Source: Natronolimnohabitans sp. A-GB9
GTDB lineage: Archaea; Halobacteriota; Halobacteria; Halobacteriales; Natrialbaceae
Reading direction: 5' to 3'
Assembly: GCF_030848565.1 (NCBI RefSeq)
Contig: NZ_JAVDDV010000025.1
Coordinates: forward strand, 1 to 39,207
Length of the DNA: 39,207 nucleotides
Part shown: positions 1 to 39,207 of the stretch, piece after piece
Numbering within the stretch: position 1 is the first letter of the stretch
Layout: each line of letters starts with the position of its first letter
The notes under the pieces: model-generated
What the model saw: the letters and a program-made list of their open reading frames with translations, nothing else
Told to the model about the DNA's origin: nothing
Databases searched by the model: none
Position numbers and translations under genes: made by a program

Positions 1-217
1 TCGGTGTATTTGTCATTATGAATGGTGGGGTCGTTGATACCTACATGTAGATCCACGCTGGGCGGATAGCCGGTCGATAGCCACAATTGACGAGCAGTTT
101 TCACGGCCGAGTCTCGAGCAGAAGTCGTCTGCTATAGTAGTAGGCTCCAGCCGTGATAATTGAATCATTGGATGCTGTTTCCTGTATCATTCCACTCATC
201 CTTGGATGACCAATAAT

Positions 218-224
218 CTTAAAT
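218..224 (+). promoter_or_regulatory. box A promoter of acetaldehyde dehydrogenase gene
   Basis: The A/T stretch cttaaat lies about 28 bases before the ATG at 249, the spacing expected for a leaderless haloarchaeal transcript. It favours the start at 249 over the in-frame ATG at 240. Nothing else was recognised in bases 1-217. Confidence 0.5.
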
Positions 225-248
225 GCCTTTGCGTCAACTATGATATGC

Positions 249-1190
249 ATGTCAGTTAGTGCTGCAATCGTCGGTCCCGGTAATATCGGGACTGATCTAA
301 TGTATAAGATCCTTGATCGAAGCGATTCGGTCGAGTTAGAACGGATGATCGGTATATACCCTGTTGAAGAGTCTGAGGGACTCCAAGCGGCCGTTGATGA
401 AGATATCAACGTCAGTACGGATGGAATCGACAGCGTACAGGAGCACGCTGACGAGTTCGATGTTGTTTTCGAAGCCACGACAGCGACCGCTCACGAACAG
501 AACGCCCCGGTCTACGAGGAACTCGGGCTGTTCGCAATCGATCTCACACCCGCTGCGGTTGGACCCTACGCCGTCCCGGTCGTGAACCTTGACGAGGTAG
601 CTGACGTGACGGACAATATCAACATGATCACTTGCGGCGGGCAGGCGAGTGTTCCACTCGTCCATGCGATCGATCGTGTCGCCGATGTTGAGTATGCGGA
701 GATGGTCTCGACGATTGCATCGGAGAGTGCTGGCCCTGGAACCCGAAAGAATATCGACGAGTTCACACAGACGACTGCTGCCGGGCTCGAAGCGGTCGGT
801 GGTGCTGATAATGGAAAGGCGATTATTGTCCTTAATCCAGCAGAGCCACCGATTATGATGCGAAATACGCTCTACACAAAGGTTCACGAGAGTACGAACA
901 TCGACGAAGTGCGAAAGTCGGTTGCCGACATGGAGGAACGCGTCCGATCATATGTCCCCGGATACGAAGTGACCTTAGAGCCTGTGGTCAAGGACCAAGA
1001 TGAGGTCAGCTTCGACCTGAATGACTCAATCGTCGTAACGACGATGATCGAAGTCGAAGGCGAAGGACAGCACCTTCCCTCGTACGCCGGCAACCTCGAC
1101 ATTATGACGAGTTCCGCACTCGGTGCTGCGGAACGCATCGCTGAACAATCGTCAGCCGTCGCCTCCGCCACGGGTGGTTCCGATGACTGA
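249..1190 (+). CDS. mhpF: acetaldehyde dehydrogenase (acetylating)
   Basis: It should oxidise acetaldehyde to acetyl-CoA with NAD+ and CoA, the last step of the catechol meta-cleavage pathway, in the cytoplasm. Seen: an N-terminal Rossmann motif GPGNIG at residues 9-14 and the catalytic-Cys segment [12 protein letters not shown] (Cys129 from this start). The length of 313 residues is usual for the MhpF/DmpF family. An alternative ATG at 240 would add three residues; 249 fits the box A spacing better. The gene overlaps the aldolase gene by 8 bases. In this family the dehydrogenase and aldolase form a channelling complex, so translational coupling makes sense. The protein is strongly acidic, as expected for a halophile. 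Confidence 0.95.
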
Positions 1191-2226
1191 ATCCGACATT
1201 CGGTTGGTCGACATGACCCTACGAGATGGGATGCACGCTGTTGACCACCAGTTTACGCCCGGACAGATGGCCGACGTCGCGAGCGCGTTGAATGACGCCG
1301 AGATGGACGTTGTCGAAGTCTCCCACGGAGACGGAATGGGCGGTTCGTCGATCAACTATGGCTTTGCAGCTGCTGATACAGCGGAGTACCTCAAGGCGGT
1401 TGCACCAGAGTTGACAGACACCGCACTCTCGGTCCTCTTGTTACCCGGTATTGGGACAGTCGAGGAGCTCGATATCGCAGCTGATAACGGCGCAGACATC
1501 TGTCGGATTGCAACTCACGTTACGGAGGCAGACGTCTCCGCTGAGCACTTCGAGTACGCTAAGGAGCGTGGACTGGAAGCCAACGGACTGTTGATGCTCT
1601 CGCACATGGAACCGCCGGAGACGATCCTCGAGCAGGCAAAGCTCATGGAGGAGTACGGTGCCGACGCTGTCTACGTGATGGACTCAGCGGGTGCGATGCT
1701 TCCCCAAGACGTACGCGAACGAGTTGAGCTCCTCGTCAATGAACTCTCGATCGATGTCGGCTTCCACGCTCACAATAATCTCGGACTCGGAATCGGCAAC
1801 ACGCTTGCTGCGGTCGACGCCGGTGCCGTGACCGTCGACGGCTGTCTCCGCGGTCTGGGTGCCGGTTCGGGGAACGCACAGATCGAGGTCCTTATCGGAG
1901 CCCTTGAGAAAGCTGGGTACAATGTCATACCGGATTTCTTCGCTGTGATGGACGCAGCTGAGGACGTACTGGCGCCGATGTTGACCGATGATACCATGCC
2001 GGAACTGGACAACGATTCGCTTGTACTCGGATATGCCGGCGTCTATTCGTCGTTCCTCCGGCACACTCGCCGAGCCGGAGAAAAGTTTGATCTGGATCCA
2101 AGAGAAATCCTCGTTGAACTCGGTAACATGGGTGTCGTCGGCGGTCAAGAGGACATGATTACGGATGTCGCGGCTCGAATGAGCGAGGAACACGAGACTG
2201 CGTCTAGCGTGAATTCTGACGATTGA
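1183..2226 (+). CDS. mhpE: 4-hydroxy-2-oxovalerate aldolase
   Basis: It should cleave 4-hydroxy-2-oxovalerate to pyruvate and acetaldehyde, passing the aldehyde to the preceding dehydrogenase. Seen: the N-terminal signature [16 protein letters not shown] (active-site Arg and first metal Asp) and the C-terminal metal motif [14 protein letters not shown] with its two His ligands. This is the HMGL-like TIM barrel of the DmpG/MhpE family plus the usual C-terminal helical extension; length 347 residues is typical. The ATG at 1183 overlaps the upstream stop codon by 8 bases and starts immediately before the conserved domain. An upstream in-frame start at 1123 would only add non-conserved residues encoded inside mhpF. 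Confidence 0.95.
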
Positions 2227-2429
2227 AGCATACAAAAGAAGATCCGATTTATCCATACACATTGTCTCGGATCTACTGTTTACTATAGACGGTTCTAACT
2301 ACTCGTTCTGCTTTTGTTATGTATCTGCAGCTCTATTATGGTAGGTGAGTCGTATTTGTCGTACTGCCGCCTTTGCTGCAGTTCTAGTGAACCGCAGATA
2401 GAGTCGAGTTCACTGTCACAATTAGGCAG

Positions 2430-2470
2430 TTGAAGCGGGAAACAGTGGATAGTTCAGACCGAAGGTACTG
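2430..2470 (+). mobile_element. left-end scrap of an IS5-like halophile element
   Basis: The sequence ttgaagcgggaa followed within about 15 bases by gttca also occurs at 21344 and 30960, where it directly precedes decayed transposase reading frames. Here only the end is left. It lies between the convergent aldolase and dioxygenase genes, and no other feature was seen in 2227-2524. Confidence 0.4.
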
Positions 2471-2524
2471 AAAATAGAGCTAAGCTAAATCAGTAGTGAT
2501 TTAGCGATATGGTCGACGCGGAAG

Positions 2525-3589
2525 TCAGTCATCGGCTTCGATTTGCTCTTCTTGCTTCTCTTGATGCCGCTCTCGAAGAGGGCGGCAATGGTGTTCGCTG
2601 CCGTACTCACTCCAGTCGGTTTCGTCTGTGGGAACGTAGTCATACTGGCGGCGAGCGTGCGAGCCAGCCTTACCTCCCCACCAGACGAATCCGTCAGAGC
2701 CGTCTTCAGGTTTCCAGGTAATTGGATCCCAATCTGGGTCGAAAATAAGGTAACCACCTGCGAAAATCTCAACCTTGTTCCCTGAAGGTTCGAGATAGTA
2801 GTTGAAGTGAGCCTGGCTAATACCGTGACGGGCCGGGCCGCCGACCATCTCGATGTCGTTCTCTCGCAGCAGGTCTGCCGCCCGCTCAAGTTCACCCGCC
2901 TGACCACCGTCCATATAGAACGCCACATGGTCGATCTTATCAGTCACATTGCCGTCTGGCGGCGACTGAACCAGCGCGATCTCGTGGACCAGAGGTGAAA
3001 CGCTCAGCCACGCGGCGACCTGATTCCCTTCGGGGTTGATGCCTTCTTCCCGAAGGTTGAAGTCGAGGACGTCTTGGTACCAGTCGCTGTATTCGATAAC
3101 ATTGCTCACGTTGAAGTTGACGTGGTCGATTCGTCGGAATCCGACGCCCCGTTCGGGCTTCTGTGCGGGCTGGTTTTTGAGGCGTGAACGGTTCTCCTCA
3201 GAGGCAGTGTCGAACGCTCGGTCGATGTCGTAGACCAGCTCGTAATATTCCGGCGTTTCCCCAGGATGGTCAAATCGAAGGGCACGGCCCTGTCCAGGTT
3301 CTTCGTCCTCGTCAACCCACTCTGTCTCGTAGCCGGACGCCTCGATCCGATCTTTGTACTCCTCAAAGTCACTCTCGTCCTCGAGCATCCAAGCGACGTG
3401 TTTGCATCCCCAATCCTCGCCTTCGCGAAGGATAAGGGTGTAATCTTGCCAGTCACCGTACGCAGCCATGTAGTATGCGTCGTCCTCCTCATGACGGACG
3501 TACATTCCCATCGTGTCCCGGAAGTGTTCAAGGGAAGCTTCGAGGTCTTCACAGTACAGTTCAACATGGGCCAAGGTATGAACTCCCAT
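2525..3589 (-). CDS. xylE: catechol 2,3-dioxygenase (extradiol, VOC fold)
   Basis: It is predicted to open the ring of catechol or methylcatechols next to the hydroxyls, giving 2-hydroxymuconic semialdehydes. Two vicinal-oxygen-chelate domains are visible: an N-terminal one (about residues 1-125) and a catalytic C-terminal one (about 150-285). The Fe(II) facial triad is His156 (in RIDHVNFNVSN), His221 (in KIDHVAFYM) and Glu274 (in SGNKVEIFAGGY), matching the spacing of Pseudomonas XylE (153/214/265). At 354 residues it is longer than XylE (about 307) because of a 45-60 residue charged C-terminal tail. The ATG at 3589 is chosen because a box A lies about 26 bases upstream; an upstream start would add a hydrophobic, non-homologous stretch. 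The gene converges with mhpE and is divergent from an IclR gene. Confidence 0.95.
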   Translation of the reverse strand: MGVHTLAHVELYCEDLEASLEHFRDTMGMYVRHEEDDAYYMAAYGDWQDYTLILREGEDWGCKHVAWMLEDESDFEEYKDRIEASGYETEWVDEDEEPGQGRALRFDHPGETPEYYELVYDIDRAFDTASEENRSRLKNQPAQKPERGVGFRRIDHVNFNVSNVIEYSDWYQDVLDFNLREEGINPEGNQVAAWLSVSPLVHEIALVQSPPDGNVTDKIDHVAFYMDGGQAGELERAADLLRENDIEMVGGPARHGISQAHFNYYLEPSGNKVEIFAGGYLIFDPDWDPITWKPEDGSDGFVWWGGKAGSHARRQYDYVPTDETDWSEYGSEHHCRPLRERHQEKQEEQIEADD

Positions 3590-3610
3590 AGCAAGGACAT
3601 ACAGATTGGG

Positions 3611-3620
3611 ACATTTAATA
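3611..3620 (-). promoter_or_regulatory. box A promoter of catechol dioxygenase gene
   Basis: On the minus strand tattaaatgt is centred about 26 bases before the ATG at 3589, the leaderless arrangement. A CATATGG palindrome half lies just upstream at 3634-3641. Confidence 0.6.
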
Positions 3621-4151
3621 CTAATTGAATATATCATATGGTTCACTCCTGTTATATATTCTCAAACGTGAACTTTAGCAACAAGAGTGGGGTATATCAG
3701 TCCTGTTCGGGACAATGTATGTGCGTGCGAAGAAATGGCTAAAGTTGTACTTGTCGTCACTCGTGTTTTGTATATCTAAACAACCAGTGAAGAGTCGTTC
3801 CTTCGCAATCGGATTCCGATACTGCAGCAAACGTTTTGCATCATCAAACAGAGGGTGACTCCATATGGTTTGTGGAAACATAGCAATCAATAACAGTTGT
3901 CGTCCAATTATTCCGACTGTCCACTGGTTCACGATTAACCGATAATGGACATAGCTCAAAATATGAGCGTAGTGCGTTCCCTACATGTCAACCCCATATG
4001 GTATAGGAATGATCGTTTCAAGCGGCGTAATAGAAATAGACTGCATCATATCGGACAACCTCTGCGATCATCGTAACCGGCACAACCGAAGAAATATTAT
4101 CGGCTACTGAATCGGTGGTTTCCATGAGGACGTATCTAGATGGTAGAAAGG
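3621..4151. other. divergent intergenic region with CATATGG sites
   Basis: About 530 bases between the catechol dioxygenase and iclR genes, A/T-rich and without a convincing gene. It contains tcatatgg at 3634-3641 and perfect ccatatgg palindromes at 3861-3868 and 3994-4001. These could be operators, but an 8-bp palindrome is short. A minus-strand reading frame at 3675-3959 encodes a basic protein unlike its neighbours and is not believed. Confidence 0.4.
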
Positions 4152-4158
4152 CTTATTT
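4152..4158 (+). promoter_or_regulatory. box A promoter of first iclR gene
   Basis: cttattt is centred 27 bases before the ATG at 4182, supporting that start over an upstream TTG. Confidence 0.5.
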
Positions 4159-4181
4159 GAGTAGATGTAACTTTGTGTGGT

Positions 4182-4949
4182 ATGGATGGGAATAACACCC
4201 CACGAACAATTCGCTCGGTTGAGCGAGCTTCCGAGATCATCATGGCACTTACTGACGAGGGAATGATGGGGGTAACTGATCTCTCCTCCAAGCTCGGGAT
4301 CTCGAAAGGGACAGTTCATACACATTTAACGACGCTCTCCCAAGAAGGATTCATAGTCAAAAAGGACGAGAAGTACTGTTTGAGTCTCCGATTTCTGGGC
4401 ATCGCCGAGCAGGCTAAAAACCGGATTGAAATCTACGACCTCGTTCAGAAGGAGGTGGACAATCTTGCTGAACGCACTGATGAGCGGGTGCAGTTTGCGG
4501 TATTGGAATCAAACAAATCTGTTTTCGTCTATCGAGCGAAGGGTGAAAACGCCGTACGGGCGTCCATCAAAATCGGCGAATACGAGCATCTCCATCGTAC
4601 TGCCGTTGGGAAAGCAATGCTAGCATATCTACCCAAACATCGCCTTGAGACCATCATCAGCGAACACGGATTACCAAAGCGGACGGAAAACACGATCTCT
4701 GACCCCGATAAGCTTAAGTCTGAACTTGACACAATTCGAGAACGCGAGTACGCGGTTGATGACGAGGAGTGCGTCCGCGGAATCCGTTGCGTTGCGACCC
4801 CACTTCGAGACGACGTAGGTCGTATACTCGGTGGCATCAGCGTCACTGGACCGGCACGCCGATTGACTGATGAACGGATCGAAAATACTTTGAAGGATAA
4901 TCTGTTGCGAGCTGCGAACGTGATCGAAGTCAACGCTGAACTATCATAA
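4182..4949 (+). CDS. IclR-family transcriptional regulator (first)
   Basis: A DNA-binding regulator of about 255 residues. The N-terminal winged helix-turn-helix lies at about residues 10-65, with the recognition segment LGISKGTVHTHL. A GAF-like IclR effector domain follows, with RTAVGKAMLAYLP and ILGGISVTGPARR. IclR proteins bind small aromatic or organic acids and act as activators or repressors. It sits between the divergent catechol dioxygenase gene and the monooxygenase operon, so control of one or both is the natural inference. The ATG at 4182 fits the box A. The CATATGG sites in the upstream gap are candidate operators. The effector cannot be read from the sequence. Confidence 0.9.
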   Translation: MDGNNTPRTIRSVERASEIIMALTDEGMMGVTDLSSKLGISKGTVHTHLTTLSQEGFIVKKDEKYCLSLRFLGIAEQAKNRIEIYDLVQKEVDNLAERTDERVQFAVLESNKSVFVYRAKGENAVRASIKIGEYEHLHRTAVGKAMLAYLPKHRLETIISEHGLPKRTENTISDPDKLKSELDTIREREYAVDDEECVRGIRCVATPLRDDVGRILGGISVTGPARRLTDERIENTLKDNLLRAANVIEVNAELS

Positions 4950-5510
4950 TTATTTTTGGTCCACTCAAATGATCTTCTAGTCTTCTTGACCGTTCATTAC
5001 GGTATAGAGCATTCCTTTTACAACTGTACTGTCGTAATTCATAGCCATTCATAATTTACAGTAGTACTATTGTATTCCACTCGCGAAAGAGTACTATTCA
5101 ACTAGTGACCAACTTTAGGATTGATCAGGCCTCATTTGAAGGCGTCAAACGATCGTTGTTTCTTATTATATGTATATATTGTATATCTACTATAACCAAG
5201 CATGAATATTTCTCTACTCAGTCAAATGCGGCTTGTTGTAGGTAACCACCATCTGTAGACCGTTTTCAGACCTAAAACGACGAGGACCTGCAGCAGCATC
5301 CATACCGGAGTCAATGGACATACTCTCGCCCACATTTGTTTCGACGCCTTCCGAAACTACACTGCCGATAGGCGAGAGCGGTCGCTGAATCATGGCCGTC
5401 GTAGATAGGACGTGTGCGAGTGCTACAACACGTGCGCAACGGCTGTTTCTCCGACTGTTGCCCCTATTTGATGACGAACTTATAAAACACAGATAACTGT
5501 CCGATAATTA
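4950..5510. other. intergenic region ahead of monooxygenase operon
   Basis: About 560 bases, A/T-rich at first, with the purine-pyrimidine run tatatgtatatattgtatat near 5170. On the minus strand 5214-5393 reads as a 59-codon frame starting MIQRPLSPIG; it has no recognisable family and no clear promoter. I consider it doubtful, possibly a gene remnant. Confidence 0.3.
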
Positions 5511-5517
5511 TTTATAC
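5511..5517 (+). promoter_or_regulatory. box A promoter of monooxygenase operon
   Basis: tttatac lies 30 bases before the ATG of the first operon gene. The near-palindrome ccatgatatgg (5522-5532) sits between box A and the start, where a bound repressor would block initiation. Confidence 0.5.
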
Positions 5518-5543
5518 ACTCCCATGATATGGTGTAACTACAC

Positions 5544-5882
5544 ATGGCAGACCATCCACTGCTAGTACGGTTTAGAACTGACGACTATCCGACACTGGTC
5601 CCAGTAGGCTCCAAAGATACGGTATCAGAAGCAGCTGAAAAGATCACGCATGTTGTTGACAGCAGGGTCCACATTGATCACGACCGGCCGGTTGAGGTCG
5701 TGTTTAAGGGAGAGATCATCAACGGTGACCAGTTGATTAAGGAGGTCTTCGAACCGATGGATTATATCGAAATCCAGTACGAAGGCAGTGAGATTCCCGA
5801 CGGATACGGAGAGTTTCACCCTGCATGGGCCGAGCGTAGCATGCTAGAAAAGTACCCCGAGCACGCGAAACCGACTCAATAA
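5544..5882 (+). CDS. tmoB: diiron monooxygenase gamma subunit (TmoB-like)
   Basis: The predicted small gamma subunit of the hydroxylase (alpha2-beta2-gamma2), which stabilises the complex. At 112 residues it is slightly longer than bacterial TmoB (about 85). The start resembles the ubiquitin-like TmoB fold: PLLVRFRTDDYPTLVPVGSKD, a helix, then short strands including PMDYIEIQYEG. The assignment rests mainly on size, the N-terminal pattern and position: it is the first gene of an operon whose next four members are clear TMO components. It ends 2 bases before the Rieske gene. A distant member of the family or an unrelated beta-grasp protein cannot be excluded. Confidence 0.75.
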   Translation: MADHPLLVRFRTDDYPTLVPVGSKDTVSEAAEKITHVVDSRVHIDHDRPVEVVFKGEIINGDQLIKEVFEPMDYIEIQYEGSEIPDGYGEFHPAWAERSMLEKYPEHAKPTQ

Positions 5883-5884
5883 CG

Positions 5885-6259
5885 ATGTCCACAGAAAAAT
5901 CGAATACTGAGAAGCACTTCCTTTGTGACGACCACGATATCTGGGCCGACGAGATTCGGTTCTTTGAGGTTGGTCGCGAGAAGGTCATGGTCTGGCGTGA
6001 TGATGATGAAACACTCTACGCGTACAGCGCGACCTGTCCACATCAGGATCGTGATCTAGAAGAAACTGGCAAGCGCGAGTGCGTTTGTGGCCCCCATGAT
6101 GATGATAAAACCCTAACATGCACTGCTCACAGTTGGGAGTTTGACTTGGAGTCCGGTGACGGTTTGAATCCTTCCGGTCCTCAACTGAACGAGTATGAAA
6201 TTGGAGTCGAGAATGGTGAAATTTTCGTCGTTATAAATGGAGGAGCTAGCAATGACTAA
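5885..6259 (+). CDS. tmoC: Rieske ferredoxin of the monooxygenase (TmoC-like)
   Basis: It passes electrons from an NADH reductase to the diiron hydroxylase. The two [2Fe-2S] ligand pairs are visible as CPH (Cys51, His53) and CTAH (Cys79, His82), followed by the usual W/F-F-D segment and a terminal strand, EIFVV. Its presence distinguishes this system from three-component phenol hydroxylases, which have no Rieske protein. At 124 residues it is a little longer than TmoC. The loop between the ligand pairs is about nine residues longer than in TmoC and holds an extra CVCGPH (Cys66, Cys68, His71). The 3' end overlaps the effector gene by 8 bases. Confidence 0.92.
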   Translation: MSTEKSNTEKHFLCDDHDIWADEIRFFEVGREKVMVWRDDDETLYAYSATCPHQDRDLEETGKRECVCGPHDDDKTLTCTAHSWEFDLESGDGLNPSGPQLNEYEIGVENGEIFVVINGGASND

Positions 6260-6548
6260 AGTAGGTCCCGTGCTGCGAAACAACACGGAAACGGAAGCAA
6301 TCGTTGAGGCGATCAAACGAGACACCGACGGCGATGTAGAAGTAATCGACCGTCGAGCATACATTCGCGTCGAAACTGAAGATCACTGTGTTGTGACGGA
6401 GGACACACTCGATGAGCTCCTAGGTAAAGGAGCAGTCGAAATGCCAGGCGGAATCGAAGAGCATCTTTCATCGTTCAAGGGTTATATCAAACCACAATCA
6501 GACAGGATTGAATTTGTTAGTGATGTAGAGGATACAAAATCCGAATAA
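6252..6548 (+). CDS. tmoD: monooxygenase effector protein (TmoD/MmoB/DmpM family)
   Basis: A cofactor-less regulatory component that docks on the hydroxylase and gates substrate and oxygen access. At 98 residues it has the family pattern: KVGPVLRNNTETEAIVEAIK, a strand VEVIDRRAYIRVE, then DELLGKGAVEMPGGIEEHLSSFKG, as in TmoD and DmpM. The ATG at 6252 is preceded by ggagga (6239-6244), so unlike the leaderless genes it can be translated from a ribosome-binding site inside the operon message. It overlaps the Rieske gene by 8 bases. A further 15 bases upstream could code, but they are occupied by that site. Confidence 0.88.
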   Translation: MTKVGPVLRNNTETEAIVEAIKRDTDGDVEVIDRRAYIRVETEDHCVVTEDTLDELLGKGAVEMPGGIEEHLSSFKGYIKPQSDRIEFVSDVEDTKSE

Positions 6549-6580
6549 TAACCATTCAGACACACAATAGAGCTACTACC

Positions 6581-7630
6581 ATGAGTGAAAATGACTATCC
6601 AATGAAAGAACAGACGTATCGAACATACAGTACGTGGGATGAACGACGGGTCCCAACGACGTATGACATCGCTACCCGCCGGACTAATTTCGATATCGGC
6701 GAGAACTACGCGGGCGAAGCCCCTAGGCTATCGATGTCGTCGGACACGACGCTATCACAGTGGTATAGCGAATACAGGGAAGGCAGCGTAATCAAGGGGA
6801 ATCCGAAGGACTTTGAGTCCTGGCGTGATCCCCGTGAGCTCACATACGAGAAATACAATGATCTCATGGACGAGCGGGAAGTCGGTATCGAGACGCTCTA
6901 CGAACAGGCCGAAGTGCTGGAACGCGGGACCGAGCGTGACGATGATCCGTGGCTCGAGTTCCAGCTTGAGGGGTTCCTCCCGCTTCGATACCCAGTTCAT
7001 GGACTCCAGATGCTTGCGTCGTACCTGACTATGGTGGCTCCGTCGACAACAATCAGTACGGCGATGTCATTCCAAGCGACAGACGAGATCCGTCGCCAAG
7101 AACGGCTCGCCCGACGAGCGGCCCAACTCGAGAAAGCCTTCCCCGATAAGGGGTTCACGGAGACCGAGCGGGAAACATGGGAGAACAACGAGATGTGGCA
7201 GCCACTCCGTGAGGCCATTGAACGACTCCTCGTCGAATACGACTGGGCTAGGTCGTTCGTCGGAACAAATCTCGTCCTGAAGCCGCTCCTTGACGAACTC
7301 GTGCTGGCTCAGTACTCGACGCTCTTCGATGCAAACGATTCGGAGCTGTATGCACAGGTACTCGAGAACTTCTATCTCGACGCCGATCGTCATTGCGAAG
7401 TCGCAGCGTCAGTCACTGAGCACCTGATCCAGGTTGACGAGGAGAATCGCAAGATAATCCAGGATATCGTCGACGAGTGGTATCCGATCTGTCACCGAGC
7501 AGTAGAGGCATTTGAGCCCGCGTTCGAGTCGATGCCTCCTGTGACGATGTCCTTTGAGGAGGTGATGGCTGATATCGACTCGAGTTACGAGTCCCTGCTG
7601 ACCGCTCACGGACTGTCAGTCCCATCGTAA
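6581..7630 (+). CDS. tmoE: diiron monooxygenase hydroxylase beta subunit (TmoE-like)
   Basis: The beta subunit of the hydroxylase, a ferritin-like helical paralogue of the alpha subunit that carries no iron. At 349 residues it is near the usual length (about 330). Family features include the N-terminal TYSTWDERRVPTTYDIATRR, the segment FLPLRYPVHGLQMLASYL and ATDEIRRQERLARRAAQL, where the alpha-subunit iron ligands are not reproduced. The fifth gene of the cluster, it starts 32 bases after tmoD. A gap of 173 bases to tmoA contains what looks like a separate promoter. Confidence 0.88.
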   Translation: MSENDYPMKEQTYRTYSTWDERRVPTTYDIATRRTNFDIGENYAGEAPRLSMSSDTTLSQWYSEYREGSVIKGNPKDFESWRDPRELTYEKYNDLMDEREVGIETLYEQAEVLERGTERDDDPWLEFQLEGFLPLRYPVHGLQMLASYLTMVAPSTTISTAMSFQATDEIRRQERLARRAAQLEKAFPDKGFTETERETWENNEMWQPLREAIERLLVEYDWARSFVGTNLVLKPLLDELVLAQYSTLFDANDSELYAQVLENFYLDADRHCEVAASVTEHLIQVDEENRKIIQDIVDEWYPICHRAVEAFEPAFESMPPVTMSFEEVMADIDSSYESLLTAHGLSVPS

Positions 7631-7767
7631 GAACGCTTCCGTCGTCGGGCCTTTGTTTTCTGCAGTTATCTTGGATTCTGTCTCGGATCTCATGCATCTC
7701 GAATAGGAACATTTCGTTATCGTTCGTGAGCCGTTCGCTGTGGAACAACTCTATTATCCTTACATAA

Positions 7768-7776
7768 CTTTTATCC
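7768..7776 (+). promoter_or_regulatory. probable box A promoter of tmoA
   Basis: cttttatcc lies about 32 bases before the ATG at 7804. It suggests the catalytic subunit can be transcribed separately from tmoBCDE. Confidence 0.45.
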
Positions 7777-7803
7777 TTGAGTAGATACAGTATACCATTG
7801 TAC

Positions 7804-9342
7804 ATGTTGCCAAACGTCAGGCGTGAAGAGTGGTATCAAACAGCAACCAATACGAATTGGACACCAGAGTACGTCGATGAGGAGGAGCTGTTCCCGGAGG
7901 GAATGTCCGGTAAGGAGCAGTACGATGTTCCAGACGATGGCTGGGAGGAATGGGAAGAAACGTACAAGCAGACGGCGCGTGAGTACTACGAGACCCAGCA
8001 CGAGAAAGACAAGAGCATTTACTCCGTGAGTTCGGCGATGGAACAGTCCGATCTTCCTCACTCGCTTGGGATGGGCTGGGAGGATGTATTGAAGTTTCAC
8101 TTTGCCAGCGTTCCGCTCTTAGAGAGGGCTGCCGTAACCTCTGAGTCGATGTACGCCCGGTTCGCACCAGACAGCGCGTGGCGGCATATGGCGCACTTCG
8201 GGGCTATGGACGAGCTTCGCCATGCGGAACTCCAGTTGCGGATTCCTCATAGTTTCGTCAAGGAGGATTCTCAATACGACTGGAGCAAAAAGATGTACCA
8301 CACTGAAGACTGGGTGTCTGTCGCCGGACGACACTTGTTTGATGACTTCAAGGCTGCCAACGCGATTGACTCCGCGCTTCAGATCACATTCGCTTTCGAG
8401 ACCGGATTCACCAATATGCAGTTCCTCGCTCTGGCATCCGACGCTGCCGATACTGGCGACATTGAGTTCGCCGAGGCTATCTCATCGATCCAAACCGATG
8501 AGGCACGACATGCCCAACAGGGGACCGCGATTATCGAGATTCTCGACAAGTATGACGACCTCGACCGGGCACAGTATCTTATCGACAAGTCGTTCTGGCG
8601 ATGTTATAAGTTGTTCGCCGCGCTAACCGGACCGAGCATGGACTACTACACTCCAGTAGAGGATCGAGAAATGTCCTGGGGAGAGTTCATGGAAGAGTGG
8701 ATCGTAGATCAGTTCCTTGAAAACATCGAGAACACCGGACTCGAGAAGCCGTGGTACTGGGATGACTTCCTCAAAACCATACGTCGCGCTGACACTAGCC
8801 ACTTTATGGCTGGTGGTCACTACCACTGGCGGCCAACTCTCCCAGTCGCAACTCCAGGTGTCACTGAAGAGGACCGTGAGTGGCTCGAGGAGAAATACCC
8901 CGGTTGGGAGGAGCGCTGGGGTTACAAGTGGGACCGACACGCCGAAGCCATGCGGAACGGCAATGTCGAGAAGACGATAGCTGACGACCTTATCGTGCTT
9001 TGTGACCTCTGCCAACTCCCGGCAATCGATTGTGATCATGTTCACGACCACAACCGACTCCGAACGTACGAACACAATGGCGAGACATACTTCTTCTGTT
9101 CAGATCAGTGCCAGTGGATCTTCGAGAATGAGCCTGAACGGTACGCCGATCACAAGTCGATCCTTCGTCGTTTCGTAGATGGAGACATTGAGCCCCAGAC
9201 ACTCGAGGGTGCACTCGAACATATGGGTATGGGCGAAGAGAATGCCCATGAGCGCGGTATCGATTTCCGTGCCCCCGACTGGGGCGACGATTGGAAGGAC
9301 TGGAATCGATCCTCGAGTGTGACCGGCAAGTCGGACGACTGA
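7804..9342 (+). CDS. tmoA: diiron aromatic/alkene monooxygenase alpha subunit (TmoA-like)
   Basis: The catalytic subunit that inserts one oxygen atom from O2 into an aromatic ring or alkene. At 512 residues it is close to toluene 4-monooxygenase TmoA (500). All carboxylate-bridged diiron ligands are present: Glu107, Glu137 and His140 (in MDELRHAE), Glu199 (in FETGFTNMQF), Glu233 and His236 (in TDEARHAQQG), matching T4MO 104/134/137/197/231/234. The conserved active-site Thr is Thr203. A C-terminal YHS domain (about 395-450) has CDLC and CSDQC. The residue matching T4MO Gly103 is Leu106. The ATG at 7804 is chosen for conservation and promoter spacing. It is last in the cluster, unlike bacterial tmoABCDEF. 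Toluene, benzene, phenol or alkenes are all possible; the nearby catechol dioxygenase favours aromatics. Confidence 0.96.
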   Translation: MLPNVRREEWYQTATNTNWTPEYVDEEELFPEGMSGKEQYDVPDDGWEEWEETYKQTAREYYETQHEKDKSIYSVSSAMEQSDLPHSLGMGWEDVLKFHFASVPLLERAAVTSESMYARFAPDSAWRHMAHFGAMDELRHAELQLRIPHSFVKEDSQYDWSKKMYHTEDWVSVAGRHLFDDFKAANAIDSALQITFAFETGFTNMQFLALASDAADTGDIEFAEAISSIQTDEARHAQQGTAIIEILDKYDDLDRAQYLIDKSFWRCYKLFAALTGPSMDYYTPVEDREMSWGEFMEEWIVDQFLENIENTGLEKPWYWDDFLKTIRRADTSHFMAGGHYHWRPTLPVATPGVTEEDREWLEEKYPGWEERWGYKWDRHAEAMRNGNVEKTIADDLIVLCDLCQLPAIDCDHVHDHNRLRTYEHNGETYFFCSDQCQWIFENEPERYADHKSILRRFVDGDIEPQTLEGALEHMGMGEENAHERGIDFRAPDWGDDWKDWNRSSSVTGKSDD

Positions 9343-9356
9343 CCAATGACACCGTC

Positions 9357-9378
9357 GTAGCTACCTCTGGCTAGCTAC
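9357..9378 (+). terminator. possible hairpin terminator after tmoA
   Basis: gtagcta and tagctac can form a 7-bp stem with an 8-base loop, starting 15 bases after the tmoA stop. No strong T run follows, so this is a weak call. Confidence 0.3.
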
Positions 9379-9669
9379 CAGTATATACCCCCGGCTGCCT
9401 TCGCCATCGTGATGTCGCTCGTCAGTCGCTTTCTCTTTTGCATGTCTGAGAAAGGTTTCAAATTCATCGCTGTGACACTCAGTAGTATCGCGTCTTCTCG
9501 TCATAGAAATTGGCCGATCCAACCCGCATAACAGCTAAGTGGTTGGCGAAGGACAATTCCGGTATCATGCTCGAACGCTCTAATCCGCAGGTGAGATATC
9601 GTTCCAGTGGTCAAACAATTCTTTCGTGGGTTACGACCTCAAACATCACGAGCGACAGGTTCCGGAACC
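9379..9669. other. intergenic region after tmoA
   Basis: About 290 bases with no recognised gene or repeat. A short frame enters the next CDS from 9607, but its first 21 codons encode a basic segment unlike the rest and are probably not translated. Confidence 0.4.
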
Positions 9670-9879
9670 ATGGATAACGCACGGGACGACAAATGGACCG
9701 ACCACGTTGAGCCGGGTGACTGGCTCGTCTTGGCGACCGCAAGTACAGAAAAACGAGTGAAATTCCTTGAACTGACCGATGGGTATGTCCGGTTTAAGTA
9801 CGAATCTGGCACTGTGCGCGCCGATTCGATGTCCGTTTGGCAATTCAAGTGGGAGCGTGGTGACTTACGATTCGAGTAA
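9670..9879 (+). CDS. small acidic hypothetical protein
   Basis: A 69-residue protein that I do not recognise. From the ATG at 9670 it is acidic and looks like a compact beta-rich domain (VEPGDWLVLATAST, VKFLELTDGYVRFKYESG, WQFKWERGDLRFE). The strand pattern and halophile composition suggest a genuine gene. It lies downstream of tmoA in the same direction, but no role can be inferred. An in-frame start at 9607 is possible but would add a basic N-terminus. Confidence 0.5.
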   Translation: MDNARDDKWTDHVEPGDWLVLATASTEKRVKFLELTDGYVRFKYESGTVRADSMSVWQFKWERGDLRFE

Positions 9880-9995
9880 TTAGTCATCAACACACCACAC
9901 TCATAAATCTGATTTAGCATGTGCACCTATTGGCAGTCATCACAGTACCACTGTAGTCAATAGATTTCTATAAGATATCTGTCTATATCCACTAT

Positions 9996-10004
9996 AGTTA
10001 AATA
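9996..10004 (+). promoter_or_regulatory. box A promoter of small zinc-ribbon-like gene
   Basis: agttaaata is centred about 28 bases before the ATG at 10028, indicating a leaderless start there rather than the GTG at 10019. Confidence 0.5.
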
Positions 10005-10027
10005 CTAGGGAGTGATATGTGGTAACA

Positions 10028-10249
10028 ATGCCTTCAGAAAGTCATAAGACAGAGGCAATCGGAAAGTGTCCCGGCTGCGGATATCAGTTCACTGAAACGG
10101 ACATCCTTGATGGTATTCCGCCGCTATATGGTGAAGCAACGGTCCGGTGTCCGAACTATGATGGTACTGATCCAACAGATAAACACAGAGAAGTGTTTAA
10201 GAACATCGAAGGAACACCACATTCGATTCGAGTATCGAAATTGGAGTGA
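10028..10249 (+). CDS. small zinc-ribbon-like hypothetical protein
   Basis: A 73-residue protein with CPGCGYQF near the N-terminus and a second knuckle, VRCPNYDG, about 30 residues later. This looks like a zinc ribbon in which the fourth Cys is replaced by Tyr, so metal binding may be altered or lost. The C-terminus (TPHSIRVSKLE) is strand-like. It has its own leaderless promoter and lies in the same orientation as the monooxygenase genes. No function is assigned; a role in assembly or as a partner of the monooxygenase is only a possibility from position. Confidence 0.6.
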   Translation: MPSESHKTEAIGKCPGCGYQFTETDILDGIPPLYGEATVRCPNYDGTDPTDKHREVFKNIEGTPHSIRVSKLE

Positions 10250-10409
10250 TCCTCGTACGATCATCGGAATCTATAGTAGCTACTGAACGTCAGTGCGCAC
10301 CCGATCGTACAACTGCTGTGTGATCGGTATGTGAACCGTGTCAGTCGTTACTAGAGACCGAAAGTGGACAAGCAAACGTGACCGAATTACGACGTACACC
10401 CTATCGACA

Positions 10410-10946
10410 ATGGCAGACCAAACAGAGTCGAAAGCGGCAATAACGGACGACGATATCATTAGACTTCTCCAAATTGGTTACGTGCTGGAGGGTATCGTTG
10501 AAGCACGAAGTGATCGCCACACCACAAACGAGGTGTTTGATCGAACTATTACACGGCGACTGCTTGCGGATGCTCGTGATGAATCGAGACAGCACCGTCG
10601 ACAAATTGGTGCGTTGTTGGAGTCGCTTGGGGCAGAGTGTTCCTCCTCGCAGCAGATCGAGAAAAGAATCAAGTCCCACTACTGCCCTGCAGAGATTGAC
10701 GACCGATGCGACATCCTCCAAGACCAGTTTTACAGTGAACTTTCGGCCTATCGGTTTTATGACGCGGTGCTGAATGAAATTCAAGCGAATGCGACTGCTC
10801 TTAGTATCGACATTGACAACGTGGTCACCGTTCTTGAAGAAATTCGTGCCGAGGAGTTGGAGGGGGTATTCGAAGTGATGAACGCGGCTAACTCAGCTGA
10901 CGGCGCGTGTTCTGATATCGAAATTCCAAAGGAAAAACTGGTATAA
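10410..10946 (+). CDS. helical, possibly ferritin-like hypothetical protein
   Basis: A protein of 178 residues from the ATG at 10410 (MADQTES), an all-helical acidic protein. Four predicted helices carry acidic or His residues that could be metal ligands: Glu27; Glu58 with His62 (DESRQH); Glu110 (FYSELSAYRFYDAVL); Glu143, Glu144, Glu148 and Glu149 (VLEEIRAEEL). The pattern recalls ferritin-like four-helix bundles, but the canonical ExxH spacing is absent, so this remains a guess. Upstream in-frame codons from 10338 encode a basic leader and are unlikely to be used. It is co-oriented with and downstream of the monooxygenase cluster. Confidence 0.55.
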   Translation: MADQTESKAAITDDDIIRLLQIGYVLEGIVEARSDRHTTNEVFDRTITRRLLADARDESRQHRRQIGALLESLGAECSSSQQIEKRIKSHYCPAEIDDRCDILQDQFYSELSAYRFYDAVLNEIQANATALSIDIDNVVTVLEEIRAEELEGVFEVMNAANSADGACSDIEIPKEKLV

Positions 10947-10968
10947 GCACATTCATATGGCACATAAG

Positions 10969-10977
10969 ATATTTATG
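10969..10977 (+). promoter_or_regulatory. box A promoter of Cys-rich small protein gene
   Basis: atatttatg is centred about 29 bases before the ATG at 11002. A catatgg sequence (10954-10960) lies just upstream, like those near the dioxygenase gene. Confidence 0.45.
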
Positions 10978-11001
10978 TCTGGGGATGGTTATAAGTGAGT
11001 G

Positions 11002-11196
11002 ATGTATCCATTGACAGCACCTGTCACAGAGGCATGCACACACTGCCCACATTTTGACGAGTTCCACGGGTCCTGTACCCATGAGTTACGTCAGTCGGTC
11101 ATTCAGGAAATCTCGAGCAGCGAAAACGAGACTTGCCCGGTGTTTCCAAAGATATATGCCGAGGCAATGCAGTCACTGGAGGCACAGCAAGCGTGA
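11002..11196 (+). CDS. small Cys/His-rich hypothetical protein
   Basis: A 64-residue protein with four Cys and several His: ACTHCPHF (Cys12, Cys15), GSCTHEL (Cys25) and ETCPVF (Cys45). Such spacing could bind zinc or an iron-sulfur cluster. A helix follows each Cys group. The start at ATG 11002 fits the box A; the GTG at 10999 is an alternative. It is the last of the small genes trailing the monooxygenase cluster, with the same orientation and its own promoter. I recognise no family; regulator, metal handling or assembly role are all open. Confidence 0.6.
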   Translation: MYPLTAPVTEACTHCPHFDEFHGSCTHELRQSVIQEISSSENETCPVFPKIYAEAMQSLEAQQA

Positions 11197-11687
11197 TCTT
11201 ACGGCGTTGTCTGGACACACTGTCCCTGATAAATGGTTGAGAATGACGTCTTCATAGGTTAGAGAACCACGGTACGTAACTCAAACGTCGGTACGCTATT
11301 CAGCCAGATTTCTCCCTAAACAGAAACGCATTGGTCCCTGTTCTCACACCAGCCAGGAGCTCACAACTGTCCCTGTGAGGCAAAAAATTTTGGCCAGGAA
11401 CTAGCTGCCGTTTTTCACATCAACTTCCCAGTTCTAACGGATCAAACCGGACTACCTTTTGTCCCTCCAAATAGGGAAATGAGCCCTAATAAGATTAAAT
11501 GCTCACTAATATTAGCTAATATATAATTTAAACTTATAATATCATTTGGTATTCTCACCCTCTATTTGTCGTCTAATAATTATTTTTAGCCTATTTCTAC
11601 AAAATTTGTTGCGATGAATATAGAACCCTCAATTCAATCAGACTTAACGGTCACTACGAGCCCAAGCAGACTAGTTTTCAAATAGAA
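11197..11687. other. intergenic A/T-rich region
   Basis: About 490 bases without a recognised gene. The section 11500-11600 is very A/T-rich (taatattagctaatatataa). It probably separates the aromatic cluster from the second iclR gene and its promoter. Confidence 0.4.
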
Positions 11688-11695
11688 AATTATTT
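11688..11695 (+). promoter_or_regulatory. box A promoter of second iclR gene
   Basis: aattattt is centred about 29 bases before the ATG at 11721, which favours that start over the ATG at 11700. Confidence 0.5.
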
Positions 11696-11720
11696 GTGAA
11701 TGGGTATCAAGGATCATAGT

Positions 11721-12482
11721 ATGGCCACAGAAGCGAACCATCCAGTTCGGACAACCGAAAAATCACTGGCACTCATGGAACGGTTGCGGGAGGTGGATGG
11801 TGCCCGAATTCGCGATCTCGAAGGATTCAACGGAATGACTAAAGGGGCTATCCATAATCACCTGAGCACACTACGAGAGCATGGTTACATCATCAAAGAA
11901 GACGATGAGTACCGATTGAGTTTTAAGTTTCTCACGATGAGCGGTCACGTTCGAAGTCAAAATGATCTCTACAAATTCGGTAGGCCGAAGGCGAACCAAT
12001 TAGCGGCAGATACGGGAATGTTGGTCAACCTAGTAACCGAAGAGAAGGGGAAAGGCGTCTACCTATATCAGGCTCGAGGAGATTATGCTGTGAACCTCGA
12101 TACACACGTCGGCTACCGCATCCGTCTGCACTACACTGGTGTCGGGAAAGCCATTCTCGCATACCTCCCACCTGAAAAGGTCGACCGGATTGTCGACAAG
12201 TGGGGTCTTCCAAAGGCAACCGAAAACACGATAACCGATCGAGAGGAACTTGACGAGGAATTAGAGACAATTCGAGATCGAGGCTACGCAATTGACCACG
12301 AGGAGCGAACTGAGGGATTGGCCTGTATTGCGGCGCCCATTCTCCTTGATGATACGATTCTCGGCGCAATTAGTATCTCTGCTCCGACCCAGCGACTCGG
12401 GAGCGCAGGCTTTGACGAGAAAATCATCGGTGAAGTCGAGAGCACGGCCAACGAACTCATGCTCGATCTCAAATATAAGTAG
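11721..12482 (+). CDS. IclR-family transcriptional regulator (second)
   Basis: A regulator of 253 residues: a winged HTH (about 10-60; GMTKGAIHNHLSTLREHGYI) and the IclR effector domain (about 80-250; YTGVGKAILAYLPPEK and ILGAISISAPTQR). It is the same subfamily as the other IclR proteins of the window (shared ENTIxDxxxL and IRxRxYAxxxEE motifs), so they probably arose by duplication. It stands downstream of the monooxygenase and small genes in the same orientation and just upstream of transposon debris, so the regulated target may be the aromatic genes behind it or something lost to rearrangement. Confidence 0.9.
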   Translation: MATEANHPVRTTEKSLALMERLREVDGARIRDLEGFNGMTKGAIHNHLSTLREHGYIIKEDDEYRLSFKFLTMSGHVRSQNDLYKFGRPKANQLAADTGMLVNLVTEEKGKGVYLYQARGDYAVNLDTHVGYRIRLHYTGVGKAILAYLPPEKVDRIVDKWGLPKATENTITDREELDEELETIRDRGYAIDHEERTEGLACIAAPILLDDTILGAISISAPTQRLGSAGFDEKIIGEVESTANELMLDLKYK

Positions 12483-12572
12483 CGCTATCAGCTGTCGACA
12501 ACGAATTTCTCCAGTCGCCCCATTCCATTCAAGTCGGCTGCCCCGCTGACCGATCATCGGCGGAGACCCTCA

Positions 12573-12815
12573 TTACTCCGAATGAAGGTCTATCAAACCA
12601 GTGTTCGCGAAGTCAATACTGTAGACGTCATTTGGTTCGATATCAATCGCTACGATGAGATCTGTTGTCTTAATCATACTGGCAACCGAGACAGTGGTTC
12701 TCTCCATTTCCTGATTGACATCGGTCACATATTTGATGATTAACTGACGGCGACGCAGCCGACGAACGTAAGATTCGTAATCACATCCGTGTGCAGTGAC
12801 CGCTGCGGAAACTCT
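12573..12815 (-). pseudogene. C-terminal gene remnant cut by IS630 element
   Basis: A minus-strand frame encodes about 80 residues with halophile-like composition (YESYVRRLRRRQLIIKYV, VAIDIEPNDVYSIDF, ending in HSE). Its apparent N-terminus runs into the end of the IS630-family element at 12816 and is element sequence, so the gene appears truncated by that insertion. I do not recognise the family. Whether it was ever a gene is uncertain. The rest of 12483-12815 holds nothing else I can name. Confidence 0.35.
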
Positions 12816-13975
12816 ACAGTAGGCATTAGAAGTAATCACTCGCTTTGGGCGAGAGTTGATCAAAAGCGGTATCGATTGCTGTTGAGTTCAAGAAGTGGTC
12901 AAAGAACCGGTACTAAGTGCCGATTGGAATCGCCTACAACACTCTCCGGCCGGATTTAGTTCAGGAGAAGCGCTGGAATATCACGGGATCTAGGTCGTCA
13001 CATGCCGCTAGAGTCGTGACGACTGACGCCTGAAAATACGGCGCTTCATTCAGTACAATAATCAAACATCTTTGAACTCTTAGTATGGCGCGAGAACGAA
13101 ATTTCATCGAACCTAACAGACACGCTCAATCACGTTGTCCAGACATTCGATAGATGGCAGCGTGCCGCGCAAAACTACGCGGCACGCGGTTTGAGTTGGA
13201 CAGATTTCTTTGTTTGGTCGATACAGACTACTGTGGCGTCCATCTCCCGCCGCTTTTTTTGAGTTCGTCGTGGAACGCTTCTTGCTCGTCGCTGGCGGCT
13301 TCAGCGACCGAATGGCACGGTTTTCGATAGTTCACCCCGGCTCTTTCAGCAACCGTCGACAACTCGGGATCGGGTACTTGGCCCCGTCGTTTCTTCGAGA
13401 TATTCTTGGGCAAGCGCCGGCGTGGACGCCGGCGCGTCAACCCCCTTTCTTCGGGTAATTCGTAGATGACGCTTTCGAGTTATTATCGCCATTCCTATAA
13501 TTTAGCCTACCTGTCAGTCCGCTTAGTATCAGTAACGGCCTGTTCAATCGACTCGTCAGTGTCGAGTCGCTTGAGATAGCTATAGATCGAGGGTGGTGCA
13601 GAACTGTTTTCAAGGCCTAACACGGTACATCTGAGATTGCACCATCGGTATGAACAACGTTCGAGTCAGGGATAATCCCGACATCTCTATCCACGGAAGT
13701 TGTGTTGTTAGCAGAGTCGAAATCGGGTAGCTCACGACCTGTGAAGACTTCTGCACCACCGCCTATAGATCGTCTGTCGTTGAACGTTGTACCACTCGGC
13801 TAGTTCAGTCTGGGTTACACTGTTTTGTACGTTATTGCTACTAAGAGACGTTATGTCGGCTTCTCTCCTTCCACGCTGTCGGGAGCATCTTGCAATTCCT
13901 CGACGGAAATTTCGTCAAGATGATCAACTCCACTCAACGACAGTCGATGTGTGAATAATTCTAATGGTTGCTATA
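12816..13975 (-). mobile_element. decayed IS630-family element, copy 1 (internally deleted)
   Basis: A degenerate IS630-type element, homologous along its whole length to the copy at 31507-32502. The transposase coding direction is minus. The winged-HTH half lies at about 13250-13950 and is broken by frameshifts and by the MITE at 13590-13763. The end of the DDE half (12840-13050) is joined to the start of the DDE domain with the central part missing, the same internal deletion as in copy 2. The ends resemble each other as an imperfect inverted repeat of about 27 bp (tacagtaggcattagaag... / ...ctaatggttgctata). The A7 run of the frameshift site is at 13254-13260 (as T7). Not functional. Confidence 0.8.
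13590..13763 (-). mobile_element. 174-bp MITE, copy 1
   Basis: A 174-bp insert inside the IS630 remnant, flanked by a perfect 9-bp direct repeat tatagatcg (13581-13589 and 13764-13772). The copy of the same IS630 region at 32290 is uninterrupted and shows one such site, so the insertion is directly proven. The ends are inverted repeats with the core GGTGGTGCAGAA. The sequence is identical, in reverse complement, to 31296-31469. No transposase family was assigned from the ends. Confidence 0.85.
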
Positions 13976-14066
13976 GCTTCGGATGCTTTGTGAGGCTCTG
14001 AAACTGGCTTCCCCCTCCATACTATGTTCTGTGCGAACGTGACAGGGTCTGTTCATTCTGCCATTA

Positions 14067-15020
14067 TCACTCGAATATTTCAGTAAGAGCAGGGACGACG
14101 TCGAAGAGGTCGTCGACGATCGCGTAGTCGGCGATGTCCATGATCGGCGCGTTGGGGTCGGTGTTGATCGCGACGATCGTATCAGAGCCTTTCATGCCGG
14201 CGACGTGCTGGACGGCACCCGAGATGCCGATCGCGACGTAGACGTCGGGTGTGACGACCTTGCCGGACTGGCCGACCTGCCGGTTTTTCGGCAGCCAGCC
14301 GTTGTCGACGATCGGCCGCGAGGACGAGACCGTCGCGTCCAGCGCGTCGGCCAGCTCGTGGATGATCTCCAAGTTCTCCTCTTCTTCGATCCCACGACCG
14401 ACGGAGACGAGCACGTCAGCCTCACTGATGTCGACGTCGCCGCCGCCGACTTCCTCGAATCCCGTCACGGTAGAGCCGACAGCGTCTTCATCGATGTCGA
14501 CGTCGAAGGCCTCGATCGAGGCGTCGCCAGTACCCTCTGCAGCGGGCCACTCGGCGCCACGGATCGTGACGACGGCGTCTCCGGCGAGTTCCGTCGTGGT
14601 CTCGACTTTGCCACCGTACATCTCGCGGGTGGCGATCAAGCTGTCGCCGTCGGCCTCGAGGTCGACGGTGTCGGTGACGATCGGCAGGTCGAGCTGGTTA
14701 GCGACGGCGGGAGCGTAGTCCAGTCCGTTGACGCTGTTTGGCGCGAGCACGTACTGGGGCGCGAGTTCATCGTAGAGTTGGGTGACCGTCTGTGCGTAGA
14801 CGTCGTGGTTGAACTCCTCACCGTGGTCGACGGTGTGGATCGCGTCGACGCCCTCGCGATCGAGTTTCTCGGCGAACTCGTCGACGGTGCCGCTGATGAC
14901 CGCCACGTGGAGCTCGCCACCGGTCGCGTCGGCCAGCTCACGGCCCGCGGTGATGAGCTCGTAGCTGACGTCGCGCAGTTCGCCGCGCCGGTGGTCCGTG
15001 ACTGCGAGGACGTCCGTCAT
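14067..15020 (-). CDS. etfA: electron transfer flavoprotein alpha subunit
   Basis: It binds FAD and, with EtfB, carries electrons from acyl-CoA dehydrogenases to a membrane ETF:quinone oxidoreductase. At 317 residues it has an N-terminal alpha/beta domain and the C-terminal FAD domain with the ETF signature: [39 protein letters not shown] and [12 protein letters not shown]. The ATG at 15018-15020 overlaps the etfB stop by the ATGA arrangement, so the pair is translationally coupled. The region is visibly more GC-rich than the aromatic cluster and the mobile DNA around it. Likely partners in the window are the two acyl-CoA dehydrogenases further along. Confidence 0.96.
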
Positions 15021-15808
15021 GGTGCCACCCCCTTCTCGCGAAGCAGTTCACCCAACTCCGAAGCGGTCTCGTCTGCGCCGCCCTCCCAGACGGTGACGTC
15101 GCTTTCGCTTTCGGGCTCGTACATGTCGGTCAACTCGAGTTCGGAGTCGACGGCGCTTCCCTCGACACCCAGGTCGTCGAGGCTCTGGACGTCCAGTGGC
15201 TTTCGCTGGGCCTGCCGGATACCGCGCAGGCTGGCGTATCGGGGCTCGTTGATCCCCGTCTGGATCGTCAGGACGGCGGGGAGTTCGATCTCGGTGAGCT
15301 CCTCGACACCGCCCTCGAGTTCGCGCCGCACGGAGGCGACGCCGTCCTCGAGATCGTGCTCGAGGTGGTTGACGACGGCACCCCACTGTGCGCCGATCTC
15401 TTCGGCCAGCGAGACGCCGGTCGCGCCGAAGCTGTCGTCGCCGGCCTGAACGCCGGTCAACACGAGGTCGGGGTCTTCGGCCTCGACGACGGCGCTGAGG
15501 ATCTCCGTCTTCGCGCCGACGTCGAGGAGGTCGGCCTCGGCGAGCGAGTCGTCCCAGACCCTGATCGCGCGGTCGGCTCCCTTCGCCAGCGCCTGACGGA
15601 TGGTCTGTTCACAGTCTTCCGGCCCGATCGTGACCGTAACGACTTCGTCGGCGACGCCGTCCTCCTGGAACTGGACGGCCTCCTCGACGGCGTAGTCGTC
15701 CCATTCGTTTAGGTCGGCACCCAGGTACTGATCAGCGATCTCAGTACCCTCGATTTCGAACTCGTCTTCTACGGTCGCGACTTCTTTGACCGTTACGAGG
15801 ATCTTCAT
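15017..15808 (-). CDS. etfB: electron transfer flavoprotein beta subunit
   Basis: The beta subunit of ETF, 263 residues, the usual length. Seen: MKILVTVKEVATVEDEF at the start, NEWDDYAVEEAVQF, the nucleotide-binding VLTGVQAGDDSFGATG, and the ETF-beta signature region VLTIQTGINEPRYASLRGI followed by KPLDV. The start at 15808 matches the conserved N-terminus and lies 28 bases after a strong box A, so a leaderless message is expected. It precedes etfA with a 4-base overlap. The shared divergent region with an iclR gene contains three 17-bp operator-like palindromes, suggesting substrate-induced control. Confidence 0.96.
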   Translation of the reverse strand: MKILVTVKEVATVEDEFEIEGTEIADQYLGADLNEWDDYAVEEAVQFQEDGVADEVVTVTIGPEDCEQTIRQALAKGADRAIRVWDDSLAEADLLDVGAKTEILSAVVEAEDPDLVLTGVQAGDDSFGATGVSLAEEIGAQWGAVVNHLEHDLEDGVASVRRELEGGVEELTEIELPAVLTIQTGINEPRYASLRGIRQAQRKPLDVQSLDDLGVEGSAVDSELELTDMYEPESESDVTVWEGGADETASELGELLREKGVAP

Positions 15809-15830
15809 GGTCTTATTGAGGACAACACCT

Positions 15831-15840
15831 CTATATAAAT
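15831..15840 (-). promoter_or_regulatory. box A promoter of etfBA
   Basis: Minus-strand atttatatag centred about 28 bases before the etfB ATG. Confidence 0.65.
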
Positions 15841-15885
15841 AATTTGATTTTGTGAATATTCGCACGGGATTCTTTACATTTATAT

Positions 15886-15902
15886 GTTCGAATATGTCGA
15901 AC
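15886..15902. promoter_or_regulatory. IclR operator-like palindrome 1
   Basis: gttcgaatatgtcgaac, 17 bases with GTTC/GAAC ends, about 50 bases upstream of the etfB box A. This is a position from which a bound regulator could activate etfBA. A related sequence, gtgaatattcgcac, lies at 15852-15865. Confidence 0.55.
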
Positions 15903-15977
15903 GAAGCTAGAGAGACCTACGGGCAATCCATGCGACACTTGGACCCGATGAATAGTGTGAACGCAATCTCTCATTCT

Positions 15978-15994
15978 GTTCAAGTATCCGGAAC
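15978..15994. promoter_or_regulatory. IclR operator-like palindrome 2
   Basis: gttcaagtatccggaac, the same 17-base pattern, about mid-way in the etfB-iclR intergenic region. It begins 38 bases before palindrome 3. Confidence 0.55.
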
Positions 15995-16015
15995 GGAAAT
16001 GGTTCGATCGTCTAA

Positions 16016-16032
16016 GTTCGAATATCCGGAAC
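16016..16032. promoter_or_regulatory. IclR operator-like palindrome 3, abutting box A
   Basis: gttcgaatatccggaac immediately precedes the box A of the third iclR gene (16034-16041), so it covers the TFB-recognition element. Binding here would be expected to block that promoter, i.e. autoregulation. Confidence 0.6.
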
Positions 16033-16033
16033 G

Positions 16034-16041
16034 CTTAATAA
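16034..16041 (+). promoter_or_regulatory. box A promoter of third iclR gene
   Basis: cttaataa, centred 27 bases before the ATG at 16064 and directly after palindrome 3. Confidence 0.6.
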
Positions 16042-16063
16042 GTTGGCAGGAAGCCTAACAGTC

Positions 16064-16831
16064 ATGGAAGATAATCGCAGTCAAAACCGTGTCACGACTA
16101 CCGAAACAACCTTCAAAATAATTGAACTGCTGAAAGAACAAGATGGTAGTTGTCTATCCGAGATTGCTGCAGAACTTGATCTTGCAAAGAGTACTGTCCA
16201 CCGTCATCTCTCGACGCTCAAAGATCTTGAATACGTTATTCAAGAGGGTGACGTATACCGAACAGGACTTCGCTTCCTCGCTATCGGAGAGCAGACACGG
16301 ACGCGCCGTAGTGAATATCAACTAGCTCAGGAAAAGGTCACTGCTCTCGCCTCAGAGACCGAGGAAAGGGCGCAGTTTATAACAGAGGAATACGGTAGAG
16401 GTGTTTATATTTTCAGGGAAATAGGCGAACATGCTGTTCAGACTGATTCCGAAATTGGGAAGCGAATCCCAATTCACGCAACGGCCGCCGGTAAGGCGAT
16501 TCTCGCAAGCCTATCAGATAATCGTGTCAATGAAATTCTTGAGCAACGCGGACTCCCATCACTGACTAAACACACAATAACTGATAAAAGCGGACTTTTG
16601 GAAGAACTCGACGAGATTCGAGAACGAGGATACAGTATTAACGATCAAGAAAACACAAATGGTCTTCGTGCGATCGGTGTGCCTGTTGAGTATGAAAATG
16701 GAGAACCGCTTGGCGCCCTGAGTGTGTCGGGACCGACGCACCGATTCCAAGGAACGCTCTTCGAACAAACACTACCGAATCTTCTACTTGGGACTGCAAA
16801 CGAACTCGAGCTCAATATCCAATACCTATAA
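16064..16831 (+). CDS. IclR-family transcriptional regulator (third)
   Basis: A regulator of 255 residues, divergent from etfBA. The winged HTH occupies about residues 10-62 (IAAELDLAKSTVHRHLSTLK) and the effector domain 80-250 (ATAAGKAILASLSDNR, PLGALSVSGPTHR). The start at 16064 agrees with the box A. Three 17-bp palindromes upstream are its most likely binding sites, one of them placed for autorepression. By position it should control etfBA, and possibly the acyl-CoA genes further on, since a decayed paralogue at 28601 has a similar site. The inducer is unknown; an organic acid or CoA-pathway intermediate is a reasonable guess. Confidence 0.92.
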   Translation: MEDNRSQNRVTTTETTFKIIELLKEQDGSCLSEIAAELDLAKSTVHRHLSTLKDLEYVIQEGDVYRTGLRFLAIGEQTRTRRSEYQLAQEKVTALASETEERAQFITEEYGRGVYIFREIGEHAVQTDSEIGKRIPIHATAAGKAILASLSDNRVNEILEQRGLPSLTKHTITDKSGLLEELDEIRERGYSINDQENTNGLRAIGVPVEYENGEPLGALSVSGPTHRFQGTLFEQTLPNLLLGTANELELNIQYL

Positions 16832-17895
16832 TAATTCAGTTAGAAATATTCGGAACATTTCCTTACAAAAGTACCTATGTAAAATCTTGATTGGCCTGGC
16901 CGTGGTCGGTCAGATATTACGCTAAATCGAATCAAAAAGAGGACCGTAGATACCGCTAAAACAGATATGACTACTATAGAAGAGGTCTGGTGGCTGCAAA
17001 CGAAATAAGGAACTATTCCGCATATTCGAACTATTGGATCTCAGCTTTCCATGCAGTCGTACTGATCTTTCGATCCACAGTAGTTGTCTCAAGAGGCAGC
17101 TTATCGGTAAATTCAGAAAATCGCTCGGTCAACAACCGAGTGTACCTGAATAATAAAGCCGGACTGACCCCCGACGTTCCTCGCGCAGAGGTTTGGTCGC
17201 CGCGAACAACCGTCTGTCGACGCTTCCGCCGGGTGCCAGCGTCGGGTAGCGCCCGTCGATGCGATGTAGTCCCGTGACCAGTTCGGGATGGCAGGGTTCC
17301 GTAGACGAGACGTGCACGTCCGACCATCGGACATCCACTCATTTATGAGTCGTAATAGCGTATGAATCCTCGGGTTGGAAAGTCGGTGACTGCATACCTC
17401 GGGCGTGCGTTCAAGTAGCGCGGGAACGGAAGGTCCCGCAGACCACGCGAACAGGCGCGCAGCGACCGTGAGCAGACATCGGAGTGCTGAATGTAAACGG
17501 TGAGTTAAATAACCTGCCGGAGTTTTGCCTAGAACGAGAGGCCACTCTGAATCCCACTGCGTTACGGTTGGTAGCTCGATGGGGACCAAGTACTTCCTCG
17601 CAACTCGAACTGTAAGGGAGTTCTTCGATCGTATACCTCCGGTAGATCAAGCAACCTTCGTTACTGGTGATCAAACTCCGCTCGGACTCTAACTGGAATA
17701 TTCTCCTGCTTTTTGAGCCCGTGCGTTATTATTACCCCATTCGATCACCCATAGAAGAGCATCATCGGTTCTTCCTCAATTGAGATGCGTACTGATGGTA
17801 CATTGGGCTTCAACAAAGTACGTCCGCCGAGTGACCGTCGGTTTCCGCCGTTAGTGTAATTGATGGGTTCTAAACCAGTTTGAGGTGACGGCCGG
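16832..17895. other. 1-kb gene-poor region
   Basis: No convincing gene. The first part is A/T-rich and has partial operator-like pieces (aatattcggaac at 16845; tattcgaac near 17024). Minus-strand frames at 17113-17589 encode Arg-, Ser- and Thr-rich, non-acidic products and lack family motifs. They may be shadows or remnants of a mobile element. A small hairpin (gtccga-cca-tcggac) lies near 17319-17333. Confidence 0.4.
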
Positions 17896-20082
17896 CTACT
17901 TCTGCCGACTGTTGATTCTGGCAACTACGTTCTGGATCCTCTCGAGTGGCGACGATTTACCGACAGCTGCCTGAGTGAGATAGAGGAATGTTCCGAGCGC
18001 GAGTGCTGCGAACTGGACGGTTAGCATCTCATGGACCATCACGATGACACCGACACCGAAGAACAGTGCACGCAGTCCCAGCGTAGGCCACGTGTCAAGA
18101 TCGAACCGGTAATTGAGGCCGTGAATGATAAGCAGTGCGCCCGCAAGAATGATCGCGGTGGTGAGAAACAGACTGGCATCGACATCACCCCCGTGGTTGA
18201 CGATTTCGGGGTGGTAGATGAACGAGAAGGGTAAGACGAAAAGTGGAGCCGAGATTTTGATGGACTCGAGACAGCTCCTCCAAAAGTTTGAACCGGCGAT
18301 ACCGGTCGTTACGGCTACACACGTGGCGATCGGCGGTGTAAGCCCGGCCAGTATTGCGGCGTAGAACACGAAGAAGTGGCCGGCGAACTCCGGCAGGAAG
18401 AACGACTCAATCAACGTCGGTGCGATCAGCATTGCGACGATCGTGTATGCAGCGGTCGTCGGCATACCGAGGCCTAGAAGGATACAGATGACCATTGCCA
18501 TGACTGCGGCCACGATCAATACACCCCCCGAGAGATCCATCAGCGTCAGCGAGAGCGCTGTCGGCACTCCTGTCGCCATCAGGATGTCGACGACACCGTT
18601 AATCGCCGCAAGGATGATTGCGACCGGTGCGAGGACCACGACTCCTTCGCGGAAGCCGTTGACCGTCTGCTTGACTCCGCCGACGAACGTCCAGAACGTA
18701 AGCCGTAGATTCGAGCTGTCGTAGCCCTTCTGGAGCGTCGGAATGGTGACTCCGAGAACGGCCATACTGACGACCGTCCAGAACGCCGACGTACCGATGG
18801 TGTACTGGAGCACACCTAATAAGTACACCAGGAGAATCAACGGGATACCGAACTTGATTCCTTCAAGGACCAGTTCGAACCGCCCGAGCTTTTTGTCGAA
18901 GAGTTCGTCCATATCGGGCTCTTCAATCTGCTGTGCGGCCGCGTAATGTACAGCGACGAGGATGATGATCATCAGGATTGCCGCAGGGATGAGGCCGGCG
19001 ACGAGGACATCGACGTAGGATGCGCCGCCGATGAGGAAAGCCATGACGAACGCGCCTGCCCCCATCACTGGTGGGAGAACCTGACCGGAGGTCGACGCGA
19101 CTGCTTCGATTCCACCGGCTGTTGCAGGTTTGACCCCGCTTCGCTTCATCATCGGAATGGTGAACGAACCGGTCATACCCGCGTTAGCGGTCTGGCTCCC
19201 GTTGACAGAACCAATGACTGCACTTGCGATGACGGCGGTCTGTGCGACACCGGAGTCGAGATACTTCCCGGATCGCGTTGCACCCCGGAGGATGAGGTCG
19301 AACGCCCCGTAGGCCTTCAACATCCCCGCATAGAGGAGGAACAGCGCGATCCATGCGGCAGTTAGCTGTGTTAGGAACCCGAAGAATCCGTCCACCGTCA
19401 TCACGAGGATGCGAAGTAACCGTTCGAACCCAATCCCACTATGACCGAGCGTTCCGGGAACCAGGTACCCGAAGTATCCGTATGCAATCCCGCCGAGCAG
19501 GACAGTCAGGAACGTGATACCGAATGCTCGCCACGTGATGTAAATCATCACCACGGTAAACAGTATTGCGAGGAATAACTCGGGCTGTGTGATAAAGCCA
19601 CGCTGCGTGAGATCGAGCGCGTTGACGTAGACGTACGTGGCCGTCGGAACCGTTATCGCGATGACGACGACCAATACACTGGTATTGGCGACGTGTTCCC
19701 GTGAGAACAGCGACTTGATGTCAGTAAGGATGTACCGGTTCCCACCATCGACCCGCTTGATCATCTCATGGAGCACATACAGCACGATTATGCCACCTAG
19801 GAAACCCGCCCCGAACTGGGAGCGGGGTGGTGCGGAACCGGTGATCGCGTTCTGGAGAAACGCCATCCACATGATGTAAAACCAGAAGAAAATAGAGAGG
19901 AGAGCAAGAAGATTCCAAAGAGTTGCTTTTTGTTTGAGGTTATCCTTCGAAAGTCGTTCTTTGAGGACCGTCCCGATGGGACGAGTCGCTAGCTCTTCGT
20001 CTACGTTTGTGACGTCCGACTCGCCGTCCATTATGTCGCCCGAGTCGTTGGTATCAGTATCTTTTGATTCTTCGTTGTCCAT
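17896..20082 (-). CDS. TRAP transporter fused permease (TAXI type)
   Basis: The membrane component of a tripartite ATP-independent periplasmic transporter, with the small (DctQ) and large (DctM) permeases fused, as is usual with TAXI binding proteins. At 728 residues it has many hydrophobic segments after a hydrophilic, acidic N-terminal tail of about 60 residues. Diagnostic DctM motifs are present: GSVNGSQTANAGMTGSFTIP, MMKRSGVKPATAGGIEAVAS, TSGQVLPPVMGAGAFVMA and GLGMPTTAAYTIVAML. It drives Na+- or H+-coupled uptake of organic acids. It is encoded 77 bases downstream of its binding protein, so the pair is probably an operon. The substrate cannot be read from sequence. Confidence 0.95.
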   Translation of the reverse strand: MDNEESKDTDTNDSGDIMDGESDVTNVDEELATRPIGTVLKERLSKDNLKQKATLWNLLALLSIFFWFYIMWMAFLQNAITGSAPPRSQFGAGFLGGIIVLYVLHEMIKRVDGGNRYILTDIKSLFSREHVANTSVLVVVIAITVPTATYVYVNALDLTQRGFITQPELFLAILFTVVMIYITWRAFGITFLTVLLGGIAYGYFGYLVPGTLGHSGIGFERLLRILVMTVDGFFGFLTQLTAAWIALFLLYAGMLKAYGAFDLILRGATRSGKYLDSGVAQTAVIASAVIGSVNGSQTANAGMTGSFTIPMMKRSGVKPATAGGIEAVASTSGQVLPPVMGAGAFVMAFLIGGASYVDVLVAGLIPAAILMIIILVAVHYAAAQQIEEPDMDELFDKKLGRFELVLEGIKFGIPLILLVYLLGVLQYTIGTSAFWTVVSMAVLGVTIPTLQKGYDSSNLRLTFWTFVGGVKQTVNGFREGVVVLAPVAIILAAINGVVDILMATGVPTALSLTLMDLSGGVLIVAAVMAMVICILLGLGMPTTAAYTIVAMLIAPTLIESFFLPEFAGHFFVFYAAILAGLTPPIATCVAVTTGIAGSNFWRSCLESIKISAPLFVLPFSFIYHPEIVNHGGDVDASLFLTTAIILAGALLIIHGLNYRFDLDTWPTLGLRALFFGVGVIVMVHEMLTVQFAALALGTFLYLTQAAVGKSSPLERIQNVVARINSRQK

Positions 20083-20159
20083 ATTCAGTGATCAGTACTA
20101 TCTATGGTGATGGATATTTTACTATTTACTATCAATACATAAGAGATCGACATTCTGTT

Positions 20160-21215
20160 TTACTCTACATCAGCTTCGCCTTCTTCCCAGCTGTCGTCCC
20201 AGACTTCATGTTCCTGAAAGAACTCGACCATTCCCGGATGGACTGAGACATCCTCCATGATCGGTTCGGCCATCACTTCGACATCGTCGTAATCCAGCGT
20301 CGTTTGATCCGATTCGCGGAGGGTGTCAGGGTGCTCGTGGGCGATCCGTGCCATCTCGTAGACTGCATCGGGGTGGACATCGGGTCCGAACGCCCACTGG
20401 CCTTGCAGTGCCCAGAAGTCGACCCCGTCGAGGCCGAGTTCACCAGTGATGTCCTGCTCGTAGCCGTACGGTTCTTGTTGGACGTGGGCCGCACCGTCCA
20501 TCGACTCGATCGTCTCGACGAACTGATCGTCGGTCTCGATAGCGTACAGGTCACCACTACTCCGTGTGTCGACCTCCCCACACCAGCTGGCGAGTTCGAC
20601 GCCGTTCGAACCATAGAGAACGAGTGCGTCGACGCGGTCCTCTTCGACTGCACCGGCGATATCGTCGCTATCTTCGTTGTTGATACTGTTTGCGTCCCAG
20701 ATACCATCCTCTCGGAGTAACTGTTCAGTGAGCAGTCGGGTGCCGAATCCGGGTTCGATCGGGTAGATGGTGTAGCCTCCGTCGCGGAGGTCGGCCGTCG
20801 ACTCGATTCCCGAACCGTCGAGTGCAACCCAGTGCATCTCGAGGCTGGCGAAGAGAAACCCCTGCATCGGCATATCGTCGACGGGGTCGTCAGCGAACGT
20901 CTCTTCTTCGTTGATCGCTGCCTGCCAGGAGTTGTTGTCGACGCCGATCGTGCTGAACTCGCCCTCGTCGAATTCGTACATATTGGCAGTCCAGCCTTCG
21001 CTCTCCTGGACGTCGATGGCCAACTCGTCGCTGTGCTCGGACGCTGCGCGGGCGAGTGCCTGTCCTGCTGCCTGTGTCGCGCTCCCAGTTGACGTTCCAG
21101 CGATCGTGATCGTATGTTCACTGCTGCCACCGAGACAGCCGGCGACGCCGACAACACCCACTGCTGCTGCACCGTTCAGGAAATTCCGTCTACCCTGTGG
21201 TTCATTAACAGCCAT
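20160..21215 (-). CDS. TAXI-family TRAP solute-binding lipoprotein
   Basis: The extracellular substrate-binding subunit for the adjacent TRAP permease. The N-terminus has a Tat motif (GRRNFLNGAAAVG) and an archaeal lipobox (VAGCLGG, Cys near residue 27), so it is exported folded and lipid-anchored. The mature part shows the TAXI start TITIAGTSTGSATQAAGQAL and a segment TIYPIEPGFGTRLL. At 351 residues the length is typical. The start is supported by a box A 28 bases upstream. A decayed paralogue, missing its middle and signal, lies at 22955-23505 beyond the MFS gene. Confidence 0.93.
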   Translation of the reverse strand: MAVNEPQGRRNFLNGAAAVGVVGVAGCLGGSSEHTITIAGTSTGSATQAAGQALARAASEHSDELAIDVQESEGWTANMYEFDEGEFSTIGVDNNSWQAAINEEETFADDPVDDMPMQGFLFASLEMHWVALDGSGIESTADLRDGGYTIYPIEPGFGTRLLTEQLLREDGIWDANSINNEDSDDIAGAVEEDRVDALVLYGSNGVELASWCGEVDTRSSGDLYAIETDDQFVETIESMDGAAHVQQEPYGYEQDITGELGLDGVDFWALQGQWAFGPDVHPDAVYEMARIAHEHPDTLRESDQTTLDYDDVEVMAEPIMEDVSVHPGMVEFFQEHEVWDDSWEEGEADVE

Positions 21216-21238
21216 GTGTCAACCGATACTCATCAACG

Positions 21239-21247
21239 ATATAAAAA
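21239..21247 (-). promoter_or_regulatory. box A promoter of TAXI-TRAP operon
   Basis: Minus-strand tttttatat, centred about 28 bases before the binding-protein ATG. Confidence 0.55.
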
Positions 21248-21343
21248 GCTATTGTAATTCATTATATATTATATTCTGTGTATTATTCCCGAAAAGTTGG
21301 GGGAATCACCAGACTGCGACGACTTCCTCTGGCAACTAGAGAA

Positions 21344-21600
21344 TTGAAGCGGGAACGTCGGATGTTCATGCTCACATGTCCGCTTTACTAGGACGATGGT
21401 GGCGGTGGCTACGGTTTCTGGTGATAATCGAGACGAACCCGCCGCCACACTTCGGGACGACGACTCTGTGGGTGTTTCGCTGCATTGTCCGTGAATATAC
21501 TTGGAGAAATCCGTGAAACGCCGTGTTAATACGTCTCTACACTCGAGTAATCCGCCTTCGCAAAAATCACACCGCATGGTCGAACAGATGTTACTAATAC
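21344..21600 (+). mobile_element. remnant of an IS5-like transposase (left end)
   Basis: It begins with ttgaagcgggaa and gttcatg like the copy at 30960. Downstream, broken frames still read pieces typical of this halophile transposase N-terminus (a Gly-rich stretch, then SLHC and IYLEKS separated by a stop). Frameshifts and stops throughout; not functional. The rest of the element is missing. Confidence 0.55.
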
Positions 21601-21628
21601 CGGTAAATATAGGAGTTTACCCCCGGCT

Positions 21629-21637
21629 CTTAATTTA
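21629..21637 (+). promoter_or_regulatory. box A promoter of MFS gene
   Basis: cttaattta, centred 27 bases before the ATG at 21660. Confidence 0.5.
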
Positions 21638-21659
21638 GAAGAGTGTAATATATCGTAAA

Positions 21660-22913
21660 ATGGACGATTCGGACCGGCAGATCGTACTGTTCACGTCGGC
21701 GGCTCATGGGCTTGTTCACACCTACGAGCTGTCGATTCCAATCCTGATGACCGTCTGGCTGACAGAGTTTTCGACCACGGCAGCGACGCTCGGACTGATT
21801 GTTACCGTCGGCTATGGACTGTTCGGGGTTGGTGCGCTTCCCGCAGGCGTTCTGGTCGACCAGTACGGCTCGAAACCACTGATTCTCATGTGTCTCGCGG
21901 GGATGGCGGCTTCGTTCGTTCTGGTCGGACTTTCAGGCTCGATACTTATCTTGGGTGCTGCTATCGCTTTCTGGGGGATTACGGCAAGCGTCTACCATCC
22001 TGCTGGCCTCGCGCTGCTATCGACTCGAGTCAAGCGCACGGGGACCGCGCTTGGCTATCACGGGATCGGCGGCAACCTCGGGATCGCAATCGGGCCGCTC
22101 GTGACCGCGTTGCTGTTGCTCTGGTTCGACTGGCGCGTCGTCTCGATACTACTTGCCGCGCCAGCGATTGTGGTTCTCGTCCTCGGGATATTCGTCAAGG
22201 TGGCACCGAAAGACGTCAAGACGTCCGCGACGACCGACGGCGGTCCAGAAGGAGCTAACGACACGAAGGGGCAGGTTTCGCTGGAGAGTTTCGTCGCGGA
22301 TACACACAAACTGGTGACAGTCACGTTCGGACTTGTTTTGTTTGTAGTGATGATGAGCGGTCTCTACTACAGAGCGTTCCTTACGTTCCTGCCGGACCTG
22401 CTGAGCGATTTCCTCGCCGGGATGGTCGATATCGAATTGGTCGATCCCGACAGCCCCTACGCCGAGGAGTTCGATCTTGCACGGTATTTCTACGTCACGA
22501 TCTTGATCTTCGGCGTCTTCGGCCAATATCTGGGTGGCCACCTAGCCGATCGGATCCCAATTGAGCGGGCGCTCGTTTACGTGCTCGTGACGCTGACAAT
22601 ACTGACCATTCTATTCGGTCCCGCGACCGCGACGATGCCTGGGTTCGTCGTCATCTCGCTGTTGCTCGGCGTCGTGCTCTTTACGATCCAGCCGCTCCAG
22701 CAGGCTGCGGTCGCGAAACACACCTCGCCAGGAACGCGCGGAATCTCTTTTGGTTATACGTTCCTCGTCATTTTCGGGATCGGTGCGTTTGGGGCTGCCC
22801 TCACCGGAACGGTGCTCACGGCCGCTGGAGTTCGAGAACTGTTTCTCGTCCTCGGTGCGATCGCTGCAATCGGTGCGGCGATTGCGTTCATCCTCCATCG
22901 CGTCGGACATTGA
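21660..22913 (+). CDS. MFS transporter
   Basis: A membrane permease of the major facilitator superfamily, 417 residues, with about 12 hydrophobic segments and a hydrophilic central loop near residues 180-215 between the two six-helix halves. The N-terminal half shows HGLVHTYELSIPILMTVWL and the MFS loop motif GVLVDQYGSKPLI between helices 2 and 3. The overall pattern resembles the fosmidomycin-resistance/exporter-like branch, but the substrate is unknown. It is flanked by an intact TAXI binding-protein gene and a decayed copy of one, so it sits between halves of a duplicated uptake region; import or export of the same acids is possible. It starts 27 bases after its box A. Confidence 0.9.
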   Translation: MDDSDRQIVLFTSAAHGLVHTYELSIPILMTVWLTEFSTTAATLGLIVTVGYGLFGVGALPAGVLVDQYGSKPLILMCLAGMAASFVLVGLSGSILILGAAIAFWGITASVYHPAGLALLSTRVKRTGTALGYHGIGGNLGIAIGPLVTALLLLWFDWRVVSILLAAPAIVVLVLGIFVKVAPKDVKTSATTDGGPEGANDTKGQVSLESFVADTHKLVTVTFGLVLFVVMMSGLYYRAFLTFLPDLLSDFLAGMVDIELVDPDSPYAEEFDLARYFYVTILIFGVFGQYLGGHLADRIPIERALVYVLVTLTILTILFGPATATMPGFVVISLLLGVVLFTIQPLQQAAVAKHTSPGTRGISFGYTFLVIFGIGAFGAALTGTVLTAAGVRELFLVLGAIAAIGAAIAFILHRVGH

Positions 22914-22954
22914 GAAGGGGAGTCCTTCGAGTACCGGAGACTGTGACTCGGCTG

Positions 22955-23505
22955 GGAATTGGGTCGTACGGTCCTTGCTTGTACCCCTTCGACTTCCCAG
23001 TCGTCCCAGCCATCGTAGTCCTGATAGAACCCGGCTATTTTTGGATGGACCGGGCTTCGTAATCAATGAGATCATTACTCACTGACCGTCGTAGTTGAGC
23101 GTCGTCAGATCGAAATCACGCATCGTATCATGGTATTCGCGAGCGACCTGTCCCATCCCGTAGACTGTATCAAGGTAAATCGGATCCGGACGCCTACCGG
23201 TCCGACAGTGTCCAGCGGTCGATCTCGTCAAGGACAGACCAGTGTATCTCGAGGCTGGCAAGGAGGAACCCCTGCATCGGCATGTCGTCGACGGGGTCAC
23301 CGGCGAACGTCTCTTCTTCGATAATCGCCGCTTGCCAGGAATTATCGTCGACGCGATCGTACTGATCTCGTTTTCGTCGAATTCGTACGTGCTGGCGGTC
23401 CAGACTTCGATCCGCTGGACATCGGTTGCCAACTCGCCGTTGTGTTCGGACGTTACACAGGCGAGCGCCTGCCCCTTGCCTGCGCGCTTCTACTCCGGAA
23501 GCTGA
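22955..23505 (-). pseudogene. decayed TAXI TRAP solute-binding protein gene
   Basis: A broken copy of the TAXI gene at 20160-21215, same strand. The N-terminal half is readable in pieces, e.g. NSWQAAIIEEETFAGDPVDD and MPMQGFLLASLEIHW, matching the intact protein nearly residue for residue. It then jumps to the C-terminal part (TVYGMGQVAREYHDTMRDFD, LTTLNYD, then remnants of the terminal WDDW segment). The signal peptide and the middle third are missing, and there are several frame changes and stops. Not functional. It shows that two TAXI systems, or a tandem duplication, once flanked the MFS gene. Confidence 0.85.
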
Positions 23506-23679
23506 TCTTAGACAGCGCTCTCTGGCCGTAGAACGCCCCTACGTAGTCCGCGGACACATAGCGAAGCATCCACAACGTCGGCGAATACGATACCAGCTTT
23601 CAGGTGGCAAAATCATCTCGGCCACCCACACGCTTATAGCCACCGTCACGACTGTCCCAGTGAAATACCAGAACCAAGA

Positions 23680-23688
23680 TTTATTAAA
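23680..23688 (+). promoter_or_regulatory. box A promoter of first acyl-CoA dehydrogenase gene
   Basis: tttattaaa, centred 27 bases before the ATG at 23711; it decides that start over an upstream in-frame extension through TAXI pseudogene DNA. Confidence 0.6.
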
Positions 23689-23710
23689 CTCTAGTGAGAA
23701 GAACTACCGC

Positions 23711-24871
23711 ATGAGCCAGATTTCCGACACAATACTGTCGTCTGAGCACAAAATGCTGCGAGATGAAACGAAACGATTCGTTGAGAACGAAGTGCTACCA
23801 GAGGCGAGCGAGCGCGACTCCAACAAAGAACCAATGTCAAATGAGCTTGTCAACCAACTCGCTGATATGGGTTACTTTGGAATACTCATTGATGAGGAGT
23901 ATGGAGGTCTCGGGATGGACTTGAAGTCATACGCCGTAATTGCTGAAGAACTCTCTCGCGGGTGGCTCAGCGTTGGCAGTATTATTGCCCGGGGTCAAGG
24001 TCTCCCAGGGGCAACTGACGAACAAAAAGAGAAATATCTTCCCAAGATCGCATCTGGGGAGAAACTCAAGAGTATCGCAATTAGTGAGCCAAACGCAGGA
24101 AGCGATGTTGCAAACATGCAGACCCGTGCCGAACGGGACGGTGATGAGTACGTTCTCAACGGGCAGAAAACGTGGATAACGTTCGCAAAGGGGTCAGATT
24201 TTATTCTCACATATGCAGTAACTGACCCTGATGCGGAGCCTGCATACCGGGGAATTTCGGGGTTCATCGTCGAGAAACCGGCTGGCACATTTGATCGCGA
24301 TGGGCTTAGTGGACAAGAGATTGATAAAATTGGATACCATGGCTGGAAGACATGGGAGCTAAACTTCGACGACGTTCGCATTAGTGCTGACAAACTCGTT
24401 GGTGACCAAGAGGGTAATGGATTTTATCATATCATGGACTTCTTCGAAGAAGGACGTGTTCACACTGCTGCTCGGTCCGTTGGATTGGCCCGTGGTGCGC
24501 TTGAAGACTCGATCCAATATGCGCAGGAGCGGGCACAGTTCGGAGAATCGATCTCCGAATTCCAGGGAATTAGATTCAAATTAGCAGACATGGCAACAAA
24601 AATCGAGGCCGCACGAGCATTGACGTTGCTCGTCGCTGACGCAGTCGACTCAGATGAGAAAGCCAATGCCGAAGCTGCAATGGCAAAACTTTTTGCAAGC
24701 GACATAGCCGAGGAAGTAACCAGTGAAGGTATTCAGATTCACGGTGGTTACGGCTACACAACGGACTTCGACGTCGAACGATACTGGAGAGACGCTCGAT
24801 TGACGCGCATTTTCGAGGGGACGAACGAAATCCAAAAACGAATCATCGCCGATTCGCTGCTCCCCTCATAG
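23711..24871 (+). CDS. acyl-CoA dehydrogenase (first)
   Basis: A FAD enzyme introducing a trans-2,3 double bond into an acyl-CoA, passing electrons to ETF. At 386 residues it has all three domains: the N-terminal helical domain with GYFGILIDEEYGGLG, the FAD-binding strand region with AISEPNAGSD and GQKTWITFA, and the C-terminal helical domain with IHGGYGYTTDF and RIFEGTNEIQ. The catalytic base is Glu369 in FEGT, the usual short- and medium-chain position. Extra upstream codons from 23426 lie in pseudogene DNA and after the promoter, so are not used. The specific substrate is unknown. It may supply electrons to the etfBA product. Confidence 0.94.
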   Translation: MSQISDTILSSEHKMLRDETKRFVENEVLPEASERDSNKEPMSNELVNQLADMGYFGILIDEEYGGLGMDLKSYAVIAEELSRGWLSVGSIIARGQGLPGATDEQKEKYLPKIASGEKLKSIAISEPNAGSDVANMQTRAERDGDEYVLNGQKTWITFAKGSDFILTYAVTDPDAEPAYRGISGFIVEKPAGTFDRDGLSGQEIDKIGYHGWKTWELNFDDVRISADKLVGDQEGNGFYHIMDFFEEGRVHTAARSVGLARGALEDSIQYAQERAQFGESISEFQGIRFKLADMATKIEAARALTLLVADAVDSDEKANAEAAMAKLFASDIAEEVTSEGIQIHGGYGYTTDFDVERYWRDARLTRIFEGTNEIQKRIIADSLLPS

Positions 24872-25478
24872 TAATACGCGTTCGCCGAACCGGATTTCCG
24901 AACTCGAAGACGGTATTGACGACCGTGTTGCTTCACTGGCACAGACTGATGAAGATTCCTGACGCAAGTTCCGACTCCACAGTGCTAATCTCAGCTAATA
25001 TTAATTAGATCGTCCGGTTTGAGAACGCCAAGAAGGTCGTGAGCTACGCTTGATTTGATCGAGCTATCAGGAATTTTGACAATCGGTGACTGATGGAAGT
25101 TCGTGTTGATAGATGTTGAACGGTTGTTAGTGACTTATAGAGCTTTTCTCTACTGGTGATGGTACTTGACCGATTTCACGAAACTGTCGATACCAACTCA
25201 GTAGTTATCCGGCAGGCCGAGCAAGCACTTCGTTGTTGAGTACGAACTGTGAGAGCAGCGGTTTAACACCGAAGCTCCAGAACCAAACATTGTGTCTTTC
25301 TGAAACCTTTAGAGCAAGTTGTCTGCCGGAACGTGGGTGACTTGCAGTCCGGTCTTTGGAACCCATCGTAGTATCGGATCTCTATTTGGTGTTCGATGGT
25401 TTAATACAGGAAATGAAAGATGGATGACGAAATTTTTGAGCCGCATTTAGGAGCGGCTGGTTGAGTTACTAGCGGGCG
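24872..25478. other. intergenic region with unidentified debris
   Basis: About 600 bases without an intact gene. A short plus-strand tail at 24903-24962 (LEDGIDDRVASLAQTDEDS, stop) looks like the end of a halophile gene. The rest (25000-25400) reads only in broken pieces on the minus strand and may be transposase debris; I could not assign it. Confidence 0.35.
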
Positions 25479-26657
25479 CTATATCGTGTTCGACTCACGA
25501 AGTTCGTTGATTTCCTGGTCGTCGTAGTCGAGTGCCTCGAGTACTTCCTCAGTGTGCTCGCCGAGATCGGGCATCGGGTCGCTCGCGAACTCGAGAGCCT
25601 CGAAGTCGATCGGGTTGTCGACGTACGGTACAGGGCCGTCCTCTGTCTCGAGTTCCTTCACGAGGCCCAGATGTTCGGCCTGGGGATGGGAGAGGACATC
25701 GTCGAGTTCGTTGACGTCGCCCCACGGAATGCCGGCATCGGCGAGTCTCTCGGCCCAGTAATCCCGCGGTTGCTCGGCTATGAGAGACTCGATTTTCGGC
25801 TCGAGCAAGTCACGATGTTCGACGCGGTTCTCGTTGGTTTGGAACCGCTCGTCTTCGAGGAGATCCGGCCGCTCGAGGACGTCAATACAGAGAGTTTCCC
25901 AATGGGGTTCGCTCAGGATGGCGAAGTTGACGTACTGTCCGTCGGCGGTCTCGTGTGGCCCGTATGGGGTCAGCAGGTGGTGGCGCATCCCGACGCGTTC
26001 TGGAATCTCATCGTTGTGCCAGTACTTATGCGGGAAGTAGCCGAGCCAGGAGAGCATCCCGCCAAACATGGTGACGTCAATCTCCTGGCCCTCTCCCATC
26101 CGCTCGCGATGGAACAGTGCGAGTAGCGTCGAGAGCGCACCATACATGCCGGCGTTGATGTCACAGATCGAGAGGGGAATCTTCGCTGGCGCGTCGGGTG
26201 AACCGTTCATCTGTATCAGCCCTGTTTCGCCCTGCATTACCATGTCGTAGGCCTTGCGGTCGCTGTAGGGGCCGTCCCGACCATAGCCCGAGATGTTCAG
26301 GTAGATTACGTCCTCGTTCTCTGTAAGGACGTCCTCGTAACCGATGCCGAGCCGTTCGACGACTCCCGGCGAGTAGTTCTGGACCACAACGTCGGCCTCG
26401 GAGACGAGATCGTAAAAGATTTCGACGCCCTCGTCGGCCTTGAGGTTCAACTCGACGCTCAGCTTGTTTCGATCAACCCAGGCATGAGCCGACGAGTCTC
26501 CGTAGACGACCGAGTCCCAGTGACGATTGACGTCGCCTACGTTCGGTCGTTCGACCTTGATCACCTCCGCACCAAAGTCTCCCAGCAGTCGCGTACACAG
26601 CGGCGCGCTGATACCGCTTTCCAGACTCACAACGGTGATGTCTTCGAGTGCCTGCAT
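25479..26657 (-). CDS. CaiB/BaiF class III CoA-transferase
   Basis: It should move CoA between two carboxylic acids, activating an acid for the following steps. At 392 residues it is the usual length. Seen: GISAPLCTRLLGDFGAEVIKVE at the N-terminus (family signature, in two parts), NLKADEGVEIF, NYSPGVVERLGIGYEDV, and SGYGRDGPY followed by AYDMVMQGETG, where Asp138 is the expected covalent-intermediate Asp. It is the last gene of a minus-strand set, one base after the MaoC gene and downstream of an acyl-CoA dehydrogenase, so all three are co-transcribed. Succinyl-CoA- or mesaconate-type transfers are known in the family; the actual acid here is not evident. Confidence 0.93.
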   Translation of the reverse strand: MQALEDITVVSLESGISAPLCTRLLGDFGAEVIKVERPNVGDVNRHWDSVVYGDSSAHAWVDRNKLSVELNLKADEGVEIFYDLVSEADVVVQNYSPGVVERLGIGYEDVLTENEDVIYLNISGYGRDGPYSDRKAYDMVMQGETGLIQMNGSPDAPAKIPLSICDINAGMYGALSTLLALFHRERMGEGQEIDVTMFGGMLSWLGYFPHKYWHNDEIPERVGMRHHLLTPYGPHETADGQYVNFAILSEPHWETLCIDVLERPDLLEDERFQTNENRVEHRDLLEPKIESLIAEQPRDYWAERLADAGIPWGDVNELDDVLSHPQAEHLGLVKELETEDGPVPYVDNPIDFEALEFASDPMPDLGEHTEEVLEALDYDDQEINELRESNTI

Positions 26658-26658
26658 C

Positions 26659-27228
26659 TCACTCCTCCGGCTGGGTGCCGATACCCTCGGGCCATCCCGG
26701 CGGCTGGGCTGGCGACGGGTTGGCGTACTTACGTTTCAGCACCATCGGAGTCCGTTCGAGGCTCAGTACGAGGTCGTCGTGTTGGTTGTATGCCCGTAGT
26801 TCGGTTGTCACGATGCCGGCGTGATCGCGGGACTCGAGTTCACGCTTTGAGAGGACCTCGCTCTCAGCGAAGATGGTGTCGCCGTGGAAAACCGGATTAT
26901 GGTGGCGAATCTCGTCGTAACCGAGGTTCGCTGTCGCATTCTGTGAGACGTCGATGACGCTCATCCCGACGGCTGTCGCGATGACGACGAGGCCATTGAC
27001 GAGGCGTTCGCCGAACTCCGTTTCGGCGGCGTAGGCCTCGTTGAAGTGCATCGGGTTGAGGTTCATCGTCACGTTTGTGAGCCAGACGTCGTCAGTTTCG
27101 GTGATCGTCCGGCCGTAGGGATGTTTGTAAACATCGCCGACCTCGAAGTCCTCGTAGTAGCGGCCGTTCCAGCCGGAAACGAGTTGTTTGTCGTCCGATT
27201 CAGTCGTGGAGTCGTTGGAGTCGCTCAT
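26659..27228 (-). CDS. MaoC-family enoyl-CoA hydratase/dehydratase
   Basis: A hot-dog fold protein of 189 residues expected to hydrate an enoyl-CoA. Seen: YYEDFEVGDVYKHPYGRTIT, the hydratase motif with NLNPMHFNEAYA, and FGERLVNGLVVIATAVGMSV, followed by NPVFHGDTIFAESEVL. The acidic N-terminal 20 residues precede the domain. The ATG at 27228 is chosen because upstream in-frame codons overlap the dehydrogenase gene and are basic. It is encoded between acyl-CoA dehydrogenase (37 bases upstream) and CoA-transferase (1 base downstream). The set resembles pathways for itaconyl-, mesaconyl- or methylmalyl-CoA, where MaoC hydratases act on branched C5 thioesters; this is inference. Confidence 0.9.
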   Translation of the reverse strand: MSDSNDSTTESDDKQLVSGWNGRYYEDFEVGDVYKHPYGRTITETDDVWLTNVTMNLNPMHFNEAYAAETEFGERLVNGLVVIATAVGMSVIDVSQNATANLGYDEIRHHNPVFHGDTIFAESEVLSKRELESRDHAGIVTTELRAYNQHDDLVLSLERTPMVLKRKYANPSPAQPPGWPEGIGTQPEE

Positions 27229-27265
27229 AGCTGTGTCTCGTTGGTTGTTCTCTGTCAGTCGTTTA

Positions 27266-28474
27266 TCAGTACGATCGCGGCAGACCGAGCACCTGCTCGC
27301 CGAGGTAGTTGAGTGCCAGCTGCTGGGTGATCGGAACCAGTCGCGTAAGCCGTGCTTCCCGGAGGTAGCGTTCGACGTCGTACTCCTTTGCGATGCCGAA
27401 GCCGCCGTGGGTCTGGACGGCTGCGTCGGCCGCCTTGAACGCCGCATCAGCCGCCAGGTACTTCGCCGCGTTGGCCTGAGCACCGAGGTCGACCGAGTCG
27501 TCATCGGACGCAGCCCGGTCTGCGGCGTTGTAGGTCAACTGTTTCGCTGCCTGGAGACGTGCATAGGCCTCCGCAAGTGGATGCTGGATCGCCTGGTTCG
27601 ACCCGATCGGATTCCCGAATACCTCGCGTTCGTTGGCGTAATCGATCGCTCGCTCAAGGGCGAGCCGTCCCAGTCCGATACACTCGGCAGCGATCACGAG
27701 CCGTTCCTCGTTCAGCCCGTCGAGCACCTGGTAGAAGCCGTTGCCCTCCTCGCCGATGAGGTTCTCGGCAGGGACGCGCAGGTCGTCGAACCAGAGTTCG
27801 TAGGAGTGGACGAGATCGCCGGCTGACTTAGGGATCGTCTCCATCTCGAGGGCACCCTGATCGACCGCGTCATCGAGATCGACGAGGAACATTGAGATGC
27901 CCCTAGTTCGTTTCTCGACCTCGTCCCGTGGCATAGTTCGGGCGACGAGGACGATGTAGTCGGAGACGTCGACCCGCGAGATCCAGATCTTCTGGCCGTT
28001 GATGACATACTCATCGTCGTCCCGTTCGGCGCGAGTCTCCATCGCCGGCGAGTTCGATCCTGCGTTAGGTTCGGTGAGTCCGAATGCCTGGATCGACGTT
28101 TTCCCCTCGGCGACGTCAGGTAATAGGTCAGACTTTATTTCCTCGCTCGCGTACTCCGTGATCGGGGCTGAGTTGTAGACGCCACCGTGGACTGCCTGTG
28201 CGGCGCTGAACCCGCCACCGCCTGCGGCAATCTCCTCCATCATGACGACGGTTTCTCTGGTACCCATGCCGGCACCACCATACTCTTCGGGGATGAGAAT
28301 CCCCATCCAGCCGTGATCCGCGAGCGTTTCGACGAACTCCTGGGGGTACTCGTTTTGGTCGGCGTGTTCCCGCCAATACGCGTCGTCAAAGTTCTCACAG
28401 ATATTCTGGACGTTCTGTCTAACTAGATGTTGGCTGTCAGATAAGTCGACAGCGTCACTGAGTACTCGAGCCAT
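27266..28474 (-). CDS. acyl-CoA dehydrogenase (second)
   Basis: A FAD-dependent acyl-CoA dehydrogenase of 402 residues, first gene of the ACAD-MaoC-CaiB set. Seen: GWMGILIPEEYGGAGMG, FGLTEPNAGSNSPAMETRAE, GQKIWISRVD and THGGFGIAKEYDVERYLREA. The usual FEGT/YEGT catalytic-Glu motif is replaced by RLVPITQQ. A Glu in NEERLVIA (Glu257) occupies the helix-G position used as base by isovaleryl- and long-chain dehydrogenases, so the enzyme is probably active with a relocated base and perhaps a branched substrate. ETF is the likely electron acceptor. An A/T box (ttcttat on the minus strand) lies near 28497. Confidence 0.93.
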   Translation of the reverse strand: MARVLSDAVDLSDSQHLVRQNVQNICENFDDAYWREHADQNEYPQEFVETLADHGWMGILIPEEYGGAGMGTRETVVMMEEIAAGGGGFSAAQAVHGGVYNSAPITEYASEEIKSDLLPDVAEGKTSIQAFGLTEPNAGSNSPAMETRAERDDDEYVINGQKIWISRVDVSDYIVLVARTMPRDEVEKRTRGISMFLVDLDDAVDQGALEMETIPKSAGDLVHSYELWFDDLRVPAENLIGEEGNGFYQVLDGLNEERLVIAAECIGLGRLALERAIDYANEREVFGNPIGSNQAIQHPLAEAYARLQAAKQLTYNAADRAASDDDSVDLGAQANAAKYLAADAAFKAADAAVQTHGGFGIAKEYDVERYLREARLTRLVPITQQLALNYLGEQVLGLPRSY

Positions 28475-28552
28475 CGGTTAATAGTTTGATCCTGATAAGA
28501 AAAGTCTTTCGTCGAAACGGTCAAAATAGGTCAGAACGCGGCACGAACGGTT

Positions 28553-28569
28553 ATTTCGATATACGGAAT
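28553..28569. promoter_or_regulatory. IclR operator-like site before iclR pseudogene
   Basis: atttcgatatacggaat, followed by cttaacg as box A, has the same layout as palindrome 3 plus box A of the intact third iclR gene. It matches 11 of 17 bases of GTTCGAATATCCGGAAC. It also lies about 80 bases upstream of the divergent dehydrogenase gene. Confidence 0.45.
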
Positions 28570-28600
28570 ACTTAACGACCGAACCATCCACTGTCCAGCT

Positions 28601-29040
28601 ATGATGGGCCGCACCAAGGCCTCGATGACGACCGTCGAAATAGTTGAGGCTCTCTTGGGTCACGACGGATGTCGGATCGGCGAACTCGCCGACGAACCCG
28701 AGTTCGTCAAGACCACTGTCTACCGACATCCTCTGGGGTTCGACGACCTCATGTACGTCGTCAACGAGGGTAGATATTCATCTGGGGTTTCGATTTCCGA
28801 AACTGAGCAAGCGAACACGGGCGAACGCACAATCCGAACTAATTCGAGGGGTAGCAAACCCATCCCGCTGACACGGCGTCGCCAGGAGAGGTCTCCGCTC
28901 TCACTTCTCGCGACGACGGATCGGGACAGGCGTCGACTGTCTCCGGTCGTGAAGAACTATTCGACCAGCTACGGACGATTTGGGAGCAGAGACACCAGGG
29001 TTCATCTCGATAACCAGAAAACAACGTCATGGAAACGTTG
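28601..29040 (+). pseudogene. decayed IclR-family regulator gene
   Basis: The start reads as an IclR winged HTH: TTVEIVEALLGHDGCRIGEL, then FVKTTVYRH and DLMYVVNEG. Frames then shift. Near 28930-29000 another frame still reads STVSGREELFDQLRTIWEQR, the counterpart of the linker motif (e.g. KSGLLEELDEIRERG) of the intact regulators. The effector domain between them is mostly gone. It is divergent from the ACAD-MaoC-CaiB set, the usual arrangement for its regulator, so local control of that operon was probably lost or taken over by another IclR protein. Confidence 0.75.
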
Positions 29041-29426
29041 CTGAGCCTGCTTTCCAGTAGTACGAACGAACTGAGTTCGACATCCAGCACCCGTAACGCC
29101 GTTCCGTATACTCAAACAGAAACTCGTTGGTTCCGAACGGTCCAGGAAAGTGCTCGCTCAAGGGGAAGATACGACTGCTGTAACGAGTTATCGATGCAAC
29201 CGTATGTTGCACCGCCAGTGACGTACAGCTGCCTGTAGTATTTCTGAACTGACTACTGTACTCACTGGTCATTTCACCTCGCCATATACAATAGTATGGT
29301 TGTAAACCACTTGTTCCGAAGAACGGAACCTTAAGCATACGGCCAAGATCAGCGACAGTCTTCTGAATCACTCATTTGCGGTTACAGAATGAACGAAACC
29401 CAGCGGTAGAGCAGTGATTCGAGAAC
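29041..29426. other. intergenic region after iclR pseudogene
   Basis: About 385 bases without a gene, probably more debris of the decayed regulator. It includes an orphan operator-like palindrome at 29313-29329 listed separately. Confidence 0.35.
29313..29329. promoter_or_regulatory. orphan IclR operator-like palindrome
   Basis: gttccgaagaacggaac has the same GTTC/GAAC ends and 17-base length as the etfB-iclR sites and is likewise followed by a box-A-like cttaag (29330). No intact gene starts nearby on the plus strand. Confidence 0.45.
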
Positions 29427-30797
29427 TTAGAACCGCGAGAGTAGTTCTGAGACGTCGGTCACCGAACGAAGCGAGTCGAGGTCTGCAAGTGCTGCCCTGG
29501 CGTCGACGTCGGCGACAGCACGGTCGGCACACATCCGGAATTTTTCGTGGAGTTCCTCGATCGAGAGTGGGTCCTCGTGTGTTCCTGGAGGGCGTTTCTG
29601 GAGTCGCTCGTAATGGTCGCCGTCGCGGGTCGTGATCTCCACCCGGGCCGCGTTCGAGTCGTAAGGGCGATCCTTGTCAACTTCGAGGGAAACCCGCTCG
29701 CGTACTGTCTGAACCGTCCGGTTCTCGAGGCAGTCGGCGTCGAATGCCGCAAGGCTGACGTCCCGGTGGACGACGGCGTGAGCGATCAGATACGGCATCG
29801 AGAACTTCGCCTCGAGGCCAGTATCGGGGTCGTCGTGATGCAGGGCGTCGGCCGCCCCCTGCGAGGCCACGACACGAACACCGTCGATCTCGTCGGGCTC
29901 GATATCATGGGCCGACGCGAGGTCAACCGCCGCGTGGATTGCAGCGTGGGTGTAGTAACAGCAGGGATAGCGCTTAACGTCGATCCCGTCCTCGAGGATT
30001 GCCCACTTCGACCCCGGCTCGACGCGCGTCCCGTCGTCCCCGTCGCCCTCGCCTCGGTATAGATCGAAGAAGCCGCGTCTGCCGTCGATCGCCGCAGGAT
30101 CGGCTGTCGCCCCCTCGGCAGCGAGCAGTGCCGCGGTCGTCCCCGATCGGGCCGCCTGGCCGGCATGAAGAGGTTTCGTTGTCGATCCGAAGTTTCTCTT
30201 GAGCCCTGCTGGCATCGAAGCAGCGACGTTGAGCGAGTGTGCCGTCCGTTCCGGCGAAAGATCGAGGAGGCTCGCGGCGGCCGCCGCGGCACCGAAGACA
30301 CCGATCGTCGATGTCGCATGCCAGCCGCTCTCGTAGTGGTCGGGGCTGATCGGCCGCGAGACGTGCCATTGAGTCTCGAAGCCAGCAACGTAGGCGGTCA
30401 GCAGTTCTTTGCCGGAGACGTTTTCTCGTTCGCCGATGGCGAGCATCGGTGCAACCATGGGAACGCTTGGATGACCGTCCATCACTGCGAGGGCGACGTC
30501 GTCGAAGTCGAGGGCGTGTCCAGCGGTCGCGTTCGCGAAGACAGCATCGTGGAGCGGACACGTCTCGTCACGTCCGAGTACCGTCGTTGTGCCACCTGTC
30601 GCGTCACAGGTTCCGAAGGCGGCGTCTGCCGCCGCCGTGGACGTGCCTGCAAGGGTTACCCCAATGGTATCGAGAATAGCCCGCTCGGCGAGTCGGTGTG
30701 CCGAATCGGGAACGTCGTCGTTTGAAAGTTCGGCTACGAAGGTCGCGAGATTAGTTGCTAACTCGGTCACGTTCGCCCGTGTGTGGGATGGACACAT
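29427..30797 (-). CDS. MmgE/PrpD family protein
   Basis: A 456-residue protein of the family containing 2-methylcitrate dehydratase and cis-aconitate decarboxylase. Family motifs: ERAILDTIGVTLAGT, HALDFDD followed by GHPSVPMVAPML (His109), ESGWHATSTIGVFGAAAA (His160), TKPLHAGQAARSG (Lys208, His211) and KRYPCCYYTHAAIHA (Lys275). These match the active-site His and Lys positions of the family, so an active dehydratase or decarboxylase is likely. It is encoded downstream, on the same strand, of IS debris, and is separated from the dehydrogenase operon by the iclR pseudogene. With CoA-transferase, MaoC and dehydrogenases it suggests tricarboxylate- or itaconate-like metabolism, but the substrate is unproven. 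Confidence 0.92.
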   Translation of the reverse strand: MCPSHTRANVTELATNLATFVAELSNDDVPDSAHRLAERAILDTIGVTLAGTSTAAADAAFGTCDATGGTTTVLGRDETCPLHDAVFANATAGHALDFDDVALAVMDGHPSVPMVAPMLAIGERENVSGKELLTAYVAGFETQWHVSRPISPDHYESGWHATSTIGVFGAAAAAASLLDLSPERTAHSLNVAASMPAGLKRNFGSTTKPLHAGQAARSGTTAALLAAEGATADPAAIDGRRGFFDLYRGEGDGDDGTRVEPGSKWAILEDGIDVKRYPCCYYTHAAIHAAVDLASAHDIEPDEIDGVRVVASQGAADALHHDDPDTGLEAKFSMPYLIAHAVVHRDVSLAAFDADCLENRTVQTVRERVSLEVDKDRPYDSNAARVEITTRDGDHYERLQKRPPGTHEDPLSIEELHEKFRMCADRAVADVDARAALADLDSLRSVTDVSELLSRF

Positions 30798-30959
30798 AAA
30801 TCACCCGAATTCGACAAACAGGTGTCGAACCGTCTCCGAACCGGTAGTCGACAACGGAAATAAACGATAATATACAAGATACCATATAATGAAAACTAGA
30901 AATAATTGGCTGTGTTGAATCAATAGACAGCGTCAGGAAAGATCAGTAAATCGAAGGTG

Positions 30960-31506
30960 TTGAAGCGGGAGACTTCAGTTGTTCATGACGCAAATCTCCA
31001 GTTTCACCGAGCGTTGTGTTTCGATTGCTCAAGAGTTGCGGGTGAACGAGCGAATCGGTCGCCACCGCTCAGAGCGACGGACTCGCCTACTATGCACTCA
31101 TTTCGCTGCATTGTCTCGGATTTATCTCGATCTTATCGAACGAGGGTCTGATGAAAAAATGACGAAAATAACAGGGAGATCGGCCTTGATGCGGCTGGTC
31201 TCCTTAACCTTCCACGCTTCGTAAGGTGTTCGATCGGATCGGAATGAGAGTTTGTCGAATGTAGCTTCGCCAGTCGGCGCAGTTACACAACCTCTGGCGG
31301 TGGTGCAGAAGTCTTCACAGGTCGTGAGCTACCCGATTTCGACTCTGCTAACAACACAACTTCCGTGGATAGAGATGTCGGGATTATCCCTGACTCGAAC
31401 GTTGTTCATACCGATGGTGCAATCTCAGATGTACCGTGTTAGGCCTTGAAAACAGTTCTGCACCACCCTCACTCTCTCCAAGCACTCCGCGATCGACGCA
31501 ACGGTT
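30960..31506 (+). mobile_element. truncated IS5-like element with MITE insertion
   Basis: It starts with ttgaagcggga and an ATG-led frame (MTQISSFTERCVSIAQE). Broken frames follow the transposase N-terminus: IYLDLIERG, REIGLDAAGLLNLP, then LRQSAQLHN. The MITE at 31296-31469 interrupts it; across the insertion the frame continues as LSKHSAIDATVY, which ends at the IS630 element at 31507. The C-terminal part, including the rest of the catalytic domain, is missing. Not functional. Confidence 0.75.
31296..31469 (+). mobile_element. 174-bp MITE, copy 2
   Basis: The reverse complement of 13590-13763 without a single difference. Ends ggcggtggtgcagaa and ttctgcaccaccct are inverted repeats. Flanks caacctct and cactctct look like an 8-bp target duplication with two changes; removing the MITE and one flank restores the transposase frame QLHNLSKHSAIDATVY. 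It holds an open frame of 48 codons to a TAG at 31440-31442 without a start codon. Confidence 0.85.
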
Positions 31507-32502
31507 TATAATAGACATTAGAAGTAATCACTCACTTCTGGAGGCGAAAACTGATCAAGAGCGGTATCAATTGCTGTTGTGAGTTCAAGAACCGGGTCAA
31601 AGAACCGGTTGCTAAGTGCCGGTTGGAGTCGCCTACAACACTTTCCGGCCGGATTTAGTTCAGGTGAATTGCTGGCAATGTCACGGGATCTAGGTCGTCA
31701 CGTGCCGCTCGGGTCGTGACGACTGACACCTGAAAATACGGCGCTTCATTCAGTGCAATAATCAAACATATTTGAGCCCTTAATATGACGCAAGGACGAA
31801 TTTTTTATCAAACCTAACAGACGATCTCAGTCGCGTTGTCCAGACATTCGGTAGATGGCCGCGTGCCGCGCAAAAACTACGCGGCACGCGGTTCGACTTG
31901 GACAGATTTCTTCGTTTGGTCGATACAGACTACTGTGGCGTCCATCTCCCGCCGCTTTTTTTGAGTTCGTCGCGGAACGCTTCTTGCTCGTCAGCATCAG
32001 CTTCAGCGACTGTACGGCGTGGCTTTTGATAGCTCAATCCTGCTTCTTTGAGCAACCGTCGGCAGCTCGGGATTGAGTACTCAACACCATAGGTTTCGTG
32101 AAGGTACTGCTGGACGAGCGCCGGCGTCCACGCAGGTGCGTCAATGCCAACTTCTTCGGGAGATTCGTGGACGGCGTCTTCGAACTCTTTTTGCTCTTGT
32201 TCTGAGAGTTTTCGTTTTCTTCCAGATCGATGAGCATCAGTTACGGCCTGCTCAAGTGACGCGTCGGTGTCGAGTCGCTTGAGCCAGCTATAGATTGTCC
32301 GTCGCTGAACATCGTACCACTCGGCTAGTTCAGTCTGCGTAAGGCCGTTTTTGTACGCTATTGCTGCTAAGAGCCGTTGTGTCGGCTTCTTTCCTTCCAC
32401 ATTGTCGAGAGCATCTTGTAATTCCTCGATAGAAATCTCGTCGAGATGATCCATTACACTCAACGACATTATCTGAGTAAAAAGTTCTAACGGTTACTAT
32501 AG
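31507..32502 (-). mobile_element. IS630-family element, copy 2 (internally deleted)
   Basis: About 1 kb with imperfect terminal inverted repeats of about 27 bp (tataatagacattagaagtaa / rc of the right end tatagtaaccgttagaac) at TA-containing flanks. The coding strand is minus. ORF A (31930-32454) is intact; the second frame starts VVCIDQTKKSVQVEPRAA and then runs into a stop. The centre of the DDE domain is missing, and its end reads in two frames: APYFQVSVVTTRAARDDLDP and then RRLQPALSNRFFD to SDYF. The same deletion is present in copy 1, so both descend from one deleted ancestor. Confidence 0.85.
31930..32454 (-). CDS. IS630-family transposase, N-terminal frame (ORF A)
   Basis: A frame of 174 residues from MDHLDEISIEELQD, containing two helix-turn-helix/winged-helix units: LTQTELAEWYDVQRRTIYSW at about 43-62, then a second DNA-binding part (WTPALVQQYLHETYGVEYS). 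It ends KKSGGRWTPQ. At the A7 run (31956-31962, T7 on the plus strand) a -1 shift would continue as KKRREMDATVVCIDQTKK, the normal start of the DDE domain, so a full transposase would need programmed frameshifting. Here the downstream part is deleted, so only a DNA-binding fragment can be made. An upstream ATG at 32469 would add five residues. Confidence 0.8.
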   Translation of the reverse strand: MDHLDEISIEELQDALDNVEGKKPTQRLLAAIAYKNGLTQTELAEWYDVQRRTIYSWLKRLDTDASLEQAVTDAHRSGRKRKLSEQEQKEFEDAVHESPEEVGIDAPAWTPALVQQYLHETYGVEYSIPSCRRLLKEAGLSYQKPRRTVAEADADEQEAFRDELKKSGGRWTPQ

Positions 32503-32583
32503 ATGGCTTTGGGATCAATTTCTTAGTCCATTTGGATCCCATAAACAAAATGGTGTAAACACAATATTTCAATCAAAGAAGAA

Positions 32584-33372
32584 CTATAGCTCCGGAGGAC
32601 GCTTTCCGATTATCTCTTCAATTGCTTCTCGGAACATTTCGATGTTTTCCTTCCTATCAGACGCTGTCGACGCTTTAGTCTCAGGCATTCTCGTTTTCTT
32701 GGCGAGTTCCATCTTCCCTGTGTGCCCCTTCTTATCGCCCATATAAGAGTAGTACTTCATAAGCTCTTCACCGATAAACAGGTCCTCGAGCGCGTTGATG
32801 TATGGGTCCGCTTCAGGCCCCCATTCATTGATTGGTTTGATCTCCCACTTGCAGACGTCGTCACCCATTCCAAGACACTGCGTCTCAAGTCCCAGAACAG
32901 GACGCTCGATGAAGCCGCTACTCCATGCGGATGCGTATCCCATTACACTCCAGCAGACGGGCTGATCGGCTTCTCCGTTATAAATAACATGCTGTTGAGC
33001 TTCGTAAGAATTGTGCCACGTCCCGGCATAGTAGAAGTCACCAGCCTCCCGATCGTACGAGATTTCATCGATCTCTGCGGCAACAAATCCTCTATCGGTG
33101 TGAATTTTGGGACCTGCCTTAAGAAGTTCCTCTTCCGTATCGAACTCGTAGTTCATCTTAAGTTGTAAAAAGTCCGAATAGCCAGACTGGAACCCGAACC
33201 GGAACAGAAACTTGCGCGTCTCATCGATCCCGAGGTTATTCAAGAGTTGCTGGCGCAAAAGCCCTATCGAATCAGCATTGAGAACTAACATACGATTGTT
33301 CCGGAACGTGTTCACGCCCGGATCCGTACCGTATTTTAAGTCTTCCTCGAGGTCAAAGTCACTTGCATCCAT
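32584..33372 (-). CDS. stand-alone XylR-N/V4R aromatic-sensor protein
   Basis: A 262-residue protein matching the aromatic-sensing half of XylR/DmpR/PoxR. Residues about 25-120 are the XylR N-terminal domain (NRMLVLNADSIGLLRQQLL, FRFGFQSGYSDFLQLK, AGPKIHTDRGFV, FYYAGTWHNSYEAQQH). Residues about 135-190 are the V4R domain (PVCWSVMGYASAWSSGF, then CLGMGDDVCKWE, whose Cys pair corresponds to the zinc ligands). In bacteria these domains bind toluene or phenols and control a sigma54 AAA+ ATPase. Neither that ATPase nor an HTH is present, and archaea lack sigma54. The C-terminal 65 residues are charged and helical. It may sense aromatics and act through a partner. It is flanked by IS debris, far from the monooxygenase genes. 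Confidence 0.9.
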   Translation of the reverse strand: MDASDFDLEEDLKYGTDPGVNTFRNNRMLVLNADSIGLLRQQLLNNLGIDETRKFLFRFGFQSGYSDFLQLKMNYEFDTEEELLKAGPKIHTDRGFVAAEIDEISYDREAGDFYYAGTWHNSYEAQQHVIYNGEADQPVCWSVMGYASAWSSGFIERPVLGLETQCLGMGDDVCKWEIKPINEWGPEADPYINALEDLFIGEELMKYYSYMGDKKGHTGKMELAKKTRMPETKASTASDRKENIEMFREAIEEIIGKRPPEL

Positions 33373-33565
33373 ATTATGAACGATATATTATTTACCCTCA
33401 AAAATCTATGCGTTCAGGGGTACTATACTGTCGATCATAATCGTTGGACTCAACTGAATCACTAGACGTCGTCGTGGTAGGCCGCTAAATCAAAGGAGTA
33501 ATGCGGGAGAATAACAGTTTCAGTACTTCACAAAGCCGTTAGTTGAGACGTCCGCTTGCTGAGTT

Positions 33566-33930
33566 GTGTCCGAGCAACCAAAGCAAGCGGACGGTGAAAT
33601 CCACGAAGACCAGCTCATCAACGTTCTCACCGGAGCGTTTACGCTGGATCTGGGAGAGAACGCTGAAATCGACCCGGAGGACATTTTCGAGGTCCTCGTC
33701 GGCACTACCGCCGACGGGACCTCGATTTCCTCGCTCTGCAAGAAGAGTGAAACCGCCCCCTCTGGCACCGACGTTCTCTACCACCTCCGAACCAAGTTCG
33801 ATCTCGAAACCGTCGAGTCAACCGGAAACACGCTTCTCCACCAAGATGTTCTCAAAACCCACCCCAGCAGGTGGAGGTCGTTGCAGACCTCCACCTGCGA
33901 CCCTACTACGGTAACGAAGACACGACGGGT
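33566..33930 (+). mobile_element. N-terminal fragment of ISH3-family transposase
   Basis: Reads QADGEIHEDQLINVL, LGENAEIDPEDIFEVLVGT, TSISSLCKKSE and LYHLRTKFDLETVESTGNTL, the halophile ISH3 transposase start. After a one-base frame change near 33864 it continues as VEVVADLHLRPYYGNED in another frame. The remaining two thirds of the transposase is absent; the sequence passes straight into a plasmid-type gene. Confidence 0.8.
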
Positions 33931-35431
33931 GTTTGGTGTTCACGAGTCGACTGCACCGGCCGCGGAAGCTCCGGAACCACTCCAGGACGTTCTGGGGGCG
34001 GACAGTTCGGACCTCGATCATGCACTTGCTCACATTATTCGGAACCTCCAACTTCGAGAGGACTCCCGCGAGGACAATGGCTGGATAGACGCAAAAACCG
34101 TCGATGTAGAGCTACGAACGGCATTTGAGGAGCAAAATGCAAATTCCGATCTCCCCTCTTTCGAGGAGCTCGCTGATGTCCGTCAGCGGTCTCGTCTCAT
34201 TGAGGTGGGGTTAAATCAGACGTCCCGTGACGTCGCTGTTCGGCTTACAGACGCTGGTGAATCGGTCGTAGCACTCGACACCGGGGAGAGCAGGGCAGCA
34301 GGTAGTATCCGCCATGACGAGGCGATCACACGGATCGACGCTGCATTGACGAAGATCGGCTGTACCGTCTCGGTTCCAAAACAGGACGGAAGCGAACAAC
34401 CTGATGCGAGAGCGGTTCATCCTGGCTGTGACCGCCCCTTCGCGATTGAAGTGGAAACGACAACCCCTGATAACCCTGCTCAGGTACTGGCAAACCTTCG
34501 AAAGGCCCAGGACGCCAGTGAACACCCGATCTTCGTCGTCGAAGAGGCAACGCCGGAGACCTACTGGGCAGAGCGGGTCGATGGGATTCTCTCGTCCCCC
34601 GTCCGAGAGCTCTCGACCGGAGAGACACGCCTGTACACCAAAGATCGAGCACTCTCGTTCAACGGTGGTGCAACGACAGACGGTGGCGTAACGGCAGTCC
34701 GACCAGCCACCGAAAACAGCAAGCAGACCGTCTGGAAACGCCAAGACGGACGAATCGTCCTCGAGAATGGTCAGGGCAACAGTCTCGTAGAGACGGCATC
34801 GGTAGCAGAACTCTCGAGGGACCATGTTCCGGCCGTGTACAGCTATGATCCAGCTACTGGAGAGTACATCGTTTCCGAACAGGGACTGCAGTACGTCTAT
34901 GATTCGAAAGAGGCGTTTGCCGAGAAGTGGACCCGAATCATGGAACCGTTCGTTCCCGAAGCCGAGCTTTCCTATCCCGGCTATGGTCCTGATGACTATT
35001 CGATCGTCGTTCTTCGAACCGATGGTCAACCGGTCGTCTACACAGATGGAGAGACTGCCGCACTTGAGACGCTGCTCGAACATGAAGACGTGTGTTCAGC
35101 GAGCAAGAGCAGTGATGAAGAGGAATCCTCGTTCGAGTCCAGCGAACTGCTCCTAGCAGAGATTGCTGATGATGCAGATGCAGTTGTTGGACGATTCGCG
35201 AGTCTGTACCTCATTGAGGAGCCGACGAGTACGGTCGCTGCCAGCACAGTGTACGATTACTATGAACAGTGGGCAAAACAGCATGACATTGATCCGGATA
35301 GCAAGAGCTGGTTCGCCCGTCGGTTAGGCAACCACATCGAACTCAATCGAATAACGGAGCGACGTGACGGTGAGCTTGTCCGGTGTTACGAGGGTCTGAG
35401 ACTAGATCACCAAGGGACACTCGAGGAATAG
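33566..35431 (+). CDS. chimeric ORF: ISH3 N-terminus fused to plasmid-type protein
   Basis: An open frame of 621 codons from a GTG. The first 100 residues are ISH3 transposase, then about 20 out-of-frame residues, then from about residue 122 (near 33930) a different acidic protein. That part includes FAIEVETTTPDNPAQVLANL with IFVVEEATPETYWAERVDGIL, which resembles a nuclease- or ATPase-associated domain of plasmid proteins. The C-terminus ends in a probable winged helix (VAASTVYDYYEQWAKQHDI, SWFARRLGNHI), similar to tails of viral/plasmid primase-helicases. The native N-terminus was probably lost when the ISH3 fragment was joined. Translation start and function are uncertain. It lies upstream of a primase-like gene in the same direction, implying a replication or transfer module. 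Confidence 0.6.
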   Translation: MSEQPKQADGEIHEDQLINVLTGAFTLDLGENAEIDPEDIFEVLVGTTADGTSISSLCKKSETAPSGTDVLYHLRTKFDLETVESTGNTLLHQDVLKTHPSRWRSLQTSTCDPTTVTKTRRVFGVHESTAPAAEAPEPLQDVLGADSSDLDHALAHIIRNLQLREDSREDNGWIDAKTVDVELRTAFEEQNANSDLPSFEELADVRQRSRLIEVGLNQTSRDVAVRLTDAGESVVALDTGESRAAGSIRHDEAITRIDAALTKIGCTVSVPKQDGSEQPDARAVHPGCDRPFAIEVETTTPDNPAQVLANLRKAQDASEHPIFVVEEATPETYWAERVDGILSSPVRELSTGETRLYTKDRALSFNGGATTDGGVTAVRPATENSKQTVWKRQDGRIVLENGQGNSLVETASVAELSRDHVPAVYSYDPATGEYIVSEQGLQYVYDSKEAFAEKWTRIMEPFVPEAELSYPGYGPDDYSIVVLRTDGQPVVYTDGETAALETLLEHEDVCSASKSSDEEESSFESSELLLAEIADDADAVVGRFASLYLIEEPTSTVAASTVYDYYEQWAKQHDIDPDSKSWFARRLGNHIELNRITERRDGELVRCYEGLRLDHQGTLEE

Positions 35432-35462
35432 CATGAAATCTACTGAAACCCCTCGAGAAGCC

Positions 35463-35659
35463 GTTGTACAGCATTTCCCGGGAGAATTACGCCACAGGCT
35501 GTGGAACCCGAACGTATTATCGGAAAAACGCCAGACGGAGCGGTGTTACAGCAGAGTAGAGTTTGCTGTAACACTGCTCTTTCGACGAGGCGATGCCGTA
35601 CGTTCTGTAGAGGCGTTACAGCACAGGAATTCTCCCGATTCCGAGGTCCTGTTACGGCA
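35463..35659. repeat. iteron-like TTACAGCA repeats with inverted pair
   Basis: Five related 11-base units: gttgtacagca (35463), gtgttacagca (35543), its reverse complement tgctgtaacac (35564), gcgttacagca (35613) and ctgttacggca (35649). The central pair forms an inverted repeat of 15 bases with one mismatch (35539-35553 and 35564-35578). They lie in the 420-base gap before the primase-like gene, a plausible origin or operator. A frame at 35433-35846 encodes a basic protein without motifs and is not believed. Confidence 0.5.
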
Positions 35660-35850
35660 AAAACCAAGTGAGAAAGAACGGGGGGTACCCATTGGAACTG
35701 CTGTTGGTCGACTGGGAAGGGGAGAAACTGCGTCGAATGGTGGTGCGACCTCGAGTGCGTATTCTGTGAGGCGGCCACTTGGTGTGCGGTTTGTTGGACT
35801 GGTGAACGGTGGCAGCCAGCGCACTGGAATAGGGTGTGGCTGTTGAATTT

Positions 35851-37092
35851 ATGATTGACAAGTCAATTTTACCGACGGAGATGTGCGGTCGCGAGCAGTG
35901 GATCTGCTGGCGAGAAGAGACCCGAAATGGCGACACAACGAAGATCCCAGTCGATCCGAAGATCGGCGACTTTGCATCGTCGACGGACGACCGTACGTGG
36001 AGTGACCTGGAGACGGCTCTCGAGTACGCATCTACTGGTAGAGCCGATGGAATCGGGTTCGTGTTTACGCGGACGGATCCACTCGTCGGCATCGACCTCG
36101 ATAAGTGCCGAGATCCAGAGACGGGAAGGCCGGATCCGGAAGCAAAGGAGATTATTCAGCGACTCGAGTCCTACACGGAAGTTTCTCCATCTAGAACGGG
36201 CTATCACGTCCTCGTGCATGGTGACCTCCCGGACGGGAGAAACCGGCGTGGGGATATCGAGATGTACGACCAGTCTCGCTTCTTTACTGTAACTGCAGAC
36301 CACGTCGACGGGACACCGATGTCGATCAACGAACGCCAGGACGCCCTCGAGGCAGTTCACGAGGAGTTCGTCGCTGAAGACGATACCGACGACGGTATCG
36401 ACGCTACTACTGGCGGTCGACGTGATGACTCGGGTCAGAACCAGACCCTCGGCCTCGAGGACGAGGAACTGCTCGAGAAAGCTCGCTCGGCGGGCAACGG
36501 GGGAAAATTCGACCGGCTGTGGCGGGGGAACACCAGTGGATACGACAGTCAGTCAGAAGCCGATATGGCACTGTGCTGTCTGCTGGCGTTCTGGACCGGT
36601 GGAAACCGGCTGCAGATGGATCGTCTGTTTCGACAGTCAGGGCTTATCCGAGGGAAATGGGACGACGTTCACCACGCCGATGGATCAACATACGGAGAGA
36701 AGACCCTCGAGCGCGCGATTGCTGCGACAGATGACTTCTACGAGCCGACAACGTCTACTGTGGAGACGTCAGTGGATACTGCTGCTAATACTGACTCCGA
36801 TACTGCATCTCCTCTTGAGGCTGGCATCGCGGAACCGAGCTCTGAAGGGGGTGATCGAGTGTACCTCGAGGAAAAGAACGACCTTCTCGAGACCCGTATC
36901 GACGAGTTGGAGCAGACTATTGCTGACCAACGTGACCAGATCGAACAGCTCACAGCAGAGCGCCAGCAGTTGCGATCGATCGTTGACCAGCAGGAGAGCG
37001 ACCTCGAGGATACCACTGAGCCACCCTCCGAGAAAGATGGGGATTCGTCATCACTCCGAACTCGGATGAAGCGGTTGTGGCGGCGAAGCTGA
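35851..37092 (+). CDS. primase-polymerase-like plasmid/virus protein
   Basis: A predicted archaeo-eukaryotic primase-superfamily protein of mobile elements, 413 residues. Residues about 1-160 show the expected motif order: REQWICWREE, the catalytic DxD-like VGIDLDKC, the sxH-like SRTGYHVLVHG, and DIEMYDQSRFFTVT. A C-terminal helical domain like that of NrS-1-type polymerases follows (SEADMALCCLLAFWTGGN, MDRLFRQSGLIRGKWD, TYGEKTLERAI). Then come an acidic linker and a coiled coil (EQTIADQRDQIEQLTAERQQ) and a basic tail, MKRLWRR. It lacks the helicase domain usual in larger D5-type primases. A GTG at 35836 is an alternative start. The upstream iterons suggest a replication initiation role. Confidence 0.8.
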   Translation: MIDKSILPTEMCGREQWICWREETRNGDTTKIPVDPKIGDFASSTDDRTWSDLETALEYASTGRADGIGFVFTRTDPLVGIDLDKCRDPETGRPDPEAKEIIQRLESYTEVSPSRTGYHVLVHGDLPDGRNRRGDIEMYDQSRFFTVTADHVDGTPMSINERQDALEAVHEEFVAEDDTDDGIDATTGGRRDDSGQNQTLGLEDEELLEKARSAGNGGKFDRLWRGNTSGYDSQSEADMALCCLLAFWTGGNRLQMDRLFRQSGLIRGKWDDVHHADGSTYGEKTLERAIAATDDFYEPTTSTVETSVDTAANTDSDTASPLEAGIAEPSSEGGDRVYLEEKNDLLETRIDELEQTIADQRDQIEQLTAERQQLRSIVDQQESDLEDTTEPPSEKDGDSSSLRTRMKRLWRRS

Positions 37093-37322
37093 TCTGCCAG
37101 GTAGTTACCCCACAAGTAAAATCGCTAGCCCATTCGTGGGGTAACTCTAAAGGAGAACGTGGCTGTCATAGAATAGCTCACAGATTCTCTTTGCAACTCC
37201 CGGTGACCGGTAAGTACAGGGCAAGCAGTTACCGAGGCAACAATAGACTTGTCCGAAGCATGGCAAAAGTCGCTTGCTAAATATAGAGCGTGAATACACC
37301 ACGAAAGGCATCAATTTGCGGG

Positions 37323-38012
37323 TTAGCTGGATTGCGCTTGCTGACCGCGCCATCTCCAGGCGATGAAAATCGTAACCGTACCAGCAAGGAACAGTCCCAG
37401 TCGGGTCAGAAAGATCTCATCGCTACTGCTGGTACCGTAACGGGAACTTTGGCGATAGAATTGTCCATTATGTTCGATAATGTCGTTCCGTTCGAACTCG
37501 ACGATCTGCCGATCATAGACCGTTACCGACCCGCTCTCGACGGCTTCTGCGACGCCCGAAGATGCGTGGTTACTCGAAACGGCGACGTGTTCGAGGGCTT
37601 CCTCGGTAGTTAGCTCATCGTGAGAGAGGATCGTCATGTCCTCCTCGTAGGTAATTTCCGGGGCATAGAAGGTGCTGTTCATCTGGACGAGGTCGTAGCG
37701 GGACCACTTTGTCTGATATGAAGTCCCTGGATAATCATAATCTCGCTCCTGAACGGAGCCGTTATAGCTGATCTCACCTTGATCAGCGATCTGCTCTTCG
37801 AGGACGCATGCACGTTCGGTGCCGCATTGGAGCACCCGGTCTGAGTGGCCGATATACAGACCGGAATCGCTTTCGTTTTGAATCTGCTCGACTTCGTATG
37901 TGACCGTTGGCGCCTCTCCAGTAAGATTTCCCGGCGCAAAATACACTGGGTTCAGAAGTAATCCAATCCCCAGCACCAGCAGGAGTCCCGTCCTCACATC
38001 CGCTGAAACCAT
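37323..38012 (-). CDS. membrane-anchored hypothetical protein
   Basis: A 229-residue protein with an N-terminal hydrophobic segment (TGLLLVLGIGLLLNPVYF, about 8-25) and a C-terminal one (LGLFLAGTVTIFIAW, about 205-220), and an extracellular-looking acidic middle of about 180 residues with two Cys (LQCGTERACVLEE). A short basic/polar tail follows the second segment, so both ends are probably cytoplasmic. The start is 26 bases after an A/T box (gcatttatgg region on the minus strand near 38038). I recognise no named family. It lies beside small exported proteins and the plasmid-type genes. Confidence 0.75.
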   Translation of the reverse strand: MVSADVRTGLLLVLGIGLLLNPVYFAPGNLTGEAPTVTYEVEQIQNESDSGLYIGHSDRVLQCGTERACVLEEQIADQGEISYNGSVQERDYDYPGTSYQTKWSRYDLVQMNSTFYAPEITYEEDMTILSHDELTTEEALEHVAVSSNHASSGVAEAVESGSVTVYDRQIVEFERNDIIEHNGQFYRQSSRYGTSSSDEIFLTRLGLFLAGTVTIFIAWRWRGQQAQSS

Positions 38013-38373
38013 TATCTCTAGTCAAGTTATCAATCCATAAATGCCTTTTGATGTGGTGAATTTGCGTGGAAAGAATCGACTACCACCTTGCATTGACCGA
38101 TCCGAGTTTCTCCGATAGGTGTTCAATCGTTTGCTGTATTCGCGCTGTGCATCTTGCACGCCTCGTTCAAACTATCCGATAGCTGGTAGAAATCGCGTGC
38201 AACATCCAGAGGATGGATGCAGCACGACGGCGGCCTTTATTTCACTTTTCTAACTCTGATACACCCGAAATAGAACGTACATGCTGAACGGGCTGTCAGG
38301 ACAGAGTGGTATCACGCTACACACCGACGAGGGAAAGGCTAAGACGAACGGGATAAACGACCACCACACAAAA

Positions 38374-38380
38374 TTTATAT
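38374..38380 (+). promoter_or_regulatory. box A promoter of Tat-signal protein gene
   Basis: tttatat, centred 27 bases before the ATG at 38404, deciding that start. Confidence 0.55.
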
Positions 38381-38403
38381 TCCAGAAATATTTTATTTTT
38401 ATT

Positions 38404-38910
38404 ATGCGTCGCCGTACCCTCCTTACAACGACAACAATCGCGGTAGGTACACTGAGCGCAGGTTACCTTTCACAGCTGAGAGACTCCTCCGTCCAGCTCG
38501 GATTATTTGGCGTCAGTAACGCAGATCCAGAGTCAACACACGTGTTCGATCTCGAAGTCGAGCGTGATGGAGACCTCGTTCATCAGTCCTCGCACGAGCT
38601 CGACCCTGCTACCTATTTCGATCCGGGAGTGGCAAAAACGGGATCCGTTGCCGCCTGCGAGTGGGGGGACGAAGCTGGCGAGTATACGGTTCGCGTTCGG
38701 ATGGATCGAGGTGACGAAGCGGAGCGGTCGGTAACAGAATTCGCGTCCGAAACCGGTGCGGATTGTGTCATCGCCGATGCGGAGTTCCGGAATCACGATA
38801 TGACCTCAAAGTTTTTCACCGGAAAGTCACTCGAGATCTTCCTCAAAGACTGTGACCGCATGAAGGACCGTTACGACGAAGAGTATCTGTGCTCGTTCGT
38901 GAATGGATAA
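38404..38910 (+). CDS. Tat-exported hypothetical protein
   Basis: A 168-residue protein beginning with a twin-arginine-type signal (MRRRTLLTTTTIAVGTLSAG), so it is probably exported folded and either released or kept by the uncleaved signal. The mature part is acidic and looks like a beta-sandwich (HVFDLEVERDGDLVHQSSHE, AGEYTVRVRMDRGDE) with four Cys (ACEWG, ADCVI, KDCDRM, YLCSF) that could pair. No family is recognised. An upstream in-frame extension to 38281 lies before the promoter and is rejected. The next gene downstream also encodes an exported protein and begins 100 bases later. Confidence 0.8.
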   Translation: MRRRTLLTTTTIAVGTLSAGYLSQLRDSSVQLGLFGVSNADPESTHVFDLEVERDGDLVHQSSHELDPATYFDPGVAKTGSVAACEWGDEAGEYTVRVRMDRGDEAERSVTEFASETGADCVIADAEFRNHDMTSKFFTGKSLEIFLKDCDRMKDRYDEEYLCSFVNG

Positions 38911-38981
38911 TGGGTTGACGTAGCGAATGTACCGGAAGAGGAAACGGCGCTTGTAGGTGGTTTAATCGCCCCTCCAGAAAA

Positions 38982-38990
38982 CTTATTTAA
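38982..38990 (+). promoter_or_regulatory. box A promoter of terminal lipoprotein gene
   Basis: cttatttaa, centred about 25 bases before the ATG at 39011. Confidence 0.55.
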
Positions 38991-39010
38991 ACACCGGCAT
39001 AGCCTCGGAC

Positions 39011-39207
39011 ATGGCAGAGAGAAGGGGTATTTTGCTGGCTGTAATGGGGGGACTGCCTCTCGTATCCGGGTGTGTAGAATTGTTCGAGTCTGAAGAAGCA
39101 GCAAGGCTCGTCGTTATCAACCGGACCGAGAATCCAATCGACATCGAAATTTCAGCAGTCGGCCCAGACGGGGAGCAACTTTTCTCGTACGATGACGAAC
39201 TCGATTA
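39011..39207 (+). CDS. lipoprotein, 5' part only
   Basis: The gene runs off the window after about 65 codons. The product starts MAERRGILLAVMGGLPLVSG followed by Cys21, a lipobox-type signal, then an acidic beta-rich start (ARLVVINRTENPIDIEISAV). It is therefore likely a lipid-anchored extracellular protein, similar in style to the preceding Tat protein (both have a short strand-rich domain). Function unknown. Confidence 0.7.
   Translation, partial: MAERRGILLAVMGGLPLVSGCVELFESEEAARLVVINRTENPIDIEISAVGPDGEQLFSYDDELD

Follow-up and report, generated by a model that had tools for sequence, protein, structure and literature searches.

A sensor and helical module paired in haloarchaea: a possible two-part aromatic receptor with H-NOX-like architecture

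Results

In the window, the 39,207-nucleotide stretch of Natronolimnohabitans DNA analysed here, an XylR_N-V4R aromatic sensor is fused to a previously undescribed helical piece of 63 amino acids that in other haloarchaea is encoded by a gene of its own. We tentatively propose that the two constitute a two-part haloarchaeal aromatic receptor, in which the XylR_N-V4R core would be served by an H-NOX-like distal subdomain, kept as a separate, tightly spaced gene and fused once in monooxygenase-bearing lineages, and whose signal would go to an output acting in trans. Neither the obligate 63-aa protein nor its probable relationship to H-NOX formed part of the original prediction made for this gene. 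To our knowledge archaea are devoid of the sigma54 machinery, and work on aromatic sensing by XylR_N-V4R proteins has mostly concerned the input part of sigma54 activators. In the open-access literature we found no account of archaeal XylR_N proteins.

The sensor gene and its domains

The reading frame starts with ATG, encodes 262 aa and is organised as follows.

32584..33372, minus strand: coding sequence of the XylR_N-V4R sensor with the fused 63-aa helical module (ORF, Pfam, PDB matches, alignment with relatives)
33052..33354, minus strand: XylR_N domain, residues 7-107, including His91, which corresponds to MopR His106 (Pfam, 1.6e-22)
32833..33018, minus strand: V4R domain, residues 119-180, including Trp119, which corresponds to MopR Trp134, and the putative zinc ligands Cys140, Glu163, Cys166 and Cys174 (Pfam, 9.1e-9)
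32584..32772, minus strand: 63-aa helical module, residues 201-262 plus the stop codon, present as its own gene in split-form relatives and probably like the H-NOX distal subdomain (alignment, profile and fold matches)

Pfam assigns XylR_N and V4R alone to this protein (V4R with 35.7 bits against a cut-off of 31), with no match to Sigma54_activat, AAA+ or HTH families, and all 12 haloarchaeal XylR_N open frames are at most 273 aa long. Among solved structures in the PDB the best sequence match is MopR (5kbe, 1.4e-34), followed by CapR/DmpR (6iy8, 4.4e-30) and PoxR (5fru, 4.8e-24), and the frame indeed encodes, as originally predicted, a protein with the fold of an aromatic sensor and no recognised ATPase or DNA-binding domain. 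Comparison of the sensor part with other fused relatives gave pN values of 0.17-0.20 and pS values of 0.78-0.88, indicating purifying selection. In the AlphaFold model of the whole chain the sensor part was poor (mean pLDDT 54), owing to the shallow alignment.

An obligate partner, fused or split

Alignment of the relatives revealed that in eight genomes the sensor ORF stops at about residue 202, and that what corresponds to residues 201-262 of the window protein is there a separate 63-aa ORF, which begins 2-3 nt downstream of the sensor, with a GGAGG overlapping the last sensor codons at seven of these eight split loci. XylR_N was detected in 12 of 391 Halobacteria genomes, and an independent search with the 63-aa protein returned the same 12 of 391, indicating that sensor and module form an obligate pair. 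The two are fused in five of these genomes, the window's included, and split in seven, Halorientalis pallida providing an eighth split example additional to the 12. The original prediction had regarded the sensor as standing alone; residues 201-262 are instead a distinct conserved module, absent from that earlier reading. Mean column identity of the module is 78%, and pN is low relative to pS for both sensor and module, in fused as well as split forms, which points to purifying selection on both parts.

We rejected the idea that the split forms represent a single frameshifted gene, given that the small ORF begins with a start codon of its own, is preceded by GGAGG in all split loci but one and displays low pN compared with pS.

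Scans of the module against Pfam and NCBIfam assigned it to no family (the best match, to CENP-B_N, was weak, with E 0.038, and there was none to Fis HTH), a PDB sequence search with the module profile gave no significant match, and searches of plasmids, viral contigs and 197 Halobacteriota genomes yielded no convincing relatives beyond the haloarchaeal pair. In the phylogenetic tree the fused forms cluster together (support 94/90) and the deepest haloarchaeal branch, L033, is a split form; fusion therefore looks like the derived state, the rooting being uncertain owing to long branches.

Ligand pocket and zinc site

The MopR pocket residues described in PMC10715001 were mapped by aligning the window protein with MopR. 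His91 and Trp119 are the counterparts of His106 and Trp134, the two residues that hold the hydroxyl of phenol in MopR (PMC10715001), and the zinc-ligand positions C155, E178, C181 and C189 correspond to C140, E163, C166 and C174; all six residues are invariant in the 13 haloarchaeal sequences compared. Several residues lining the pocket are changed: the position of MopR F132 is occupied by Gly in 13 out of 13 sequences and that of Y165 by Trp in the haloarchaeal sensors, while that of Y176 (residue 161 of the window protein) is Gly or Ala in the fused forms, Ser in L033, the most divergent split form, and Glu in seven split sensors (L026, L028, L032, L034-L036 and L023). With the anchoring residues invariant and the lining partly replaced, the haloarchaeal sensor is likely to bind an aromatic hydroxyl compound in a pocket that differs from that of MopR, and Glu at the Tyr176 position hints at another ligand for the split subfamily.

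Fold of the module and its relation to H-NOX

The 63-aa protein, predicted alone, is composed of four helical segments (mean pLDDT 80). The best structural matches of this model are all to residues 2-71 of H-NOX proteins (Nostoc, human soluble guanylate cyclase beta1 and others), with up to 62-63 module residues aligned and Z scores of 5-6, values that for a small helical protein may reflect a common helix arrangement; the next family reaches Z 3.7, HTH proteins scoring 3.7 or less. When the module was compared by hhalign with an H-NOX alignment built here, a score of 25.0 was obtained over 54 columns, covering H-NOX residues 11-65, with a probability of only 55%. This score was reached by none of 1000 column shuffles (maximum 20.9) and by none of 233 windows of the monooxygenase, IclR, dioxygenase and sensor alignments (maximum 17.7), and the module scored 10.9 against the IclR HTH. 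We consider it probable that the module is related to the H-NOX distal helical subdomain, and put it no higher than this because of the hhalign probability and the ease with which small helical folds match one another.

An H-NOX protein has two halves, a helical distal one and a proximal one containing a four-stranded sheet (PMC8196705), and V4R and H-NOX proteins have been reported to be alike in sequence and fold (PMC5847659; PMC10933270). The spacing of the zinc ligands in the window protein (C140/E163/C166/C174) is nearly that of the Shewanella H-NOX, C139/H161/C164/C172 (PMC7108781). As the module resembles the distal half and V4R the proximal one, the haloarchaeal pair appears, judging from profiles and predicted folds, to comprise the two halves of a receptor resembling H-NOX, arranged in permuted order or split between genes, with a phenol pocket replacing the heme.

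The helices could also be read as a minimal DNA-binding (HTH-like) domain, which would make the fused protein a one-component regulator with an N-terminal phenol sensor and the split form a small DNA-binding protein set by the sensor. The module does contain a stretch, LAKxTNLPxTKA, that resembles an inter-helix turn, XRE-type HTH proteins are found among its structural matches (Z 2.3-3.7), three of 13 module members weakly match CENP-B_N (best E 0.038), and Bacillota relatives couple the same sensor to an HTH (PucR). Nevertheless, we regard a DNA-binding module as unlikely, since the structural matches to H-NOX are clearly higher, the profile score against H-NOX is far above that against the IclR HTH and the putative recognition helix comprises just four residues (34-37) in the predicted model.

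Aromatic catabolism in the genomes with the sensor

The toluene-type monooxygenase that had been ascribed to the sensor's genome is encoded in the window itself, together with other genes of relevance.

5544..9342, plus strand: toluene/phenol-type di-iron monooxygenase cluster (TmoB, Rieske, MmoB/DmpM, two Phenol_Hydrox), co-occurring with the fused sensor (Pfam)
2525..3646, minus strand: extradiol (catechol 2,3-dioxygenase-like) enzyme, present at fused-sensor loci (Pfam, locus comparison)
4173..4949, plus strand: IclR-family regulator adjoining the monooxygenase cluster and related to regulators found at other fused loci; candidate DNA-binding output (Pfam, locus comparison)
10999..11196, plus strand: 65-aa four-cysteine protein, present at five of five fused-sensor/monooxygenase loci (locus comparison)

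PF02332, the monooxygenase hydroxylase family, occurs in five of the 391 Halobacteria genomes, exactly the five that carry the fused sensor, and TmoB scores above its cut-off in those same five. The association between PF02332 and XylR_N has p = 1e-8 by genome and 2e-4 by genus (5/5 PF02332 genomes among the 12 XylR_N genomes, n = 391). All five fused genomes and none of the seven split ones gave long, high-scoring matches to the extradiol dioxygenase (E < 1e-75), and full-length matches to gentisate dioxygenase were obtained in 5/5 fused and 1/7 split genomes; among 13 comparison genomes, one (G003) has the extradiol and one (G378) the gentisate enzyme. Intradiol dioxygenase was absent from all 25 genomes tested and HpaB hydroxylase, as another aromatic route, from all sensor-bearing genomes tested.

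Co-occurrence of sensor and monooxygenase cluster across the Halobacteria, as suggested originally, thus holds for the fused subfamily and fails for the split one, whose seven genomes are without PF02332 or a full-length extradiol dioxygenase, six of them also without a full-length gentisate dioxygenase. Homologues in genomes with no aromatic catabolism, which were to count against an aromatic role, are accordingly found in the split subfamily and not in the fused subfamily to which the window gene belongs. Given that no monooxygenase or extradiol route was detected in the split-form genomes, the ligand may not be a growth substrate, and the split form may sense something else.

At three loci (L027, L030 and L031) only a few kb separate the fused sensor from the monooxygenase genes, to which it is oriented 3' to 3'; in the window the distance is about 23 kb. 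The neighbours of the split forms share no pathway among the nearest genes scanned (Usp, COX1, UPF0179, DUF5820, amidohydrolase and unnamed genes). On either side of the window sensor lie an HTH ORF whose match is IS630-transposase-like (31930-32469) and a 621-aa ORF (33566-35431) whose residues 37-98 match an ISH3-family transposase, suggesting rearrangement at that end of the window.

Some further features of these loci were observed. Between 5544 and 11196 the window has hydroxylase, TmoB, Rieske and MmoB/DmpM genes, yet no reductase gene was seen alongside. The 65-aa protein has conserved cysteines (CxxCPxxDxFxxxCxH...CP) and no Pfam match; relatives are encoded at L027, L030, L031 and L037, in 0/7 split-form genomes and in 1/13 comparison genomes, with a second copy elsewhere in several genomes. 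A catalase-peroxidase-like gene (PF00141) is located near the fused sensor in two genera (L037:15379-17313 and L031:1391-3541).

Discussion

The best reading of these data, which we hold to be about equally likely right or wrong, is that of a receptor in the cytoplasm which would recognise a phenol-like aromatic compound, act independently of sigma54 and pass its signal on in trans by means of a movable helical subdomain resembling that of H-NOX. When phenol binds to DmpR, both helix alpha6, at the C-terminal end of the sensor, and the B-linker shift (PMC7264223), and in H-NOX proteins ligand binding rotates the distal subdomain (PMC8196705), the changed conformation then acting on a partner kinase (PMC7108781, PMC8196705). 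By analogy with both, we infer that binding of the aromatic compound would move the module and that a separate output protein would read this movement. The V4R core would dimerise and close on the ligand, and closure would shift the C-terminal helix, equivalent to helix alpha6/B-linker of DmpR, which continues into the module in the fused protein. This shift would displace the module relative to the V4R core, as NO binding does with the H-NOX distal subdomain, so that the moved surface could contact the output protein, the IclR regulator being one candidate. In the fused subfamily, such a contact would control the monooxygenase and meta-cleavage genes. Points that weigh against this reading are the altered lining of the pocket compared with MopR, the inverted order of the halves with respect to H-NOX, the split-form genomes in which neither a monooxygenase nor an extradiol route was detected, and the 23 kb or so between sensor and monooxygenase genes in the window.

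According to the original prediction, the sensor would act together with an IclR regulator or with TFB in a ligand-dependent way, in which case the module would be a partner-docking surface. No DNA-binding domain is recognised in the sensor itself, IclR regulators adjoin the monooxygenase cluster at four of the loci with a fused sensor (the window, L037, L030 and L027), and the proposal is compatible with the trans-signalling receptor described above, of which it could be the output step. As an explanation in its own right it seems quite unlikely, considering that among the nearest genes scanned at the split-form loci no neighbour is conserved and that IclR proteins usually bind small effectors of their own.

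It could also be supposed that the protein is not a regulator and binds or carries small molecules, sequestering the aromatic substrate or passing it to the monooxygenase, with the split form handling another hydrophobic compound. V4R proteins are predicted to bind ligands and can occur alone (PMC2253512), the split form is found in genomes without the monooxygenase and no recognised output domain is present. However, the characterised XylR_N-V4R domains known to us are sensors, and the conservation of a dedicated second module through fusion speaks for the transfer of a signal, which makes a carrier improbable. That the gene is a decayed, functionless remnant of a transferred bacterial sigma54 activator is very improbable indeed, despite the position of the window copy between transposase-related ORFs, for the strong purifying selection on sensor and module in both forms contradicts decay, the pair has been retained in twelve genomes of six genera and no ATPase remnant lies downstream of the sensor.

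A phenol-type sensor has thus been retained under selection in archaea together with a new obligate helical partner, its fused form tracking the aromatic monooxygenase clusters exactly. Since the sensor is joined to a helical module and not to a DNA-binding engine, a different route for passing on the signal that an aromatic compound is present is indicated. Should the partner prove to be a distal subdomain of the H-NOX type, phenol sensors and nitric-oxide receptors would be linked by architecture, beyond the V4R fold that they share, and the H-NOX receptor architecture could be built from two genes and serve aromatic ligands rather than heme gases. In such a small two-gene system, the signal-transfer step is open to direct testing.

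Comparison with known systems

The combination of XylR_N and V4R, considered in the original prediction to belong to sigma54 activators, is not confined to them. The bacterial sequences closest to the haloarchaeal sensors in the tree, which come from Bacillus, Alicyclobacillus and Parageobacillus, have XylR_N-V4R followed by GGDEF_2 and a PucR-type HTH_30, with no sigma54 domain, and the Parageobacillus gene (L084) is located in a catechol meta-cleavage cluster. The sensor is therefore portable across outputs, and its occurrence without sigma54 is less anomalous than had been implied. These Bacillota regulators (L024, L025 and L084) share the sensor and the absence of a sigma54 domain with the window protein, but are 642-648 aa long, possess their own PucR-type DNA-binding domain (GGDEF_2, HTH_30), which the window protein lacks, and no 63-aa module was seen in them.

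The A domains of MopR, DmpR (CapR) and PoxR resemble the window protein in XylR_N-V4R order and in length, with about 30-35% identity, as well as in the His and Trp that anchor the phenol hydroxyl and in the Cys3Glu zinc site (PMC10715001, PMC7264223). In contrast to these activators, the window protein has the 63-aa module in place of the B-linker, AAA+ domain and Fis HTH, and its pocket-lining residues are partly Gly, Ala, Glu or Trp in the haloarchaeal family. The stand-alone archaeal V4R proteins (M. jannaschii p1460, Ignicoccus) and TRAPP Bet3 also have the V4R fold and no output domain (PMC2253512), but they are without the XylR_N half, and neither a phenol-anchoring His/Trp pair nor a 63-aa partner is reported in them.

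The likeness to H-NOX would extend to both halves: V4R resembles the proximal one, which also has a zinc site with Cys ligands, and the 63-aa module probably corresponds to the helical distal one. Whereas in H-NOX the distal half is N-terminal to the proximal one in a single chain, the haloarchaeal module is C-terminal or encoded by a separate gene, so that the order is reversed or split, and, instead of the heme-binding Y-x-S-x-R motif, which is absent from the 262-aa translation, the window protein has what appears to be a phenol-type pocket.
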